Under the pieces are notes generated by a model. It ran no database searches, was not told where the DNA came from, and saw only the letters and a list, made by a program, of their open reading frames with translations. Below, in pieces: positions 1 through 64,000 of a stretch of 64,000 nucleotides of DNA; the first letter of the stretch is position 1, and each line of letters starts with the position of its first letter. Made by a program: the position numbers and the translations under genes. This stretch comes from Telluribacter humicola (GTDB taxonomy: Bacteria; Bacteroidota; Bacteroidia; Cytophagales; Spirosomataceae). Where the stretch lies: positions 62,001-126,000 of the forward strand of contig NZ_JAFIQT010000005.1 of assembly GCF_017355935.1 (NCBI RefSeq). Direction: 5' to 3'.

Positions 1-2204
1 CGTGTTTCCCACTTTGTCTTCAGGAAGTCTAGTGCTGCGGACATTTTCTCGGGACGTACCCGCGCTACCATCGTATAGTTGGCCGGCTCATGAACGTGTA
101 GTACCAGCGGCTCGATTTTCTGGTGCAGGGATTTGTAGTGAAAGTCTTTCACAACTCCGATCACCTTACCACGCTTGAGGGTATCAGCCGGATTGGAAGG
201 TACCCACTTTGGCCACAGCATTTCTTTACCCAGTGCCTGCTCCGGACTACCCCAGCCCAGTGATTTTACGGCTGTCTCGTTCAGGATGAAGGCTTCCTCC
301 GCATCAGTACCATACTGATCAGATAGGTTACGACCTGCCACCATTTCCATTCCGAGGGTAGGGATATAATCCGGATCAATCAGGAACATACTGATGCCTA
401 CCTCCTTGTCCTGACCTGGCAGCCTCACCCCATCGCCGGCAAAAATTCCTCCTGGTAAGCCATAGCAAGCGGTGGCTGATTCAATATTAGGGTTCTGCAG
501 GAGCTCCTGCTTGATGCTCTTGTAGTCGCGCTTCATTTCATCAGTTTGGAAGGGCATGATCACGAGCTGCTCTTTATTAAAGCCCAGATTCTTTTGCTGA
601 ACGTAGTTGAGCTGATAGTACACGACACCCGCCCCGATGATCAGGGCCGTTGATACGGCAAACTGAACTACTACCAGGGTTTTACGGAGACCATAACCTC
701 CCTGCGCCTTCGACTCAATGGTACCTTTAAGTACCTTGATGGGCTGGAAGGCCGAAAGGAAAAACGCTGGATAGACTCCCGCCAGCAGGCCTACCACCAG
801 CATAGCACCCAGTATCTGCAACAGCAGCATAGGCGACAGAGCTTCTAACAGGGACAACTCCTTACCGGCCCAGTTATTAAGTACTGGCAGTACCGCCGCA
901 GTCAGGCCAATGGCGAGTACCATAGCCAGTGCAGTCAGGACCATAGACTCACCCAGGAACTGTCCTACTAGCTGGCTTCGCTGCGCGCCGATAGACTTAC
1001 GCAAGCCTACTTCTTTGGCCCGCTGCATGGAGCGTGCGGTGGATAAGTTCATGAAGTTAAAGCAGGCGATCAGCAGGGTGAAAAGGGCCACGATCGCAAA
1101 GGCATACACATAGCGGATGTTACCTTTGCGGGCTATATCGTACTCCAGCTCCGCCGAATGCAGGTAGATGTCTTTTAGCGGTTGCAATGAAGTACGGTAG
1201 GCATCGTCCCTCTGATCGGGATTGGCATATCGTTTCACCATATCAGTGATCTTGTCAGTTACTTTGGCGGGGTCAGCACCCTGCGTCAGCAGTACATAGG
1301 TAAACATCTGTTGCCATCCCCAGTTTTCCAGGCGGGCGTGGTCGCTAATAATATCGCGTAGCGTACTGAACGAGCCAATGGCATTTAGTTCCAGGTGAGA
1401 GTGACGTGGCATATCCTTCATGACCCCGGTAATCCTCATTTTCAATCCACCGTCCACGGTCAGGATCTTATTTATAGGGTCTTCTTTTCCGAAGTACCGC
1501 TCCGCCATCGACTCACTAATGACCAGCGAACCTTGTCCTTTTAGCACCTCCTCCTTATTCCCCCGTACCAACGGCAAGGTAAGTATATCAAAGATGGTAG
1601 AATCAGCCAGAATAAATCCCGTCTGCTTAAACCGGTTGTTGTTGTATACAACCAGCGGATCGTTAAAGGAGAAAACGCGGAAGGTTTTCTCTACCTCCGG
1701 GATATGGGCATTCATGGCCGGACCGTAAGCTGGAGCTGACCTGGCCATGTGATTCACGCGGCCCTCGGATATCCTGTCATTTCGGAGGCGATAGGTTCGG
1801 TCGGCTTTTTCGTGGAAAGTATCATACCTGAGTTCATCTTTGATAAACAGGTAGATGGTCAGACAGCAGGCGAGGCCTACCGCCAGACCCAGTACGTTAA
1901 TGACAGCGTACAGCCGCTGCCGCTGCAGATTCCGGATGGCGATTTTGAGATAGTTTTTGATCATATCATGGCTGAAGATAAAAGGTGAGGTTGTTTGGTT
2001 AGATTTACGTTTTATGGCAAAGGGTTTTATAAAGCTTAGTACTTCCCATACATATTGTCGTCGGGCGGTCTCCACTCCAAATACCCGCACTCTTCGCTGA
2101 AACCTCTCGTAGAGATCACCCTGTACCTCTTCAAGCAGGTGAGGCGCACAAAACCAGGAGAGCAATTGATCGGCCCAGCGGGGTGGGTTAGTAGTTGGTT
2201 TCAT
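1..2204 (-). CDS. FtsX-type ABC transporter permease with permease prefix domain (partial, C-terminus beyond left edge)
   Basis: The reading frame is open from an ATG at 2204 to the window edge, giving the first 734 codons. Residues 1-60 (start MKPTTNPPRWADQLLSWF) match the short prefix domain found on Bacteroidota MacB/FtsX permeases. A second typical start-like segment (MIKNYLKIAIRNLQRQ) follows at residue 81 and leads into the first membrane helix (about 100-120). A large extracytoplasmic MacB-type domain comes next, then the FtsX helix block (FNFMNLSTARSMQRAKEVGLRKSIGA) and a second periplasmic domain. Such permeases of about 800-880 residues usually act in efflux or stress-signal export with a separate ATPase; none is seen here. 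The start overlaps the padR stop as ATGA, so the two are translationally coupled and padR is the probable local regulator. The substrate cannot be told. Confidence 0.9.
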   Translation of the reverse strand, partial: MKPTTNPPRWADQLLSWFCAPHLLEEVQGDLYERFQRRVRVFGVETARRQYVWEVLSFIKPFAIKRKSNQTTSPFIFSHDMIKNYLKIAIRNLQRQRLYAVINVLGLAVGLACCLTIYLFIKDELRYDTFHEKADRTYRLRNDRISEGRVNHMARSAPAYGPAMNAHIPEVEKTFRVFSFNDPLVVYNNNRFKQTGFILADSTIFDILTLPLVRGNKEEVLKGQGSLVISESMAERYFGKEDPINKILTVDGGLKMRITGVMKDMPRHSHLELNAIGSFSTLRDIISDHARLENWGWQQMFTYVLLTQGADPAKVTDKITDMVKRYANPDQRDDAYRTSLQPLKDIYLHSAELEYDIARKGNIRYVYAFAIVALFTLLIACFNFMNLSTARSMQRAKEVGLRKSIGAQRSQLVGQFLGESMVLTALAMVLAIGLTAAVLPVLNNWAGKELSLLEALSPMLLLQILGAMLVVGLLAGVYPAFFLSAFQPIKVLKGTIESKAQGGYGLRKTLVVVQFAVSTALIIGAGVVYYQLNYVQQKNLGFNKEQLVIMPFQTDEMKRDYKSIKQELLQNPNIESATACYGLPGGIFAGDGVRLPGQDKEVGISMFLIDPDYIPTLGMEMVAGRNLSDQYGTDAEEAFILNETAVKSLGWGSPEQALGKEMLWPKWVPSNPADTLKRGKVIGVVKDFHYKSLHQKIEPLVLHVHEPANYTMVARVRPEKMSAALDFLKTKWET

Positions 2205-2539
2205 AGGCTAAAGGCCGGTAGTACATCCGGTGATATAGAATCCCACAACCGGTTGCGGGTTTCTCGGATACTTTGCAGGGAATAGCTACCTAGTGATAAT
2301 ACAGTAAAGAGACGTTTGCGTCGGCCACCCCGCTCGGCGGTAGCATCACCCAGACGCGAACTGAGCATACCTTTTTCCTCAAGTCGGTTCAGAGCCGCAT
2401 GTACGGCACTAAGACTGACTGTGCGTCCGGTCTGCTTTTCGATTTCTTCGGTAATGGCTACTCCGTATGCATTGTCATGCAGGACCGCCACCGTCAGGAG
2501 TACGAGTTCTTCAAATTCACCGAGGTAGTTTCTTTCCAT
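2201..2539 (-). CDS. PadR family transcriptional regulator
   Basis: A 112-residue protein with the PadR winged-helix fold: an N-terminal helix (YLGEFEELVLLTVAVL), then YGVAITEEIEKQTGR, then the recognition region SLSAVHAALNRLEEKGMLSS and a wing (RGGRRKRLFTVL). PadR proteins of this length are small dimeric repressors. The stop overlaps the ATG of the downstream FtsX permease by four bases (ATGA), an arrangement common in Cytophagales where PadR is thought to repress its own operon. The ligand is unknown. No obvious operator was recognised in the 230 bases upstream. Confidence 0.93.
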   Translation of the reverse strand: MERNYLGEFEELVLLTVAVLHDNAYGVAITEEIEKQTGRTVSLSAVHAALNRLEEKGMLSSRLGDATAERGGRRKRLFTVLSLGSYSLQSIRETRNRLWDSISPDVLPAFSL

Positions 2540-2771
2540 AGTGATTTATATGTTTCACATTTGTAGAGAAAATAACGTGCCTGTTTTTGATACGGATGTA
2601 ATAGGTTGATAATCAGTAGCTAGTAGCGCGGTGCGGGCGGAAAAGTGTCCGAATATGAACAGTTGATGTACGTCGGTGAACAACCTGGTTTTACCAGTAC
2701 CGGAGTTTAGTGGAGTAGGTAGATTGCCAACCTCTGATCCATATTGTATATTCGGTTAACTTAACTATTTG

Positions 2772-3233
2772 ATGCACATGGAAGTAAAAGCGGATACTCC
2801 CCAAGACTACCTCGAGCGGCTCCCCCTGGAGCGTAAAGAGGCCGTACAAAAACTACGACAAGCCATCCTGACCAATCTTCCCGCGGGTTACGAAGAGACC
2901 ATAAGTTATGGGATGATCGGATACGTAGTGCCACACAAGGTATACCCTCGTGGCTACCACTGTGATCCGAAGCTCCCTTTGCCTTTTATTAGCCTGGCAT
3001 CACAGAAAAACTTCATTGCCCTGTATCACATGGGCCTGTACGCGAGTCCTGAGTTGATGGAATGGTTTACATCAGAATACCTTAAACATACTTCAACCAA
3101 ACTTGATATGGGTAAAAGCTGCATTCGCTTCAAAAAAATGGAAACGATACCTTATGCACTGATAGGACAACTAGCCCAAAAAATGAGTACTGATAGTTGG
3201 ATTAGTCTATACGAAAGTCAATTAAGGAAGTAG
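2772..3233 (+). CDS. DUF1801 domain-containing protein
   Basis: About 153 residues. The central part (NLPAGYEETISYGMIGYVVP, then PLPFISLASQKNFIALYHMGLY) is the DUF1801 (YdhG-like) core, which adopts a fold related to frataxin/SHOCT-like small domains and has no firmly assigned reaction. I chose the ATG at 2772; another in-frame ATG two codons later (2778) is equally possible, and a TTG one codon earlier is unlikely. The gene stands alone, facing the mechanosensitive channel gene, with a shared bidirectional hairpin terminator downstream. Function: unknown; the C-terminal stretch with paired Lys (MGKSCIRFKKMETIP) is typical of the family. Confidence 0.88.
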   Translation: MHMEVKADTPQDYLERLPLERKEAVQKLRQAILTNLPAGYEETISYGMIGYVVPHKVYPRGYHCDPKLPLPFISLASQKNFIALYHMGLYASPELMEWFTSEYLKHTSTKLDMGKSCIRFKKMETIPYALIGQLAQKMSTDSWISLYESQLRK

Positions 3234-3240
3234 CCTGGAA

Positions 3241-3280
3241 AAAGAAAAAGGAGATAGCTGATGCCATCTCCTTTTCTTTA
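3241..3280. terminator. Bidirectional hairpin terminator
   Basis: A-rich arm with AAAAGGAGAT pairs with ATCTCCTTTT, with a short imperfect top (agctgatgcc). A tract of A precedes and T follows, so it can stop both the DUF1801 gene and the convergent mscS-like gene. Confidence 0.8.
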
Positions 3281-3298
3281 TTATAAGTTGTCTTTTCC

Positions 3299-4498
3299 CT
3301 ATTCAGGCTGGATAATCGTTGTACGATCAGGCTTGTCGTCATTCCTGTCTCTTTTCTTATCTGCGTTCGAATCGGTGACGTACAATGTACGGGTAGGGTA
3401 AGCAAATTCAACCCCCATTCTCAGAAATTCTTCGTAGATCCTAAGGTTGATCGTTTGCTGAATGTCCATATATACGGTATAGTCGGAGCTTTGTACGTAG
3501 TAGACTACTTCAAAGTCCAGGCTGGATTCTCCATAAGCAGCAAAGTGGGCCCGATCAAAAGTCGTATTCTCTATACTCGTTATAATGGATTTGATCATAC
3601 CGGGTATCTGCTTTACGTTTTCCAGCGATGTCTGGTAGACGACTCCAAATTTAAAAAGGATTCGGCGGCGCTCCATTCGCTTATAATTATGGATACGCGA
3701 TTTGGTCAGGTCACTATTAGAGAAGATCAGTTGCTCACCGGTAAGGCTTTTAATCCGGGTTGACTTGACCCCGATATAATCTACCACTCCCATTTTGGTG
3801 TCAATAATAATGAAGTCACCCGTTTCGAAAGGACGATCAAAGAAAATGACAAAGTAGTTGAACAGGTCACCTAGTATATTCTGTGAGGCCAGGGCAATGG
3901 CTACACCACCTATTCCCAAACCGGCAATTACGGTAGTTACGTCGTAACCAAGGTTATCCAGCAGGGACAGTAAACCGATTCCCCAGATTATTACATTAAT
4001 AACAATCATGAGCCCCCCCAGCTCCTTAACTTTATCTTCTCCCCGGTCTTGCCTTCTTACGTACGATTGCAGGAGCATCAGGATGATGGTAGAAACAATA
4101 CGTATAACCAGGTAGGTGACCAGTACCGTAATCGCGATCCTCAGGATGTTTTCGAACTTGCGGTTGAGAGTCAGGTAGGTGAGGCCGGAGTAAACTACTG
4201 TTACGTATAGGGCCGGAATTCCGAACCGTTCTATGCCGTGTACCAGGTAGTCATCGATCTTGGTATTGGTGTTACCTGATAGTTTTTCAACCTTTCTGAG
4301 GATGACTCTCTTAAAAATAGCAATCAGTAGAAAACCCAGCAGTATACTTCCGAAGGCTATGATATAATCTAGTAGAGTATTCCTAAAATAGACTGTTTCA
4401 AGTACTTCTAAGTTATCAAACATGAAAAAGGTAGTTATTGATAATGCCGATATATATAATTTGTTCTTCACCAGATACATTTTAAATGTCTGTATCAA
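3299..4498 (-). CDS. MscS family small-conductance mechanosensitive channel
   Basis: A 399-residue membrane protein. Helices are visible at about 42-62, 93-112, 118-146 and 162-182. The signature pore helix and following linker (VIAGLGIGGVAIALASQNILGD, residues 190-211) and the beta domain that follows (FDRPFETGDFIII) are classic MscS. The C-terminal alpha/beta domain extends to about residue 375 and ends in a charged tail (DKKRDRNDDKPDR). MscS proteins release osmolytes on hypo-osmotic shock at the inner membrane. It carries extra N-terminal helices relative to the 286-residue E. coli MscS, as in many Bacteroidota homologues. Monocistronic as far as can be seen. Confidence 0.93.
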   Translation of the reverse strand: MIQTFKMYLVKNKLYISALSITTFFMFDNLEVLETVYFRNTLLDYIIAFGSILLGFLLIAIFKRVILRKVEKLSGNTNTKIDDYLVHGIERFGIPALYVTVVYSGLTYLTLNRKFENILRIAITVLVTYLVIRIVSTIILMLLQSYVRRQDRGEDKVKELGGLMIVINVIIWGIGLLSLLDNLGYDVTTVIAGLGIGGVAIALASQNILGDLFNYFVIFFDRPFETGDFIIIDTKMGVVDYIGVKSTRIKSLTGEQLIFSNSDLTKSRIHNYKRMERRRILFKFGVVYQTSLENVKQIPGMIKSIITSIENTTFDRAHFAAYGESSLDFEVVYYVQSSDYTVYMDIQQTINLRIYEEFLRMGVEFAYPTRTLYVTDSNADKKRDRNDDKPDRTTIIQPE

Positions 4499-4799
4499 GA
4501 ATTACATCTAAAAGGTAACAGGGAGATTAGCAGGTGATAGTAATAGGACTGACCCTAGTCAGTTAATTAATCAGGAGATTTATTCTTTAGACTTATGATA
4601 CATTCTCCACATTCTGTTCCCCTCAATTACCAAAAGATCAGGGTTCCTGATAGCAGACTTTATTCTAGATTGATTTAATTGAAATAAGCTATGTTCTTGT
4701 AATATTCCAAATTTATCAACCTCCTTACGATAAAATTGTTCAGGTTAATTGGTTAAATGCAATTTTAGCTACTGATAATTAAGCTATTGCAGCTCAACT
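4499..4799. other. Intergenic region, nothing recognised
   Basis: About 300 AT-rich bases between two minus-strand genes. I see no convincing reading frame, RNA gene or strong hairpin; it presumably contains the mscS-like promoter. Confidence 0.5.
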
Positions 4800-6551
4800 T
4801 TATAACTCGACAACCGGTGGGGGAGCGTTAGTTTTTCGTAAAGGTAGTTGTGGTACAAACCAGGTAATAAGCCAGGCCAGTAGTACGATGAATAACAGGT
4901 AGAAATAGTTGTTGGTGATGGCTGTTGCAAAAGTCTGCTTCATGTTTTCCTGTATTTGCCGTACCATCTGATCATCCTGTGACTTGAGGCTTTGTACTAC
5001 GTCTCCTACGTTGGAGGGAGTTATCTGTCCGTTAAGAAGTTTGCGTTTTAACGGCTCCGGAAAAGTAGGGTCGGTTAGTAGCTGCTGTCGAGCGGATTCA
5101 TTACCATTCAAGATTGCCTGCTGTAGTTGTTCGGCTTGTTGCTGGGTAGTCTGTTCGGACAGTGCGGACGGTTGAGCCGTACCTCTGGCGGTGATAGCTT
5201 CGGGGGCACCTTCGCCCAGGGCGGTAGGAGGGGGGAGCGTAGTACCCGACAGTGCCGCGGCCAGTAAAGCTCCCATCACGGCGGTACCTATAACACTCCC
5301 GATCTGCCTGAAAAACTGGTTGGCACTGGTTGCCTGTCCCATGTTCTGAACCGGTACCGAGTTTTGAATAGCCAGGGGGAATAAGGGTAGGGTAGGACCC
5401 ATACCTATCCCGCACAGAGCCATGTAAAACAGTACCGACGTAAAAGACGTTGCGGGTGTCATCTGTGAGAGTAGTAGTACCCCCACCGACATTATAGCTA
5501 TGCCACACAAGAGGATGTACTTGTAGTTACCGACCCTGGATACAACCTGTCCACCCGTAATAGATCCTAGTACCATTCCAAAGGACAGCGGCATCATACT
5601 TGCTCCTGCTTCGGTGGCCGAAACTCCCAGTACATTGACCATAAACAGGGGCAGAAACACAATAATACCCATAAAGGCAGCTCCCAACAGAAACGAGGCC
5701 GCGTTGGAGGTACTGAATACTTTGTTCTGGAATAGCCTGAGGTTCAGGATGGGGCTGGTGATTCGTAAGGACCGCCTGTAAAACAGGGTCAGGCAAAAAA
5801 GCCCGCCTCCCAGCAACCCTAGTACCAGGGGGGAGGTCCAGGGGTAGAGACTCTTATCCAGTTGTAAACCGATCATGAGAGGAATCAGTCCGATAATAAG
5901 GAGTACCGCCGACCAGTAGTCAAAGGTCTGCTTGACTCCGATCGGGAGGAGAGGCGGCATTTTGGCGATGATAAACCAAAGTGCCAGGGCTCCGATGGGT
6001 ATATTGACATAGAATACCCATCGCCATCCGGCAATACCTGGTATGATGGCCCCACCGTAATCAGTCAATAGTCCACCTACCCAGGGACCAATGACGCTGG
6101 AAAGACCAAACACAGCCGCCACAAAGCCCTGGTACTTGCCCCGTTCGGTAGGAGGAAACAGGTCTGCGATGACTATAAAGGCCATGGAGAATAAACCGGC
6201 CCCACCTATCCCCTGTATAGCCCTGAAGATAATGAGCTGATTCATGCCGTCACCTATGAGCGGAATCGAACCAAACTCACCGGAGATACCGCAGAGGAGA
6301 GATCCAAACAGAAATACACCGATTGAAGCTAACTCAATAGACTTGCGGCTGTACATATCAGCCAGTTTGCCGTAGATCGGTACCAGTACCGTTGACGCGA
6401 CCATATAAGAGGTAGCTACCCAGGCATATCGCTCCAGACCTTGTAAATCCTGTACGATGCGAGGGAGGGCAGTGGCCACAATGGTCTGGTCAAGTGCCCC
6501 CAGGAATAGGGCTAGTAGTATTCCAATCAAAGTAAGTATCCTATCATCCAT
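4800..6551 (-). CDS. MFS multidrug efflux transporter, DHA2 (EmrB/QacA, 14-helix) family
   Basis: A 583-residue drug:proton antiporter-like protein. The N-terminus (LFLGALDQTIVATALPRIVQDLQG) carries the DHA2 motif D1 with the Asp of helix 1; motif A appears as GKLADMYSRKS after helix 2, and motif C-like glycines follow (GLSSVIGPWVGGLLTDYGG). A hydrophilic loop of roughly 100 residues (about 440-545, rich in Gln) sits between helices 13 and 14, which is typical of this subgroup. The upstream small membrane protein gene ends 29 bases before the start on the same strand, so the two are probably co-transcribed. Substrate not predictable. Confidence 0.92.
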   Translation of the reverse strand: MDDRILTLIGILLALFLGALDQTIVATALPRIVQDLQGLERYAWVATSYMVASTVLVPIYGKLADMYSRKSIELASIGVFLFGSLLCGISGEFGSIPLIGDGMNQLIIFRAIQGIGGAGLFSMAFIVIADLFPPTERGKYQGFVAAVFGLSSVIGPWVGGLLTDYGGAIIPGIAGWRWVFYVNIPIGALALWFIIAKMPPLLPIGVKQTFDYWSAVLLIIGLIPLMIGLQLDKSLYPWTSPLVLGLLGGGLFCLTLFYRRSLRITSPILNLRLFQNKVFSTSNAASFLLGAAFMGIIVFLPLFMVNVLGVSATEAGASMMPLSFGMVLGSITGGQVVSRVGNYKYILLCGIAIMSVGVLLLSQMTPATSFTSVLFYMALCGIGMGPTLPLFPLAIQNSVPVQNMGQATSANQFFRQIGSVIGTAVMGALLAAALSGTTLPPPTALGEGAPEAITARGTAQPSALSEQTTQQQAEQLQQAILNGNESARQQLLTDPTFPEPLKRKLLNGQITPSNVGDVVQSLKSQDDQMVRQIQENMKQTFATAITNNYFYLLFIVLLAWLITWFVPQLPLRKTNAPPPVVEL

Positions 6552-6580
6552 CTCGATTCGTACTGATTAGTAAGGCTTGG

Positions 6581-7102
6581 TTAGTAGGGTTGAACCGGTA
6601 AGATAACAATATGTATCCAGTGGTGGGTCAAAATTACTCCCGACGCATAGACAATATGAGCCAGGAGCAGACAGAACAGGTACGACCGGAGGTACAGTTT
6701 GGGTGGATTGGGATGAAATCTATAATACAGATACCAGACCACTATACCAAACAGTCCGAAGCCTAATCCGAATAGTAGTATATGAATAGAGTCAGGCTGA
6801 CCAATACCCATAGCCCAGAGCAGATGAAAGAAGTAGGAGAATAGAATACCTACGCTAAAATGCGCAAGAGTACCTACAACAAGTGCCAGGGGCCGGTCGG
6901 ATAGTCGCCCGGTAGGGGTAGTACTGGATGTGAGCATAGTACCCAGTATCCTGATTACTTTCATGGTTCGGCGGGTCAGGTAGGTAAGTCCGTACATGAA
7001 AAGTGTCATCAGAGCTGTTCCGACTATTCCTTCGGTTAGTACAGCCGGTGTATTTTCCAGCCATCCATCCGAAAGAATTATTTGCAATGAGGTAACAAAC
7101 AT
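6581..7102 (-). CDS. Small multi-pass membrane protein of unknown function
   Basis: A 173-residue hydrophobic protein I do not recognise. Four membrane segments are apparent: about 23-43 (GIVGTALMTLFMYGLTYL), 72-95 (LALVVGTLAHFSVGILFSYFFHLLWAM), 103-125 (HILLFGLGFGLFGIVVWYLYY) and 138-160 (SYLFCLLLAHIVYASGVILTHHW). It lies 29 bases upstream of the DHA2 transporter in the same direction and is probably the first gene of a two-gene operon, which would tie it to transport or to tuning of the transporter. No catalytic motif is visible. Coding status is supported by length and by sensible membrane topology. Confidence 0.75.
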   Translation of the reverse strand: MFVTSLQIILSDGWLENTPAVLTEGIVGTALMTLFMYGLTYLTRRTMKVIRILGTMLTSSTTPTGRLSDRPLALVVGTLAHFSVGILFSYFFHLLWAMGIGQPDSIHILLFGLGFGLFGIVVWYLYYRFHPNPPKLYLRSYLFCLLLAHIVYASGVILTHHWIHIVILPVQPY

Positions 7103-7316
7103 ACTCTACAAGATATTGATTACTTGGGTGCCGGTATTTTACTAGCATATTTATTTAAATAACTATACCATCTACCCTTACCAGGTTACTCTACGCTCTT
7201 TTGATGTGATACCTGGTTATAATTTTTTAAAACAACGGGGTTGAAAACAGGTTATAGTTTCGGTCAAAATCAGCAATAATAATTTCCTACCTCAGCTTTA
7301 TTCATACCTAACTTCA

Positions 7317-7469
7317 ATGGACACTGATGATCCAAAAGTCTTCCGGAGTAGATGGAAGCGTCCCACATTCAAGCGTACCAGTCAGGGAGCAAAACTTGTA
7401 GGCTATGGCTTTTTATTCTGCGTGCTGCTCGCCGTCGTGATGAAAGTAATAGATTATTTTATGGGCTAA
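7317..7469 (+). CDS. Small single-helix membrane protein (50 aa), hypothetical
   Basis: A short frame from ATG to TAA encodes 50 residues: a basic, hydrophilic N-terminus (residues 1-26, with RSRWKRP and FKRTSQG) followed by one hydrophobic segment (residues 28-47, VGYGFLFCVLLAVVMKVIDY). This basic-in, one-helix layout is that of a real small inner-membrane protein rather than random sequence. A hairpin follows about 35 bases after the stop. I do not recognise the family. The opposite strand here has an 85-codon open frame of implausible composition. Confidence 0.5.
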   Translation: MDTDDPKVFRSRWKRPTFKRTSQGAKLVGYGFLFCVLLAVVMKVIDYFMG

Positions 7470-7505
7470 GGAGAAGCAGGCGATCTCCCTCTTTTCACTA
7501 GGTAG

Positions 7506-7542
7506 CATCTGGCGGTAGTAGCTTTTCTGACTACCGCCGATG
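7506..7542. terminator. Hairpin, probable weak terminator
   Basis: GGCGGTAGT (7511-7519) pairs with ACTACCGCC (7530-7538) around a 10-base loop; the stem extends by CATC/GATG with one bulged T. There is no clean T-run, so efficiency is uncertain. It follows the small membrane protein gene. Confidence 0.45.
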
Positions 7543-7836
7543 TGACTGTGCTTAGTGTTTCTATTTACATAAGAACTTTTCAAATTTTTATTCACCTGTG
7601 CAGGCACAACATTAGCTTCCTGCATCGCCTGATTAAGGAATAAAGAAATATTCGGGGGAAAAGGAAACAATAAGATTACACCAAAGCTGACCCTTATCTG
7701 GGTTAGCTACTATTATTTTGTGGTAGCTAATAGTCCATCCAGTCTTTTAAAGTGTATTAGCACTAGATTTTGATATCTTTTATCCCATTAGTAGTAACAA
7801 AGCTATTCCCTGACCCTTACCTGACTCTATACTTCA

Positions 7837-9243
7837 ATGATTAAGCCAACTCCTACCACCCGTCGTGACTTCCTCAAACTAACCGGATCTGCTTCTGTTG
7901 GTTTTTTAGGTCTACTTGCCTTTGTAAATAAGCCTGCCCTTGTAATGAGCGAAATGGCCGAGTCTGCCTCTGGCTACGGTCCTCTGCTCCCCGATCCGAA
8001 GGGAGTCCTCAACTTGCCGAAGGGATTTTCGTACCAGATTATTTCCCGGAAAGGAGACGCCATGAGTGATGGATTGCTGGTACCGGGTGCTCCCGATGGG
8101 ATGGCTACTTTTAAAGGTACCAAAGGACGTACCATCCTGGTTCGCAACCACGAGATGAGTCCTAATCCGGAGGGGGGAGCATTTGGTTCTAAAAATGAGC
8201 TACTATCCAAAGTAGATAAAGCAAAGTTCTACGACTATGGTAAAGGAGTACAACCAGAGCTGGGAGGTACGACGACCATTGTCTATAATCCGGCGACCGG
8301 GAAGGTAGAAAAAGAATTTATGAGTTTGGCGGGTACTACCCGTAACTGCGCCGGGGGCCCTACCCCCTGGAACAGTTGGCTAACCTGCGAAGAGAATACA
8401 AAAAAGGCTGGTAGCGACAGCTCGTGTGAAAAAGACCATGGCTATGTGTTTGAAGTACCCGCTACCGAAAAAGTAAAGCTGCATACCGCAGTTCCCATCA
8501 AGCCCATGGGCCGGATGAACCACGAAGCCGTGGCCGTTGATCCACGTACCAGCATAGTGTACTTAACAGAAGATACCGGCGACAGCCTCATCTACCGCTA
8601 TATACCTAATGTACCCGGTCAGCTCCTGAAAGGAGGAAAACTACAGGCCCTGATGATACGTGGACAAAAGAGCGTAGATACCCGTAACTGGGAATCTCTT
8701 ACTACTCCTACCTTTCCGATACGGGAGTTGCATGAGGTGGAGTGGGTTGATATAGATAATGTAGAATCACCAAATGATGACCTGCGCTACCAGGGCTTTG
8801 ATAAGGGAGCCGCCCGATTTGCCAGGGGAGAAGGAATGTGGTATGGCAACGAAGAAATCTTCTTTGCCTGTACCAGTGGAGGAAAGAATGGAAAAGGGCA
8901 GGTATTCCGCTATGTACCCAGTAAATACGAAGGTACACCACAGGAGAAAAATGCTCCCGGTAGAGTGGAGCTGTACGTAGAACCTAACGACCAGGATCTG
9001 GTTAAAAACTGCGATAACCTCACGGTTGCACCCTGGGGGGATGTAGTACTTTGTGAAGATGATAAACATCCTTTTGTGGTTGGTGTAACACCGAGTGGCG
9101 AGTACTACCGAATAGCTGAAAACGTTGGTTTTCTGACTGAATTTGCCGGAGGGGTTTTCTCTCCAACTGGTGAAACATACTTTGTAAATATCCAGGGCGC
9201 TGGCCTAACACTGGCCATCACAGGTCCCTGGAAGACTGTGTAA
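7837..9243 (+). CDS. PhoX family (DUF839) phosphatase, Tat-exported
   Basis: 468 residues. The N-terminus TTRRDFLKLTGSASVGFLGLL is a twin-arginine signal (RR at 9-10). The mature part has PhoX/DUF839 landmarks: ILVRNHEMSPNPEGGAFG, GTTRNCAGGPTPWNSWLTCEEN, RMNHEAVAVDPRTSIVYLTEDTGDSLIYRY, ARGEGMWYGNEEIFFACTSGG and DNLTVAPWGDVVLCEDD. PhoX enzymes are calcium/iron-dependent alkaline phosphatases in the periplasm or outside the cell, folded as a beta propeller. The conserved Cys of NCAGG and the acidic metal-ligand motifs (LTCEEN, YLTEDTGD) are present, favouring activity. It is monocistronic with a strong terminator. A TATCTTTT element at 7774 resembles the Bacteroidota -7 box (TAnnTTTG). Confidence 0.93.
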   Translation: MIKPTPTTRRDFLKLTGSASVGFLGLLAFVNKPALVMSEMAESASGYGPLLPDPKGVLNLPKGFSYQIISRKGDAMSDGLLVPGAPDGMATFKGTKGRTILVRNHEMSPNPEGGAFGSKNELLSKVDKAKFYDYGKGVQPELGGTTTIVYNPATGKVEKEFMSLAGTTRNCAGGPTPWNSWLTCEENTKKAGSDSSCEKDHGYVFEVPATEKVKLHTAVPIKPMGRMNHEAVAVDPRTSIVYLTEDTGDSLIYRYIPNVPGQLLKGGKLQALMIRGQKSVDTRNWESLTTPTFPIRELHEVEWVDIDNVESPNDDLRYQGFDKGAARFARGEGMWYGNEEIFFACTSGGKNGKGQVFRYVPSKYEGTPQEKNAPGRVELYVEPNDQDLVKNCDNLTVAPWGDVVLCEDDKHPFVVGVTPSGEYYRIAENVGFLTEFAGGVFSPTGETYFVNIQGAGLTLAITGPWKTV

Positions 9244-9262
9244 TACAATAATAAAGTTGCCC

Positions 9263-9308
9263 TGCCTGCTGTGGAGCGCTACGCTCTGCAGCAGGCATTT
9301 TCTTTTTC
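9263..9308 (+). terminator. Hairpin terminator of the phoX-like gene
   Basis: TGCCTGCTG (9263-9271) pairs with CAGCAGGCA (9289-9297); inner bases GAGCG/CGCTC extend the stem; TTTTCTTTTT follows. Confidence 0.88.
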
Positions 9309-9406
9309 TACCTCTTCTGGAGCTATTTTCCTCTTCAACAATCAGGTAAATCTGCTAACATGGTTTCTTCTTGAGTAGTCCCTTTTGATTACTTACAAGA
9401 AAGAAT

Positions 9407-11506
9407 ATGACCACTTTCAGACAATTACTGCCACTTTTACTAATTGGCTTTCTCTATACCGGCTCTCTTGCGCAAACAAAGCCAGCTGCTCCCCTAACCA
9501 TTTATGTATCAAAAGGAGGCAATGACACCAACAGCGGACTGAGCCGAAGCCAGGCGTTCCGTACCATCGAAAGAGCGCAGAAGGCGGTTCGTGAGCAACG
9601 GGCCAAAGGTCCATTAACCAATCCGGTTACCGTAGGCATCGAAGCTGGAGACTATTTTCTGGACAAGCCTCTTGTATTCACTCCGGACGACTCAGGTACT
9701 GAACAAAGCCCCGTTACCTATACTTCTCTTAATGGAAAGGTACTCATCCACGGAGGTAGGCAGATCAGGGGATGGAAAAAGTACCAAGGGAATATCTATA
9801 CAGCTGAATTGCCGGAGGTAAAAAGTGGTAGCTGGAAGTTTCGTCAGCTGTACGTCAACGGCTCCCTCAGACAACGCGCCCGTATACCTAATACCGGATT
9901 CAAGATTGTGAAAGGGTTTCCGGATGGCGGATCAGAAGTACATTACCACACCGACTGCCAGCGCTTCGAATATGCCAAAGGCGATCTGGACCCTACCTGG
10001 AAAAACCTGGACGACGTAGAGGTAATTGTGTACCACTTCTGGACCGACTCGCACCTGCCCATCCAGTCACTGGATACGACCACGAACATAGTTACCTTCA
10101 AGCATAAGGCAGGGAAAGTATTCACCGATGACTTCTCCAGCAACGGGGCCCGCTATGTCGTAGAAAATGTATTTGAGGGGCTGGACCAGCCGGGTGAATG
10201 GTACCTGGACCGTAAGGCTGGTACGCTGTACTACATTCCCCTGCCCGGAGAAGATTTGACTAAGGCTGAGGTAATAGCTCCTGTAACCGAAAAGTTTATT
10301 ACCCTCGAGGGAGACCTCCAGAACAGAAAATACGTGCAGCACCTCAACTTTAAGGGGCTGGACTTTATGTATACTAACTGGGACCTGCCTCCCGGCAACT
10401 CCAACGATAATCAGGGATCGGCCTCAGTACCCGCCAGCATCAGCCTCTCCGGTGTTCGCCATACTACCTTTACCAACTGTACCGTCCGCAACATCGGCAC
10501 TTTTGCTTTTGAGATTGGTAGTGGTAGTTCTGACAATGCTTTTACCCATAACGAGATCAGCCACCTGGCGGCGGGTGGATTTCGCATCAACGGTGGTACT
10601 GTGTCGGACTCTCCGTTACTACGTACCGGACACAATACCATCAGTGATAATGATATCCACCACTACGGCGAGGTATTTCCTTCGGCCGTGGGTATACTGC
10701 TGATGCACACTTTCGGTAATAAAATCTCCCATAATAACATCAACAATGGCTGGTACACGGGTATATCCATCGGATGGAGCTGGGGTTACCAGCCCAGTAT
10801 CAGCCGCGACAACATCATCGAGTACAACCACATCCATACCATCGGGCAGGGACTCTTGTCCGACATGGGAGCCATCTATACATTAGGACTATCTCCGGGT
10901 ACGGTACTTCGCAACAACCTTATCCATGATGTAGATGCCAACCACTACGGAGGGTGGGGGATATACAATGACGAAGGTTCATCGCACATCCTAGTAGAGA
11001 ACAATATCGTGTACAATACCAAGTTTGCCGGATACAACATCCACTACGCCAAGGAGATAACCGTGCGCAACAACATCTTTGCGCTGGGGCGGCTTGAACA
11101 ACTAAGTCGAAGCCGGCAGGAGCCCCACCGGAGTGTTTTTTTTGAGAATAACATTATCTACTGGAGGGAGGGGGAACTACTAAGCAAAAACTGGGAGGAC
11201 AAGCCTTATACCTATTATGTACGTCCCATAGGAGATAAGGGTACACAGGAGTTTGCGAGTACCTTCGATATGGACTGGAACATCTACTACAACCCTAGCC
11301 AAAGTATCGATAAAGTTACCTTCAATAAGAAGAACTGGCAGCAGTGGCACACGATGGGTAAAGACCAGCACTCTCTCTACATCGATCCTTTCTTTGAAGA
11401 TATTGCTAAGTATGACTTTCGGTTAAAGGAAGGTTCACCGGCCTTCGGTTTGGGATTCCGACCTATCGATATGAGTACCGTAGGACCCCGAAAGCGGAAT
11501 CAGTAG
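9407..11506 (+). CDS. Secreted right-handed parallel beta-helix repeat protein
   Basis: 699 residues with a Sec signal peptide (LLPLLLIGFLYTGSLAQ, cleavage near residue 23). The mature N-terminus (TIYVSKGGNDTNSGLSRSQAFRTIERAQKAV) is the usual entry into pectate-lyase-like beta helices (DUF1565 type). Successive turns follow, rich in Asn and aromatic residues (FTNCTVRNIGTFAFEIGSGSSDNAFTHNE and later NNIVYNTKFAGYNIHYAKEITVRNNIF). Related proteins are polysaccharide lyases or alpha-galactosidase/carrageenan-type hydrolases (GH110-, PL6-like), but the substrate cannot be inferred. No SusCD transporter or other carbohydrate gene is adjacent, so it is not in an obvious utilisation locus. Confidence 0.88.
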   Translation: MTTFRQLLPLLLIGFLYTGSLAQTKPAAPLTIYVSKGGNDTNSGLSRSQAFRTIERAQKAVREQRAKGPLTNPVTVGIEAGDYFLDKPLVFTPDDSGTEQSPVTYTSLNGKVLIHGGRQIRGWKKYQGNIYTAELPEVKSGSWKFRQLYVNGSLRQRARIPNTGFKIVKGFPDGGSEVHYHTDCQRFEYAKGDLDPTWKNLDDVEVIVYHFWTDSHLPIQSLDTTTNIVTFKHKAGKVFTDDFSSNGARYVVENVFEGLDQPGEWYLDRKAGTLYYIPLPGEDLTKAEVIAPVTEKFITLEGDLQNRKYVQHLNFKGLDFMYTNWDLPPGNSNDNQGSASVPASISLSGVRHTTFTNCTVRNIGTFAFEIGSGSSDNAFTHNEISHLAAGGFRINGGTVSDSPLLRTGHNTISDNDIHHYGEVFPSAVGILLMHTFGNKISHNNINNGWYTGISIGWSWGYQPSISRDNIIEYNHIHTIGQGLLSDMGAIYTLGLSPGTVLRNNLIHDVDANHYGGWGIYNDEGSSHILVENNIVYNTKFAGYNIHYAKEITVRNNIFALGRLEQLSRSRQEPHRSVFFENNIIYWREGELLSKNWEDKPYTYYVRPIGDKGTQEFASTFDMDWNIYYNPSQSIDKVTFNKKNWQQWHTMGKDQHSLYIDPFFEDIAKYDFRLKEGSPAFGLGFRPIDMSTVGPRKRNQ

Positions 11507-11542
11507 GAGAAGACTTCATTAAAAATCAGTAATAATAAAATC

Positions 11543-11809
11543 GTGAAAGCGCTAAAACTCAAATCCAGCCCAGATCATAATCCGGTATGGGGGCAGGTAA
11601 TGCTTCTTCATGATAAGGATAACTACTTTCTTCTGGAAATACCCACGATCGGCAATGGTACGCCTCACCTTTTTTCTGATCCGTCAGTCACCCTTGATAT
11701 GATAAGTTCGGCGTTGCACCCGGCAAGCGAACCCTTGGCGAATGGAGGTACTTGTAAAGAGATAGAACACCAAAGAACTCCTAACAATAGATACCTAAAA
11801 CTTAAGTAA
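11543..11809 (+). CDS. Hypothetical small protein, doubtful
   Basis: An 88-codon frame with a GTG start, 36 bases after the beta-helix gene and in the same direction. The translation (KALKLKSSPDHNPVWGQVMLLHDKDNYFLLEIPTIG at the start) is not obviously random but has no recognised domain, signal or membrane segment. It may be a real downstream gene, a remnant, or chance. No ribosome binding site was seen. Confidence 0.3.
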   Translation: MKALKLKSSPDHNPVWGQVMLLHDKDNYFLLEIPTIGNGTPHLFSDPSVTLDMISSALHPASEPLANGGTCKEIEHQRTPNNRYLKLK

Positions 11810-11815
11810 TGTTGA

Positions 11816-11829
11816 CATGTATATACATG
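11816..11829. promoter_or_regulatory. 14-bp palindrome CATGTATATACATG, possible operator
   Basis: A perfect palindrome just after the doubtful small gene. Its 12-base core ATGTATATACAT is repeated in the palindrome at 36345-36358. It could be a binding site for a dimeric regulator, but chance in AT-rich DNA is not excluded. Confidence 0.3.
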
Positions 11830-12038
11830 AGTGTCATGACATATAACTACCTGTACTACTGGATATAGTGATTTTATACTATATAGCGTATAGCTAGTTA
11901 AGACTGATTTTAAGTAACTATCTGATAAATAATTAGATAAAAACGAGGCATTTTTACTGGTCGGTTATGCTATTTTGAAAAATACCTATTAGTTTTAAGT
12001 GCTAAGATCTATCTAGCTAGTCTTAGTGTTGTGGATAG
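11830..12038. other. Intergenic region without recognised gene
   Basis: AT-rich sequence upstream of an isolated hairpin. No convincing reading frame on either strand. If the hairpin at 12039 is a terminator, this stretch could hold a short untranslated transcript. Confidence 0.35.
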
Positions 12039-12070
12039 ATACTCTGCTGATATTATCGGCAGAGTATTTC
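12039..12070 (+). terminator. Isolated hairpin, terminator-like
   Basis: ATACTCTGCTGAT pairs with ATCGGCAGAGTAT (one G-T pair) around a 3-base loop, followed by TTTCC. It has no clear protein gene within 230 bases upstream. Confidence 0.5.
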
Positions 12071-12283
12071 CATTTATAGGGTTTCCTCCTGAAGTACAAA
12101 CATCTATTAAGAGGCTATTACAGATCAAATACATACCTTCCCGAAACCTTCATTTTTCTGTGTAACTGCTGACTAAGATGATGTAGCTTGAGATGCCACT
12201 GCACCTGCTTCTCCAAAAACATTCAGGGGCTTTAATCGCTTTTGATACTATCTAAACTAGTATTAAGCTGAACAGATACGTAT

Positions 12284-13615
12284 ATGCTGCACAATGCCCG
12301 CATTGCCGAAACCGGAAAACAACGTGTCGTTATTTTAGGGGGTGGATTTGCAGGAATAGAATTAGCCAAGTCACTGAAAAGCCTGGATGTTCAGGTTATA
12401 TTGATCGATAAGCATAATTTCCACGCCTTCCAGCCCCTGCTGTACCAGGTGGCTACTACCGGTATTGAGCCTTCTTACATTGCACAGCCCTTTCGTGAGC
12501 TATTTGATAAGCAGGAAAATCTGTATTTCCGAATGGCAGACGCCCTTTCGGTGGATACAGACCAGCAAGTGGTAGAAACATCCATCGGGCTGGTACGCTA
12601 TGACTATTTAGTGGTGGCTACCGGGGCCGAAACCAACTTCTATAACAACGAGGAAATCACCCGCAAAGCCATATCTCTCAAAGACATTGATGATGCGCTG
12701 ACTCTCAGAAATACTATCCTGAGTAACTTTGAAAAAGCTCTGCAGATAGACAATGAAGAGCAACTTAACAGCCTGATGGACTATGTTATCGTTGGAGGAG
12801 GCCCCACCGGAGTAGAGCTGGCTGGAGCGTTGTGTGAACTCAGACAACATGTATTTCCGAAGGACTACCGGGAGCTCAACTTTAAGAACATGGATATTCA
12901 CCTGATCCAGAGTGGCCCCCAGTTGCTGAAAGGAATGTCCGAGCAGGCATCCCAAAAGGCCCTGGAATTTCTGGAGGAGTTTGGAGTGAAGGTATGGCTC
13001 AACCGCCGTGTCAAATCATACGATGGCTACACGGTCACCCTGGACACGGGTGAGAAGCTGATTACCCGAACCATGGTATGGGCTGCTGGTGTAGTAGGAG
13101 CTCCCATCAAAGGCATCCGTAAAGAGAGTGTACTACGGGGCGATCGATTCCAGGTAAATGTCTATAACCAGATTGTTGGCTATAGCAATATATTTGCCAT
13201 TGGAGATATTGCGGCTATGGTCACCGAGGAGAATCCCCACGGACATCCTATGATGGCCCAACCGGCCATACAGCAGGGTCGGCTGCTGGCAGATAACCTG
13301 AAGAGGCTGATGGAGAAAAAGCCACTGGAAGCTTTTAAGTATCATGATCAGGGATCAATGGCTACCATAGGGCGGAATCATGCCGTGGCTGACTTGAAAA
13401 TATTCAATAAGGAGTACCGGACGCAGGGCTTTCTGGCCTGGTGTATCTGGATCTTTATTCACCTCATTTCCATCATTGGTTTTAAGAATCAGGTCACGGT
13501 GTTTATGAGCTGGATGTGGAGCTATTTCAACTTTAACCAGGGCATCCGGCTAATCATGGGTGACGTGAAGGAAAACGAGCCCGTAGAGGAAGCCACCGAA
13601 AAGAAACTGGTGTAG
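12284..13615 (+). CDS. ndh: Type II NADH:quinone oxidoreductase (NDH-2)
   Basis: 443 residues. Two dinucleotide-binding motifs are clear: the FAD site VVILGGGFAGIELAKSL (residues 15-31) and the NAD(P)H site YVIVGGGPTGVELAGAL (167-183). The quinone-site region FHAFQPLLYQVATTGIEPSYIA (46-67) and the GDIAAM FAD-binding Asp with AQPAIQQG follow. The C-terminus (GFLAWCIWIFIHLISIIGF) is the membrane-anchoring hydrophobic segment of NDH-2. It transfers electrons from NADH to menaquinone at the cytoplasmic face without pumping protons. The next gene starts 30 bases downstream in the same direction, so they may be co-transcribed. Confidence 0.93.
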   Translation: MLHNARIAETGKQRVVILGGGFAGIELAKSLKSLDVQVILIDKHNFHAFQPLLYQVATTGIEPSYIAQPFRELFDKQENLYFRMADALSVDTDQQVVETSIGLVRYDYLVVATGAETNFYNNEEITRKAISLKDIDDALTLRNTILSNFEKALQIDNEEQLNSLMDYVIVGGGPTGVELAGALCELRQHVFPKDYRELNFKNMDIHLIQSGPQLLKGMSEQASQKALEFLEEFGVKVWLNRRVKSYDGYTVTLDTGEKLITRTMVWAAGVVGAPIKGIRKESVLRGDRFQVNVYNQIVGYSNIFAIGDIAAMVTEENPHGHPMMAQPAIQQGRLLADNLKRLMEKKPLEAFKYHDQGSMATIGRNHAVADLKIFNKEYRTQGFLAWCIWIFIHLISIIGFKNQVTVFMSWMWSYFNFNQGIRLIMGDVKENEPVEEATEKKLV

Positions 13616-13645
13616 CGTCTTGAACCCATACTTTAATATTCATAC

Positions 13646-14587
13646 ATGAAAGCAATACTATTAACTGAATCAGGAGGTACTGATAAATTGGCCATTTCGG
13701 ACATAGATACTCCAGTACTTCAGGATAACGAAGTACTAGTGAAGGTAAAGGCCCTGAGTATCAATCCGGTGGACATCAAAACCCGAACCGGTAAAGGAGT
13801 ATATGGTCGAATCAAGGAGCAGATGCCAATAATCCTGGGTTGGGACATATCCGGGGAAGTCGTAGATGTGGCGGATAGTGCATCCCGCTTCAAAGCCGGA
13901 GACGAAGTGTTCGGTATGGTTAATTTTCCGGGACACGGTAGAGCCTACGCTGAATATGTAGCCGTGCCGGAGCACCATTTGGCACATAAGCCTAAGGAGA
14001 TTACTCATGAGGAAGCCGCGGCAGCCACGCTAGCTCCCCTTACAGCCTGGCAGGTGCTGGTGCACCAGGGGCAGGTACAGCCGGGACAGACTGTTTTCGT
14101 TCATGCGGCAGCCGGTGGTGTAGGTCATTTCGCCGTGCAAATAGCCAAGCATCTGGGGGCCTACGTCATAGGTACTGCCTCCGAACGCAACGCTGACTTC
14201 CTGAAAGAGTTGGGAGTAGACAAGCACATCGACTACCGAAACCAGGATTTTGTGCAGGAAGCCAGAGAGGTTGATTTCGTGCTTGACCCCGTCGGAGGGG
14301 ATACTACCCGAAGATCCCTGGAAATCCTGAAACCGGGCAGAAAGTTGATATCTATTGTAGGTGGAGCCAACGAGAAAGTTCAGAACGTGGCTCAGGAGCG
14401 CGGCATCAGTGCGGCCAACTATCTGGTGCAATCGAGTGGTGAAGATATGGAACAACTGGCGGCGCTCCTGGCTACTGGTAAGCTGAAAGCGCACGTATCT
14501 CATGTATTTAATCTGGATGAGATAGGTAAGGCCCATGAACAGATTGAAACAGGGCGAACAGTAGGGAAGGTAGTTGTAGTGGTATAA
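13646..14587 (+). CDS. NADP-dependent MDR oxidoreductase, quinone-reductase-like
   Basis: 313 residues of the zinc-independent medium-chain dehydrogenase/reductase type. The N-terminal GroES-like domain (AILLTESGGTDKLAISDID; LVKVKALSINPVDIKTRTG) lacks the structural-zinc cysteines. The Rossmann motif is VFVHAAAGGVGHFAVQIAKHLGAYVIGTAS (about 150-179). Such enzymes reduce quinones, enones or aldehydes with NADPH in the cytoplasm. It follows ndh by 30 bases and is closed by a strong hairpin terminator. The specific substrate is unknown. Confidence 0.9.
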   Translation: MKAILLTESGGTDKLAISDIDTPVLQDNEVLVKVKALSINPVDIKTRTGKGVYGRIKEQMPIILGWDISGEVVDVADSASRFKAGDEVFGMVNFPGHGRAYAEYVAVPEHHLAHKPKEITHEEAAAATLAPLTAWQVLVHQGQVQPGQTVFVHAAAGGVGHFAVQIAKHLGAYVIGTASERNADFLKELGVDKHIDYRNQDFVQEAREVDFVLDPVGGDTTRRSLEILKPGRKLISIVGGANEKVQNVAQERGISAANYLVQSSGEDMEQLAALLATGKLKAHVSHVFNLDEIGKAHEQIETGRTVGKVVVVV

Positions 14588-14613
14588 TGTGGATTAATAC
14601 ATAGTATAAAAAG

Positions 14614-14647
14614 AAATAGCCGCACTACGGAGTTGGTGCGGCTATTT
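14614..14647 (+). terminator. Hairpin terminator
   Basis: AAATAGCCGCAC pairs with GTGCGGCTATTT around TACGGAGTTG. It ends the ndh/oxidoreductase unit. Confidence 0.85.
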
Positions 14648-14702
14648 GCTGTATTACAAATCTACTGATTCCTCTCTAATTGATATTTTTGAACGCAGGT
14701 AC

Positions 14703-15014
14703 TTAGTGATCCTGACTGACCTGCATAAGGGGCTGTACGTTCGTAAAATTTGGAATGTCGGCTATCAACTCGGCTGCATGGGTATCCATGGCCTGCTGAA
14801 GTTGGTCCAATGTCTCAAAATTTAGTGACCCGATCAGAGCATAAGCAGGAAGTACATCTGGCGTAGGCCCGGCGAGTCCTTCTTCTAAATCTATATCTTG
14901 CAGACCCATCGGGATCAATCGCTCCTTAACCAGCGGAATATGCGTTTCCAGAAAGTAATTCATATCAAACCGGCTGTTGGAGCTTTTCTTTTAAAATACA
15001 CTGAGCTTGATCAT
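14703..15014 (-). pseudogene. EthD family protein interrupted by an in-frame TAA at codon 8
   Basis: EthD proteins are about 100-residue dimeric ferredoxin-fold proteins of unclear catalytic role. Read from the ATG at 15014, the frame gives MIKLSVF, then TAA at 14993-14991, then KKSSNSRFDMNYFLETHIPLVKERL and an intact EthD domain to the stop at 14703. The family normally starts with a beta strand ending in VFY or VLY followed by a loop and FDxxYY; here the stop sits exactly where Tyr is expected (TAT/TAC to TAA is one base). The remaining frame could be translated from the ATG at 14963 (86 residues), but would lack the first beta strand. It is either a recent pseudogene, a sequencing error, or an N-terminally shortened protein. 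Confidence 0.75.
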
Positions 15015-15365
15015 ATCTGTAGGGTTCAAGACTGGTTGCTTTACCAGGGTATGATAAACGAAGATAGCGGAGTGGGTATCTAAACTTTTCTGTTCAGATC
15101 AAGCGAGGGGGGGTATGTGACTAAAAATATATAAATCGTTACAAAATTGCAATTTATTTTATCTAACGGTTAGAAGAAGCGAGAAAACGGCACCGCTGGA
15201 AGTGAAAGAGCCTGGATTATTAAATTTATTTCAGTCAGACTAGCTTTATTTGATAGTTGTACATCACTTTTGATAATATAAAATATAAGCCCGCTCTAGA
15301 AGGGCTGTACAAGCTCACTTGTATGTTTTTTTATTGATATGTACTTGTGGGAAGTTTAAATAAAG
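15015..15365. other. Intergenic region between ethD-like remnant and metal-efflux genes
   Basis: No gene recognised. It should hold the promoter of the metal-efflux pair. A short inverted repeat AGCCC-N9-GGGCT lies at 15288-15306, about 60 bases before the first start, and is the only dyad I noticed. Confidence 0.4.
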
Positions 15366-15983
15366 ATGACACATATTATAATCGGAAGTCTGGTACTAAG
15401 CATTATACATGCTGCTATACCCAACCATTGGTTGCCACTGGTACTAATAGCTCGATCAGAAGGATGGAAGAAGCGTGAAACTATGATAGTTGCCGGCATC
15501 GCTGCTCTGGCACATACACTTAGTACGATCAGCCTTGGTATTATCATCGGATTGATAGGGGTTGAAATTTCTGATCAGCTTCGGCTTTTTCCAACGATTA
15601 TAGCTCCTCTGGTGTTAATATTCATGGGGCTTCTGTATTTTGGAATAGATCTGGGGCATAGTAACCACGATCATATTTCTGAAAAGAAACTAGCTAAAAA
15701 GTCCAAGCGAAGTATCATACTAAGTGTGAGTATCGCTATGTTCTTTTCTCCCTGTCTGGAGATCGAAACCTTTTATTTCAGCGCCGGGCATTTTGGCTGG
15801 AAAGGTATTATTTCAATTTCGGTAGTGTACCTGCTGGTAACGGTATCGGGTATTATGGCACTGGTGGCGGTAGGGGGGAGGAGTCTGGAAAAAGTTAATT
15901 TTCATTTTCTCGAAAATCACGAAAAGAAGATCACGGGTTTTACCCTTATCTTATTAGGCATTTTTACATTTTTTGTTCATTAA
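15366..15983 (+). CDS. UreH/NicO-like membrane protein, probable metal exporter component
   Basis: 205 residues with about six membrane helices. The first helix contains HAAIPNHWLPL and the second AHTLSTISLGI, reminiscent of the His-containing helices of the NicO/RcnA/UreH superfamily of nickel, cobalt or other metal transporters. A cytoplasmic loop carries HSNHDHISEKK. Helix 4 region has FFSPCLEIETFYF, a conserved acidic/Cys pattern. The gene lies 20 bases upstream of a P1B-type metal ATPase, so a role in metal efflux or delivery in the inner membrane is a reasonable inference. Which metal it handles is unknown; TauE/SafE-like transport of another anion is less likely. Confidence 0.75.
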   Translation: MTHIIIGSLVLSIIHAAIPNHWLPLVLIARSEGWKKRETMIVAGIAALAHTLSTISLGIIIGLIGVEISDQLRLFPTIIAPLVLIFMGLLYFGIDLGHSNHDHISEKKLAKKSKRSIILSVSIAMFFSPCLEIETFYFSAGHFGWKGIISISVVYLLVTVSGIMALVAVGGRSLEKVNFHFLENHEKKITGFTLILLGIFTFFVH

Positions 15984-16003
15984 GAGTTATAAAAGCTATT
16001 GAT

Positions 16004-18040
16004 ATGGCTAGTAACGATAAAGATAAAAAGGAAAGAGAAGTAGATCTGCAGCCCATGGAAATAACTTCGCCGCGTACGGCGGAGGAACCGGGGCCAAAGA
16101 AAGTGGTGCAAGATAGCTGCTGCTCACCCGAAGGACATTCGCATGACGATGGACACGGCCATGACCACGATCACGATCACGATGAAAGCAACTCGTATGT
16201 ACCTACCATAGTAAGCCTGCTGTTGCTACTGTCGGGTATCGCTTTTGACTATTTTGATGTAGCCTGGTTTGAGGGTTGGATACGGTTTGTGTGGTTTGGT
16301 GTGGCTTACGTACTGGTGGGCTGGAAAGTAGTCAAACACGCGGCAACCAACATAGCCCGTGGTGATGTATTCAACGAGTTCTTCCTGATGTCCCTGGCGA
16401 CGCTTGGCGCTTTTTATATCGGTGAATACGCCGAAGGGGTAGCCGTAATGCTTTTCTATGTCATTGGGGAGCATTTTCAGGAAGCAGCCGTGGCCCGTTC
16501 ACGCAAATCTATCAAGGATCTGATCGATAACCGCCCCCAGACGGTCAATGTACTACGGGGTGGACAGACATTTGAAACAAACCCTCAAAAGGTAAAAGTT
16601 GGTGAGGTCATACAGGTACGGGCGGGTGAACGAGTGGCCCTGGACGGTGAGCTGGTTAGTACCCGTTCCAGCTTCAACACGGCTGCCCTGACGGGTGAAT
16701 CCAAACCAGATACTAAATCCAATGGCGAAAGGGTACTGGCTGGTATGATCAACCTGGATCAGGTCGCTGATATAAGGGTCACTTCGGCTTACGAGGATAG
16801 TGCCCTGTCGCGCATCCTGAAGCTGGTGGAGCAGGCCAGCAGCCGCAAGGCCAAGACCCAGCAGTTCATTACCAAGTTTGCTAAGGTATATACTCCCATT
16901 GTTGTTTTCCTGGCCCTTGGACTTACTTTTTTGCCCTACTTTTTTGTAGAAACCTATGTATTTGATGAATGGCTGTACCGGTCGCTGATCTTCCTGGTGA
17001 TCTCCTGTCCCTGTGCGCTGGTGGTATCGATTCCGCTGGGATACTTTGGGGGAATTGGAGCGGCATCGCGTAATGGTATCCTGTTCAAGGGCTCCAACTA
17101 CCTGGACCAGATGCGGAAGGTAGATACAGTGGTTATGGACAAAACGGGTACCCTGACCGAAGGGGTATTTAAGGTACAGGATGTAGTTGTTGAAGGTATA
17201 GAACGTAAGGAATTCCTGAGCCTGCTGGCTACACTGGAAAGCAAATCTACCCATCCCATTGCGCAGGCCGTAGTGGAGTATACAGGTCCGCAATCAGTAC
17301 TTGCCGATATAGGTTCGGTAGCAGAAATATCAGGGCATGGACTCAGTGGTACAGTACGGGGAAGAGAAGTACTGGCCGGTAATGCGCGACTGCTGGATAA
17401 GTTTGGCATCCGCTACGATCCGGCTCTGAATAGGATTGTCGAAACCATAGTGCTGGTGGCAGTCGACGGACGTTTTGCCGGGTATGTGACCATTGCCGAT
17501 CAAGTCAAGGAAGATGCCGAGCGGGCTATTCGCTCACTTCACGCACTTGGAGTACGTCGGGTAGTCATGCTTTCAGGGGATAAAGATTCCATCGTTCAGA
17601 AAGTAGCCAGTAGCTTGCAAATTGACAAAGCTTACGGCGACTTACTACCGGAGGATAAGGTAGCAAAAGTAGAGGAACTGCAGAAACAAGGAGCTACCGT
17701 TGCCTTTGTTGGGGATGGTATCAACGATGCCCCGGTGATCTCCCTGGCTGATGTAGGTATGGCCATGGGGGGCTTGGGTTCCGATGCCGCCATCGAAACG
17801 GCCGATGTGGTTATTCAGACCGACCAGCCTTCTAAGATTGCCACAGCAATTAATATCGGGAAGAAGACTAACGGGATTGTTTGGCAGAACATTGCACTGG
17901 CTTTTGGAGTGAAGGCCCTGGTGCTGCTATTTGGTGCTTTCGGTGTAGCCAGTATGTGGGAAGCCGTATTTGCCGACGTAGGTGTGGCCTTTCTGGCCAT
18001 CCTCAATGCTATCCGTATCCAGCGGATGAGCTTCAGCTAA
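16004..18040 (+). CDS. Heavy-metal translocating P1B-type ATPase (Zn/Cd/Pb type)
   Basis: 678 residues. There is no N-terminal HMA domain; instead a Cys-Cys pair and a His/Asp-rich run (CCSPEGHSHDDGHGHDHDHDHD) probably binds metal. Core motifs in order: TGES in the actuator domain, the membrane metal site C335-P-C337, the phosphorylation site D379-KTGT, STHPIAQA in the nucleotide domain, and GDGINDAP starting at residue 570. The last helices carry GVKALVLLFG and FADVGVAFLAILNAIRI, placing the Lys and Asp that mark P1B-2 (ZntA/CadA) pumps of Zn2+, Cd2+ or Pb2+. It exports metal across the inner membrane using ATP and is coupled to the upstream NicO-like gene. No metalloregulator is adjacent. 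Confidence 0.93.
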   Translation: MASNDKDKKEREVDLQPMEITSPRTAEEPGPKKVVQDSCCSPEGHSHDDGHGHDHDHDHDESNSYVPTIVSLLLLLSGIAFDYFDVAWFEGWIRFVWFGVAYVLVGWKVVKHAATNIARGDVFNEFFLMSLATLGAFYIGEYAEGVAVMLFYVIGEHFQEAAVARSRKSIKDLIDNRPQTVNVLRGGQTFETNPQKVKVGEVIQVRAGERVALDGELVSTRSSFNTAALTGESKPDTKSNGERVLAGMINLDQVADIRVTSAYEDSALSRILKLVEQASSRKAKTQQFITKFAKVYTPIVVFLALGLTFLPYFFVETYVFDEWLYRSLIFLVISCPCALVVSIPLGYFGGIGAASRNGILFKGSNYLDQMRKVDTVVMDKTGTLTEGVFKVQDVVVEGIERKEFLSLLATLESKSTHPIAQAVVEYTGPQSVLADIGSVAEISGHGLSGTVRGREVLAGNARLLDKFGIRYDPALNRIVETIVLVAVDGRFAGYVTIADQVKEDAERAIRSLHALGVRRVVMLSGDKDSIVQKVASSLQIDKAYGDLLPEDKVAKVEELQKQGATVAFVGDGINDAPVISLADVGMAMGGLGSDAAIETADVVIQTDQPSKIATAINIGKKTNGIVWQNIALAFGVKALVLLFGAFGVASMWEAVFADVGVAFLAILNAIRIQRMSFS

Positions 18041-18131
18041 CATAAGATGTAAGAATTTCTGATTAGGGGAGAAAATAGAGGGCATTTAAAGGAAAAGCTG
18101 CATAATTATTGCGAATGCAATAACAATCCCA

Positions 18132-18150
18132 CCCAAATTTGTAATTTGGG
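18132..18150. promoter_or_regulatory. Inverted repeat CCCAAATT-TGT-AATTTGGG
   Basis: 8-base arms around TGT, 28 bases upstream of the DUF5009 start. The position suits a repressor operator overlapping the transcription start, but no regulator is adjacent. Confidence 0.4.
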
Positions 18151-18177
18151 CAGCTTAACCCTTATCTTAACCTATAC

Positions 18178-19395
18178 ATGAAACAGCGTTACTACTCTCT
18201 TGATGTTTTCAGGGGAGCTACGGTGGCCTTTATGATCCTGGTAAACAACCAAGCAGGATCAGCGGCTTTTTCTCCCTTAAGCCATGCTCCATGGCACGGA
18301 CTTACTCCAACCGATCTGGTATTTCCTTTCTTTCTTTTCGCAGTAGGTAATGCCATGGCATTTGTCATGCCCCGTCTGGAAGCGGCAGGCGACGCGGCCT
18401 TCTGGCAGAAGGTGGTGAAGAGAACCGCTCTTATCTTTCTGATCGGACTTTTCCTGAACTGGTTTCCCTTCCTGATGTGGCAGGACGATCAACTGATAGT
18501 CAAGCCCTGGACCTGGTTGAATAGTGAGGGTGAGCTGCGGGGAGTACGTATCCTGGGAGTACTTCAGCGTATTGCGCTTTGCTACTTTTTTGCCTCGGTT
18601 ATCATTTACTATGCCAAGGTACGCTGGGCTTTCTGGATTGGTGTTGGTATACTATTGCTCTACTGGCTGCTCTGTATACTGGGCAATCCTATTGATCCCT
18701 ACAGCCTCGAGGGCTGGTTTGGTACCGCCATTGATAAGCAGATATTGGGAGAAGCGCACATGTACCGCGGTGAAGGTATCGCCTTCGATCCTGAAGGGGT
18801 CGTAAGTACCTTACCGGGCATTGTAGAGGTGATATTTGGATACCTGGTGGGCTACTACATCCTGAACCGGGGCAAGGCCGGAAGTGATGTACCGGCTAGT
18901 ACTCTACGTGAAGGGAATCCTGTTTACAAGACACTCACGATGTTGTTCCTGGCGGCAGCCGTACTCCTATTCGTTGGATATGCCTGGGGACTGGTCTTCC
19001 CCATTAATAAGAAAATATGGACCAGTTCATACGTAGCCTTGACCGTAGGGCTGGCTATTATGCTGCTCTCAGTACTGATCTACCTGATTGAGGTGAAGAA
19101 CAACCGGGGCACCTGGACCCGCTTCTTTGAAGTGTTTGGAAAGAATCCCCTGTTTATATATGCCCTCAGCGGTCTTATCCCAAAGCTACTTTCTATCATC
19201 CGGCTGAATGACGGTGTCGACGAAAACGGAGCCCCCGCTTTTATCAGCCCCTGGGGGTGGTTCTTCAAGTACATAGTTGCTCCTATAGCTGGTACCCGCG
19301 AGTTTGGCTCACTCCTGTTTGCTTTACTATTTGTGCTCCTACTCTGGGCTATTGGCTACTGGATGGACAAAAAGAAGTTTTATGTACGTGTCTAA
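18178..19395 (+). CDS. DUF5009/DUF1624 membrane acyltransferase-like protein (NagX/HGSNAT family)
   Basis: 405 residues with about ten membrane helices. The N-terminal signature (RYYSLDVFRGATVAFMILVNNQAG, then HGLTPTDLVFPFFLFAVGNAM) is that of heparan-alpha-glucosaminide N-acetyltransferase-like proteins; the conserved His of WHGLTPTD corresponds to the acetyl-transfer region. Bacterial members (sometimes called NagX) are linked to amino-sugar metabolism and are thought to acetylate glucosamine-type sugars at the membrane, though few have been tested. It is monocistronic. Its stop lies one base from that of a convergent MFS gene, without room for a separate terminator. Confidence 0.9.
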   Translation: MKQRYYSLDVFRGATVAFMILVNNQAGSAAFSPLSHAPWHGLTPTDLVFPFFLFAVGNAMAFVMPRLEAAGDAAFWQKVVKRTALIFLIGLFLNWFPFLMWQDDQLIVKPWTWLNSEGELRGVRILGVLQRIALCYFFASVIIYYAKVRWAFWIGVGILLLYWLLCILGNPIDPYSLEGWFGTAIDKQILGEAHMYRGEGIAFDPEGVVSTLPGIVEVIFGYLVGYYILNRGKAGSDVPASTLREGNPVYKTLTMLFLAAAVLLFVGYAWGLVFPINKKIWTSSYVALTVGLAIMLLSVLIYLIEVKNNRGTWTRFFEVFGKNPLFIYALSGLIPKLLSIIRLNDGVDENGAPAFISPWGWFFKYIVAPIAGTREFGSLLFALLFVLLLWAIGYWMDKKKFYVRV

Positions 19396-19396
19396 A

Positions 19397-20578
19397 TTAG
19401 GCGGGTACTTCCTCCTGGCTTGTCTGATTCTGATAGCGGAAAAATAGCTGCGAAACCGGTATGAATATCATTCCTGCCAGGGCAAATGACACGAACGACA
19501 TGCGCAGGCCAAAGGCATGAGCCAGGTACCCAATCATGGGCGGGCCTACCAGCATACCTACCGTAGCGTAGGTAGCTATGATCGAAATGGCCATCCCGGG
19601 TGAATATTTCCGTGAAGAACCCGCCAGTGCGTAGGTCATGGGTACAATGGAGGCCGTACCAAAGCCGGTCAGCGAGAAGCCAATCATGGCTGTCTCAAAT
19701 CCGGGAAAGCTTACGGCCATGCCAATACCCACCATGATCAGTATTGCACTCATAAGATAGGTATTGGGCATACCTATGTGCTCGATGATCTTGTCCGACA
19801 TAAAGCGGGATATAGCCATGCATACCATGAAGATCAGGTATCCGTAGGTAAATACCTCGACGTTCAGTACTTCTTTGAAAAAGATACCACTCCAGTCAAA
19901 CATACCTCCTTCGCAGACTGCTGCGAAGAAAATGAGTATCCCCAGGTATAGAATATAAGGGTCGGGCTTGCCCAGGATCAGCTTATTGCCTTCGGTGGTA
20001 CGGTCATTGCGTAACAGGTACTGGTAGGAGAATAGGGTCACCAGGAAGCTGATGGCAGCCACCGTAGCCAAATGTACCTGAATAGAGATGTTGTTGGCTA
20101 CCATAACGGTTGAAAACCCAACCCCGGCAATGCCACCCGTACTCCATAGTCCGTGGAAAGAGCCAAGTATTTTCTTGTCAAACTGCTTTTGTAACGTAAT
20201 AGCCTGCGTATTGACAGCGATGCTGAATATACGCATTGTGAAAGCAAAAATACTGATGGCTACCACCAGGCTGAAGGTACTCTGAGCAAATCCAATCAAA
20301 GCAAGCGCCAGGGCATTCAGTCCAAAACCAATGGACATGGGTACGCGGCTGTCGTACCGCGCGATCAACCAACCCGAAATAGGCAGACCTATCATAGAAC
20401 TGACCGGCATGGCCAGTAGTACTGTTCCCATTTCGGCTTCGTTGTAGCCAAAGAAGGACTTGATGGTAGGTATTCTGGATGCCCAGGTCGAAAAGCTAAC
20501 TCCCGAGAGAAAAAAGAATATGCTCAGAAATATCCGCTGCTTTGCCTTCAAAATCATAACTGTCAGTATTGGAATCAA
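19397..20578 (-). CDS. MFS transporter, 12-helix (YbjJ/FucP-like)
   Basis: 393 residues. The sequence FFFLSGVSFSTWASRIPTIKSFFGYNEAEMGTVLLAMPVSSMIGLPISGWLIARYDSR shows helix 1, the first loop and the motif-A-like region of YbjJ-type MFS proteins, a group often placed beside sugar-acid or sugar catabolic genes. A second possible start (MILKAK) nine codons in would remove a short hydrophobic leader. It precedes no gene downstream and lies 102 bases after the acid-sugar kinase gene on the same strand, so it could be the second gene of that unit, supplying or exporting a sugar-like solute. The substrate is not known. Confidence 0.88.
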   Translation of the reverse strand: MIPILTVMILKAKQRIFLSIFFFLSGVSFSTWASRIPTIKSFFGYNEAEMGTVLLAMPVSSMIGLPISGWLIARYDSRVPMSIGFGLNALALALIGFAQSTFSLVVAISIFAFTMRIFSIAVNTQAITLQKQFDKKILGSFHGLWSTGGIAGVGFSTVMVANNISIQVHLATVAAISFLVTLFSYQYLLRNDRTTEGNKLILGKPDPYILYLGILIFFAAVCEGGMFDWSGIFFKEVLNVEVFTYGYLIFMVCMAISRFMSDKIIEHIGMPNTYLMSAILIMVGIGMAVSFPGFETAMIGFSLTGFGTASIVPMTYALAGSSRKYSPGMAISIIATYATVGMLVGPPMIGYLAHAFGLRMSFVSFALAGMIFIPVSQLFFRYQNQTSQEEVPA

Positions 20579-20680
20579 ATATCCCTAACTAACAATAAAA
20601 GCAGCAGTTTGTCGCAGTGATAATAGTACAATTTTACTATAAAATGGATTAACCCAACTCTTCCTTTTTTTAATCTAACT

Positions 20681-22090
20681 TTAGGTGGTACTCAGCCGCT
20701 TGTATACATCGGACAAAGCTTTTTCATCTCCCACATTTCCCGGAAAAACCACGTATGTCAGGTCAGGATGCTTACAGTTCTGATCCAGCTTCCATACTGG
20801 CACTCCCGGTATAACTTGTCCCAATACGGTTGCTTTTTGAACACTTAATCCCTTTGTAGCCATATCGCTGGATGTATTACCTCCCTTGGCAATCATAAAT
20901 GCTGGTCTCACTTCTACACCCTGTACTACTTTTACCAGAAAGTTAGAGACAGTACTATTAATCTTCAGATTGCTTGCTATATCCTTTCCTACTTCCAACT
21001 GACGGCTGGTATGTATGACAACATCTTCTCCGGCTGCCAGCCACTGATTGGCTTGTTGTGCAATATCAAGGGAGTAAGCGGTTGCTTCATCTTGAGTTAG
21101 TCGGAGCAATCTGGTCACATCGACTTCTATGGATTGATGGCTCTCCTGCGACAGTAGGTATCGGAGCTGACTGGTTGTTTTGGGAACATAGGAGCCAACA
21201 ACAATCAGAGAGCCATTTGTAGTACTGCTTCCTTGTTCAGGAGCATACAATTTACCGGGAGCCATACCTGCCCTGATGGGAACAAAGGTTGCCGAGGTCC
21301 GATAGATACTGCACTGCCCGGCCTGTTCGGCCATCTGTACACCCCGTACAAACACTTCCAGGTCTTTATTAGAAGCAGCGTTGACAATACATACCTGTCC
21401 CGACTGGCATGAGAGTAGCTTCGCGCTCACCCGCTGGGGGCCACCGCTGCGTAAATCTTCCAGCGATACAGAGACAACCTCATGAGCCTTCACCAGCCCC
21501 TGTGTCTTCTCTTCCACCCATTCTTTCAGATTAGAGTGGGTGTAGCCAAACACGGCATCCTGAGCAAAGGGTGTCTGAGATACCGGTGCCAGTTCATCTC
21601 CCTCCCTGATGTAGTGGACATCCTGTATCGTATAGCGACCACCTTCTATAAAAGCTGGTATGATTATCCGTATCGCATTTTCCTGGTCCAGTACCCGGGC
21701 CATGGCATCTACCTCCGCCGGAAAGTGTCCGCGCAGGGTAGAGTCACTCCGGCTGATGGTAACAATCTCCTGCCCGCTTACCTGTACGGCTTCCTTTAAA
21801 TTCTGACAAATCATCTCAGTGAGTTGTACTGCTTCTTCTCCGGCAAGGCTACGGGAATTAGTTAGGATAAACAGGATGGAAGGCTTCTTTTCAAGCTCTT
21901 CCACGAGCAGAGGTACATTCCACTGAGTCAGAACTGTAATATCGTAGGAGGTCTGGGTGCCGGTAGGATCATCATCCAATACCACTATGGTTTTGCCCGC
22001 TTTCCTGAATTCTGCCCAAATTTCCGGCAGAAGATCCTGCCCATATTCCGGTGGGAGCTGATTGAGTAGGTCAATGGAAGTAGTACGCAT
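20681..22090 (-). CDS. Four-carbon acid sugar kinase family protein (OtnK/DUF1537)
   Basis: 469 residues. The N-terminal domain has IVVLDDDPTGTQTSYDITVL (residues 35-54), the hallmark of DUF1537 kinases, followed by ILTNSRSLAGEEA and SRSDSTLRGHFPAEVDA, which bind the acid sugar. The C-terminal nucleotide-binding domain has FMIAKGGNTSSDMATKGL and GVPVW. Characterised relatives phosphorylate D-threonate, L-threonate or 2-oxo-tetronate at O4 in the cytoplasm. It is divergent from a DenD-like dehydrogenase and GntP permease, which supports an acid-sugar pathway. Partner isomerase (OtnI) and decarboxylase (OtnC) are not adjacent. The GGNTSSD variant of the usual GGETS motif is worth noting. Confidence 0.9.
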   Translation of the reverse strand: MRTTSIDLLNQLPPEYGQDLLPEIWAEFRKAGKTIVVLDDDPTGTQTSYDITVLTQWNVPLLVEELEKKPSILFILTNSRSLAGEEAVQLTEMICQNLKEAVQVSGQEIVTISRSDSTLRGHFPAEVDAMARVLDQENAIRIIIPAFIEGGRYTIQDVHYIREGDELAPVSQTPFAQDAVFGYTHSNLKEWVEEKTQGLVKAHEVVSVSLEDLRSGGPQRVSAKLLSCQSGQVCIVNAASNKDLEVFVRGVQMAEQAGQCSIYRTSATFVPIRAGMAPGKLYAPEQGSSTTNGSLIVVGSYVPKTTSQLRYLLSQESHQSIEVDVTRLLRLTQDEATAYSLDIAQQANQWLAAGEDVVIHTSRQLEVGKDIASNLKINSTVSNFLVKVVQGVEVRPAFMIAKGGNTSSDMATKGLSVQKATVLGQVIPGVPVWKLDQNCKHPDLTYVVFPGNVGDEKALSDVYKRLSTT

Positions 22091-22198
22091 AATCTGAATC
22101 TGATACAGATGCCTAAGATAAATGATGTATTTATATTTTCCCTACATTATACCATTCTGAAAGAAATGGTGCGGAAAGTACAGAAGTAAGTAGAATCT

Positions 22199-22206
22199 TA
22201 TGTTTG
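22199..22206 (+). promoter_or_regulatory. Candidate -7 promoter box TATGTTTG for the denD-like/gntP unit
   Basis: Exact match to the Bacteroidota -7 consensus TAnnTTTG, 54 bases before the start codon. No good -33 TTG was seen at the expected spacing, so this is tentative. Confidence 0.4.
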
Positions 22207-22213
22207 TGGCTTT

Positions 22214-22239
22214 GAAATAGGGAGAATAATACCTATTTC
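22214..22239. promoter_or_regulatory. Inverted repeat GAAATAGG-N10-CCTATTTC, probable operator
   Basis: Perfect 8-base arms separated by 10 bases (GAGAATAATA) between the divergent kinase and dehydrogenase genes. It begins just after the candidate -7 box, where a bound repressor would block transcription initiation. Confidence 0.5.
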
Positions 22240-22260
22240 GGAGTATCTGATTACAACTTT

Positions 22261-23217
22261 ATGCAAATAATAATTACCGGTGGTGGAGGCTTTCTGGGGC
22301 AGAAACTAGCCAAGGGCTTGCTGAATAGTACCTTAACTTTTGATGAGCTTCTGCTAGTAGATCAGGTCATGCCTGTCAATCCCGGACAGGATTCTCGTGT
22401 AAAATGCCAGCAGGCAGATTTGTCCAATGTTGGAGCAGCAGAAGCACTTATCACTCCCCAAACTGGTCTGGTGTATCATCTGGCGGCGATCGTAAGTAGT
22501 CACGCCGAAAGTGACTTTGATCTGGGGTACCTGATTAATCTGGATGTAACGCGCCGGTTGCTCGAAGCTTGCCGTCAAACCAAAGCTGGTATCCGTTTTG
22601 TCTTTTCCAGCTCACTGGCTGTATTCGGAGGACAACTTCCGGAGGTAGTCACGGATTCCACGGCGGTGACACCCCAATCTTCCTACGGAGCCCAGAAGGC
22701 CATGGGTGAGCTACTGGTCAACGATTATTCCCGCAAAGGATTTGTGGATGGTGTGGTACTACGACTACCTACCATATGCGTACGTCCGGGCAGACCTAAT
22801 AAAGCGGCTTCATCGTTTGTTAGCAGCATTATCCGGGAGCCATTACAAGGCGAGGAAGCCATTTGTCCGGTTTCAACTGATTTATCCCTTTGGTTATCCA
22901 GTCCTGAGACGGTAATCCATAATCTGGTACATGCCGCTAATATCGAGGCATCGGCTTTAGGTAAATGGCGTACCATTAATTTGCCCGGAATACATGTGAC
23001 GGTACAGCACATGCTGGACTCACTCGAGCGGCAGACGGATGCTGAGACCTTGTCAAGAGTCCGTTTCGAACCAGACGAAGCCATCAACCGGATTGTGAGC
23101 AGCTGGCCGGGGCATATTGATAACAGCCGGGCTCTGCAACTAGGCTTTCAGGCTGATCAGGACTTCGATAGCTTCATCAGTCAATTCATAATCAACGACC
23201 TTCAGAAGAGGGTATGA
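22261..23217 (+). CDS. denD: NAD-dependent epimerase/dehydratase, DenD (D-erythronate dehydrogenase)-like
   Basis: 318 residues, extended SDR fold. Rossmann motif ITGGGGFLGQKLAKGL at 4-19, NAD-site VYHLAAIVSSHAESDFDLGY, and the catalytic SSYGAQKAMGE (Tyr-x3-Lys). The C-terminal substrate domain follows the DenD pattern (VVLRLPTICVRPGRPNKAASSFVSSIIREPLQGEEAICPV). DenD oxidises D-erythronate to the 2-keto acid in the pathway that also uses OtnI, OtnK and OtnC. Here it overlaps the GntP permease gene by four bases and faces the kinase gene, so permease, dehydrogenase and kinase form a coherent acid-sugar set. The exact stereochemistry of the substrate cannot be read from sequence. Confidence 0.85.
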   Translation: MQIIITGGGGFLGQKLAKGLLNSTLTFDELLLVDQVMPVNPGQDSRVKCQQADLSNVGAAEALITPQTGLVYHLAAIVSSHAESDFDLGYLINLDVTRRLLEACRQTKAGIRFVFSSSLAVFGGQLPEVVTDSTAVTPQSSYGAQKAMGELLVNDYSRKGFVDGVVLRLPTICVRPGRPNKAASSFVSSIIREPLQGEEAICPVSTDLSLWLSSPETVIHNLVHAANIEASALGKWRTINLPGIHVTVQHMLDSLERQTDAETLSRVRFEPDEAINRIVSSWPGHIDNSRALQLGFQADQDFDSFISQFIINDLQKRV

Positions 23218-24674
23218 GTAGTCTGCCCATACCGGTCATAGGATTGATTATTGCGGTACTGGTGCTCATCTTTCTGGTGATGCGCACAAAGGTACACGCC
23301 CTGATTGCCATGCTGATCGCGGCTAGTATAGCCGGAATAGTGGGAGGTATGTCGGGAGAAAAAACGGTGTCAGTCATTACCCAGGGCTTTGGCACTACGC
23401 TTGGTAGCATCGGTATCGTGATTGGGTTAGGCGTGATGATGGGTCGCATCATGGAGGTATCCGGAGCAGGCGAGCAGATTGCCTTTAGTCTGATCAGGTG
23501 GCTGGGGAGAAGGAAGGAAGAGTGGGCTATGGCGATCACCGGTTATATAGTTAGTATACCTATTTTCGTTGACTCGGCCTTCGTAATCCTTTTTCCGGTG
23601 GCTAAAGCTTTGGCAAATAGGGGACAGCGTTCTTTGCTAACCTTAGGCGTAGCCCTGGCGGGAGGATTGGTAATAACCCACTCGACGGTGCCACCTACTC
23701 CTGGTCCGTTGGGGGTAGCTGGTTTGTTCGGGGTAGATATAGGCTCCATGCTGTTGCTGGGAGTAGCTCTGGCTATCCCCTGTGAAGTAGGTGTTGTACT
23801 CTATGCCCAATGGCTCCACAGAAAGTACCCGCATTTCGAAATTAAGGAGGTAAATGATGTGGATCTACATGCCGTCCATGAAAAATACGTAAAGGAGAAA
23901 GAAGCAAAGCCACTGCCCGGCCTTATGCTTTCACTGCTTCCAATCCTGGTACCCATCGTTCTAATATTCATAAAGGCCCTACTAACAACACTTGCTCAGC
24001 TACCGGGACAGGAAGGTTTAGCCGAGCAACCCATAGTACAGGTATTCTACTTTGCCGGAAGTCCTATCATTGCTCTTTCGATTAGTACTTTAATAGCCGT
24101 ATACACGCTCGTTCCAGAACTGGACCGGCAGGGGGCGGTTGCACGACTGGAGGAAGGGCTGCAATCAGCCGGAATAATACTTATGGTAACGGGTGCCGGT
24201 GGAGCCCTGGGAGCTGTAGTGCGCGAAAGTGGTGCCGGTGGTCAATTGGCTGCACAGGTGGCAGGTCTGCCCATCTCTCCAGTTATGATTCCTTTCATTG
24301 TCTCTACGCTGGTACGGCTTATACAAGGATCGGGTACCGTAGCTATGATCACGGCTGCCTCAATATCAGCCCCTGTTCTCACTCAGATACCCGGAGTTAA
24401 CATGTTACTAGCCGCTCAGGCAGCGGCTATGGGCTCCCTATTTTTCAGTTACTTCAATGATAGCCTCTTTTGGGTAGTTAATCGCCTGATGGGTATTGTG
24501 GAGGTACGACAGCAGATGACGGTATGGTCAGTCACGACTACTATAGCCTGGGCCATCGGTGGGTGTAGTGTCGCGTTAGTGAATCTGGTAGTGGGATCGG
24601 GCGGTAGTATACTGGATCCGCTGTTCCCCTTGCTGGTGGCGGGAGTACTACTTCTGGTAGTGCGCCGACAGTAG
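23214..24674 (+). CDS. GntP family sugar-acid:proton symporter
   Basis: 486 residues, about 13 membrane helices. Diagnostic stretches include ALIAMLIAASIAGIVGGM, GFGTTLGSIGIVIGLGVMMGRIMEVSGAGEQIA, IPIFVDSAFVILFPVAKALA, THSTVPPTPGPLGVAGLFGVDIG, and GSGTVAMITAASISAPVL with FSYFNDSLFWVVNRLMG. GntP proteins import gluconate and related aldonates, including four-carbon acids. The ATG overlaps the denD-like stop (ATGA), implying translational coupling. It supplies substrate for the adjacent dehydrogenase and the divergent kinase. Confidence 0.93.
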   Translation: MSSLPIPVIGLIIAVLVLIFLVMRTKVHALIAMLIAASIAGIVGGMSGEKTVSVITQGFGTTLGSIGIVIGLGVMMGRIMEVSGAGEQIAFSLIRWLGRRKEEWAMAITGYIVSIPIFVDSAFVILFPVAKALANRGQRSLLTLGVALAGGLVITHSTVPPTPGPLGVAGLFGVDIGSMLLLGVALAIPCEVGVVLYAQWLHRKYPHFEIKEVNDVDLHAVHEKYVKEKEAKPLPGLMLSLLPILVPIVLIFIKALLTTLAQLPGQEGLAEQPIVQVFYFAGSPIIALSISTLIAVYTLVPELDRQGAVARLEEGLQSAGIILMVTGAGGALGAVVRESGAGGQLAAQVAGLPISPVMIPFIVSTLVRLIQGSGTVAMITAASISAPVLTQIPGVNMLLAAQAAAMGSLFFSYFNDSLFWVVNRLMGIVEVRQQMTVWSVTTTIAWAIGGCSVALVNLVVGSGGSILDPLFPLLVAGVLLLVVRRQ

Positions 24675-24789
24675 TTTCCCCTCTATGGGTACATCAACAT
24701 TACCCATTCAAAACGCTTTCTCATAACTTTTGTGCAGGTGGAAGGTTTAAAATACGTGAAATGTATTTATGTAATTTAAATAGGAGAAA

Positions 24790-25650
24790 ATGGCAAACGG
24801 AACATCAAACTCAGTAACTGAGACCTATACCATTGGGGGCGAACTGACTGTAAACCGAATGGGCTACGGCGCCATGCGGATTACCGGAGAGGGTATCTGG
24901 GGACCACCCAAAGACCATGATGAGAGTATTCGGGTCCTCAAAAGAACCGTTGAATTAGGTATTAATTTTATAGATACAGCCGATAGCTACGGACCCCATG
25001 TATCGGAAGAGCTTATAGCTGAGGCACTCCATCCATATCCCAAAGATCTGGTCATAGCTACCAAAGGAGGACTACTACGTACCGGACCTAATCAGTGGCC
25101 CGTCAATGGAGATCCCGGTCACCTGAGGGAGGCCCTGGAGGGAAGCCTGAAGCGTCTGAAGCAGGACCAGATCCAGTTGTATCAGCTGCACCGGATAGAT
25201 ACCAATGTCCCTTTTGAGAAGATATTCAAGTTCCTGCAGCAGATTCAGGAAGAAGGCCTGGTTAAGCATATTGGACTGTCAGAAGTAACCGTAGATCAGA
25301 TCAGGCAGGCTCAGGATTACATTAAAGTAGTGTCAGTACAGAATATGTACAGTGTCGACAACCGCAAGTGGGAGAATGAACTCAAGTACTGTGAGCAAAA
25401 TGATATGGCTTTTATACCCTGGTACCCGCTCGGAGGGGGTAACGTGGAGGCGATGAATAAACTGGACCGGATCGCCAAGAAACACAATGCGTCGGTACAC
25501 CAGCTAGCGCTGAGCTGGCTTCTGCACCATTCACCCAATATCCTGCTTATACCCGGTACTTCAAAGGTCAAACACCTGGAAGAAAACTATCAGGCGGCTT
25601 CAATTTCACTTGATCAGGAGGATCTGGATGAGTTGAATGCACTAGGGTAA
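24790..25650 (+). CDS. Aldo/keto reductase
   Basis: 286 residues, TIM-barrel AKR. It shows the family landmarks in order: VNRMGYGAMRITG, INFIDTADSYG with the catalytic Asp and Tyr, VIATKGG with the Lys, and IQLYQLHRID with the His. Then come GLSEVTVDQI, SVQNMYSV and the NADPH phosphate-site region LLIPGTSKVKHLEENYQAA. It is closest in style to the YdbC/AKR13-like group that reduces aldehydes with NADPH. It is monocistronic; a TAACTTTTG stretch at about 24725 is a possible promoter element. A perfect-stem terminator is shared with the convergent protease gene. Confidence 0.92.
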   Translation: MANGTSNSVTETYTIGGELTVNRMGYGAMRITGEGIWGPPKDHDESIRVLKRTVELGINFIDTADSYGPHVSEELIAEALHPYPKDLVIATKGGLLRTGPNQWPVNGDPGHLREALEGSLKRLKQDQIQLYQLHRIDTNVPFEKIFKFLQQIQEEGLVKHIGLSEVTVDQIRQAQDYIKVVSVQNMYSVDNRKWENELKYCEQNDMAFIPWYPLGGGNVEAMNKLDRIAKKHNASVHQLALSWLLHHSPNILLIPGTSKVKHLEENYQAASISLDQEDLDELNALG

Positions 25651-25669
25651 TTCATCATAGATTGATATG

Positions 25670-25710
25670 GTACCCAAAAAGGCCGGAATAACTCCGGCCT
25701 TTTTGGGTAC
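25670..25710. terminator. Bidirectional terminator, 18-bp perfect stem
   Basis: GTACCCAAAAAGGCCGGA (25670-25687) pairs perfectly with 25693-25710 around a 5-base loop ATAAC. The A5/T5 tracts inside the stem allow termination on both strands between convergent genes. Confidence 0.92.
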
Positions 25711-25743
25711 TATACATTAATAATACATGTGTAAGTATGCCTA

Positions 25744-27222
25744 TCAAAGGTTTTTACCCTGATTGACTGCCCTTGCGGCATTGACCCGCCCATGTCCATA
25801 CAGAGGATCACGACCTGGCTTTCCTAAATCGTCAGATGAAGCTCTTAAAGCTGCTTCTACTTTAGCAGGACTCATAGAGCCTCCATTCTTACCAATGATC
25901 AGCGCCGCAACACCAGCAACGTGTGGAGCCGCCATACTGGTACCCGCCGAAAAGGTGTAGCTGTTGCTTTGGCACGTACTAAAAATCATGTCAAAGTACC
26001 ATCCAGTATTCGGATAATTTCTATCATCACCACCGGGTGCTGAAAAGCTAACGTCAGCGGTACCGTAGTTGGAGTAAGAGGCTATCTGGTCGAGGTTTGT
26101 CTGTGGATTCTGAATCCAGTTGGCGGGACCTGTGGCTGAAATGGAAAGTACATTGGGCAGGTTTGCTGGTATAGAAATACCTGACTTATCCTTATTACCA
26201 TTGATGGCACTATTGCCGGCCGATGCTATAACAGTTGTACCCCGTTGATTGGCATAATTGATTACACGGGTCATGACCACCAGTAGCTCCTGTACGGCTT
26301 TGGTCTCTGATACTACTTTATCATCCGATGGATCATCGGGTGTACCATTATCATCAAGGAACTTTCCGTTTCTGGGCAAATAGGCTCCTAAGCTCATATT
26401 AATGACGTTTGCCCCCTGCTCAACGGCATCCAGAATTCCTGCGATGATCCAGGAGAAATTTCCTCCCCCCTGATCTGACAGTACTTTGATCATTAGCAGT
26501 TTAGACTTAGGTGCTACACCTACTACACCAATTGAATTATCCAAAGCGGCTACAATACCTGCTACGTGGGTACCATGACTGAACCCCCACTTATTATCAA
26601 ATTGAGCTGGCTCACTCGGTACAAAGCTTTTGCTATATATAATATTACCGGCCAGGTCATCATGAGTCAAGTCAAATCCGGTATCAAGTATGGCCACTTT
26701 AACGCCTTCTCCCTGAGAACCTGTTTGCCATGCACCTGACGAATTAATAGCCTGATGCTGCCACTGGACACTATAAAATGGATTGGTGTTAAGACTTTGC
26801 GTAGTTAGAGGTAAGGGCTTATTAATTTCAGATAGATAACTAAAATTGTTTACAGGCTCGAGCCAACTGGCGCTGACATCGGGTATAACGTATTTAACAC
26901 CAGTCAGCTTTTCAATTTTACTTGCAAAAGCCGGGTCATCTGAAGTAGCCGTGGCAAATCCAATGGTATTCATCTTAACACCCATACGGCCTTTGGCTTT
27001 GTTAACCTCTGATTCAAGATTTGAGGGAAGTGAATTAGTAGTTGATATAATAAGGTACTTCCCCTTTCTGATTGTAAAATCTGAGGAATTGTCTGCTGAG
27101 GCACGGGCTGCTTTTTCACTTTGGGTAGTGGATGGCTCCAGATCAATCTGATTGGCACAGCCTGATCCTAAGCAGGTTAATGCAGTAGCCATAAATAATG
27201 CGCGGAGAGAAACGTTTGTCAT
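25744..27222 (-). CDS. Subtilisin-like serine protease (S8), secreted, probable lipoprotein
   Basis: 492 residues. The N-terminus has a signal sequence ending in TCLGSGC; Cys22 could be lipidated, though the lipobox is imperfect (Leu at -4). Residues 55-120 look like an inhibitor-type propeptide (YLIISTTNSLPSNLESEVNKA; KIEKLTGVKYVIPD). The catalytic triad is Asp180 (VAILDTGFD), His216 (FSHGTHVAG) and Ser429 (SAGTSMAAPHVAG), with the oxyanion Asn337 (ASAGNS). It therefore should be an active endopeptidase on the cell surface or in the periplasm. There is no C-terminal Por sorting domain. Monocistronic. Confidence 0.94.
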   Translation of the reverse strand: MTNVSLRALFMATALTCLGSGCANQIDLEPSTTQSEKAARASADNSSDFTIRKGKYLIISTTNSLPSNLESEVNKAKGRMGVKMNTIGFATATSDDPAFASKIEKLTGVKYVIPDVSASWLEPVNNFSYLSEINKPLPLTTQSLNTNPFYSVQWQHQAINSSGAWQTGSQGEGVKVAILDTGFDLTHDDLAGNIIYSKSFVPSEPAQFDNKWGFSHGTHVAGIVAALDNSIGVVGVAPKSKLLMIKVLSDQGGGNFSWIIAGILDAVEQGANVINMSLGAYLPRNGKFLDDNGTPDDPSDDKVVSETKAVQELLVVMTRVINYANQRGTTVIASAGNSAINGNKDKSGISIPANLPNVLSISATGPANWIQNPQTNLDQIASYSNYGTADVSFSAPGGDDRNYPNTGWYFDMIFSTCQSNSYTFSAGTSMAAPHVAGVAALIIGKNGGSMSPAKVEAALRASSDDLGKPGRDPLYGHGRVNAARAVNQGKNL

Positions 27223-27672
27223 AGGGTTTTTACGGGTTATGGTAACTAAAGATTCAAAGTTTATAATGGTATGTTGTGTAAGCTGTACGTAACTCTCTGA
27301 TCATTACTACTATATCAAGTTGGAATTTTAGCTACTAACAAGTTGGCTGCTGAGTGTAGCTCAGTAATAGATATAAGGATGATTGGTTACTTTCAAAGTA
27401 GGTAGTATTTGTTGAATATCAACCACCAGTTACTAATATTCTGCTACCCACTTAGTGAACGGTTACATACTGAGTTGGTCACCTCTATCAAAGGTTGGAA
27501 GTTGTACCTAAACCACTAGTGTCTGATGAAGCTAATTTGATCTTAGTAACAGGGCAAAAAGGAACCCTGATCAGGCAATGGAGGTTATTACTGATGTACT
27601 ACAGCATGCATGTACTTTTTGCATTGTAGCTGATTGGCCTTATAGATTTTTAAATTATTAATAACTCATACA
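27223..27672. other. Intergenic region between divergent genes, nothing recognised
   Basis: About 450 AT-rich bases separating the protease and the monooxygenase. It must hold both promoters. I saw no hairpin with a T-run, no RNA gene and no plausible small protein. Confidence 0.5.
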
Positions 27673-28713
27673 ATGGCAGCCCTATCCACTAGTATTACTA
27701 ATAAACAGCTTTCGGATATTTCACTATCAGTCCTGGACCTTGCTCATGTACGGGCAAGAAATACACCCGCCGATTCCTTTAAGAATAGTGTCGAACTGGC
27801 CCAGCATGTTGAGCGCCTGGGATATACACGTTACTGGCTGGCCGAACACCACAATATGCCCGGTATTGCCAGCTCGGCCACGGTAGTACTGATCGGTCAT
27901 ATAGCCGGACAGACTTCTACCATTCGTGTGGGTTCGGGAGGAATAATGCTGCCCAATCATTCACCACTGGTAGTTGCGGAGCAGTTTGGTACCCTGGAGT
28001 CGCTGTACCCTGGGCGTATCGATCTGGGTCTGGGGCGCGCACCCGGTACGGATCAGGTAACATCCATGGCTCTGCGTCGGGATATGCGGGGTAATGTAGA
28101 GCAGTTCCCTCAGCATGTTCAGGAGATACAGCAGTACTTTGGACCGCCCAATCCGGCAGCTCGGGTAAGGGCTATTCCCGGAGAAGGCTTGCAGGTACCA
28201 GTCTGGCTGTTGGGTTCCAGTACCTACGGGGCTCAGCTGGCGGCAATGCTGGGTCTTCCCTATGCCTTTGCCAGTCACTTTGCACCTACCAACTTACATG
28301 CGGCTCTAAAAATCTATCGGGATACCTTCCAGCCTTCGGAAAGTTTAGAGCAACCTTATACCATGGCATGTATCAATGTCATTGCGGCCGATACCGATGA
28401 GGAGGCTCACTATCTGGCGACTTCCTTATACCAGGCATTCATGAATGTCATCCATGGCAAGTCCAACCTGTTACAGCCCCCGGTGGACAACATGGATAGG
28501 ATCTGGGACGAGGCTGAAGAGCAGGCCGTATACCAGATGCTACGCTATACCTTTATTGGTAGTCCCAAGACAATTAAAGAAGACCTCCAGAAGTTTCTGG
28601 ATATAACCCGGGTAGATGAGATCATGGTGGCCTCTGCGATTTATGATCCAAAGGCCCGCCTTCGCTCCTATGAAATACTGCAGGAGGTATGTAAAGTACC
28701 TGTAAGCGTATAG
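27673..28713 (+). CDS. LLM class flavin-dependent oxidoreductase
   Basis: 346 residues, bacterial-luciferase-like TIM barrel of the MsnO8 type. Characteristic parts are [62 protein letters not shown], then [44 protein letters not shown] and [28 protein letters not shown]. Members use FMNH2 or F420 to oxidise diverse substrates; most are uncharacterised. Nothing in the neighbourhood points to a substrate. The gene is monocistronic and followed by a 22-bp perfect terminator stem. Confidence 0.92.
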
Positions 28714-28731
28714 TTTTTAGTAAGTCCATTT

Positions 28732-28787
28732 AGTTAGCCTTCACTGGACAATCGATACTTGATTGTCCAGTGAAGGCTAACTTTTTA
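28732..28787 (+). terminator. Terminator with 22-bp perfect stem
   Basis: Arms 28732-28753 and 28761-28782 are exact complements around a 7-base loop (GATACTT); TTTTT follows. Confidence 0.9.
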
Positions 28788-28789
28788 TA

Positions 28790-29276
28790 TGGAAAACAAT
28801 AGATTTCTATAGATGTGAATAGTAAATATCACACGTTCAATTAGTTGCCTCGCCTCAGATAAACTGCCGTTTGATAAAAAGTCTCTAAATATGTAGCTGA
28901 TATGCTACTGAAAAGTTACATTTATCTGATTTATTGTTCAGTGAGCTATTACCGGATACCATTTACTACTGAGAATTCCGCCACAGTATACTTCGGGCAT
29001 AGTAGATCTACTAGAGCCTAGCTCAGCCAAAGAGCAAGCATACATTCAGATTACAGATAATTGAAGATTTAGCTACTACTACAGCCTTTCATCATAAGGC
29101 TTGTTTACTACAACATTCTACGTTTTCGACTTCGACTCATAGCTACAACTGATTCGCAAGTACCTTTCCATTGAAAATTCAGTTAGGATACGGGTTCAAC
29201 GCTTCCGGCTCCTCTTGACACTGTGATTACCGCCCCCAGCTTTTTCACTTTTCTCAAACCTAATAATCCACTACCT
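28790..29276. other. Intergenic region, nothing recognised
   Basis: About 490 bases of AT-rich sequence before the next gene. No open frame with coding character and no RNA gene recognised. Confidence 0.45.
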
Positions 29277-30128
29277 ATGAAAGCTACTCTTACTTTCCGT
29301 CATGCCTTGAGCCTACTAGCAGGCTTACTACTGATTCAGGTCTGCAACGCTCAGACTCCTGCCCGCAGTTATTCTGAAGTGTACTTTCACAAAATCAAGC
29401 CCGGTCATACGATGCAGGAAGCTCTTGCAATAGAAAGAGAATGGAAAAAGCTCCACCAGGCACAATTGGACGATAATCACATCACGGGTTGGTACATATT
29501 GTCAAAGGCTTTATCGTCCAATCCAGACCAAGGGGAGTACGACTATATCACGATTAAGACGTTCAGTGATATGGGTAACTTTCAGAATGCCTACCCTGCT
29601 AAGTACAACACAAAAGTATATGGAAGTGAAGCAACTAAGAAATGGGATGATCTGATAAAAAGAACGGACCTCATTCAGGAACATGGCAAACTTGAAATCT
29701 GGGAAACAGTAGATGGTATATTCTCAGAAAAAATGACTTCGCCGGCTTTGGCTCCGATCTGGGTTATAGATCTCATGAAGGTAAAGGATACCAGAGTCAA
29801 TGAGTATATGGCCCTGGAAAGCTCAATAAAAGATGTTCACAAAGAACGTATAGCTATGAATAATATCATGGGCTGGACCGTCGCCGGATTGATGTTACCG
29901 CTGGGTAGTGAAAAGGGGTACAACTTCGCTACGATCAATTATTTTCCATCCACCAAGGAAATAGCCGATCAGAAGTATGTCGAAGCCTACAAAAAGGTAC
30001 AGCCCAACGGGGACGTTCAGAAAATGGCGAATCAGATATATGATACCCGTGAGCTGGTGAGGCAGGAGATGTACACGCTGCTCGATTTTGTATCTAAGAA
30101 TGCTACCGCTCAGACAGCGGCTAAATAA
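29277..30128 (+). CDS. Secreted protein of unknown function
   Basis: 283 residues from the ATG at 29277, chosen because it puts a clean Sec signal peptide at the N-terminus (MKATLTFRHALSLLAGLLLIQVCNAQ); an upstream in-frame GTG would add an unlikely leader. The mature protein repeats a pattern twice: YSEVYFHKIKPGHTMQEALAIEREWKKLHQ near 32-61 and IWVIDLMKVKDTRVNEYMALESSIKDVHKE near 160-190. Each is followed by ITGWYIL or IMGWTVA, which suggests two ferredoxin-like (dimeric alpha/beta barrel) half domains. No catalytic motif was recognised. It is a periplasmic or surface protein, found as a family in Bacteroidota; function unknown. Confidence 0.8.
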   Translation: MKATLTFRHALSLLAGLLLIQVCNAQTPARSYSEVYFHKIKPGHTMQEALAIEREWKKLHQAQLDDNHITGWYILSKALSSNPDQGEYDYITIKTFSDMGNFQNAYPAKYNTKVYGSEATKKWDDLIKRTDLIQEHGKLEIWETVDGIFSEKMTSPALAPIWVIDLMKVKDTRVNEYMALESSIKDVHKERIAMNNIMGWTVAGLMLPLGSEKGYNFATINYFPSTKEIADQKYVEAYKKVQPNGDVQKMANQIYDTRELVRQEMYTLLDFVSKNATAQTAAK

Positions 30129-30153
30129 TGGTGTATTAAACAGCTAATACCTG

Positions 30154-30200
30154 GTACAGGTGTAGCCTCTTTTAGTAGGGGGCTACACCTGTACTTTTTT
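30154..30200. terminator. Hairpin terminator
   Basis: GTACAGGTGTAGCC (30154-30167) pairs with GGCTACACCTGTAC (30181-30194); TTTTTT follows on the plus strand. The convergent small gene ends inside the T-run. Confidence 0.88.
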
Positions 30201-30495
30201 AGGGTCTTTTTAAGGCCCATTGAAGATCCGTATGTTCACCCATAGTCTTCAATTGTCTCAGGATCATGGCGCACCGTTCGTATTCTTCAATTGATTCAAG
30301 ATAATAGAGAACTTCTTTAACAAATCGGGTACCGAAAAGCTGAGCCATGTGGTAGTAATCTTCATTACAAATCTGGGCGGCCAGGGTACCCAAATGGTCT
30401 TCGCAAAGTGGAAAGTGAAGATGAAGAGGCTTTTTTTCGGTGAAGTACTCTACCAGCTCCTGGGCCAGAGTAAAGGATTCTTCAAAGTTTTCCAT
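30199..30495 (-). CDS. Hypothetical protein (98 aa), predicted helical
   Basis: A 98-residue, acidic, mostly helical protein that I do not recognise. Notable parts are FTLAQELVEYFTEKKPLHLHFPLCEDHLGTLAAQICNEDYYHMAQLFG and EYERCAMILRQLKTMGEHTDLQWALK. There is no signal peptide or membrane segment, so it is probably cytoplasmic. The composition is typical of real coding sequence (no low-complexity or stop-rich frames nearby). It is monocistronic, convergent with the secreted protein gene and divergent from a TIM-barrel gene. Confidence 0.65.
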   Translation of the reverse strand: MENFEESFTLAQELVEYFTEKKPLHLHFPLCEDHLGTLAAQICNEDYYHMAQLFGTRFVKEVLYYLESIEEYERCAMILRQLKTMGEHTDLQWALKRP

Positions 30496-30611
30496 TGCGG
30501 GTTTTAAATGAGTGTGTATAGTGTGTCGATATATTAAGGCTAAAAGTAAAAACTTACAGCCTTATCCTTTTTAGATAAATTATCTAGTGGCTCACAATCT
30601 ATCTAAGTGAA

Positions 30612-31511
30612 ATGCAGGAGTCTTCCCGACGCGACTTTATCAAAACTGCCGGCCTGGGCGTAACCGGACTGGGTATGCTGGATTTGCAGGATGTTTACCC
30701 CCCCCTCACACCACTAGTTACTAAGCCCAGGAAAGTGGAGCTGGCTATCGCTACGATTACCTGTGACGGATTCGGCGATATGAACTTTGAACCCGCCTTC
30801 GCCATGATTCCCAGGCTTCCTTATAAAAATGTAGAGTTTAACTGCTGGTACGCCCGTAATCTGACCCCTATGGGTATACAGAGTATTAAGGATCGTTGTC
30901 GGCAGCACAAGCTGAAACCAATCTGTGTACAGGGCAGCTCATTTGGGGCATCGGGCAATATTATCAAAGATGTAACGCACAAGCTGTGGAACATGGAGGC
31001 CGCCCGCCAACTGGGCTGCAACCGGGTGAAATTTACCGGAGCAGGGCGGGGCAGTGAGGGAGGACTGGATGCCATTATCAAAACTCTGAAAGAACTGGCA
31101 CCGGCGGCGGAGGAAATGGGGATGCTGATTCTGGTAGAGAACCACGCGAATAATAATCTGGAAAATATCGAGGACTACGACCGCCTGTTCAGCGCCATTG
31201 CTTCACCCAATGTAGGCATGTGTATGGATAACGCTCATTTTGACGGAGCAAACGTAGACTTATATGAAGTAGTCGACCGCTTTCACTCGCGTATTCTGCA
31301 CATTGATCTGAAAGATACGGAACGCAAAGGGATTCATAAGGTAGTCAGATATGGTGAGGGGGTTACGGACAATGCCGGGGTGGTAGAGCGAATGCTGGCC
31401 CACGGCTACACCGGTTATCTGCTTATTGAAATGGCTCCTCCTCAAAACCAGCAAACCCTGGAAGAAGACTTACGAAAGGCCTACCACCTGTTTCAGAAAT
31501 ACGAACGGTAG
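30612..31511 (+). CDS. Sugar phosphate isomerase/epimerase family protein, Tat-type signal
   Basis: 299 residues. The N-terminus SSRRDFIKTAGLGVTGLGML is a twin-arginine signal, so the enzyme is probably exported. The mature part is a xylose-isomerase-like TIM barrel (AP endonuclease 2 fold) with metal-ligand segments LILVENHANN, VGMCMDNAHFDGAN, ILHIDLKD and LLIEMAPP. Members act as isomerases, epimerases or dehydratases on sugars. The next gene, 65 bases downstream on the same strand, encodes an exported PVC-type haem dehydrogenase, suggesting joint extracytoplasmic oxidation and isomerisation of a sugar or polyol. The substrate is unknown. Confidence 0.87.
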   Translation: MQESSRRDFIKTAGLGVTGLGMLDLQDVYPPLTPLVTKPRKVELAIATITCDGFGDMNFEPAFAMIPRLPYKNVEFNCWYARNLTPMGIQSIKDRCRQHKLKPICVQGSSFGASGNIIKDVTHKLWNMEAARQLGCNRVKFTGAGRGSEGGLDAIIKTLKELAPAAEEMGMLILVENHANNNLENIEDYDRLFSAIASPNVGMCMDNAHFDGANVDLYEVVDRFHSRILHIDLKDTERKGIHKVVRYGEGVTDNAGVVERMLAHGYTGYLLIEMAPPQNQQTLEEDLRKAYHLFQKYER

Positions 31512-31576
31512 CATCCTTTTCAGTTGGCTTTCAGGAAGTACTTGTACTACCAGACCTAAACCTCTTCTATGTTAAA

Positions 31577-34252
31577 TTGGCAACTATCCTTCAAAAACAG
31601 GTTCTTTCCTCTATTGCTGTTTTCAGTCTGTTGCTAGTGGTCGGGTATCTGTTTGGATTTAGAACTAAACCGCAATCAGTTATCCTGAATACCGAAGTGC
31701 CTAAGGTGCTTGACGATCGTTTAGAGCTAAGTCTATTCTCCGCCGATCCTCAGATCGTAACACCCATAGGTATTGCCATTGATAGTATGGATCAGATCTA
31801 TGTACTTGAGTCCCACACCCACCTGCCACCTTCCGGCTACAAAGGTCCCAAGTTTGACTTAATCAAACTATTTACGGATAAGGACGGGGATGGCCATCCT
31901 GAAAGGGTGACTGTTTTTGCCGAAGGACTAAAAGAGGGTTTGAATCTGGCCTTCTCGCCCGCTGGACAACTATATGCCGTTACATCCCGTGAAGTGTGGG
32001 TACTGCATGATAAGGATGGAGATGGTGTAAGCGAGAAGAGGGAAAAGGTGCTTGAATTGGTCGAACCAGCTTCTGTATATGCGCATGCAGCCTTACTGGG
32101 TATCACGTTTTCGCCTGATGGCTGGATGTATATTTCCAGAGGTAATACTAGTGGTGCTGCCTGGAAGCTGCAGGGAACGAATGGCTCAGCGGTGGGTGGC
32201 TACGGGGATGGGGGAAATATTGTACGGGCGCGACCGGATGGTACCCAACTTGAAGAGGTAGCTACCGGATTCTGGAACCCCATGGACCTTAAGTTCGACA
32301 ACCGGGGACATCTGCTGGCAGCAGACAATGACCCCGATAGCCGCGGGCCCAATCGGCTGGTACATGTTGTACCCGGTGGCAACTATGGGTACCAGTCCCT
32401 CTACGGTGGGAGCGGCATACACCCGTACCTGGCCTGGAACGGTGAACTCTCCAGTACACTTCCCTTTGCTGTTGGCTTGGGCGAGGCTCCGTCGGGGCTA
32501 CTGGATGGCAGTACGGCCGCTCTGCCAACCGATTACCAGGGGCAGATGCTGGCTAGTATCTGGGAGGAGAGTCGAATAGTCAGGATTGATCTGAAACCCC
32601 AGGGGGCATCGCTAACTGGAAGTACCCAAGTGATAGTCGAGGGAAGTCAGCAGTTTCGTCCGGTGGCTTTCGCGACGGACCGGAAGGGCACCATCTACTT
32701 TACGGACTGGGTACTTAGGGATTATCCTAACCATGGCAAAGGGCGCATCTGGCGCCTCAAAGCTAAATTGGGTGTGCAGGTAGAAAAGTCCAGGCCAGCT
32801 TTTAACAGGCCACAACTTATTACGGAGGGTAATGTGTTAGCGAAAGTATATGCCGCCAGCTCTCCTGCTGATTTTGATTTTTTAAAAAAGAACCTCCAAT
32901 CCAAAGACCCTTTTCTACGTCATGCGGCTATACAGTCGCTGGCGCGGCCGGTTTTTCAGGAGCAGGTCGTAGAGGCTACCCGATCGTCGGAACCTGAGGT
33001 ACGGTTGGGAGCCATGCTGGCTTTACAAAAAGGAGAGTACGCAGAGGCCGTTCCAATTCTTCGCCGTCTGTTGCAGGACCCAAACGAGCAGATCCGTCGC
33101 CAAGCCCTGATATGGGTAGGGCAGGAAGGACTGGCTGAGCTGAGGCCGGATATAGACAAGGCTCTTGCGGTTACTCCGGTTTCAGCCACACTGTTCGAAA
33201 CGTACCTGGAAACCATTGCTCATCTTTCACCTGACTTTATCAATGCCTATCGTCAGCGATCTGAGCGTTATGCTAAGTCTATCAAACGTGAGTTACCGGA
33301 GCAGTTCATTGAAATGTTTGTGCAGGATAAGAACAGGTCAGCGGCCCTGCGAGCACTGGCCATACGGTACCTGCCCGATCCGGCTGGTCAGAAGGAGGTA
33401 CTTATATCATTATTACTACAGGAAAAAGAGCCTCGATTAAGGGCAGAGGCCATTCGGGCCTTAGCTACTGTACCGGACGAATCTATTGCCGTGGCACTCT
33501 ATAACGTAGCCGTTGGTACTTCCGCCCCTGTTCAGGTACGTGCTGAAGCCCTGCTAGCCCTGTCCCGTCAGCCTGTCGATTACTCAGACAAAGTGCTGGT
33601 ACTATTGAACGATTCGCAGGTGGATATACAAATAGAAGCCGTACGGTACTTGCTGGGTTATGCATCGAATGAAAAGGTGCAGAAGGCGTTGAAACAAACG
33701 CTTACCACCCTACAAAAACAAAAAGCATCGCCCCTAGCTCAGATGATAACGATGGCACTAGCGCCTGCTACTACTTCGTCACATGCACGACCGGCTTCGT
33801 TTAATGAGTGGCAGTCGGCACTACGGAAGGGCGGCAATCCTGAACGAGGTCGTAGGGTGTTTTATTCAAATCAGGCGGTTTGTTCGTCCTGCCATGCCAT
33901 TCAGGGCAGGGGAGGAGACTTGGGCCCTGACCTTACAAACGTAGGTTTATCAAAGAACCGACAGCAACTGGTACAGTCTATTATCAAGCCTTCCGAAGAG
34001 ATAAGTCCGGAATGGCAGGGGTGGTACATTAAACTCCGGAATGGCGAACTACACCAGGGAAGACAAATCGACGTAGGGGACAAGGAATTAGAGCTTTATA
34101 CCCAGGCCTCTGGTTTTAGATTATTCAGCAAAAAGGACGTGGCGGAGTATGGTATGATCAAAACTTCCCTCATGCCGGATGGATTACATAATCAGCTCAC
34201 CGTATCTGAACTTCAGGACCTACTGGCTTTCCTGGAATCAAAGAAAGAGTAG
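31577..34252 (+). CDS. PVC-type haem-binding dehydrogenase: beta propeller, HEAT repeats, cytochrome c
   Basis: 891 residues. Residues 10-30 form a membrane anchor or signal segment (SSIAVFSLLLVVGYLFGF). Residues 40-400 are the sorbosone-dehydrogenase-like propeller (GIAIDSMDQIYVLESHTH; FWNPMDLKFDNRGHLLAADNDPDSRGPNRL; GNYGYQSLYGG). Residues 430-730 are HEAT-like helical repeats (FLRHAAIQSLARP; VRLGAMLALQKG; LRAEAIRALATV). The C-terminus is a cytochrome c domain with C769-SS-C772-H773 and a later Met ligand candidate. Such proteins oxidise sugars or alcohols outside the cytoplasm and pass electrons to a cytochrome. The start is uncertain: this frame opens with TTG, while an ATG at 31569 lies in another frame (see findings). 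Confidence 0.87.
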   Translation: MATILQKQVLSSIAVFSLLLVVGYLFGFRTKPQSVILNTEVPKVLDDRLELSLFSADPQIVTPIGIAIDSMDQIYVLESHTHLPPSGYKGPKFDLIKLFTDKDGDGHPERVTVFAEGLKEGLNLAFSPAGQLYAVTSREVWVLHDKDGDGVSEKREKVLELVEPASVYAHAALLGITFSPDGWMYISRGNTSGAAWKLQGTNGSAVGGYGDGGNIVRARPDGTQLEEVATGFWNPMDLKFDNRGHLLAADNDPDSRGPNRLVHVVPGGNYGYQSLYGGSGIHPYLAWNGELSSTLPFAVGLGEAPSGLLDGSTAALPTDYQGQMLASIWEESRIVRIDLKPQGASLTGSTQVIVEGSQQFRPVAFATDRKGTIYFTDWVLRDYPNHGKGRIWRLKAKLGVQVEKSRPAFNRPQLITEGNVLAKVYAASSPADFDFLKKNLQSKDPFLRHAAIQSLARPVFQEQVVEATRSSEPEVRLGAMLALQKGEYAEAVPILRRLLQDPNEQIRRQALIWVGQEGLAELRPDIDKALAVTPVSATLFETYLETIAHLSPDFINAYRQRSERYAKSIKRELPEQFIEMFVQDKNRSAALRALAIRYLPDPAGQKEVLISLLLQEKEPRLRAEAIRALATVPDESIAVALYNVAVGTSAPVQVRAEALLALSRQPVDYSDKVLVLLNDSQVDIQIEAVRYLLGYASNEKVQKALKQTLTTLQKQKASPLAQMITMALAPATTSSHARPASFNEWQSALRKGGNPERGRRVFYSNQAVCSSCHAIQGRGGDLGPDLTNVGLSKNRQQLVQSIIKPSEEISPEWQGWYIKLRNGELHQGRQIDVGDKELELYTQASGFRLFSKKDVAEYGMIKTSLMPDGLHNQLTVSELQDLLAFLESKKE

Positions 34253-34264
34253 CATATAGTGCCC

Positions 34265-35272
34265 TTACTTCGCGTAGCGTGCCCTTTTGGAGATAAACTT
34301 TAATACCATTCGGTGATACGGATTGTGCTCGGGATCAGGGATTCCGGAGGGAGGTACTGATGGATGTCCATACCCTTTCTGGAACATATCATGGTGGTAC
34401 ACGATATACCCTCCTGCCTGCCATACCTGGTAGATCTGTAAGATCTGGTCAAAGGGAGAGGGAGTCTCGGCGGGGCCACCGAACTCGGCTGTACCATTGC
34501 GTGCCGGTTCGTCATCTACCACAGGCTTTTTGAAGCGTTGCTGCAGGTACTTTATTTCCAGCGGGGCTACTTCCCAGTGCCTGCCTACCCACTGACGGCT
34601 GCTATGGGGTGTCAGAAAGTCCAGAGCCTGGTTCTGTTTTTCATCCCCCAGGTCGCCACCGTACCCGGGTGAGTTGGTGACCATACGCCTGGGATCAATG
34701 GTTTTAATGGTCTTCAGGTGGTCCAGTACCCGATCTGAGTGCTCATTCCATACCTGCATTACTACGTTGCGATAGGGGAGTAGTTCCCGGGTTAGGGCTG
34801 CCACGGCTTTATCGGCTTCCTGCTGTTCAAGTCTGATGTTATCATTATAGCTCTCCCGGGCAAAGAGGGCTAGTTCTATCACCATTCCCTGACTGGCTGC
34901 ATCCTGGATAATATTCTTTAAGGTTGTCAGGTGCTCTTGCCGCAGACTACCATCAGAGTTATAAAGTGTACAGGTAGGGCAGGTATCTACAAACCCCAGT
35001 TTATTATCCCACTGTCCCCACACCCGTAGCACATTAATGCCGTACCTGTCAAACTTGCTGAGCCATTTTTTCCGCTCCGATGAGCTTTTGTTAAAAGTGG
35101 GGTTGAAGATGGCGTTGAAAAAGCTAATGCCGCTGAATGGGAATGGTTTACCATCCATCAGGATGTTAGTACCCTGTACACTCAATTCAAGATTAGACTG
35201 CGCCTTTGCTTTTTGAGGATATGTAACAGAGACGTGAAGTAAAAGTAGAGCAATAAGCAGATTCTTAAACAT
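34265..35272 (-). CDS. Secreted GH5-like glycoside hydrolase (cellulase/mannanase fold)
   Basis: 335 residues with a Sec signal peptide (FKNLLIALLLLHVSVTYPQKAKAQ). The TIM barrel shows GINVLRVWGQWDN, the acid/base motif MQVWNEH (Glu177) and a strand-7 nucleophile candidate VVDDEPARNG (Glu255), which fit clan GH-A. The protein is compact, with no carbohydrate-binding module. The plant or microbial polysaccharide it attacks cannot be specified; no other CAZyme gene is adjacent. Its stop lies 12 bases from that of the convergent haem dehydrogenase. Confidence 0.82.
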   Translation of the reverse strand: MFKNLLIALLLLHVSVTYPQKAKAQSNLELSVQGTNILMDGKPFPFSGISFFNAIFNPTFNKSSSERKKWLSKFDRYGINVLRVWGQWDNKLGFVDTCPTCTLYNSDGSLRQEHLTTLKNIIQDAASQGMVIELALFARESYNDNIRLEQQEADKAVAALTRELLPYRNVVMQVWNEHSDRVLDHLKTIKTIDPRRMVTNSPGYGGDLGDEKQNQALDFLTPHSSRQWVGRHWEVAPLEIKYLQQRFKKPVVDDEPARNGTAEFGGPAETPSPFDQILQIYQVWQAGGYIVYHHDMFQKGYGHPSVPPSGIPDPEHNPYHRMVLKFISKRARYAK

Positions 35273-35335
35273 GAACGGTAGGATTGATTGGAATAGAGCT
35301 CAGCACCCAATGACTTTGCCTGTTAGGTAATAAAA

Positions 35336-35369
35336 ACAGCAGGCGTCCAAATCTCATGACGCCAGCTGT
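35336..35369 (-). terminator. Hairpin terminator of the ygiD-like gene
   Basis: ACAGC-A-GGCGTC (35336-35347) pairs with GACGCC-A-GCTGT (35358-35369) with one A-A mismatch. Read on the minus strand it is followed by TTTTTATT. It also isolates the downstream hydrolase gene. Confidence 0.8.
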
Positions 35370-35410
35370 AAAAAAATCCAACCTGGTAAAATTCTGAGTA
35401 GATCCTCTAT

Positions 35411-36250
35411 CTAATTATAGATACTTTCAATCTTTACCGAAGTCATAGTTAAGGAGCCACCCACTGCTTTATCGTTAAAGAAAGATACTTTTTCGTCCTT
35501 GCCTTTCAGGCCCAGGGTATATAGTAAGGGGAGGTAATGCTCGGGTGTTGGTATGGCGAGCATGGCCTCCCTACCCAGACTCTGGTAGTTGATGAGTGGC
35601 TCATGATCCCCCTGGCTGACATAGTGTTTGAATTTTTCATTTAGTTTAAGCGTCCAGTCATACCCTCCGCCTTGGATCATATCCCACGATATCATCCTGA
35701 GGTTATGGACCATATTACCACTACCGATCAGTAGTACCCCCTTCTTACGTAGTGTATACAGTTCACGAGCCAGCTCATAGTGGTAACGAGGACCCTTGGT
35801 GTAGTCAATGCTGAGCTGTAGTACAGGTATATTCGCTTTGGGGTACATGTGCCGGATGATGGTCCAGGTACCGTGGTCGAGGCCCCAGTCATGATCGGCC
35901 TCTACGTGGACAGACTTCACAAGTGACGTTATCTCATTGGCTAGCAGTGGATCACCGGGAGCAGGATATTGTACCGAGAACAGTTCAGGAGGGAAGCCGC
36001 CAAAGTCATGAATAGTATCTGGGAAGTCCATAGCTGTAATACGGGTACCCCTGGATAACCAATGTGCCGACACTACCACTACCGCCTTTGGCTCAGGTAT
36101 TTCGGCAGCCATATTCATCCAGTGCTGGCTGAACTCGTTATGTTCGATACCATTCATAGGCGACCCATGGCCAATAAATAGCACAGGCATAAGTTGCTCC
36201 TGCTCGGGCAACCTGTCAGTAAAGGTCTTAAATTCAGTCAGCCGGTTCAT
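35411..36250 (-). CDS. ygiD: YgiD-type 4,5-DOPA dioxygenase extradiol (LigB family)
   Basis: 279 residues. Metal-ligand motifs of the LigB/YgiD family are clear: VLFIGHGSPMNGIEHNEF (His near 28), VVVSAHWLSRGTRITAMDFPDTIHDFGGFP and VEADHDWGLDHGTWTIIRHMYPKANIPVLQLSID, then LLIGSGNMVHNLR. E. coli YgiD cleaves L-DOPA to betalamic-acid precursors using a zinc or iron centre. The physiological substrate in Bacteroidota is not known. It is divergent from the tectonin-like gene across a 490-base spacer that carries a palindrome 95 bases upstream. Confidence 0.92.
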   Translation of the reverse strand: MNRLTEFKTFTDRLPEQEQLMPVLFIGHGSPMNGIEHNEFSQHWMNMAAEIPEPKAVVVVSAHWLSRGTRITAMDFPDTIHDFGGFPPELFSVQYPAPGDPLLANEITSLVKSVHVEADHDWGLDHGTWTIIRHMYPKANIPVLQLSIDYTKGPRYHYELARELYTLRKKGVLLIGSGNMVHNLRMISWDMIQGGGYDWTLKLNEKFKHYVSQGDHEPLINYQSLGREAMLAIPTPEHYLPLLYTLGLKGKDEKVSFFNDKAVGGSLTMTSVKIESIYN

Positions 36251-36344
36251 AATGTTTCTCTTAACTAGTTACAACGTTCTTCAACAGTAGAGGCAGTTTG
36301 CTCATGTATATGTATAAGGTGAGTGTTTACAAAGCTATAAAATG

Positions 36345-36358
36345 TATGTATATACATA
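36345..36358. promoter_or_regulatory. 14-bp palindrome TATGTATATACATA, possible operator
   Basis: Perfect palindrome upstream of the ygiD-like gene, sharing the core ATGTATATACAT with 11816-11829. Its placement in the divergent spacer suits a regulator site. Confidence 0.35.
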
Positions 36359-36369
36359 TAATACCTTTA

Positions 36370-36534
36370 CATTATTTATTTCTGATTAGTTCATCCATTT
36401 TGAAGTGTCAATTGAGATCTCGAAGCCGATGATAGGTGGTGTAGGAAGTAGTCTATACAGGTAGGGAAATTCCGTTGATTGAAGAGTGTCTTTATGTAAA
36501 AAACAAAAAAGGAAGCCAATTGGCTTCCTTTTTT
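36370..36534 (+). ncRNA. Candidate small RNA ending at an isolated terminator
   Basis: A TACCTTTA box at about 36361 resembles the -7 element, and a strong hairpin with T6 lies at 36505-36534. There is no protein gene between them on the plus strand. The transcript would be about 165 bases. This is inference from signals only; the 5' end is a guess. Confidence 0.3.
36505..36534. terminator. Bidirectional terminator hairpin between divergent genes
   Basis: AAAAAAGGAAGCC pairs perfectly with GGCTTCCTTTTTT around AATT. It lies between two genes transcribed away from each other, so neither needs it. Confidence 0.88.
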
Positions 36535-36737
36535 AGTGCATTCCTAACCCTTTTATAAATAGCAATCAATTACTACTCTAAAATTTTGTAAGTCTACTTT
36601 CTTCAACCTGTTGTTTCCACTTTTGTTCGCAGAACTTATCATCAAAGCATGTACTTCCCGAATTATAATAATCTAATCTAAAATTATTATAACTTACCCC
36701 GGAGTTAACACTCATAACCCTCTAATCATCAATAAGA

Positions 36738-37523
36738 ATGAACAGATCATTGTACTCAATTTTTTTTCTACTTTTAGTAGCATCCGTTTACACTCAGGCC
36801 TTTGCACAAAGTAATCGATGGGCACAATTAGGCAAAGCCGGTGACTGGAAAAATACCGTTGATATGGTAGCCATGAATGGCTCTTTATACAGTATTGAAA
36901 CCGACGGTACTTTATGGAAAACCGATATGAATGGCAATTATGAAAAATTAGCCGGAGAAGGCAGTTTTCAGGATGTCAGATTACTGGTCGGACTAGATGG
37001 CTATCTGTTCACTCTTGAAGGAGACGGTGAACTGTACAGAACCAATACCCGTAGCCTCAGGTGGGAGAAACTGGGTAAGGACTGGAAGAATACCGTGGCA
37101 ATGGTGGCCATGAACGGGGAGCTGTATAGTATAGAAACGGATGGTACCCTTTATATCACCGATAAAGAAGGAAACTGGAAACAGTTGGGCGAGGCAGGTA
37201 GCTTCAAAAATGCCTCTCTGCTGGCAGCACTGGACGGATATCTTTGGACCGTGGAGGGAGGTACTTTGTATCGAACCAATCCAAAATCTATGAAATGGGT
37301 ACAGGTAGGCAAAACGGGTGACTGGGAGTCTACCGTTGGCTGGACCAGCGATCGTGGATTTCTGTGGAGCGTAGAAAGCAACGGTACACTTTACAAAACG
37401 GACAACCAGGGCAACTATGAGCAGGTAGGGGAGCCGGGGATCTATTCGCAAATGACTCATCTGGCAGCTCTGAGCAATTATCTCTTCACGATAGAGAAAG
37501 GAACACTCTACCGTACCAGATAA
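36738..37523 (+). CDS. Secreted tectonin/tachylectin-like six-repeat protein
   Basis: 261 residues with a signal peptide (SLYSIFFLLLVASVYTQAFAQ). The mature part is built of six repeats of about 38-41 residues. Odd repeats contain GDWKNTV-MVAMNG-LYSIETDGTLW/Y and a D-x-N/G linker; even repeats contain GSFQDV/GSFKNA-LLxxLDGYLxTxEGGxLYRTN. This alternation suggests three tandem two-blade units forming a six-bladed beta propeller as in tectonins and tachylectins, which bind sugars such as bacterial O-antigen or lipopolysaccharide. The protein probably acts in the periplasm or at the surface as a lectin. It is monocistronic and has its own terminator. Confidence 0.85.
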   Translation: MNRSLYSIFFLLLVASVYTQAFAQSNRWAQLGKAGDWKNTVDMVAMNGSLYSIETDGTLWKTDMNGNYEKLAGEGSFQDVRLLVGLDGYLFTLEGDGELYRTNTRSLRWEKLGKDWKNTVAMVAMNGELYSIETDGTLYITDKEGNWKQLGEAGSFKNASLLAALDGYLWTVEGGTLYRTNPKSMKWVQVGKTGDWESTVGWTSDRGFLWSVESNGTLYKTDNQGNYEQVGEPGIYSQMTHLAALSNYLFTIEKGTLYRTR

Positions 37524-37540
37524 AGTACTCCACCCAAACC

Positions 37541-37570
37541 AAAAAGGGTACCCCCTGAGGTACCCTTTTT
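37541..37570. terminator. Bidirectional hairpin terminator
   Basis: AAAAAGGGTACC pairs with GGTACCCTTTTT around CCCTGA, between the convergent tectonin-like and rtcB genes. Confidence 0.9.
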
Positions 37571-37572
37571 AG

Positions 37573-38790
37573 TTAATCTTTATAAGGATCATAAGTCTCC
37601 ATACCTGCCATGGCTACTCCCACCGGGCGCAGCCGGTGAAGTACCCGGATCGTGTCACCCATGTATCCCAATACCTCTTCCAGCTTTTTGTAGCACTCGG
37701 GGGCTTCGTCAGGTCCGGCGCCACGTAGTTCAATCCCAGACAGGGTCATGTAGTTTTTCATTTCCTTAAAATTAACCTTTCCCTGTGTAATTATAGTAGG
37801 TCTCTTCACCCCGTTCTTGTCGCGCATCCACTTCATTTTACCGGCTGCCTGCGTACGCGACATTACTCTCCCGGCTCCGTGTACAGTAGAGTACAGCGCT
37901 TTTCGGGATTCTTCTGAATCTACCCCCTCAACAACAACTGAGGTGTCGGCCATGGTAGCTCCGACAAAACCCATTTGACCCGGAAAGGCGGGAGTACAGC
38001 CTTTCCGCACCACCCAATAGGTATCGCCAAAGTGCTCCTCCTTCCAGGCGAAGTTGTGGTGGTTGTGTACCGAGAAGGTTACCTCCGGATGGTCCAGGAT
38101 TTCCAGCACCTTATCTACTACGGTGTCACGTCCGGCGTAGGCGTATTCACCCGCCAGATTCATGGCTTCGATGTAGTCCTGACCTATCTCTGAACCCTGA
38201 TCAAACAAGATAGGAGGCGAATCCATAGAACCCTCCTTACCGTGATCCGTAAAGGAGAGGCCCTGTGACAGGGCGATGAAGCCGGTGGTAGTACGGTGAC
38301 CGAAGCCCCGGGAGCCGAAGTGCACCCCGATCCACAGGTACCCTTCCTCATCTTCAAATAGGTCGATGAAGTGGTTACCACTGCCGACGGTACCCAGTTG
38401 TGGCTTAGCCAGATCTTTGTAGAATTTGCGTTGGGGCTTAAACTCAGCGTTGGCAATTTTATCCAGCACCGGATGATCTACGGGCTCATTATTAGGGCGA
38501 CCTACGCCAAAGGATATACGCCTAAATATCTCGTCCATGACCTTAGGTACCTTTACATCCTTGACCTGCAAAATAGTTCGGACAGCCTTGTTGCCACAGG
38601 CTATATCAAACCCCACACCCGACAGGGAGATTTTATACTTATAAGCTACGGCTCCTCCGATGGGATGGCCGTAGCCGTAGTGGGCATCGGCGGTTAGTAC
38701 ACCAATATCTTCTTCTGAAAGGCAGTTTTTGATCTGCCGGATCGAGTTTTCATCAATTATCTCTTTACCAAATATGGTCAGGTTCTTCAT
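37573..38790 (-). CDS. rtcB: RtcB family RNA ligase
   Basis: 405 residues. RtcB active-site motifs are in order: DAHYGYGHPIGGAVAY, GVGFDIACGNKAVR (metal-binding Asp and Cys), GTVGSGNHFIDL, GVHFGSRGFGHR, SVHNHHNFAW, FPGQMGFVGATMADTSVVVEG and the guanylylated His of STVHGAGRVMSR. RtcB joins 2',3'-cyclic phosphate or 3'-phosphate RNA ends to 5'-OH ends with GTP and Mn2+. The protein is shorter than the 480-residue archaeal/eukaryotic form and of a bacterial type. No archease, RtcA or RtcR gene is adjacent, so its regulation and role (RNA repair or tRNA/rRNA maintenance) are open. Confidence 0.93.
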   Translation of the reverse strand: MKNLTIFGKEIIDENSIRQIKNCLSEEDIGVLTADAHYGYGHPIGGAVAYKYKISLSGVGFDIACGNKAVRTILQVKDVKVPKVMDEIFRRISFGVGRPNNEPVDHPVLDKIANAEFKPQRKFYKDLAKPQLGTVGSGNHFIDLFEDEEGYLWIGVHFGSRGFGHRTTTGFIALSQGLSFTDHGKEGSMDSPPILFDQGSEIGQDYIEAMNLAGEYAYAGRDTVVDKVLEILDHPEVTFSVHNHHNFAWKEEHFGDTYWVVRKGCTPAFPGQMGFVGATMADTSVVVEGVDSEESRKALYSTVHGAGRVMSRTQAAGKMKWMRDKNGVKRPTIITQGKVNFKEMKNYMTLSGIELRGAGPDEAPECYKKLEEVLGYMGDTIRVLHRLRPVGVAMAGMETYDPYKD

Positions 38791-39041
38791 GGATTACCAG
38801 GTTAATTCCGAGAATGTAACTTTATAAAAAAGCTGTTCCTGTTGTTGATATAGATCTATAACCTACCCGCGCCCCACCTGACTAACCTAGCTGAGCAAGG
38901 TATTGGGTCATTAATAATTCCTGTAAATATTACAGTAAATATAGCCTGGCTAGTACCTTTTCAACTATGGCCTGCCAAAAGTAGAACTACAAGTATCTAC
39001 TAATAGCATGTGGCTATTTATAAGTGATAATCAGACAAAAC

Positions 39042-39932
39042 ATGAAATCAACTTCAACCCGCCGTTCCGTACTTAAGAATATAGTGGGAGGGGCGACTGC
39101 TCTTTCAGCTACTATGACTCTGACGGAAGCCCTGGCTGCCTCCGAGAAAGCTCTTGGTGCTGAACTAAATGGCAAGATCAAGCACTCCGTATGCCACTGG
39201 TGCTACAACAAAATACCTCTGGATGAATTTTGCCGGGAAGCCAAAGCCATGGGTATTCAGTCCGTAGAGCTACTGGGACCCAATGAATGGCCTACACTGA
39301 AGAAGTACGGCTTGACCTGTGCACTTCCAAACGGAGCCGGTATGGGTATCACTAAAGGCTTTAATGATCCGCAGTACCACGATGAGCTGGTTAAAAGCTA
39401 TGAGGCTCTCTTTCCCAAGCTGGTTGAAGCAGGGTATAATACAGTTATATGTTTTTCAGGTAACCGGAATGGCATGTCTGATGAAAAGGGGCTCGAAAAT
39501 GCCGCTATCGGACTGAAGCGTCTCATGCCTTCGGCAGAAAAGCATGGCATAACCATGATCATGGAACTCCTGAACAGCAAAGTAAATCATCCGGACTACA
39601 TGTGTGATAAATCGGTCTGGGGTGTTGAGCTATGCAAAAGAGTTGGTTCCGAGAATTTCAAGCTCCTGTATGATATCTACCATATGCAAATCATGGAAGG
39701 GGACGTAATCGCTACCATTAAAAAAAATCACCAGTACTATGGGCACTACCATACTGGAGGGGTACCAGGACGGGCTGAGATAGATGATACGCAGGAGCTA
39801 AACTACCCGGCTATCATGAGAGCCATTGTAGATACGGGGTTCAAGGGTTTTGTGGCCCAGGAATTTATCCCCAAAAGAGCTGATAAACTGGCTTCGCTCA
39901 AGCAGAGCATTGGTATCTGTGATGTAGCCTGA
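39042..39932 (+). CDS. Hydroxypyruvate isomerase-like TIM-barrel protein, Tat-type signal
   Basis: 296 residues from the ATG at 39042, which gives the N-terminus KSTSTRRSVLKNIVGGATALSA, a twin-arginine-like signal; a GTG six codons earlier is less likely. The barrel follows the Hyi/OtnI pattern: KIKHSVCHWCYNKIPLDEFCREAKAMGIQSVELLGPNEWPTLKKYGLTCALPNG, catalytic MELLNSKVNHPDYMCD and FVAQEFIPKR, and FKLLYDIYHMQIMEGD with HYHTGGVPGR. Cytoplasmic OtnI isomerises 2-oxo-tetronate in the same acid-sugar pathway as OtnK, but this protein appears exported and is 16 kb away, so a link is speculative. It is monocistronic. Confidence 0.88.
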   Translation: MKSTSTRRSVLKNIVGGATALSATMTLTEALAASEKALGAELNGKIKHSVCHWCYNKIPLDEFCREAKAMGIQSVELLGPNEWPTLKKYGLTCALPNGAGMGITKGFNDPQYHDELVKSYEALFPKLVEAGYNTVICFSGNRNGMSDEKGLENAAIGLKRLMPSAEKHGITMIMELLNSKVNHPDYMCDKSVWGVELCKRVGSENFKLLYDIYHMQIMEGDVIATIKKNHQYYGHYHTGGVPGRAEIDDTQELNYPAIMRAIVDTGFKGFVAQEFIPKRADKLASLKQSIGICDVA

Positions 39933-39943
39933 TCCACCCATCA

Positions 39944-40003
39944 TAATTAGAAAAAGGCATAGGTACTGACATAATTGTCAGTACCTATGCCTTTTTCTAA
40001 TTA
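39944..40003. terminator. Bidirectional terminator, 28-bp perfect stem
   Basis: Arms 39944-39971 and 39976-40003 appear exactly complementary around a TAAT loop; the arms include A5/T5 tracts. It separates the convergent isomerase and DUF2254 genes. Confidence 0.9.
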
Positions 40004-40023
40004 CTTATAGTCTTGTATAGTGC

Positions 40024-41322
40024 TCAGACATGCATTTGCTCCCTGGCGTTTTGTACCAATGCTCTGATGTAAGCTATATCTTCCTCACTGGTCATTTCTT
40101 TGGAGGAGCCACTCTCAATGGAAGTAAGTTCTTTCTCGATAAGAGTCCGATGTGCCTGGTGCTTATCGCGCTGGCTGATCTTTACAAGAAGGTCTATCAG
40201 ACGGGACTGTACTGTTACATCCTGTGTCGAGTAAGGTCTGATACTGGCCATGCACAAGTAAAACACCCATTCGAACGGAATGGTGGAGTACACGATTACG
40301 GCTGCTCCATCTTCTGACTGGGTTACCTTCTGACCCGTTAGTCTCTGGAGCCTGGTGAACAGGTCCGAAAGATAATCAATAGCGTTAATGGCTGTACCAG
40401 GATCATTTACGGCCGGACTTAGCGCTTTTACGGCTATTTCAGTAAGGTGTTTAAATCCGTACAGGAAGTTGTCTCCCACCAGCTCCTGATGCCTTAGAAT
40501 GATATTTTCCTCCAGTAGTTTCATTATGTCATCATTCATAGGTTGATTGATTTGGAGGAAAGGGTCGCCTTTCAAAACGTACATACCCTGGATCTTCAGT
40601 AATTTTAGTTTCAGGTTGAGCTTCCTGGCCCGGATCATGAAATGATCCTGGGTGATAGCATTGAAGTACCCGGATTCCCAGGCTTTTATTGTAATGAATT
40701 CTTCCTCTTCTTTCCACTGTTCGTAGTAGTTGCCGCTGCTATGTTCGGTATCTAACACGCGCCGGGTAGTGCGGTATATTCTGTTTACGATATTACCAAT
40801 CTGAATATCATTGGAGACTTTGTGTATAAAGTAGATAAAGGTAATAAGGCAGCTAAAAGCAAGAAACATGGCAAGGACTACCGAGAGGAGTGGCACCTCA
40901 GGCCCTTTCGGCATAGTCTGAATATTGCTTAATATAACCGTGATAAAGCATATAGTACCCATGATAATACCCAGCACCATCTGATTTCCCTTTTGTTTGG
41001 CAAGATCAGGTATAAGTCGGGGAGAAAAACTGGACATAATCTGGGTGAGGACGATCATGACCATAGAAAAACTGAATGTCACCAGACTAATGAGGCCGGT
41101 CAGGAGGGAAGAAAGCAGACTTGTGGCCGTACTGGCGTTATCAATGCGGAGAAAGGGGACTTTATTAATCAGATAGCTACCCACCGATATTTCGTCAAGA
41201 TAAACGATGCACCACGAGAGTGACAGCATACCCAGCGTGATCATGACCGGATAGAACGCGATGCTGGACGTAACCTGTAAATATGCTTTTGTTAATAGGT
41301 ACCTCCCCTTGGTTGTAACCAT
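40024..41322 (-). CDS. DUF2254 membrane protein
   Basis: 432 residues. Four N-terminal membrane helices: about 18-40 (SIAFYPVMITLGMLSLSWCIVYL), 66-92 (SLLSSLLTGLISLVTFSFSMVMIVLTQ), 115-132 (MVLGIIMGTICFITVIL) and 142-166 (PLLSVVLAMFLAFSCLITFIYFIH). The helix-2 extension QIMSSFSPRLIPDLAKQKGNQ is the DUF2254 signature. The C-terminal cytoplasmic half includes ITQDHFMIRARKLNLKLKLLKIQGMYVLKGDP and LTEIAVKALSPAVNDPGTAINAIDYL, the most conserved family segment. The function is unknown; the pattern resembles a channel or sensor. Monocistronic. Confidence 0.9.
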   Translation of the reverse strand: MVTTKGRYLLTKAYLQVTSSIAFYPVMITLGMLSLSWCIVYLDEISVGSYLINKVPFLRIDNASTATSLLSSLLTGLISLVTFSFSMVMIVLTQIMSSFSPRLIPDLAKQKGNQMVLGIIMGTICFITVILSNIQTMPKGPEVPLLSVVLAMFLAFSCLITFIYFIHKVSNDIQIGNIVNRIYRTTRRVLDTEHSSGNYYEQWKEEEEFITIKAWESGYFNAITQDHFMIRARKLNLKLKLLKIQGMYVLKGDPFLQINQPMNDDIMKLLEENIILRHQELVGDNFLYGFKHLTEIAVKALSPAVNDPGTAINAIDYLSDLFTRLQRLTGQKVTQSEDGAAVIVYSTIPFEWVFYLCMASIRPYSTQDVTVQSRLIDLLVKISQRDKHQAHRTLIEKELTSIESGSSKEMTSEEDIAYIRALVQNAREQMHV

Positions 41323-41423
41323 ATAGTTATTAATTAGGTGTATAGAAGCCCTATAACAACATTCCCACTCATAGTTAGTTTAAAATCGCACTCAAGTATC
41401 GTGACACCGGAACTGGTGCATCA

Positions 41424-41460
41424 GTAAAAAAGGACCTACTTCCGGTAGATCCTTTTTTAC
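41424..41460. terminator. Hairpin terminator
   Basis: GTAAAAAAGGA-C-CTAC pairs with GTAG-A-TCCTTTTTTAC with one mismatch. It lies between two minus-strand genes and ends the VKOR-like gene. Confidence 0.8.
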
Positions 41461-41531
41461 TTTCATATATGCAGTTCCCAGTATCAGAAAAAGGACCTGG
41501 TAGAATGGATGTACAAGACCCTGAATTGAGA

Positions 41532-42911
41532 TCAGACTATATACTTATCGAAGCTTCCCCTCTTGTCCTCTACTTTGCCTTTCGGGAAGGATAGCGGGAT
41601 CAGTACGGCACCGGCAATAACCCCATTCCACATAGCGGCATTTTTATCCGTACCCAGGATCCAGGGAGCCGCGATAAGCCACAGACCAAACAGGATCAGC
41701 AGGTACCGAGCCGGGCGACCTACTTCCGACATGGCAATCACAGAAAATGTAATGATGAGGGCACCGGTAATATTTTCGCTATATGATATAGTATCCCTGT
41801 ACCCCAGTGTGCTATACGCCGACATCACCCATGCTCCAATGACCAGTGTAAATATCAGATTCCAGGGGCGTAGCTTGATGTCATTAAGCATCTCATTACC
41901 GGTCAGTTCCAGAAGGGTAGAAGGTAAATGGACTCTTGTCTCTTTACCGCCCTGCATGGTACCTCCAAACCAGAAGGTGGTCCAGTATGAGGTGCCGTGC
42001 GCTTTCTTTTCGGCCCGCATCATCTGGATGGTAGCCACAGCCTCGTCGATAGTGAAGGGAATCATGAGCATGGAGATCATGGCACTGGTAAGACACAGGG
42101 TACACCAGTAGCCAACCGATACCGGCTGCAGGATCACCAGGGTAATACTAACTACCCCCAGCGGTATGATCAGAATCGCGAAAATGATCACTACCCAGGG
42201 CATAGTGCGCCAGCGGTTAATGGCTCCGGCGCAGCCAAAAAGGATATCCATCACGTAAGAGAAAGCCCCCAGCATGGCATCCGATACCGGAAAAGACTTG
42301 GATACTTTTGAGGTCAGTACCTGTCGGGTACCATCCCCAAAGAAAGGGTCCCAGATGGTATCAATATAACCCATTTGATAGGCGCCCATGTACCGGGCGA
42401 CAAAGAAACCTACCCACGACAGAAAGATCACAGGCAGGCGCTGGTTCCAGGAGGAAGGGTTATAGGTCCAGCCCGGAGGTATATCAGGTCCCGGTTTTTC
42501 AAAGAGCTTGATGCCGGGCTGACCGGGAATAATAATAGCAAATACGACGGCTAAGGTACCCACCAGATAATCATTATGAAACCCGGCCTCCTGCTTAGCC
42601 CAGAAGATCATGGGAGCGATTAATAGCCAGACACCTAGCAACACGATGCTCCACTGTGCCCACAGCCGGTAGGGATTGAGAGCCAGGTAGCTGAGCACAA
42701 CCATTAAAAAGCCGGTTATAATATCGCTCCAGATCATGAGCGGCTCCTGATACCCAAAGGAGGGTGGGGAGGCTATCAGCCAGAGACCCAGAACTAGGGT
42801 ACAGTAAAACACCCAACCTATTTTTCGGTGATGTTCCTCCTGGATATGCTGCTTCTCCTGCGGGAATTTACTTTTTTCAACAAAGAATAGATTGCTAAAT
42901 GTCAGGTTCAT
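41532..42911 (-). CDS. SPW-VKOR-SPW fusion membrane protein, paralogue 1
   Basis: 459 residues, about 12 membrane helices in three blocks. Residues 31-130 are SPW repeats (SPPSFGYQEPLMIWSDIITGFLM; APMIFWAKQEAGFHNDYLVGTLAV). Residues 160-300 are a vitamin K epoxide reductase-like domain (GYIDTIWDPFFGDGTRQVLTS; RWRTMPWVVIIFAILIIPLG) ending in the redox motif W-C270-TL-C273. A third block (about 350-445) repeats SPW-like helices (YSTLGYRDTISYSENITGALIITFSV; LIAAPWILGTDKNAAMWNGVIAGA). VKOR domains reoxidise disulfide-forming partners using quinones, but the loop Cys pair of canonical VKOR is not seen here. A paralogue lies 8 kb away. The role is unknown. Confidence 0.85.
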   Translation of the reverse strand: MNLTFSNLFFVEKSKFPQEKQHIQEEHHRKIGWVFYCTLVLGLWLIASPPSFGYQEPLMIWSDIITGFLMVVLSYLALNPYRLWAQWSIVLLGVWLLIAPMIFWAKQEAGFHNDYLVGTLAVVFAIIIPGQPGIKLFEKPGPDIPPGWTYNPSSWNQRLPVIFLSWVGFFVARYMGAYQMGYIDTIWDPFFGDGTRQVLTSKVSKSFPVSDAMLGAFSYVMDILFGCAGAINRWRTMPWVVIIFAILIIPLGVVSITLVILQPVSVGYWCTLCLTSAMISMLMIPFTIDEAVATIQMMRAEKKAHGTSYWTTFWFGGTMQGGKETRVHLPSTLLELTGNEMLNDIKLRPWNLIFTLVIGAWVMSAYSTLGYRDTISYSENITGALIITFSVIAMSEVGRPARYLLILFGLWLIAAPWILGTDKNAAMWNGVIAGAVLIPLSFPKGKVEDKRGSFDKYIV

Positions 42912-43304
42912 ATGCTTAGATAGTTTGAGACAGTTTAAAGAATGACTGGATAAGGTACTGGGTGATCTTAGTCCAAGGATTCATCAGCCGCACTGTTCAA
43001 CTTCCTCGATGTCACATTTTCAGATTAGCTCTTTAATTTGATCTACTACTTAAATAACAGGACATTACGGTTTATGTTTTTGCTACCGCTGTTATTGCCT
43101 CTGCCCAATACGTATTGATCGCTGCATGTACTTTACAGTTTTATGGATGACCCGAACAATAGTAGGATGCTGTTGTTTGGGTTAATACTAACCCCTGGCA
43201 GTACGTGTGGCTGATGTCAATCTGGCTCTCAAAGCCACTACTCCCTCTTCCCGATTTTACCATTCGACCGTGAGCAGGATGCTTAGCTACTAACCTTATC
43301 CGTT
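42912..43304. other. Divergent intergenic region
   Basis: About 390 bases holding the promoters of the VKOR-like and sterol-desaturase-like genes. One short dyad GGGTTA-ATAC-TAACCC lies at 43179-43194. No gene recognised. Confidence 0.4.
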
Positions 43305-44150
43305 ATGAAAAACAGTAACAGTAAGCTCATAAGGAAGCTATTTGATTTTGGAGGGGCACCCATTCTGGCAGTAGGTGTTTTGGGACTTTTCTATCTTGAA
43401 AAGCGGTATGCCCTGCGCAAACGGAAAGACGCTCTGTGGGAAAGGCTTAAGACTAATACAATGGTTTCTTCTACCGCAGTTGCAGCCCTGCGTCTTTCGC
43501 TGATACCGGCCATGGTAAAGGCCGCTTCACTAGGAGAAAAACATAATGTGGGTTTATTACGGATACTTCGGGTTCCGCTCCCTCTCAACCATTTTCTGAG
43601 CTTCCTGCTGCTGGATTACGGAAGTTACCGCTGGCACAAACTCAATCATCGGTTCCCGTTCCTATGGCGGTTCCATCAGGTACATCATGCCGATCTGGAT
43701 CTGGATGTAACAACGGCCCTGCGTTTTCATTTTGGTGAAGTACTTATCTCGGTGCTGTATCGGGGAGGATGGGCCTTATTGGCCGGAGTGAGTCCCCGGC
43801 AGGTGCTCGTGTACGAGATAATATTTGAAGTAGCTACCAACTTCCACCACACCAATCTTAAGCTGCCCGAAAAACTGGATCGGCGACTGGCGGATTTCAT
43901 TGTTACTCCCCGAATGCATGGTATTCATCATTCAGTAATCAGAGACGAAACCGATAGTAATTACAGTGTAGTACTTACCATCTGGGACCGGCTGCATCAG
44001 ACCCTCCGACTGGATATCCCCCAGGACCAGATCAACATTGGAGTACCCTACATCCGAAAACATACCGATGTAAAAGAGCTGATGGTGATGCCCCTTCAAC
44101 AAGTCCCTGATTGGAAGTTTCCGGATGGACAGGTACCCACCAGAGTATAA
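43305..44150 (+). CDS. Sterol desaturase/fatty acid hydroxylase family membrane di-iron protein
   Basis: 281 residues. The His clusters of the superfamily are present: HKLNH and HQVHH in YRWHKLNHRFPFLWRFHQVHHADLDLDVTTALRFH, then TNFHHTNLKLP and RMHGIHHSVIRDETDSNYSVVLTIWDRL. These bind a di-iron centre that hydroxylates or desaturates a lipid at the membrane. Helices are visible at about 15-28 and 95-110. The lipid substrate (carotenoid, fatty acid, hopanoid or ornithine lipid) cannot be assigned from context. Monocistronic. Confidence 0.9.
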   Translation: MKNSNSKLIRKLFDFGGAPILAVGVLGLFYLEKRYALRKRKDALWERLKTNTMVSSTAVAALRLSLIPAMVKAASLGEKHNVGLLRILRVPLPLNHFLSFLLLDYGSYRWHKLNHRFPFLWRFHQVHHADLDLDVTTALRFHFGEVLISVLYRGGWALLAGVSPRQVLVYEIIFEVATNFHHTNLKLPEKLDRRLADFIVTPRMHGIHHSVIRDETDSNYSVVLTIWDRLHQTLRLDIPQDQINIGVPYIRKHTDVKELMVMPLQQVPDWKFPDGQVPTRV

Positions 44151-44458
44151 TCTTACCCAGGGGTAGGTATATACTAAACTCTATCCGGCGGCTGTAAAGC
44201 TACCCTGTAAAACCAATGGTATGAATAGTATGAATGATGGGTGTAGTATGGTATCGTACAAACAATCTGGTTATACTAAGGTTACAAATCAATGAGTTGC
44301 ACAAAGTGTCCAGTATTAGTAGACACATGCAATTTGCTTCTCCTACTCTTCTACTCGTGATCGATATACAAGTACTTAAAGGTAGTGGTACAGGTTTTGG
44401 GTACCCTCCACATCAGTAGTATACAATCAAATACAAAACATATATCCACAAAATAGTC
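44151..44458. other. Intergenic region, nothing convincing
   Basis: A 61-codon plus-strand frame exists but has no coding character. No terminator hairpin was seen after the desaturase-like gene. Confidence 0.4.
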
Positions 44459-45478
44459 ATGAGTGAACAAAGCGAAACAAAACAGCTCACTAAAGTAGCT
44501 TCATTCAAAGGAGTACAGGTTACCGGAGTAACCATGAGTGATGGAGGACGTCTTTTTGCCTGTTTTCCAAGATGGAGGGATGGAGTACCCTTCTCAGTAG
44601 TTGAAGTCGATGAGGATGGTAGCTACACCCCTTATCCCGACGAATCGTGGAACCATTGGCAGGGAGCCCCGCAGGAAAATAAGTTTACTTGTGTACAGGC
44701 CGTCTATGCCCACGGTAATTCCTTATTCGTACTTGACCCGGCCAGCCCCGAAATGAAAGGAGTAGTCGGGAACCCAGCACTCTATGAGTTTGATCTGAAC
44801 ACTGACTTGCTAAAGAATAAGTGGATTTTTGACAGGAAAATAGCTCAGGAACAATCATACCTAAATGACCTGCGGATTGACGAAGAGTACAACAGGATAT
44901 ATATAACGGAGTCCGGTACCGGTGCCATTATATTACTGGATATCGTATCAGGCGTAGCTCGCAGATTACTTGATAATCACCCTTCCACCAAAGCTGAGGA
45001 TATATACCTGACCGTAGAGGGGGAAAAGTGGCTCCGGGAGGGAAAGCAGCCACAGATGCATGCTGATGGTATTGCCCTATCGCCCGACAAAGCTTTTCTG
45101 TACTACCACTCTTTGACTGGCTATCACCTGTACCGGGTATCTACAGACATCCTTACCAGTGAGATCATCGACGAAGAAAAGCTCGAACAGCAGGTCGAAA
45201 ACCTTGGCAAAACGCCGGCTCCGGACGGAATGATATTTGACCAGAACGACAATATGTACATGGCTGATCTGGAAAAAAATGCCGTAGTATACCGGACTCC
45301 CGAGGGAGAGATCAAAACCCTGGTACAAGACGAGCAGATCAAATGGGCCGACACCTTCACCCTCGATGGTAGGGGTAACTTGTTGTTTACTACTTCACGG
45401 ATTCACGAAGCCGTGGGAGATATCTCTGACATGGAGTTTTGCATCTATAGCGTACCTCTCGCGGGACAAGACGCTTAA
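44459..45478 (+). CDS. Major royal jelly/yellow-like beta-propeller protein
   Basis: 339 residues. Family landmarks include VTGVTMSDGGRLFACFPRWRDGVPFSVVEV, NKFTCVQAVYAHGNSLFVLDPASPEM, LNDLRIDEEYNRIYITESGTGAIILLDIVSG and MHADGIALSPDKAFLYYHSLTGYHLYRV, matching the MRJP/yellow (SMP-30-related) propeller. No signal peptide is present, so it is probably cytoplasmic. Bacterial members are uncharacterised; lactonase-like activity is a possibility. It sits 88 bases upstream of the molybdenum aldehyde oxidoreductase operon on the same strand and may be co-transcribed with it, hinting at hydrolysis or sensing of a related metabolite. Confidence 0.85.
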   Translation: MSEQSETKQLTKVASFKGVQVTGVTMSDGGRLFACFPRWRDGVPFSVVEVDEDGSYTPYPDESWNHWQGAPQENKFTCVQAVYAHGNSLFVLDPASPEMKGVVGNPALYEFDLNTDLLKNKWIFDRKIAQEQSYLNDLRIDEEYNRIYITESGTGAIILLDIVSGVARRLLDNHPSTKAEDIYLTVEGEKWLREGKQPQMHADGIALSPDKAFLYYHSLTGYHLYRVSTDILTSEIIDEEKLEQQVENLGKTPAPDGMIFDQNDNMYMADLEKNAVVYRTPEGEIKTLVQDEQIKWADTFTLDGRGNLLFTTSRIHEAVGDISDMEFCIYSVPLAGQDA

Positions 45479-45510
45479 TTTTCAGCATTCAATATATCTG
45501 CTAAATCTTG

Positions 45511-45535
45511 GCCGGGATGGTAGCGCTATCCCGGC
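45511..45535 (+). other. Hairpin in the leader of the aldehyde oxidoreductase operon
   Basis: GCCGGGAT pairs with ATCCCGGC around GGTAGCGCT; no T-run follows. It lies 32 bases before the paoA-like start. It may modulate expression or RNA processing between the genes. Confidence 0.4.
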
Positions 45536-45566
45536 TCCATCCGTCATTACCCATCCACTTCATCTT

Positions 45567-46070
45567 ATGCAAGAAAAAGCCTTGTCCCCAACGGTATCAA
45601 CCGAAAGGATCACTCTCACCATCAATGGTACCAGTCAGCAGGTGGAGGTCGAAGTATGGACTTCCCTGCTGGACCTGCTACGCGAACACCTTGACCTGAC
45701 CGGCACCAAAAAAGGCTGCGACCATGGTCAGTGTGGCGCCTGCACCATCCTGCTGGATGGAAAACGAATTAATTCATGTCTGACCCTGGCGGTCATGCAC
45801 GATGGCGCTGAGCTTACAACCATCGAGGGCCTGGCTCAGGATGGTGAACTGCACCCGGTACAGCAGGCTTTCATAGATCACGATGCCTTTCAGTGTGGCT
45901 ATTGTACTCCCGGGCAGATATGCTCAACCATCGGCCTGATCAACGAGGGCAAAGCAAAGACCCTTGATGACATACGCGACCTGATGAGTGGTAACATCTG
46001 CCGCTGTGGAGCCTATACCAATATTGTGAAAGTCTTACAGGAAGCCATTGAACGAAATCAGAACCTATGA
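45567..46070 (+). CDS. Aldehyde oxidoreductase (2Fe-2S) subunit, PaoA-like
   Basis: 167 residues from the ATG at 45567; a longer upstream frame lacks family similarity. The N-terminal plant-type [2Fe-2S] ligands are C51, C56, C59 and C71 (KKGCDHGQCGACT...NSC). The C-terminal cluster ligands are C110, C113, C145 and C147 (QCGYCTPGQIC; GNICRCGAY). It relays electrons from the molybdenum centre to FAD. E. coli PaoA carries a twin-arginine signal, but this protein starts directly at MQEKALSPTVSTERITL, so the complex should be cytoplasmic. The stop overlaps the next gene by four bases. Confidence 0.92.
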   Translation: MQEKALSPTVSTERITLTINGTSQQVEVEVWTSLLDLLREHLDLTGTKKGCDHGQCGACTILLDGKRINSCLTLAVMHDGAELTTIEGLAQDGELHPVQQAFIDHDAFQCGYCTPGQICSTIGLINEGKAKTLDDIRDLMSGNICRCGAYTNIVKVLQEAIERNQNL

Positions 46071-47056
46071 AGCCATTTACCTATACCCGGGCTGATGATA
46101 TCACATCAGCCGTAAGTGAAGTAAGCCAACAAGAGGGAGCCAAGGTCATAGCGGGGGGCACTAACCTCCTGGATCTCATGAAGATTGACGTAATGCAGCC
46201 CCGGCACCTGATCGATATCACCCGGTTGGCTCTCAATACGATCGAAGAAACCGCCCAAGGAGGTCTTCTGCTCGGAGCACTTGTAACCAATGCCGACACA
46301 GCCTACCACGAGCAGGTGGAGCAGCGGTATCCGCTGCTTTCGCATGCTATACTGGCCGGTGCTACGGCCCAGCTTCGTAATAAAGCAACTGATGGTGGCA
46401 ACTTGTTACAGCGAACCCGTTGTTACTACTTTTATGATACCCACACGGCCTGCAATAAGCGGGAGCCAGGTACTGGCTGCTCCGCTATTCATGGCTACAA
46501 CCGCATCCATGCCATCCTGGGACACAGTGAACATTGTATCGCAACGCATCCTTCGGATATGGCAGTAGCGCTGGCAGCCCTGGAGGCACGCATTCACGTA
46601 ACTGGCCCGCGGGGCGAGCGTACCATTCCCATTGCTGATTTTCATCGACTGCCCGGTGATACGCCTGAAAAGGACACCAATCTGGCCGATGACGAAATTA
46701 TCACGTCCATAGAGCTGCCCTCCAAAGGATTCGCCCAACACTACACCTACCTGAAGAATCGGGATCGGGCCTCTTATGCTTTTGCGCTGGTTTCAGTAGC
46801 CGCCGGACTCGATATGGAGGGAGATACGATTCAGGAAGCCCGTATAGCTCTGGGTGGTGTGGCGCATAAGCCCTGGCGTAATCCTGAAGCAGAAGCTCTG
46901 TTGATTGGGAAAAGGGCTAGCCGGGAAAATTTCCAACCCGTGGCCGATGCCTATGTACAGAAGGCCAAAGGGTTTGAACACAATAGCTTTAAAATAGAAC
47001 TGGCGTGTCGCTCCATAGTGCGGGCTTTGATGCAGGCCGCGAAAATAGACCAATAG
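46067..47056 (+). CDS. Aldehyde oxidoreductase FAD subunit, PaoB-like with 4Fe-4S insertion
   Basis: 329 residues. FAD-binding motifs are VIAGGTNLLDLMK (28-40) and ATDGGNLLQRTRC (107-119). The insertion with C119, C129, C138 and C157 (TACNKREPGTGCSA; HCIATHPSDMAVAL) matches the extra [4Fe-4S] cluster of E. coli PaoB and distinguishes this from ordinary xanthine dehydrogenase medium subunits. It overlaps paoA-like by four bases and is followed by the molybdenum subunit after four bases, forming one operon. Confidence 0.92.
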   Translation: MKPFTYTRADDITSAVSEVSQQEGAKVIAGGTNLLDLMKIDVMQPRHLIDITRLALNTIEETAQGGLLLGALVTNADTAYHEQVEQRYPLLSHAILAGATAQLRNKATDGGNLLQRTRCYYFYDTHTACNKREPGTGCSAIHGYNRIHAILGHSEHCIATHPSDMAVALAALEARIHVTGPRGERTIPIADFHRLPGDTPEKDTNLADDEIITSIELPSKGFAQHYTYLKNRDRASYAFALVSVAAGLDMEGDTIQEARIALGGVAHKPWRNPEAEALLIGKRASRENFQPVADAYVQKAKGFEHNSFKIELACRSIVRALMQAAKIDQ

Positions 47057-47060
47057 AACC

Positions 47061-49280
47061 ATGGTAACTAAACAAATAGGAAAACCTCAAAACCGGGTAG
47101 ATGGCCGTGACAAGGTAACTGGTCGGGCCAGGTACGCCGCTGAATTCAGTGCCACCGATCTTGCCTATGGAGTGGTCGTATCCAGTGCCATAGCTAAAGG
47201 GAAGATTAAAGAGATGGACACCAGTGAGGCGCTGCGTGTAGAGGGAGTGCTCGATATATTCACCAGTGAAAACAGGCCCAAACTGGCATCCTACGATAGT
47301 AGCTTTCAGGATGAGGATGCTCCCCCCGGTTCTCCCTTCCGTCCGCTTTTCAACCGGGATATCTTGTTCAATATGCAACCCATAGCTCTGGTGGTGGCCG
47401 AAACCTACGAACTGGCCCGATACGCCGCTTCGCTGGTAAAGGTCGAATACGAAACAGAAGAGCACGTTACTAATTTTGAAGCTGAACGTACCAATGCTTA
47501 CGAGCCGGAGGAATATAAATCCACCCCACCACCTGATCCGTGGGGAAAACCCGAAACAGCTCTGAAAGAGGCTGAGCACCGAATATCCGAAGTATACTCG
47601 CACCCGAGTCAGCACCATAACCCCATGGAGATGCACGCCAGTACAGCTATCTGGGAGGGAGATGGACGTATCACGGTCTACGATAAGATACAGGGGGTAC
47701 TCAATAGTCAGGAGTACATCATGGGTGTGTTCGGGCTGGCGAAGGAAGACGTACGGGTACTATCCCCATTTGTGGGAGGAGCCTTTGGCTCGGGATTGCG
47801 GCCGCAGTACCAGCTATTCATGGCGGTGATGGCTACGCTCGAGCTGAAACGATCCGTGCGGGTTGTGCTTACCCGGCCACAGATGTTCTCCTTTGGCCAC
47901 CGTCCCAAAACGGTTCAACAACTATCTCTGGGAGCCTCTGCCGATGGTACCCTCGAGGCTGTAGTACATCACGCCTTTGCCGAAACATCACGTTTCGAAG
48001 ATTACAGTGAAGACGTGATTATCTGGCCCGGTGTACTCTACAAATGTGAAAACGTAAAGCTCAGCCACAAACTGGTGGGACTGGATGTATATACTCCGCT
48101 TGACATGCGGGCTCCCGGTGGTACTACGGGTATCTTTGCATTGGAATGCGCCATTGACGAGCTGTCGTACAAGGTAGGCATGGATCCGGTGGAGTTTCGA
48201 CTGAAAAACTATTCGGTCAAAGACCAGAATGTAAATAAACCATTTTCCAGTAAAGAACTGCAGGAGTGCTACCGGCAGGGCGCCGAACTATTTGGCTGGA
48301 AAAACCGGAACCCACAGCCCCGTTCCATGCGCGAAGGCCATAACCTGATCGGGTGGGGTGTTGCCAACGGAGCCTGGGAGGCCACTCAGAAGCCGTCCGG
48401 TGCCAAAGCGGTACTAACCAAGGAAGGAAAGCTGACGGTAAGTAGTGCTACGGCCGACATAGGTACCGGTACCTATACCATCATGAGCCAGATTGCCGCC
48501 GAGTGCATGGGGTTACCCATTGAGAACGTAGAGTTCAAATTGGGAGATTCATCTCTCCCTCAGTCTCCCCTCGAGGGAGGTTCCTGGACTGCTTCAACGG
48601 TGGGTTCAGCGGTGAAGCTGGTATGTGAGAAGTTGGGTGAGAAGCTGCTGGAGCTGGCTCAGGAATCTGACGACTCACCATTTAAAGAAGTAAGTATAGA
48701 GGAGGTAGAGTTCACGGATGGGCAGATGCGACTTAAAGAAGATACTTCGGTTGCCATCCCACTCACCCAGCTACTGAAAGAAAATCAGAAGGATAGTGTA
48801 CAGGTAGAGGCAGAGTCAAAACCAGCCGACGAGCAGGAGAACTACTCGCCCTACTCGCACTCGGTGGTATTTGTGGAGGTAAATGTAGATGAAGACCTAG
48901 GTACCATCAAAGTGACCCGCGTGGTAAGTGCCGTTGCCGGGGGACGAATCCTGAACCCAAAGACGGCCTGGAGTCAGATCCTGGGAGGCGTGGTATGGGG
49001 AATAGGTATGGCACTGGAGGAGTACTCCGTTATGGACCACCAGTACGGTCGGTTCATCAACCACGATCTGGCTGAGTACCACGTTCCGGTTAATGCCGAT
49101 GTACACGATGTGGAGGTGATATTTGTCGATGAAGAAGATCAAATCGTGAATCCACTCGGTGTGAAGGGACTAGGCGAGATAGGTATAGTCAGTGTAGCGC
49201 CGGCTATTGCCAACGCGGTTTACCATGCTACGGGCAAGCGGGTGCGTGATCTGCCCATTACGCTTGATAAGGTAATGTAA
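47061..49280 (+). CDS. Aldehyde oxidoreductase molybdopterin subunit, PaoC-like
   Basis: 739 residues of the xanthine dehydrogenase family. Segments include RVDGRDKVTGRARYAAE, the molybdopterin-site HHNPMEMHASTAIWEGD and VLSPFVGGAFGSGLRPQYQ, DMRAPGGTTGIFALECAIDEL, and the catalytic base Glu706 in VKGLGEIGIVSVAPAIANAV. It oxidises aldehydes, probably aromatic ones, to carboxylates with water, using a molybdenum cofactor (MCD in PaoC of E. coli). The dedicated XdhC/PaoD-type chaperone is not in this window. Together with the two upstream genes it forms a complete heterotrimer, followed by a hairpin terminator. Confidence 0.93.
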   Translation: MVTKQIGKPQNRVDGRDKVTGRARYAAEFSATDLAYGVVVSSAIAKGKIKEMDTSEALRVEGVLDIFTSENRPKLASYDSSFQDEDAPPGSPFRPLFNRDILFNMQPIALVVAETYELARYAASLVKVEYETEEHVTNFEAERTNAYEPEEYKSTPPPDPWGKPETALKEAEHRISEVYSHPSQHHNPMEMHASTAIWEGDGRITVYDKIQGVLNSQEYIMGVFGLAKEDVRVLSPFVGGAFGSGLRPQYQLFMAVMATLELKRSVRVVLTRPQMFSFGHRPKTVQQLSLGASADGTLEAVVHHAFAETSRFEDYSEDVIIWPGVLYKCENVKLSHKLVGLDVYTPLDMRAPGGTTGIFALECAIDELSYKVGMDPVEFRLKNYSVKDQNVNKPFSSKELQECYRQGAELFGWKNRNPQPRSMREGHNLIGWGVANGAWEATQKPSGAKAVLTKEGKLTVSSATADIGTGTYTIMSQIAAECMGLPIENVEFKLGDSSLPQSPLEGGSWTASTVGSAVKLVCEKLGEKLLELAQESDDSPFKEVSIEEVEFTDGQMRLKEDTSVAIPLTQLLKENQKDSVQVEAESKPADEQENYSPYSHSVVFVEVNVDEDLGTIKVTRVVSAVAGGRILNPKTAWSQILGGVVWGIGMALEEYSVMDHQYGRFINHDLAEYHVPVNADVHDVEVIFVDEEDQIVNPLGVKGLGEIGIVSVAPAIANAVYHATGKRVRDLPITLDKVM

Positions 49281-49299
49281 AGGGCCGTAGTTAGAACAA

Positions 49300-49337
49300 A
49301 ATCAGAGGGCCGGCTATCATTCGCCGGCCCTCTGATT
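49300..49337. terminator. Hairpin terminator of the aldehyde oxidoreductase operon
   Basis: AATCAGAGGGCCGGC pairs perfectly with GCCGGCCCTCTGATT around TATCATTC. The convergent small gene stops inside the hairpin. The T-run is short (ATTATAT). Confidence 0.82.
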
Positions 49338-49607
49338 ATATAGTCTTGCTTCTAAGGTATATTGATACTTTTGCTGGTCATGGTCCAGCTCGATGATGTA
49401 GGTTAATGTACTACCGGCTGGAAAGTTAGCCTCATCTGTGTAAGGCGTTTGGATTCCCTGCACTAACAGCTCCTCCTCCCCATCATCAACCTTCCGATAG
49501 ATTTTGATGTTACCCAAACACTCTTTCCGGAAGGATAACTTACACCCCTGATCGGTCAGCTCTATGTAGGGAAGGCCATTGGGATGATTAGTACTTACCT
49601 CCGTCAT
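49317..49607 (-). CDS. Hypothetical small protein (96 aa)
   Basis: 96 residues, acidic and beta-rich (LPYIELTDQGCKLSFRKECLGNIKIYRKVDDGEEELLVQG; AGSTLTYIIELDHDQQKYQYTLEARLY), reminiscent of a single immunoglobulin or fibronectin-like domain, but I cannot name the family. No signal peptide. The end of the frame lies within the terminator hairpin of the convergent operon. It is 16 bases downstream of the HMA protein gene on the same strand, so the two could share a transcript with the VKOR-like gene. Confidence 0.55.
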   Translation of the reverse strand: MTEVSTNHPNGLPYIELTDQGCKLSFRKECLGNIKIYRKVDDGEEELLVQGIQTPYTDEANFPAGSTLTYIIELDHDQQKYQYTLEARLYNQRAGE

Positions 49608-49623
49608 GATCTAACTTTATCCT

Positions 49624-49863
49624 TTAAATGTCGCCTCCACCGATACCCTGCACACGAAGAACTTCGGCTTTATAACCGGCTTTCTCAACCAGATTTTCAA
49701 CGTGATGCGGCTCTACCTCATCCCCTGATACACTCAGGATCTTTTCGGGGGTGTTGGTATCTACGTCCCACATCGATATTTTATCTTCACCGTCAAGGTA
49801 AGGCGTAACTTTGGCTACGCAGTCACCACACTTTATATTGGTTTTGAATTTTAAGATTTTCAT
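49624..49863 (-). CDS. HMA-domain metal-binding protein (CopZ-like)
   Basis: 79 residues from the ATG at 49863, which starts directly with the first beta strand (MKILKFKTNIKCGDCVAKV); a start 14 codons earlier is less likely. Cys12 and Cys15 form the CxxC metal site. The fold pattern (beta strand, CxxC helix, KISMWDVDTNTPEKILSVSG, then VENLVEKAGYKAEVL) fits heavy-metal-associated chaperones. It probably binds Cu(I) or Zn(II) in the cytoplasm. It lies just after the Met/His-rich VKOR-like gene and 2.2 kb from a copper-storage-like gene, which supports a copper role. Confidence 0.85.
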   Translation of the reverse strand: MKILKFKTNIKCGDCVAKVTPYLDGEDKISMWDVDTNTPEKILSVSGDEVEPHHVENLVEKAGYKAEVLRVQGIGGGDI

Positions 49864-49987
49864 AGGTACATAAGATTTATTGATAGGATAGATGCTAAGG
49901 CTCAACGAGCCTTAGCTCTTTTACAATTGTCAACATCAGTAACTATTTAACAGGCTACATCAGGAGATGTTTAGCTGGATACCCATT

Positions 49988-51556
49988 TCACCGGATATAC
50001 TCGTTCCATCCGGCATAACGTTGTGTGACAGGTCCGAGGGGTAAAGCCAGTGCTGCTACGGCCAGTCCAAGTACTACTCCGGCGATATTCAGGCCGACGG
50101 GGCTGTTGTCCAGGAACCAGGGAGCAACCGCCACCGCAAGTCCCAGCAGGATGTTGATATAGCGGCCCAGCCGCATAGGTTCACCCATGCTGATGACTGA
50201 CACTACCACGATCAGTGAACCACCCAGATGGAAAATATCCGCGGGGTTAGCTTTGATTGGTACTCCCAGTATACCCGGTGCAAATACCATGGCTGCTCCC
50301 AGCAGAGTAGCTACTGACAAAGTCCACGGAAAACTCATTCCCCAGATGGATGAAGCGTATACAGCCGCTGGCTTCTGCGGAAATGCCATCAACTCAGGCG
50401 CTTCGTCTTTTTCGTCACTTTCAATAGTACCTCCCTTCCAGAATACTTTCCAGAACTTCTCACCCTGCTTCATCTTTTTTTTCATAAACTGACCCATGGC
50501 GATCACCTCATCTACTTCCAGCGGAAGCATGGGGAGCATGATGGCCGCGGCCAGTAAGCAGAAGGTACACCAGGCTCCTACCACCACCGGCTGACTGATA
50601 ACCAGGAAAATATGCACCAGCCCCAGTGGAATTACCAGAATACCAAATATAGCCACCATCCAGGGCATAGTACGCCAGCGGGCCGGACTGCCCATCCATC
50701 CCATCAGAAATTCGAACGTATAGGCAATGGCTCCCAGACCGGCGTCTGAGATTGGCATAGAATGCGACATACTGGAGTTGAGTACCCGCTCACTCTGCTC
50801 TCCAAAAAATGGGTCCCACACGGAGTCGATGTAGCCGAGCTGAAAGGCTGCCAGATAGCGGGATACGATCCAGCCCAAAAAACCAAGTACCATCATGATC
50901 CAGCGCTGCGGCCAGCTGGATGGATTATAGCTCCAGCCCGGAGGTGTAGCGGGCCCCATCTTCATGTACATGATCATATTGGGCATACCCGGTATAAGTA
51001 TGGTAAGTGCTATGATAAGCGCTCCAATGAGGGTATCGTTATAGTAGGCAACCGCCGTCGGTGACCAGAACAGGATCGGGGCCATCGTGAGCCAAATACC
51101 TACAAAGCAGCAAATCCATAGGCTGATGGGGCGGTTGGGTGTAAGGCCACGCCAACCGAACAGGATCAGTAGTACCCCACTGATGATATCACTCCACTTC
51201 ATGAACAGGATGCGCTGGTCCAGCGTAAGCCACACGCTGCGGCCGCCCGATGGCTGTACTGTACCAATGCCGTAGTCGAAAGTAAGGGGAGAAAATACCA
51301 TCCAGAATCCCAGCAGGACAATCATCCAGTACACCCAGAGGGTCTGCATGTGGTGCATGTGGAGCATCTGGGTACGCATGTCGTCGGACATCATCATGCT
51401 GTGACCTTCTCCTTTATTATGCTGATGTTCACTCTCATTATGCATGTCTTCGTTGTGCTGTCGTATTTCCTTCTCGGCCATGGGACGCGTTACACCACGC
51501 ATTCCCATGCTCCTGTTCTTCATTCCACCTTGCTTTGATTCTTTATCGTGCTTCAT
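49988..51556 (-). CDS. SPW-VKOR-SPW fusion membrane protein, paralogue 2, Met/His-rich N-terminus
   Basis: 522 residues. Residues 32-70 are a Met/His-rich stretch (HNEDMHNESEHQHNKGEGHS then MMMSDDMRTQMLHMHHM), likely metal-binding. Residues 73-190 are SPW-type helices (FSPLTFDYG...FMKWSDIISGVLLI; APILFWSPTAVAYYNDTLIGALII). Residues 220-345 are the VKOR-like domain with W-C330-TF-C333, and residues 400-505 repeat SPW-like helices. Against paralogue 1 the central part is nearly collinear (GYIDSVWDPFFGEQSERVL; RWRTMPWMVAIFGILVIPLG). No second Cys pair of the canonical VKOR relay is present. It is followed by an HMA protein gene. I infer a disulfide or copper-linked redox role; no function is established. 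Confidence 0.85.
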   Translation of the reverse strand: MKHDKESKQGGMKNRSMGMRGVTRPMAEKEIRQHNEDMHNESEHQHNKGEGHSMMMSDDMRTQMLHMHHMQTLWVYWMIVLLGFWMVFSPLTFDYGIGTVQPSGGRSVWLTLDQRILFMKWSDIISGVLLILFGWRGLTPNRPISLWICCFVGIWLTMAPILFWSPTAVAYYNDTLIGALIIALTILIPGMPNMIMYMKMGPATPPGWSYNPSSWPQRWIMMVLGFLGWIVSRYLAAFQLGYIDSVWDPFFGEQSERVLNSSMSHSMPISDAGLGAIAYTFEFLMGWMGSPARWRTMPWMVAIFGILVIPLGLVHIFLVISQPVVVGAWCTFCLLAAAIMLPMLPLEVDEVIAMGQFMKKKMKQGEKFWKVFWKGGTIESDEKDEAPELMAFPQKPAAVYASSIWGMSFPWTLSVATLLGAAMVFAPGILGVPIKANPADIFHLGGSLIVVVSVISMGEPMRLGRYINILLGLAVAVAPWFLDNSPVGLNIAGVVLGLAVAALALPLGPVTQRYAGWNEYIR

Positions 51557-52031
51557 CAGTAAGTGTATTTGTAATTAGATTCAAGGTTTCTTCCGGGATT
51601 AAAGCGAGAATTAATCCTGAACCTCTGTGAGAAAATGCTTATCAGTGGCTGGTTTGGAAAGCCAATCACTCTAAGCTTGTTACAATCCTGTACCGGGTGC
51701 AGTCGTTCTTCTTCCCCCTTTGTTCAATCTGAGATGTCCTGTGTACTTTAGACAACCCATGGTGCCTTAGCGTAAATGTGTGAAGCCTGTATATCAATAT
51801 GATAATCTGGTAAAAAACCATTCCATAGGTGGAGCAGCAAGTAGGCAGTAGCTAATTTTATTCAGGTAAATAACTACGGCATGATTCACCTGAGTACTTA
51901 CCCAATCCCGAATACTCGGAGCTATGTATTGTACTAATTTGTTGGAAAGCCGCCATGGAAATCCAATGAAACAATAGGTGCAGGAGCGGGTTTATTGATT
52001 GTATCTTTTGTTTAACTTAACTCCAAGTACA
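51557..52031. other. Divergent intergenic region
   Basis: About 475 bases between the VKOR-like and copper-storage-like genes. A TATCTTTTG stretch near 52001 resembles a -7 box for the latter. No gene or RNA recognised. Confidence 0.45.
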
Positions 52032-52370
52032 ATGACAAGCGATAAGTTTCAATCTTGTATTCAGGCCTGCCAGGAGTGTGCCGTGATGTGTAATCAGTGT
52101 ATGGATGCCTGTTTGAGTGAGGATGATGTAAAAATGATGGCTGCGTGTATCCGTCTGGACCGTGACTGTGCCAACATTTGCTTTACTGCTGTGGAGTTCA
52201 TGTCAAGCAACAGCCAGTTCTCTGCCCAGATCTGCGAACTCTGTGCTCAAATCTGTGAAGCCTGTGGAGCTGAGTGTGCCAAGCACGAAGCCGACCACTG
52301 CAAGCGCTGCGCTGAAGCATGTCGTCGTTGTGCTAAAGAATGCCGTAGTATGGCCTCAATGGCTGCCTGA
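52032..52370 (+). CDS. Four-helix bundle Cys-rich copper-storage-like protein (Csp/DUF326)
   Basis: 112 residues with 19 cysteines placed on one face of each helix in CxxxC and CxxC spacing (CIQACQECAVMCNQCMDAC; CELCAQICEACGAECAKH; CKRCAEACRRCAKEC). This matches the Csp family, whose bundles hold many Cu(I) ions. The lack of a signal peptide indicates a cytoplasmic Csp3-type store. I chose the ATG at 52032, which puts the first helix directly after the start; a TTG upstream would add an odd hydrophobic leader. It is monocistronic and ends in a strong terminator. Confidence 0.9.
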   Translation: MTSDKFQSCIQACQECAVMCNQCMDACLSEDDVKMMAACIRLDRDCANICFTAVEFMSSNSQFSAQICELCAQICEACGAECAKHEADHCKRCAEACRRCAKECRSMASMAA

Positions 52371-52390
52371 TCAGCCTTTATACTATTAAT

Positions 52391-52433
52391 AAATACAAGG
52401 AGCTGTACCAGGTCGGTACAGCTCCTTGTATTT
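52391..52433. terminator. Terminator with 19-bp perfect stem
   Basis: AAATACAAGGAGCTGTACC (52391-52409) pairs with 52415-52433 around AGGTC. Only three T follow within the stem end. Confidence 0.85.
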
Positions 52434-52480
52434 AAAGGGTATATTAGGATAAAGAGTATATTACTGATAGATGAGCCAAT

Positions 52481-52537
52481 TTGTAAAGGTGCTTGTCAGT
52501 CTGAGCGAACAGGACCGCCTGACAAGCACCTTTACAA
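52481..52537. repeat. 19-bp perfect inverted repeat with 19-base loop
   Basis: TTGTAAAGGTGCTTGTCAG (52481-52499) is exactly complementary to 52519-52537. Neither strand has a T-run after it. It lies 50 bases beyond the stop of the DUF2911 gene; its role is unclear. Confidence 0.8.
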
Positions 52538-52588
52538 TCTTATTCAAAGATCATTTATACATCACTCTACGTGACCAGGCCAGAAAAG

Positions 52589-53134
52589 CTACCGGAAGGG
52601 TACTACCACTCGGGTTTGGTCCCAGGCCAGTACCATAGCCGGGTCTGTTTCCTCAAAGCTGATGGTGAACGACTCCGTGGGGGCAGTAGTAGTTTGCACC
52701 GGTACCTGTATCTGCGCTACATCGGCCTCCGGCTCGTGAGTAGATGTACCATCCCAGTTGATGCCCCAGTCGTACTGCTTACTATTGAAGATAACCGTCC
52801 AATGATCCTTTTCCGGAATGGTCCAGAGGGTATAGGTGCCCGCCGGAAGTGTTTTGCCACCTACATTCAGCTCCTTTTCTGTGGTAAATGTTGTCGGTTC
52901 GTTGGCGCCGGTCCGCCACACTTTGCCATAGGGTACCAGGCCACCAAATATTTCCCGGCCTTTCTTAGAAGGCTGGCTGTAGTTAACTACGATTTTGTTG
53001 CCGTTGCTTGTGTACTCAGCGGTAGTTTCGGGGCTGGCCTTTTTGGTGTTGTACTGCATGAACTTAAAGGCCGCAAAGAGTACAATGACGAGAATACCCA
53101 GAATACCGAGTATCCATTTTAGTTTTTTACTCAT
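52589..53134 (-). CDS. DUF2911 domain-containing membrane-anchored protein
   Basis: 181 residues. One N-terminal anchor helix (LKWILGILGILVIVLFAAFKFM, residues 5-26) is followed by the DUF2911 beta domain: NKIVVNYSQPSKKGREIFGGLVPYGKVWRTGANEPTTFTTEKELNVGGKTLPAGTYTLWTIPEKDHWTVIFN. It ends with the usual FTISFEETDPAMVLAWDQTRVVVPF. The family is widespread in Bacteroidota and of unknown function; the domain faces the periplasm. Monocistronic on the minus strand. Confidence 0.9.
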   Translation of the reverse strand: MSKKLKWILGILGILVIVLFAAFKFMQYNTKKASPETTAEYTSNGNKIVVNYSQPSKKGREIFGGLVPYGKVWRTGANEPTTFTTEKELNVGGKTLPAGTYTLWTIPEKDHWTVIFNSKQYDWGINWDGTSTHEPEADVAQIQVPVQTTTAPTESFTISFEETDPAMVLAWDQTRVVVPFR

Positions 53135-53323
53135 AGTAGCAGAGGATTTAGAATGATAGGTTTCGTTACCCTCCTAAACTACTGATTTATAGAATTATTT
53201 ACTACTTATTGACGGCGAAATATTTAGGTGCGAACTGTTCGGATTTCCTGCTCTGGCCCACAAGAGATATGAGAATATTAAACGCGAACTCTCTTGTAAA
53301 CGTACCTCTGGCAGTACTTATAA

Positions 53324-53359
53324 ATAAAGAAGCCGGTCATACAACACCGGCTTCTTTAT
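53324..53359 (-). terminator. Hairpin terminator of the ferredoxin gene
   Basis: ATAAAGAAGCCGGT pairs perfectly with ACCGGCTTCTTTAT around CATACAAC. On the minus strand it ends in TTTATTTAT. Confidence 0.85.
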
Positions 53360-53360
53360 C

Positions 53361-53684
53361 TTAGCTAGGTTCCTCACTCGCGATTCGGAACAGGGCCCCT
53401 TCCATAGATTCATCAACCCGGAGCTGGCAGGCCAGTCGGCTGTCATCGTGGGCGCTGGGCAAGGTATCGAGTATATCCAGTTCAACATCACTGACCGGAG
53501 GCAGATTATCGTGACCTTCAAGTACCTGTACGTGGCAGGTAGCACAAAGCCCCATTCCCCCGCAGGTTGCCATTATATCATAATCCGATGCTTTAAGAAC
53601 CTCCATCAGGTTCAGCCCGATACCTTCGGGTACTTCAACTGGCCGCTGCTCTCCGTTGCGGTCTTCTACAATGAAATTTATCAT
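53361..53684 (-). CDS. [2Fe-2S] ferredoxin, adrenodoxin type
   Basis: 107 residues from the ATG at 53684 (MINFIVEDRNGEQRPVEVPEG), selected because ferredoxins begin at this strand; an ATG 18 codons earlier is unlikely. Cluster ligands are C41, C47, C50 (CGGMGLCATC) and C86 (LACQL), with the C-x5-C-x2-C spacing of adrenodoxin-like proteins. It is a one-electron carrier and very likely the partner of the reductase encoded 93 bases upstream on the same strand. Acidic residues around 60-80 (VSDVELDILDTLPSAHDD) form the usual docking surface. Confidence 0.92.
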   Translation of the reverse strand: MINFIVEDRNGEQRPVEVPEGIGLNLMEVLKASDYDIMATCGGMGLCATCHVQVLEGHDNLPPVSDVELDILDTLPSAHDDSRLACQLRVDESMEGALFRIASEEPS

Positions 53685-53777
53685 TCTTAGCTTATAGCTG
53701 TTTGTATTGATTGAGTGTATGTATGATTGAGTGACCACTGATCGCTAATATACTCAATCACACATTTGCATTATATA

Positions 53778-54782
53778 TCAAAATGTTGGTACTCCGTTGA
53801 CGGTGGTGTACTTGAAGCTTAACTTCTGATTGGGATACACGTATTTGAAAGCACTCTGGCACATCAGGGCCGCCTCGTGGAATCCACAAAGAATCAGCTT
53901 CAGCTTACCCGGGTAGGTGTTGATATCACCAATGGCATAGATGCGCTCCACGTTGGTACTGTAGTCAAAGGTATTGACATTGATGGCAGATTTATCAACC
54001 GCCAGATTCCAATCGGCGATGGGCCCTAACTTGGGACTCAACCCGAACAGGGGGATCAGATGATCCGCTTCCATGGTATAGCTATTTTTATCTTTACCAA
54101 CCAGGGTTACCTCCTTTAGGTGACCATTGCCATTGATGGAGCTGATGTTGGAGTTCAGGATCAGGTTGATCTTGCCTTCCTGCGCCAGTTCAAATACCTT
54201 CTCAGCCGAATCGGGGGCTCCCCGAAAGGTTTCTCCCCGGTGTACCAGGGTTACCTCCTGGGCTACATTGGCCAGGAATATGGTCCAGTCCAGAGCGGAG
54301 TCACCACCACCGGCCAGTACGACCCGACGGTCACGAAGTAGCTCGGGATTCTTCACCATATAGCTAACACCCTTACCCTCAAATCTTTCCAGACCAGAGA
54401 TCTCAGGTTTACGGGGTTCAAAGGAGCCCAGTCCTGCGGCGATTACTACTACCTGGCAGTGTACCCGGGTACCTTCATTCGTCTCTACTATATACGATCC
54501 ATCTTCCTGCTTATCTAGTACTTCGACCCGCTCACCCAGGCTGAACGTTGGCTTGAAGGAGGCAATCTGATCCATCAGATTGTCAACCAGTTCCTGCGCC
54601 TTTACTTCGGGATAGCCCGGTATATCGTAGATGGGTTTTTGGGGATAAATTTCGGAAAGCTGTCCACCTACCTGTGGTAGGGCATCAATCAGGTGGCAGC
54701 GCATTTTTAGTAATCCTGCTTCAAATACGGCAAATAGTCCAACGGGACCGGCACCAATGATGCATATATCAGTTGTAATCAT
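53778..54782 (-). CDS. Ferredoxin-NADP+ reductase, thioredoxin-reductase-like type
   Basis: 334 residues. FAD site DICIIGAGPVGLFAVFEAGLL (residues 4-24), then LIDALPQVGGQLSEIYPQKPIYDIPGYPEV, and the NADP site RRVVLAGGGDSALDWTIFLA. The C-terminal GDINTYPGKLKLILCGFHEAALM completes FAD binding. The CxxC of thioredoxin reductase is missing, which identifies the homodimeric FNR type of Chlorobaculum and Bacillus YumC. It exchanges electrons between NADPH and the ferredoxin encoded just downstream. A LysR-type regulator gene lies 134 bases upstream in the same direction. Confidence 0.93.
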   Translation of the reverse strand: MITTDICIIGAGPVGLFAVFEAGLLKMRCHLIDALPQVGGQLSEIYPQKPIYDIPGYPEVKAQELVDNLMDQIASFKPTFSLGERVEVLDKQEDGSYIVETNEGTRVHCQVVVIAAGLGSFEPRKPEISGLERFEGKGVSYMVKNPELLRDRRVVLAGGGDSALDWTIFLANVAQEVTLVHRGETFRGAPDSAEKVFELAQEGKINLILNSNISSINGNGHLKEVTLVGKDKNSYTMEADHLIPLFGLSPKLGPIADWNLAVDKSAINVNTFDYSTNVERIYAIGDINTYPGKLKLILCGFHEAALMCQSAFKYVYPNQKLSFKYTTVNGVPTF

Positions 54783-54916
54783 GATTTGTGTTTTAGATAA
54801 GTATAATCCTCTGTGGAATTATATATGTAACTACATTAAAAACAGCTGTAGCTGATTGATGGTTCAAAGGTAGAGTACTTACGGAGGGAAGGCTAATTAC
54901 TATTTGTTATGAGTCA

Positions 54917-55813
54917 TTAGCCGTGGTTATAGTGTCTCCGGGCAAAGCGCAGGAAGGTATCAGAGAGGGGTTCGGCATCACCCTGACGAAGTATGGTGTA
55001 GAAGGGCCTTGAGATTTCAAGTCCCTGAATGTCAATAACCCTGAATGACCCAGCTTTTAATTCGCCTTCAATCGCATAGATGGATATAAAGGCCAGGCAA
55101 TTAGAGTGGAAGAGGTAGGACTTGATACTTTCAGTACTTCCCAGGTACATCTCTATGGGCAGATCCGTCATTTTTACGCCTACCTGCCGCAGGGCGTGTT
55201 CGATGACTTCAAGGGTACCTGAGCCCCGTTCCCGCAGCAGAAAATGGTAGGCTTTCAGCTCCTCTACCGACACCTCATCCCGTTGGGAAAGGGGGTGCTC
55301 CGCCCGGGCTACCAGGACTATTTCATCGGGTACAAAGGGCGTATAGCGTAGTTCGTGCAGGTGGGTTCGTCCCTCCACGATACCCAGGTCAATGTCCCGG
55401 TTGAGCAGGGCCTGTTCGATCTGTTCGGTATTGCCACTGACGAGGGAGATAGAAATGTCAGCGTGTTTTTCGTGAAAACGAGCCAGTACCGGCGGCAATA
55501 CGTACTGGGCCACGGTGGAGCTGGCACCCAGGCGTAGTGTTCCCGAGTGCTGGCCTTTCAGGCTGTTCAGATCGAACTCTAACTGTCGGTAGTTGGCATG
55601 TATGATTTCGGCATGCTGTAGGGCTATTTTACCGGCGGGCGTCAGCTTGATCTGCTTACCGGCCCGCTCAAAGAGTGCCACTCCAAACTGCTGCTCCAGT
55701 TCATGGATATGCCTGGTAACGGCCGGTTGCGTAATATGCAGTTCAGCGGCAGCTTTGGTAAAGCTCAGCTTTTTGGCAACCGTATAAAAAACGTACAGGC
55801 GGAAATCCAGCAT
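54917..55813 (-). CDS. LysR family transcriptional regulator
   Basis: 298 residues. The winged helix-turn-helix occupies residues 1-60 (YTVAKKLSFTKAAAELHITQPAVTRHIHELEQQFGVALFERAGKQIKLTPAG), and the rest is a LysR substrate-binding domain (LRLGASSTVAQYVLPPVLARFHEKHADISISLVSGNTEQIEQALLNRDIDLGIVEG). It resembles the CbbR/CysL group. It is placed between the ferredoxin/FNR pair and the glycosyltransferase operon, all on the minus strand, so its target is not clear from position; LysR proteins usually control a divergent gene, but none is divergent here. Confidence 0.92.
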   Translation of the reverse strand: MLDFRLYVFYTVAKKLSFTKAAAELHITQPAVTRHIHELEQQFGVALFERAGKQIKLTPAGKIALQHAEIIHANYRQLEFDLNSLKGQHSGTLRLGASSTVAQYVLPPVLARFHEKHADISISLVSGNTEQIEQALLNRDIDLGIVEGRTHLHELRYTPFVPDEIVLVARAEHPLSQRDEVSVEELKAYHFLLRERGSGTLEVIEHALRQVGVKMTDLPIEMYLGSTESIKSYLFHSNCLAFISIYAIEGELKAGSFRVIDIQGLEISRPFYTILRQGDAEPLSDTFLRFARRHYNHG

Positions 55814-55869
55814 GCGGGGAAGTTCAACGATGAAAAGGCAAAGTAAGCAGATTGCTTATGAATTACTGC

Positions 55870-56673
55870 TTACTTTACCGTTTTGGTTTTGACTTCTTCT
55901 AACCAGTTTTGCTGAATCGCCGAAAGGTACTCACTCTTGTTCCAGGTATCTACTGAGCTGTTGTAGTTAGGATCTTTGATACAGATCAGGGTTTCGTCGT
56001 GTGGTTTGGCAGATACTTCAAAACCAGTAGATCGTAACATAGCCCGCATAGCACTTTCGTTAGCCAGCCACCAGTTAGTAGGGTCTCCGGCAAAGCTATG
56101 TTCTATAAAGGCCATCTTGGGCCACTCCGGCTTAAGCAGATTCTCACGATCATGAATGTGGCTGTCGTACACCTCTTCTGTAGGTAGTTCACCGGGCATG
56201 GTAAGGGTCTGGAACACTATCATGTGCCTGCACTTGCGACCCAAAATGTCCAAAGCCAGTAACGGGTACCGCAAGTGGTAAAAAACGCCCATAAACCAAA
56301 TCAGGTCAAACTCTTCTTTTAACCGAGCCAGATCATATACCTGCATCTGCTTGTACCGGATCTGATCCTGCAAGCCGAAACATTCGGCCACCCACTCTGC
56401 CTGTTGCAGGTAGTGTGCATCTACATCGATACCTAGTACTTCCGCGCCCCGCTTAGCCAGCTCTATACTATAGAACCCTGCATTACACCCAACATCCAGC
56501 ACTTTCTTTCCTTTCAGATCTTCGTGAATGGAGGGAGCTAATTCCTTCCACTTGAAGGAAGGAAAATCACCCAGAAAATGGTCCGGAGCTGTCTGTGTAC
56601 CATCGGGTAAATGTATATTGTGGAACCAGGGACCTAGTTGCTTTATCTTCTCCTGATAATTCATTTTATCCAT
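55870..56673 (-). CDS. SAM-dependent methyltransferase, CmoB-like, of the glycosyltransferase cluster (TIGR04290-like)
   Basis: 267 residues. SAM-binding motif I is KVLDVGCNAGFYSIELAKRGAEVLGIDVD, followed by YKQMQVYDLARLKEEFDLIWFMGVFYHLRYPLLALDIL, a pattern shared with CmoB-like enzymes. N-terminal PWFHNIHLPDGTQTAPDHFLGDFPSFKW and C-terminal WWLANESAMRAMLRSTGFEV are typical of a methyltransferase family which, from memory, is TIGR04290. It is the last gene of a tight minus-strand operon and overlaps the preceding glycosyltransferase by 8 bases. It probably methylates a sugar or carboxylate on the product. Confidence 0.87.
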   Translation of the reverse strand: MDKMNYQEKIKQLGPWFHNIHLPDGTQTAPDHFLGDFPSFKWKELAPSIHEDLKGKKVLDVGCNAGFYSIELAKRGAEVLGIDVDAHYLQQAEWVAECFGLQDQIRYKQMQVYDLARLKEEFDLIWFMGVFYHLRYPLLALDILGRKCRHMIVFQTLTMPGELPTEEVYDSHIHDRENLLKPEWPKMAFIEHSFAGDPTNWWLANESAMRAMLRSTGFEVSAKPHDETLICIKDPNYNSSVDTWNKSEYLSAIQQNWLEEVKTKTVK

Positions 56674-57763
56674 TTATCGTTGTAATCTCTTTCTTCGCTT
56701 TCAGCTCCTCCGCATAGCCTATTAGTTGCTTCGCCCGCTGCACCGAAGTATGCTCTTTCAGTACGCGCTGTCGGGACTTTTCGCCGATCTCTTTGCGGGT
56801 ATGTTCATCCATCTCTTTCAGGTACCTGAGCGTATCGGCTGCTTCATAGGATACCAGTATCTCCTCATCAAAGCTGAAAACAGTATCCAGCCCATCCCAG
56901 TAGTCTGATATGATAGGTACACCACAGGCAGCAGCTTCGAATAACCTTACGCTGGGCGAGTAGCCTGCCTGGATCATATCCGCCCGGGTAATATTCATGG
57001 TAAAGCGTTGGGTATTGTAAAACTGACGGTGCTTCGAAGGGGGCAGATGGTGCGTGTGCGCGACATTAGCAGGCCATTGTATAGTTTCCGGGTACTGTGG
57101 GCCTACCACGGCAAAACGACCCTCCGGCCAAGCTTGGGCGGCATCAATCATCAGCTTCTCCAGGGATGGCTGACGGTCGGGGCTGTATGTACCCAGGTAC
57201 CCCAGGTCATACAGTACTGGTGTGTCTTCGGGGTAGTACAAATCTGTGTCGAAGGAACAGTAAAGAGGTTTCGCGGATGGCGAGCTAAATACTTCTTCCA
57301 ATCTATCCAGGGTTGGCCCCCCTGTAAATGATAGATACAGGTCGTAGCCCGGTATAAGATACGGATGCAGGTACTCATAATCCTCCCTTTTCAGCTTGGC
57401 GAGGGTGACGGGGGTATCAATGTCATAGAAAGCTTTGATTCCCTGCGCCGATTGCTGTACCCATTTCCCTACTTCCACCCCTTCGGGTACGTAGGAACCA
57501 ACTATGACCATATCGGCCTCAGCTACTACGGATTCGTAGTTCCGCTTCAACTCCTCCAGGGTTGAGTACAGGTCCAGTTTACAATAGGGGGGAGCGGGCA
57601 TATCGCTGTTGCTGGCGTACCAGGGGACATCCCGTTCCAGGAAATGTACCCGATGCCCCTGCTGCTGAAGTTGCTTGATCAACGCCCTGAAAGTAGTGGC
57701 GTGGCCATTGCCCCAGGAAGAGGTAATGGAAAGACCCAGGATGGTGATGTTCCAGGATTTCAT
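56666..57763 (-). CDS. CgeB-like glycosyltransferase, tandem copy 1
   Basis: 365 residues, GT-B fold. The N-terminus ITILGLSITSSWGNGHATTFRALIKQLQQQGHRVHFLERDVPWY and the C-terminal nucleotide-sugar region SPSVRLFEAAACGVPIISDYWDGLDTVFSFDEEILV match the CgeB group. The N-terminus aligns with the next two genes (xxSxxxxWxxGxAxxxR), so the three are tandem paralogues of 365, 368 and 370 residues. It overlaps its upstream neighbour by four bases and its downstream neighbour by eight. Donor and acceptor are unknown. Confidence 0.87.
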   Translation of the reverse strand: MKSWNITILGLSITSSWGNGHATTFRALIKQLQQQGHRVHFLERDVPWYASNSDMPAPPYCKLDLYSTLEELKRNYESVVAEADMVIVGSYVPEGVEVGKWVQQSAQGIKAFYDIDTPVTLAKLKREDYEYLHPYLIPGYDLYLSFTGGPTLDRLEEVFSSPSAKPLYCSFDTDLYYPEDTPVLYDLGYLGTYSPDRQPSLEKLMIDAAQAWPEGRFAVVGPQYPETIQWPANVAHTHHLPPSKHRQFYNTQRFTMNITRADMIQAGYSPSVRLFEAAACGVPIISDYWDGLDTVFSFDEEILVSYEAADTLRYLKEMDEHTRKEIGEKSRQRVLKEHTSVQRAKQLIGYAEELKAKKEITTING

Positions 57764-58866
57764 GACAGCACCTCCTTTCGGTTGGTCTTGAGGTTTTTCA
57801 TGAAAAGAGCCTCCGCCAGTTGTGCCCGCTGGGCGTAGGTATGATCCTTGAGTACCCGCTCGTAGGCCGCCTTGCCAATCTGAGCGGCCCGCTCGGGTGT
57901 GAGCGTAGCCATGATCTGAGCTACCTCGGCTCCTGTTTCAGCTATAAGGATCTCGGTATTGGGTTCAAAGAACATCTCGATTCCCTTCCAGTGATCCGTG
58001 ATGATACAGGCACCGGCTCCGGCGGCTTCGAATACCCGGGTAGCCGGTGAAAAACCATACTTCGCCATACTGTCGCGGCTGATGTTCAGGACAGCCATGG
58101 AGGTACAGTTCAGGGCATTATGATCTTTGGTGTACACATGCCCCAGGTACTTGATGTTTGCCGGCATGGGCTTGTCGTGCCATCCATTACCACCCAACAT
58201 AAAGCTCTTCTGAGGGAGAGAGGCAGCCGCTTTAATGAAAAACTCCTCCACCCGCTGCTCCCGGTCAGGCAGGCGATTACCCAGGAATGCCAGATGACAG
58301 TCAAAAGCCGGATCCCGCTCGACGGGATGATGAGTCTCTGGGTCAAGGGCATTATAAACGGGTATACAGGCTTTGGCTCCCATGGCAGTATACGCCTCTA
58401 CTACCGGATCGCCACCACCGTAGGTGAGTACAAGATCGTATTTTTTGACGTGTTCCCGGAAAGCATCATTAGGGTCATTTTGCATGCGATCCAGCGTAGC
58501 CGGGGCATCCACGTCCCAGAAGATAATAAGCTGATCTTCCCCGGCCAGCTGCGGAATACGCTCTTCCAGGTACTCATCGAATACACCAATGCCACTGGTC
58601 TTGATGAGGATATCAAATTCGGGTGTACGGGTCAGTACCGCTTCCAGAGCTTCCGTGGTGGCATCATAAACTACCGAGGTGGCCCAGTCTACATCGGGCA
58701 GGTCACGGTGTTGCTGCCGTTCGTAAGCATCTGGCTCAAAGAAAGTTACCTGGTGTCCTAGTTTATGAAGTTCCTTGATGATGCCACGGTAGTAGGTGGC
58801 AGCTCCATTCCAGTAAGCTGATACGAGGCTCGATCCAAAGAAGGCTATTTTTAGTGGCTGTTTCAT
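57760..58866 (-). CDS. CgeB-like glycosyltransferase, tandem copy 2
   Basis: 368 residues. N-terminal IAFFGSSLVSAYWNGAATYYRGIIKELHKLGHQVTFFEPDAYERQQHRDLPDVDWA and C-terminal SPATRVFEAAGAGACIITDHWKGIEMFFEPNTEILIAETGAEVAQI place it in the same family as its two neighbours. A middle segment IPVYNALDPETHHPVERDPAFDCHLAFLGNRLPDREQRVEEFF is the usual inter-domain part. It is coupled to the downstream copy by ATGA overlap and starts six bases after the upstream copy. It presumably adds one residue of the glycan. Confidence 0.87.
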   Translation of the reverse strand: MKQPLKIAFFGSSLVSAYWNGAATYYRGIIKELHKLGHQVTFFEPDAYERQQHRDLPDVDWATSVVYDATTEALEAVLTRTPEFDILIKTSGIGVFDEYLEERIPQLAGEDQLIIFWDVDAPATLDRMQNDPNDAFREHVKKYDLVLTYGGGDPVVEAYTAMGAKACIPVYNALDPETHHPVERDPAFDCHLAFLGNRLPDREQRVEEFFIKAAASLPQKSFMLGGNGWHDKPMPANIKYLGHVYTKDHNALNCTSMAVLNISRDSMAKYGFSPATRVFEAAGAGACIITDHWKGIEMFFEPNTEILIAETGAEVAQIMATLTPERAAQIGKAAYERVLKDHTYAQRAQLAEALFMKNLKTNRKEVLS

Positions 58867-58872
58867 GAGGAG

Positions 58873-59985
58873 TCAGATTTTGATTGCAGATGGTTCCTGT
58901 TGTTTCAGTTGCTCATACACTTCCATTAGTTCATCGACCCGATGGACGCAGCTGTGCCGGTTTTGGATAGTTTTAAGGCCGTTTTCCGCCAGTGATGTAG
59001 CCAATGAAGAGTCATTCAATACCTGCTTCATTTTTTCTTTCATCTCCCTTCCATTCGCAACCGTCAGGTAATCCTGACCCGCGTTGAAAAGATGCTCGGC
59101 ATCCTGCCAGGGCGCACTGATAAGCGGAATCCCGCAGGACATAGCTTCGAAGGGGCGAATGGTAGGTATACCGGGGAGTGACCGGGTGTAGGGGCGCCGG
59201 GGAACGTGAATAGTAAAGCGGTAATTTGCAAATACCGAAGGTACCTGGAAGGAGGGTAAGTACCCTCCGTATTCGATACCGGCATCCGCCAATAGTTTGA
59301 GCGCCTCATCGGGGTACCTTACTCCGTACATTTTAGCCTTCAGTCCCAGCTCTTTCACCGGCTCGATCAGGAACTCAATCAGCTCCTCGGTGCGCTCGTC
59401 GTCGCCCCAGTTGCCGATCCATACCAGATCTCCTTCTTTTTCGACACCTTCCATTGGGTGGAACAGTCGCGTGTCGGCGGCTTCGTGCCAGGTCCAGGCC
59501 TGCTTTACCCACCCTTTTTTCTGATATATATTCTTTATGACTTCACCGTACGCCAATACTCCATCGTAGTTGCTGAGGTCGTAGTTAGACATACTCTGCT
59601 CTTCGGTGACCGATCGGTGATGGGTATCGTGGAAGAGCAGTTTGTAATCGTACTCCTTCTTCAGGTTACCAACCAGCTTTACCAAATCGTGATCATTCCA
59701 CTCGTGTACCAGTACCAGATCCGCATCCTGAAGGTACTTTCCGAGCTCCGGGTTAGACGGATCATACATCTCGGACGAAAGGGTAGGGTAGTTTTCTTTG
59801 AATTCAGTATATACCTTTTCTCCACTTTCGCTCAACAAATTTGAAAGACTCCATCCACCTTTGGGTTCCAGTATGGTGACCTGGTAGCCACGATCTATGA
59901 GCTCAGCCGACACCCCCCTTAGAAAATGGGCGTTGCCGTGGTTCCAGTCAGATAATAAAGAGTGGTAGAATAATACGATTTTCAT
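58873..59985 (-). CDS. CgeB-like glycosyltransferase, tandem copy 3
   Basis: 370 residues. IVLFYHSLLSDWNHGNAHFLRGVSAELIDRGYQVTILEPKGGW opens the acceptor domain; the donor domain has GDLVWIGNWGDDERTEELIEFL and LPGIPTIRPFEAMSCGIPLISAPWQDAEHLFNAGQDYL. Compared with the other two copies it is the most divergent at the C-terminal motif (IRPFEAMSCG). It is separated from the GT4 gene by 39 bases and from copy 2 by six, within the same operon. Confidence 0.87.
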   Translation of the reverse strand: MKIVLFYHSLLSDWNHGNAHFLRGVSAELIDRGYQVTILEPKGGWSLSNLLSESGEKVYTEFKENYPTLSSEMYDPSNPELGKYLQDADLVLVHEWNDHDLVKLVGNLKKEYDYKLLFHDTHHRSVTEEQSMSNYDLSNYDGVLAYGEVIKNIYQKKGWVKQAWTWHEAADTRLFHPMEGVEKEGDLVWIGNWGDDERTEELIEFLIEPVKELGLKAKMYGVRYPDEALKLLADAGIEYGGYLPSFQVPSVFANYRFTIHVPRRPYTRSLPGIPTIRPFEAMSCGIPLISAPWQDAEHLFNAGQDYLTVANGREMKEKMKQVLNDSSLATSLAENGLKTIQNRHSCVHRVDELMEVYEQLKQQEPSAIKI

Positions 59986-60024
59986 GTATGGCTGGGTTAG
60001 TAACAGTCTTTTTTGATAAGCTAA

Positions 60025-61179
60025 TTAAGTATTAGGTAGCGTCACGGATTTTGCCGCACTCTTTGGCGCAGTAAGCCTAGGAGCATTTAGCAACTCCTCG
60101 TACTTTTCCAGGTAGAGGTTAGCCATGCGCTTGGTAGTAAAGGCTTTGGCCCGAATGGCGGCCCGCTCGGCGTATTTCTTCCGGAGTTCAGGGCGTTGGA
60201 TAAGCGTTTCAAGGGTGTATTTGAGCGCTTCCAGATTACCGGGCTCTACAAAGAAAGCCGCTCCGATCCAGTTTTCCCGGAGGCTGGGTATATCTCCCAG
60301 TACCAGTGTACAACCTGCGTGGGCTGCCTCGAGAATGGACAAGCCAAAAGGTTCGTAACGCGCGGGCAGGGCATAAATAGAGGCCTTGGCCAGCCAACCA
60401 TTTACTTCATCCTGATCCAGTTTGCCGGTGTAGGTGACATTAGTGAAGGTCGAGTTCTCGGATGAGCCAGGTACTGCATCATCGCCGGCGATGACTACCG
60501 GCCAGGAAAGATCACCCGCCACGCGGTTCAGAGATTCTATATTCTTGGCGCTATCCCACAAGCGTCCCATACTGAAAATGACATCTTGTTTTTCGTCGCG
60601 TTCGATGGTTACCGGTTCGCCCCCATTTGGAATGACGATCTTGTTGGCTAGTTCACCATAGATCCGGCTAATGGACTGCAGCATATCCCGACTGGGAGCC
60701 ACTACGAGGTCAGCGGCCTGTAAGCCTCTCTGTACCCGGGTAAAGTATTCCTGGTAGTGCTCAGGAGGTGTAGAGCCAATCACATTTTCCCACCACGAGA
60801 ACACGCAGGAATGGCACACCATCATGACCGGTGCTTTCCAGTCCAGGTGGCCGTGGCAGTAGTTATTCAGGTGGATGAGGTCCGGATTGATCAGTTTCTG
60901 GAGGTCCATCAGCCACGGACCGGCCTTATCGACTCCCTCCCAGGGGTTTTCCATCCACTCAAGGGCATAGTCGCTTGAGTGCAGGGTCAGGTTAGGGATC
61001 TGAGCCGCCTGTTTTTTCTGCTTTTCGTTGGGCAGACTACCCATGGTGGCCAGATAGACCTGAACGTTGAATTTAGCCAGTGCTTTGGCAAGATTCAGGG
61101 AATAGGTCCAAACACCGCCTACGGTATCAGCGGTCATTAATATACGGCGAGGGTACTTGAGATAGCTATTTTCTTCCAT
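60025..61179 (-). CDS. GT4 family glycosyltransferase
   Basis: 384 residues. The acceptor domain starts RRILMTADTVGGVWTYSLNLAKALAKFNVQVYLATMG. The donor domain carries VIFSMGRLWDSAKNIESLNRVAGDLSWPVVIAGDD and the GT4 signature ARYEPFGLSILEAAHAGCTLVLGDIPSLRENW. It retains the E-x7-E pattern (EPFGLSILE). The C-terminal tail (APKSAAKSVTLPNT) is disordered-looking. Its start overlaps the Gfo/Idh/MocA gene by 14 bases, so they are coupled. It belongs to the glycan operon; the sugar donor is not known. Confidence 0.9.
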   Translation of the reverse strand: MEENSYLKYPRRILMTADTVGGVWTYSLNLAKALAKFNVQVYLATMGSLPNEKQKKQAAQIPNLTLHSSDYALEWMENPWEGVDKAGPWLMDLQKLINPDLIHLNNYCHGHLDWKAPVMMVCHSCVFSWWENVIGSTPPEHYQEYFTRVQRGLQAADLVVAPSRDMLQSISRIYGELANKIVIPNGGEPVTIERDEKQDVIFSMGRLWDSAKNIESLNRVAGDLSWPVVIAGDDAVPGSSENSTFTNVTYTGKLDQDEVNGWLAKASIYALPARYEPFGLSILEAAHAGCTLVLGDIPSLRENWIGAAFFVEPGNLEALKYTLETLIQRPELRKKYAERAAIRAKAFTTKRMANLYLEKYEELLNAPRLTAPKSAAKSVTLPNT

Positions 61180-62158
61180 AAATCTTGTCCATTATTTCTG
61201 CTACTTGTTCTACTGATTCAATATCGGTGTCAAATCCGCTTCCTTCGGCCAACTTGCTGGTCCAGTCTACGATGGCCCGGCCCCCCCATTCGTCGGGGCC
61301 TGCAAACAGGATTTCGGTACGTGTACCGTAGAAGCGGGCTACTTCAAATTCATAAAAAGATCCGTTGATGTTCCGGAAGGAGGCTCCTCCCTGTGACCCA
61401 TACACGTTGAAGTATATTTCGGCTTCTTTTCCGGCGGGCAGGTTCCAGGAGCAGCTAAGCCGAAGGGAAGCCCCCTCCTCCGTCTGCATCAGAGCCGTTG
61501 CAAAATCTTCTACTTTGGTATCATGATTGGTAAGGGGCTCACCCTTAGAGAAAAGTACGGAAGAAAGTACCTCCACCTTCGGATTGCCCAGCGTCCAGAG
61601 GGCCAGGTCCAGCAGGTGTACACCCAGGTCAATGACGCAGCCACCACCCGATAGCTCCGGATCGTAGAACCAGGGCTTGTCGGGGCCATAAGCGTTATGG
61701 AAGCACATTTCGATGGCGTATATCTTTCCAAGTTCCCCTTTCTGTACCAGGTTGTGGAGGAGCCGGTAACAGGTGTACCGGTACGAGAAGTCAATTCCCA
61801 GCAACAGGTTAGCTTCCCGGGCAGCCTTGACCACGGCGGCGGTTTCTTTGGTGGTACGGCCCAGTGGCTTCTGACAGAAAACCGCCCGTCCTGAACCAAT
61901 AGCATCCAGAGACTGGGACGCGTGCAGGGCACTGGGAGTAGCTATGACAATGCCATCCAGCTGGTGACCCAGTAACTCTTCGTAGGAGGAACAAAAATCG
62001 GCCTCCGGAGCGCTGGCTTTGGAGGCTTCGATGTTATCAACAGAGGGATCAGCAATGCAGGTAATATTGGCAATGCCGGTTTTGGCAACGGCTTCCATGC
62101 GGTTTCTACCTATCCAGCCAACCCCTAAGAAACCAATTTCTAAATTTTTATTTTCCAA
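61166..62158 (-). CDS. Gfo/Idh/MocA family oxidoreductase
   Basis: 330 residues. The Rossmann motif is IGFLGVGWIGRNRMEAVAKTG; the catalytic Lys sits in VFCQKPLGRTTKE, a variant (QKP) of the usual EKP; and the His/Asp region is GGGCVIDLGVHLLDLALWTLG. These enzymes oxidise or reduce sugar hydroxyls with NAD(P). In this operon it could make the modified nucleotide sugar or oxidise a ring hydroxyl. It starts 12 bases after the zinc dehydrogenase stop and overlaps the GT4 start. Confidence 0.9.
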   Translation of the reverse strand: MENKNLEIGFLGVGWIGRNRMEAVAKTGIANITCIADPSVDNIEASKASAPEADFCSSYEELLGHQLDGIVIATPSALHASQSLDAIGSGRAVFCQKPLGRTTKETAAVVKAAREANLLLGIDFSYRYTCYRLLHNLVQKGELGKIYAIEMCFHNAYGPDKPWFYDPELSGGGCVIDLGVHLLDLALWTLGNPKVEVLSSVLFSKGEPLTNHDTKVEDFATALMQTEEGASLRLSCSWNLPAGKEAEIYFNVYGSQGGASFRNINGSFYEFEVARFYGTRTEILFAGPDEWGGRAIVDWTSKLAEGSGFDTDIESVEQVAEIMDKIYGRK

Positions 62159-62170
62159 TGGTCAGGCGGG

Positions 62171-63184
62171 TTATTTTGTGTTCAGGATTAGTGCTTTCAC
62201 AAAGCCTTCGGGAGCCTCCTGATGAGTCTTGAACGCTTCGTTGATTTCAGAGAGTGAAAAGGTGTGCGTGTACAAGGGAGTAGGATCAAGTATACCTGAT
62301 TCCACAGCCAGAACCGCCTTGCGGATCCCTTCAATGTACATCTCCACATCACGCTCGTGGGCATTGATCACATCCAGTCCGCGCCAGTTCCAGAGCTGTA
62401 CATTTACCTGACGCATCCCATCCTGATGAAAACCCGCAATGACTAATTTGCCACGGATACGGGTCAGTTCGCCGGCCAGGTTGAGTGGCCACTCCTTGCC
62501 GGTACACTCGATGACGCGGTCACAGAACTCACCATTGGTAAGCTCATTCACCTTGTTGATAATCTGGTAATGATCGTCCATGGCTATGGTTTCGTCCGCA
62601 CCAAACTGCCGCGCCAGGTCCAGTGATGAGCTCCGGCGGGAAAAAGCGATCACACGTGCTCCGGCTCCTTTGGCTAACTGAACTAACAAGGCACCCAAAA
62701 ATCCAACGCCAAGGATAGCGACGGTCTGGCCGGCGCGAATGTCGCTTCGGTTAAAGATGTTCATGGCGCAGCCCAGGGGCTCTCCGGGGAATGGGAGCCC
62801 GTTAAGCTTCGCAGGAAGCTTAACGGCCTGAGTGGCGGGTGCATAATCATACTCACCGAAGGCATTATAGGAGAGTACTGCTACGCGATCACCTACCTGA
62901 AAATCCTGTACGTTAGTACCTACGGCGTATACCGTACCCCATCCTTCGTGACCGGGGTTGCCGGCCTGTACAGGGTACTGAAACCATTCCCGACCTTCCC
63001 ATACTGGTAGGTTGGAAGAGCATAGGCCACAACCCTCTAACTTGATACAGATCTCATCATCAGCGGGAGGACGCAGGGGTACTTCTGATATTTCAATTGA
63101 TTGGGGAGCCGCTATAACCGCAGAGCGTCCCGTTCGTTGATCTAAGCTGGATAGAGCAGGTCTAGTTTGTACTTCGGGTATCAT
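62171..63184 (-). CDS. Zinc-type alcohol dehydrogenase (MDR superfamily)
   Basis: 337 residues. The catalytic zinc region is EGCGLCSSNLPVWEG (Cys52, Cys55) with GNPGHEGWGTV (His79, Glu80) and the GxxxG nucleotide motif VAILGVGFLGALLVQLAKGAGARVIAFSRR. The usual structural-zinc four-Cys lobe is absent, which places it with the smaller sugar- or polyol-oxidising MDR proteins. It is likely to act with the Gfo/Idh/MocA protein on the same carbohydrate, either making a keto-sugar precursor or dehydrogenating the aglycone. It starts seven bases after the epimerase-like gene ends. Confidence 0.9.
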   Translation of the reverse strand: MIPEVQTRPALSSLDQRTGRSAVIAAPQSIEISEVPLRPPADDEICIKLEGCGLCSSNLPVWEGREWFQYPVQAGNPGHEGWGTVYAVGTNVQDFQVGDRVAVLSYNAFGEYDYAPATQAVKLPAKLNGLPFPGEPLGCAMNIFNRSDIRAGQTVAILGVGFLGALLVQLAKGAGARVIAFSRRSSSLDLARQFGADETIAMDDHYQIINKVNELTNGEFCDRVIECTGKEWPLNLAGELTRIRGKLVIAGFHQDGMRQVNVQLWNWRGLDVINAHERDVEMYIEGIRKAVLAVESGILDPTPLYTHTFSLSEINEAFKTHQEAPEGFVKALILNTK

Positions 63185-63191
63185 ACAAGTT

Positions 63192-64000
63192 TTATGTTAG
63201 GGCAACTTTTTTTGGTTGATCATTATATTTGACGAGCCAGTGGTACAGCTTCTCCACCCCTTCCCATGCCGTTACGCGGGGCTTCCATCCGGTCTCGGTC
63301 TGGAAGCGGGTAGTGTCTGATACATAGTATCGCTGATCACCCGGACGCCACTGGTCAAAGTTTACCTCTATTTTCTCTCCGTGTAGCTCCTGAATGTGAT
63401 CAATGAGCTGTAACAAACTAATGGTATTGGCAGGACCTCCACCCATATTGAAGGCTTTTCCATTCAGATGATCCATCTGCTCGCGAACCATCAGCATGGC
63501 TTTGATAAGGTCCTCAACAAACAGGACATCGCGTACCTGCTTGCCATCTCCGTAAATGTTAATGGGCTGGCCCTGCAGGGCTTTCAACAGGAAGTGCGCG
63601 ATCCAGCCCTGGTCTTCGGTACCAAACTGGTGGGGCCCGTAGATGCAGCTCATCCGGAACACGACTGCTTTCAGGCCATAGGTACGTACATAATCCAGGA
63701 TATAGCTATCGGCGATACCTTTGGAGCAGCCGTAGGGACTATGGAAATCCAGCGGACGCAGCTCACTAATGCCACTGTCGCGGATCAGTGGCTCCTCGGG
63801 TTCATATCGGTTATTCTTAATAACAAGTTGTAGATCTTCTAAACCTCCATATACCTTATTAGTAGAGGTAAATAGCAGCGGGGGCTGATGGGATGACATG
63901 CGGATCGCTTCCAGTACATTGAGTGTACCACGGGCATTGACGTCGAAGTCCATGACCGGCAGGTTACAGCTCGTAGTAACGGCTACCTGTGCCGCGAAGT
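63192..64000 (-). CDS. NAD-dependent epimerase, CDP-paratose 2-epimerase-like (partial at right edge)
   Basis: The frame is open at the right edge; the N-terminal Rossmann motif lies outside. The first visible residues, FAAQVAVTTSCNLPVMDFDVNARGTLNVLEA, are the NAD-site region; an internal Met 16 residues further on is not the start. The catalytic SPYGCSKGIAD (Tyr-x3-Lys) and the signature CIYGPHQFGTEDQGWIAHFLLKALQGQPINIYGDGKQVRDVLFVEDLIKAM match CDP-tyvelose/paratose 2-epimerases (RfbE). It should epimerise a nucleotide sugar, feeding the glycosyltransferases downstream. It is the first visible gene of the operon; further genes may lie to the right. Confidence 0.9.
   Translation of the reverse strand, partial: FAAQVAVTTSCNLPVMDFDVNARGTLNVLEAIRMSSHQPPLLFTSTNKVYGGLEDLQLVIKNNRYEPEEPLIRDSGISELRPLDFHSPYGCSKGIADSYILDYVRTYGLKAVVFRMSCIYGPHQFGTEDQGWIAHFLLKALQGQPINIYGDGKQVRDVLFVEDLIKAMLMVREQMDHLNGKAFNMGGGPANTISLLQLIDHIQELHGEKIEVNFDQWRPGDQRYYVSDTTRFQTETGWKPRVTAWEGVEKLYHWLVKYNDQPKKVALT

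Follow-up and report, generated by a model that had tools for sequence, protein, structure and literature searches.

A nine-gene operon conserved across distant bacteria and its possible role in making a small O-methylated glycoside

The window, the 64,000-nucleotide stretch of Telluribacter humicola DNA analysed here (NZ_JAFIQT010000005.1, positions 62,001 to 126,000), ends in a nine-gene minus-strand operon that extends from window position 55870 to computed position 66344; most of it is inside the window and the rest lies past the right edge. Intergenic overlaps or gaps between these genes are at most 39 bases. The genes are given below with the number of full loci that hold a homologue, a full locus being one in which the sequence reaches 9 kb or more upstream from the TIGR04290 methyltransferase (65 of 86 loci).

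55870..56673, minus strand: M, TIGR04290 SAM methyltransferase, the last gene of the operon; 267 aa; NCBIfam TIGR04290, 338.2 bits (cut-off 300) over residues 7-231
56666..57763, minus strand: CgeB-like glycosyltransferase a; 365 aa; PF13524, E 2.6e-36; 64/65 full loci
57760..58866, minus strand: CgeB-like glycosyltransferase b; 368 aa; PF13524, E 3.1e-40; 63/65 full loci
58873..59985, minus strand: CgeB-like glycosyltransferase c; 370 aa; PF13524, E 6.8e-33; 63/65 full loci
60025..61179, minus strand: GT4 glycosyltransferase; 384 aa; PF00534, PF13439; 61/65 full loci
61166..62158, minus strand: O, Gfo/Idh/MocA oxidoreductase, TTG start; 330 aa; PF22725, PF01408; 54/65 full loci
62171..63184, minus strand: A, zinc-binding alcohol dehydrogenase; 337 aa; PF00107, PF08240; 54/65 full loci
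63192..64000 in the window (C-terminal part), whole gene to computed 65192 (L002:8193-10193), minus strand: HS fusion, operon gene 2; 666 aa
Computed 65226-66344, beyond the window (L002:10227-11345), minus strand: E, GalE-like SDR, operon gene 1; 372 aa; 55/65 full loci

The initial annotation described an operon of eight genes; the compact minus-strand set stands, but there are nine genes, as E lies past the edge, separated from the HS fusion gene by 33 bases. Beyond E, no ORF of at least 120 aa occurs for about 1.3 kb, after which a gene lies on the opposite strand. Pfam and NCBIfam bear out the families first named (TIGR04290, three PF13524 CgeB-like glycosyltransferases, GT4, Gfo/Idh/MocA, zinc alcohol dehydrogenase, and SDR epimerase), while the eighth gene, taken for a plain CDP-paratose-2-epimerase-like SDR, is actually a fusion of a glycoside hydrolase (GH)-like domain to an SDR. 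No tyvelose or paratose genes were recognised in the operon. By Pfam, one flank encodes LysR, a reductase, a ferredoxin, and DUF2911, and the other an MPAB-type oxygenase, an amylase-family enzyme, and AI-2E transporters; with the contig extended rightward and the flanks inspected, the surroundings do not look like those of an O-antigen or capsule locus. At the window locus, Pfam detected no flippase, polymerase, ligase, or export gene in the operon's nine genes or in the ten proteins flanking them, and no aminotransferase among the nine. The core genes and the recurring neighbours looked at likewise showed no recognisable acyltransferase or phosphoglycosyl transferase.

We define the operon by the order E-(H)S-A-O-GT4-c-b-a-M on one strand. 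All nine core genes occur in this order on a single strand in 45 of the 65 full loci, comprising the window and 44 of the 64 others, and the GT4-c-b-a-M block is found in 57. This upholds the earlier suggestion of a gene set conserved in rhizobia and many other bacteria; nine genes in the same order across very distant bacteria is more than chance. The methyltransferases of 84 loci carry 13 phylum labels, with nine of the 84 unlabelled. In wider samples, a methyltransferase above the TIGR04290 cut-off is present in only 1 of 296 Bacteroidota and 1 of 250 Burkholderiales, and the operon is thus not a housekeeping system. Its distribution is patchy, and it is plasmid-borne in 133 of 72,556 records. 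The methyltransferase tree, built from 84 of the 86 loci (L061 and L110 contain a stop in the stretch read and were omitted), does not resolve the placement of the window sequence or the route of transfer.

The HS fusion consists of an N-terminal putative GH-like TIM-barrel domain (H) and a C-terminal SDR (S). The part of S within the window matches CDP-tyvelose 2-epimerases (9rl0, E 4.7e-68; 1orr, E 2.7e-63), and the fold predicted for its Nafulsella homologue superposes on a CDP-tyvelose 2-epimerase with 42% identity, Z 43.1, and an rmsd of 1.7 over 328 residues. By sequence and predicted fold, S is a CDP-tyvelose 2-epimerase-like SDR. A homologue of S (E 1e-50) is encoded in 31 of 33 operon-bearing genomes, and was not found at this threshold in G322 and G326. 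The H half matches no Pfam or NCBIfam family, and sequence searches of solved structures gave a single, weak relative, PslG (E 0.007). By eye, H contains NEP and TETG motifs, and the two conserved Glu of the NEP and TE motifs are invariant in 24/24 homologues.

H is present in 33 of the 65 full loci. In other genomes it is replaced by x, a circularly permuted stand-alone form that carries the same Glu pair (9/9) and is found in 16 of the 33 operon-bearing genomes; G327 lacks both forms and G299 retains only part of H. The predicted model of x is a TIM barrel, matching many TIM barrels with no stand-out family (top Z 13.4); in the fold search with the fusion model, the SDR half filled the match list. 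The fused and circularly permuted hydrolases form a pair in which the fusion type has no linked inositol synthase. Loci of the x type also encode Z, a 570-585-aa protein that matches nothing in Pfam and has no solved structure as a meaningful relative. The structure-database search likewise returned no useful solved relative for GT4 or glycosyltransferase b.

Inositol-phosphate synthase was followed with PF01658, because PF07994 missed mycothiol-type synthases. It occurs in 19 of the 33 operon-bearing genomes, distributed as 16/16 of those with x versus 3/17 of those without (shared ancestry ignored); likewise in Burkholderiales, ignoring shared ancestry, it is found in 8/8 operon carriers examined versus 1/249 others. 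The synthase adjoins the operon in 13 of the 65 full loci on the tblastn map, and the ORF map adds two that this map missed (L058 and L102), neither of which shows H. H and the synthase never occur together at one locus (33 and 13 of 65). This exclusion is not genome-wide, as G300 and G301 encode H, x, and the synthase, G325 encodes x, the synthase, and an H-like piece, and the actinobacterial G320 and G326 encode H and the synthase. The window's genome contains no inositol synthase, nor do 11 of the 14 other genomes with H and without x, so inositol is not a general acceptor, and we rejected it for the window's lineage. Any way in which the operon works like an inositol-glycoside pathway is limited to the x-type lineages. 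Their INO1 is of the mycothiol type, scoring 527 bits to TIGR03450 (cut-off 638) and 476 bits to its closest solved chain, 1gr0, and these loci also encode a histidine phosphatase together with the GT4.

The family names apply only loosely to O, A, and x. The nearest solved chain to O is DgpA (E 2e-25). In NCBIfam, O scores best against inositol dehydrogenase and A against scyllo-inosose dehydrogenase, each far short of the cut-off. The product had been proposed to be oxidised; A and O may epimerise it instead. A is present in 32 of the 33 operon-bearing genomes and the B12 radical SAM protein TIGR04295 in the 33rd alone, a count that ignores shared ancestry. TIGR04295 proteins above the family cut-off are found at an Azospirillum locus, where neither A nor O was seen, and in a Kastovskya genome. 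A and the B12 radical SAM protein thus seem to be mutually exclusive. The latter had been expected as a regular partner of the methyltransferase, a view that does not hold: it was matched in only three of the 65 full loci, and no protein anywhere in the window's genome reaches E 1e-40. One of the three matches (L067) has only 27% identity and was ruled out as TIGR04295, with genome G306 negative. A UDP-xylose-synthase-like protein is encoded in 32 of the 33 operon-bearing genomes; in Burkholderiales, with shared ancestry ignored, it is found in 8/8 operon carriers versus 42/249 others, and in seven of these eight its gene lies within about 3 kb of x.

In 9/9 rhizobial loci, both strands of the region between A and E carry the EcfG-type motif GGAAC-N17/18-GTT, an arrangement of divergent promoters. 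One S. meliloti locus contains 15 such sites versus 2.35 expected and the R. acidisoli locus nine versus 2.13, each matched in 0/100 shuffles; the motif falls short of significance at the Azospirillum and Paracoccus loci, and L115 lacks it. Based on the motif, the rhizobial loci are predicted members of the EcfG/RpoE2 general stress regulon. Bacteroidota use other promoter types; the stress motifs were found for rhizobia only. Of 86 loci, 7 encode a sigma-54-type regulator close to the operon. Sigma-54 control was nevertheless dropped as a general feature, since only 2 of 41 loci have a -24/-12 motif before E that reaches p 0.01.

Our preferred reading, which we hold tentatively, is that the operon encodes a cytosolic pathway whose product, a small and soluble O-methylated oligosaccharide or a glycosylated cyclitol, is used by cells during drying, high salt, or similar stress. 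We infer a product that is small and not polymeric. E and S would shape nucleotide sugars, and the UDP-xylose synthase, where linked, would provide UDP-xylose. GT4 would begin the chain on a small acceptor and the three CgeB-like transferases would lengthen it. O and A could jointly epimerise or oxidise one carbon of the sugar or cyclitol, a step that the B12 radical SAM enzyme seems to replace in the rarer variant. The TIGR04290 enzyme is predicted to add a methyl group to a hydroxyl, and the glycoside-hydrolase domain, as H or x, may trim or rearrange a glycosidic bond. In x-type lineages the acceptor is probably myo-inositol, from the adjacent synthase and phosphatase; window-type lineages would obtain it from elsewhere or use another small molecule. 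The lack of an inositol synthase in the window's genome and the restriction of the stress motifs to rhizobia weigh against this reading.

An unlikely but serious competitor is that the operon serves to decorate a glycan of the cell surface or to make the head group of an envelope-strengthening glycolipid. Glycosyltransferases, SDR epimerases, and methyltransferases are common in surface-glycan loci, and the only solved relative of H belongs to a secreted polysaccharide pathway. Some x-type loci also encode a GT9-like protein alongside a polysaccharide pyruvyl transferase, and 4 of 86 loci an MsbA-like ABC exporter; the pyruvyl transferase and the exporter fit a surface or exported glycan and count against the preferred reading. 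However, the flippase, polymerase, ligase, acyltransferase, and phosphoglycosyl transferase of such systems were not recognised among the core genes and recurring neighbours looked at, and the association with inositol synthase is hard to reconcile with a surface glycan.

Less likely again is a role in specialised metabolism, with a pseudo-oligosaccharide as signal or antibiotic and a logic related to that of inositol-derived aminoglycosides, as could be suggested by the inositol synthase, two dehydrogenases, several glycosyltransferases, O-methyltransferase, and variant B12 radical SAM protein, and by the patchy and partly plasmid-borne distribution. However, the nine genes include no aminotransferase, no resistance gene was recognised, the EcfG-type promoters indicate stress, and the gene set is much more uniform across phyla than is usual for such clusters. 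A fragment of an ordinary O-antigen, capsule, or exopolysaccharide locus, to which the gene families alone would point, is very improbable and largely refuted by a gene order kept across many phylum labels, since surface-polysaccharide loci differ from strain to strain; the unrelated window flanks also speak against it.

Extending the preferred reading of a stress-related soluble glycoside, we propose, with still more reserve, an undescribed phylum-spanning pathway in two interchangeable forms (the HS fusion without linked inositol synthase, and x with inositol synthase and phosphatase), with a B12 radical SAM enzyme able to stand in at the dehydrogenase step. Its products might constitute a previously unknown class of protectants, methylated pseudo-oligosaccharides that would be the bacterial equivalent of the galactosyl cyclitols of plants and, in rhizobia, would be controlled by the general stress response. 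If this hypothesis is correct, stress physiology has missed a conserved sugar compound of many soil, desert, and saline bacteria and of S. meliloti, and the fused and circularly permuted hydrolases would offer an unusual example from nature in which a single pathway contains one enzyme remodelled in two ways. The proposal is directly testable because S. meliloti has a pSymB copy with stress-type promoters.

Among open-licence papers, we found no description of the nine-gene operon and no mention of TIGR04290, TIGR04295, or Rta_06860. The X. pisi apiose operon (PMC6193724) encodes GT90 and GT2 enzymes and differs from it. The NCBIfam models TIGR04290 (meth_Rta_06860) and TIGR04295 (B12_rSAM_oligo) are both hypothetical-equivalog models; the window methyltransferase scores over the cut-off of the former, and the model names stand for two proteins without an assigned role and do not describe the operon, its variants, or its accessory genes. 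Compared with the CDP-tyvelose 2-epimerases (1orr, 9rl0), S is fused to a hydrolase-like domain. PslG, a GH39-type glycosidase of the secreted Psl polysaccharide pathway, is the weak match of H, with the two conserved Glu as a further point of likeness, whereas H has no signal peptide by eye and is fused to an epimerase or, as x, circularly permuted and stand-alone. Mycothiol synthesis starts with INO1, MshA (a GT4), and a phosphatase; the x-type loci share the mycothiol-type INO1, histidine phosphatase, and GT4, but the window GT4 is far under the MshA cut-off (29 versus 462.5 bits), no thiol genes were recognised, and the operon adds three glycosyltransferases and a methyltransferase. Ciceritol and pinitol are plant galactosyl cyclitols and methyl-inositols, and the likeness to them, by analogy only, would lie in a drying protectant made through inositol synthesis, methylation of a hydroxyl, two-step redox epimerisation, and glycosyl transfer.

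A conserved biosynthetic system almost certainly exists at the right edge of the window (positions 62001-126000 of a 363-kb contig; genome 6.56 Mb and, judging by the operon's nearest relatives, probably from a Bacteroidota bacterium), where minus-strand genes run from 55870 to beyond the edge. The initial annotation described this run as an eight-gene operon; the run itself stands, and reading the contig past the edge brings the count to nine genes, 10.5 kb in all. With window coordinates continued past the edge ("computed") and families assigned by searches, the genes, in operon order, are:

Computed 65226-66344, minus strand: E, a GalE-like SDR, a further gene past HS
Computed 63192-65192, minus strand: HS, the window-edge gene, a 666-aa fusion of a GH-like TIM-barrel domain (H) and a CDP-tyvelose-2-epimerase-like SDR (S)
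Within the window operon: A, a zinc alcohol dehydrogenase
Within the window operon: O, a Gfo/Idh/MocA protein
Within the window operon: GT4 and three CgeB-like transferases, c, b and a
Within the window operon: M, a TIGR04290 methyltransferase

About 1.3 kb upstream of the operon (L002:11346-12629, computed window 66345-67628) contain no ORF of at least 120 aa, and beyond this stretch an MPAB-type protein is encoded on the opposite strand. The window also encodes a VKOR domain protein with SPW repeats and an adjoining DUF326 protein (49988-51556 and 51999-52370).

A scan of genome contigs for M gave at least 560 relatives, and the best 80 loci were kept. Adding five plasmid loci and the window's own gave a set of 86, of which the 65 that extend 9 kb or more upstream of M count as full loci. 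In the full loci, their contig part thus drawn from the best 80 of at least 560, tblastn detected M in 65 (by construction), a in 64, b and c in 63 each, GT4 in 61, E in 55, A and O in 54 each, S in 52, and H in 33, part of the misses being loci that end at the 10-kb flank, e.g. Rufibacter; all nine genes occur in the same order and strand in 45, and GT4-c-b-a-M are present in 57. The 84 methyltransferase rows, drawn from the set of 86, carry 13 phylum labels (9 rows have none), taken from record titles that are often those of metagenome bins, and these labels require 19 changes on the methyltransferase tree versus a minimum possible of 12. M is found on 133 of 72,556 plasmids, chiefly rhizobial (tblastn, E 1e-30). 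In drawn samples TIGR04290 is rare: among 296 genomes from the window's phylum one scores above cut-off, namely that of the window, and among 250 Burkholderiales likewise one. The operon is a fixed unit that is patchily spread; horizontal transfer is likely rather than proven. The Ramlibacter ginsenosidimutans genome has two TIGR04290 genes above cut-off, on contigs C21 and C5.

H contains NEP and TE, the pair of Glu motifs typical of clan-A glycosidases, and neither Glu varies across 24 fusions. Thirteen of the 86 loci (contig loci being the best 80 of at least 560) encode a separate hydrolase, x, and a protein of about 570-585 aa, Z, recurs in x-type loci:

L036:12786-13712: x; also in L037, L053, L054, L057, L071, L076, L079, L085, L094, L096, L104 and L112
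L036:13754-15508, L079:5496-7217 and L120:5375-7123: protein Z

H and x align with their pieces swapped, H113-290 matching x2-184 (E 1e-24) and H10-111 matching x196-295 (E 2e-17). A profile of the 24 H domains matches native x as two swapped pieces in 9/9 cases and computationally rotated x as a single continuous piece in 8/9, the exception (L104) remaining split but with its pieces ordered as in H; those shuffled controls that were listed scored below zero. In AlphaFold models, the NEP strand is first in x (pLDDT 81.4, pTM 0.84) and fourth in the Nafulsella fusion (82.9, 0.81). The swapped alignments, the rotated matches and the modeled strand position show x to be a circular permutant of H. 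The papers listed by a literature search for such a case concern, by title and abstract, other families.

An x-alignment search covered 33 operon-bearing genomes, 32 hand-picked from the best 80 contig loci of at least 560 plus the window's. It found x in 16 (G300 and G301 also have H, and G325 an H-like piece) and H, in two pieces and without x, in 15 further genomes; G299 has a partial H and G327 neither. Inositol-phosphate synthase is present in 16/16 x genomes versus 3/17 without x (Fisher p 1e-6, shared ancestry ignored), the three all being from actinobacterial loci; a search of the window's genome found none. Among Burkholderiales, the synthase family PF01658 occurs in 2/250 sampled genomes, one being the sample's single operon carrier, and in 8/8 carriers examined (p 2e-14). 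Of the 65 full loci (from the best 80 of at least 560), 11 have a linked gene for a UDP-xylose-synthase-like protein, which occurs in 32/33 operon-bearing genomes, including the window's (52% identity, another contig), and among Burkholderiales in 8/8 carriers versus 42/249 others (p 1e-6). These associations suggest that inositol and xylose are parts of the product in x-type lineages. Protein Z had no match in a Pfam search and by eye contains phosphoribosyltransferase-like and kinase-like stretches. Pyruvyl transferase and FrhB-like proteins are frequent extras of x-type loci, with a GT9-like protein added in Paracoccus and Rufibacter (loci listed for these extras: L037, L048, L053, L054, L057, L058, L076 and L120).

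We searched for the stress motif GGAAC-N15-18-GTT, which we take to be the EcfG-type consensus. It lies between divergent A and E, on both strands, in 9/9 rhizobial loci, including two S. meliloti strains, with N17 spacing throughout, apart from a few N18 sites in S. sojae. Counted over whole loci, the motif is more frequent than in shuffled sequence in S. meliloti ml56 and R. acidisoli but shows no excess in Azospirillum, Paracoccus or L115. By annotation, neighbors of the S. meliloti cluster include nutrient-deprivation-induced, BON-domain and DUF4142 proteins. The cluster presumably carries SMb2024x numbers, in keeping with the naming of SMb20231 as a sugar-binding protein; a literature search by SMb202xx gene names returned no paper on it. 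Beside it (L120:18849-25429) are sugar ABC transporter genes, a LacI regulator and a GH172-type gene, and the transporter might take up a related sugar. Sites resembling the motif are listed for EcfG in PMC6599016. In rhizobia, then, the promoter motifs hint that the system is used during general stress.

No carrier-lipid, flippase, polymerase or ligase genes were recognized with the operon's four transferases, which suggests a small product; it is likely small and soluble, M would cap or decorate it, and the chances that it serves as a stress protectant are about even. Alternatively, the operon may make a specialized metabolite. That it instead serves a surface glycan or glycolipid is a further reading. 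Proteins scanned on both sides of the window operon are unrelated to surface polysaccharides.

A is present in 32/33 operon-bearing genomes, the sole exception being the cyanobacterium Kastovskya (G299), which is also the only one of the 33 with the radical SAM protein TIGR04295 (740 bits); the Azospirillum locus has TIGR04295 at 705 bits, and neither A nor O was seen in its 24.8 kb. Since TIGR04295 is found where A is missing, we infer from these two cases, with O judged at the locus level, that a radical SAM enzyme can stand in for the A step and perhaps that of O; replacement of the A step suggests epimerization. The linked inositol synthase is a mycothiol-type INO1 (TIGR03450 at 527 bits, where the cut-off is 638; its best match among solved chains is 1gr0), and the closest solved relative of O is DgpA, a glycoside 3-dehydrogenase.
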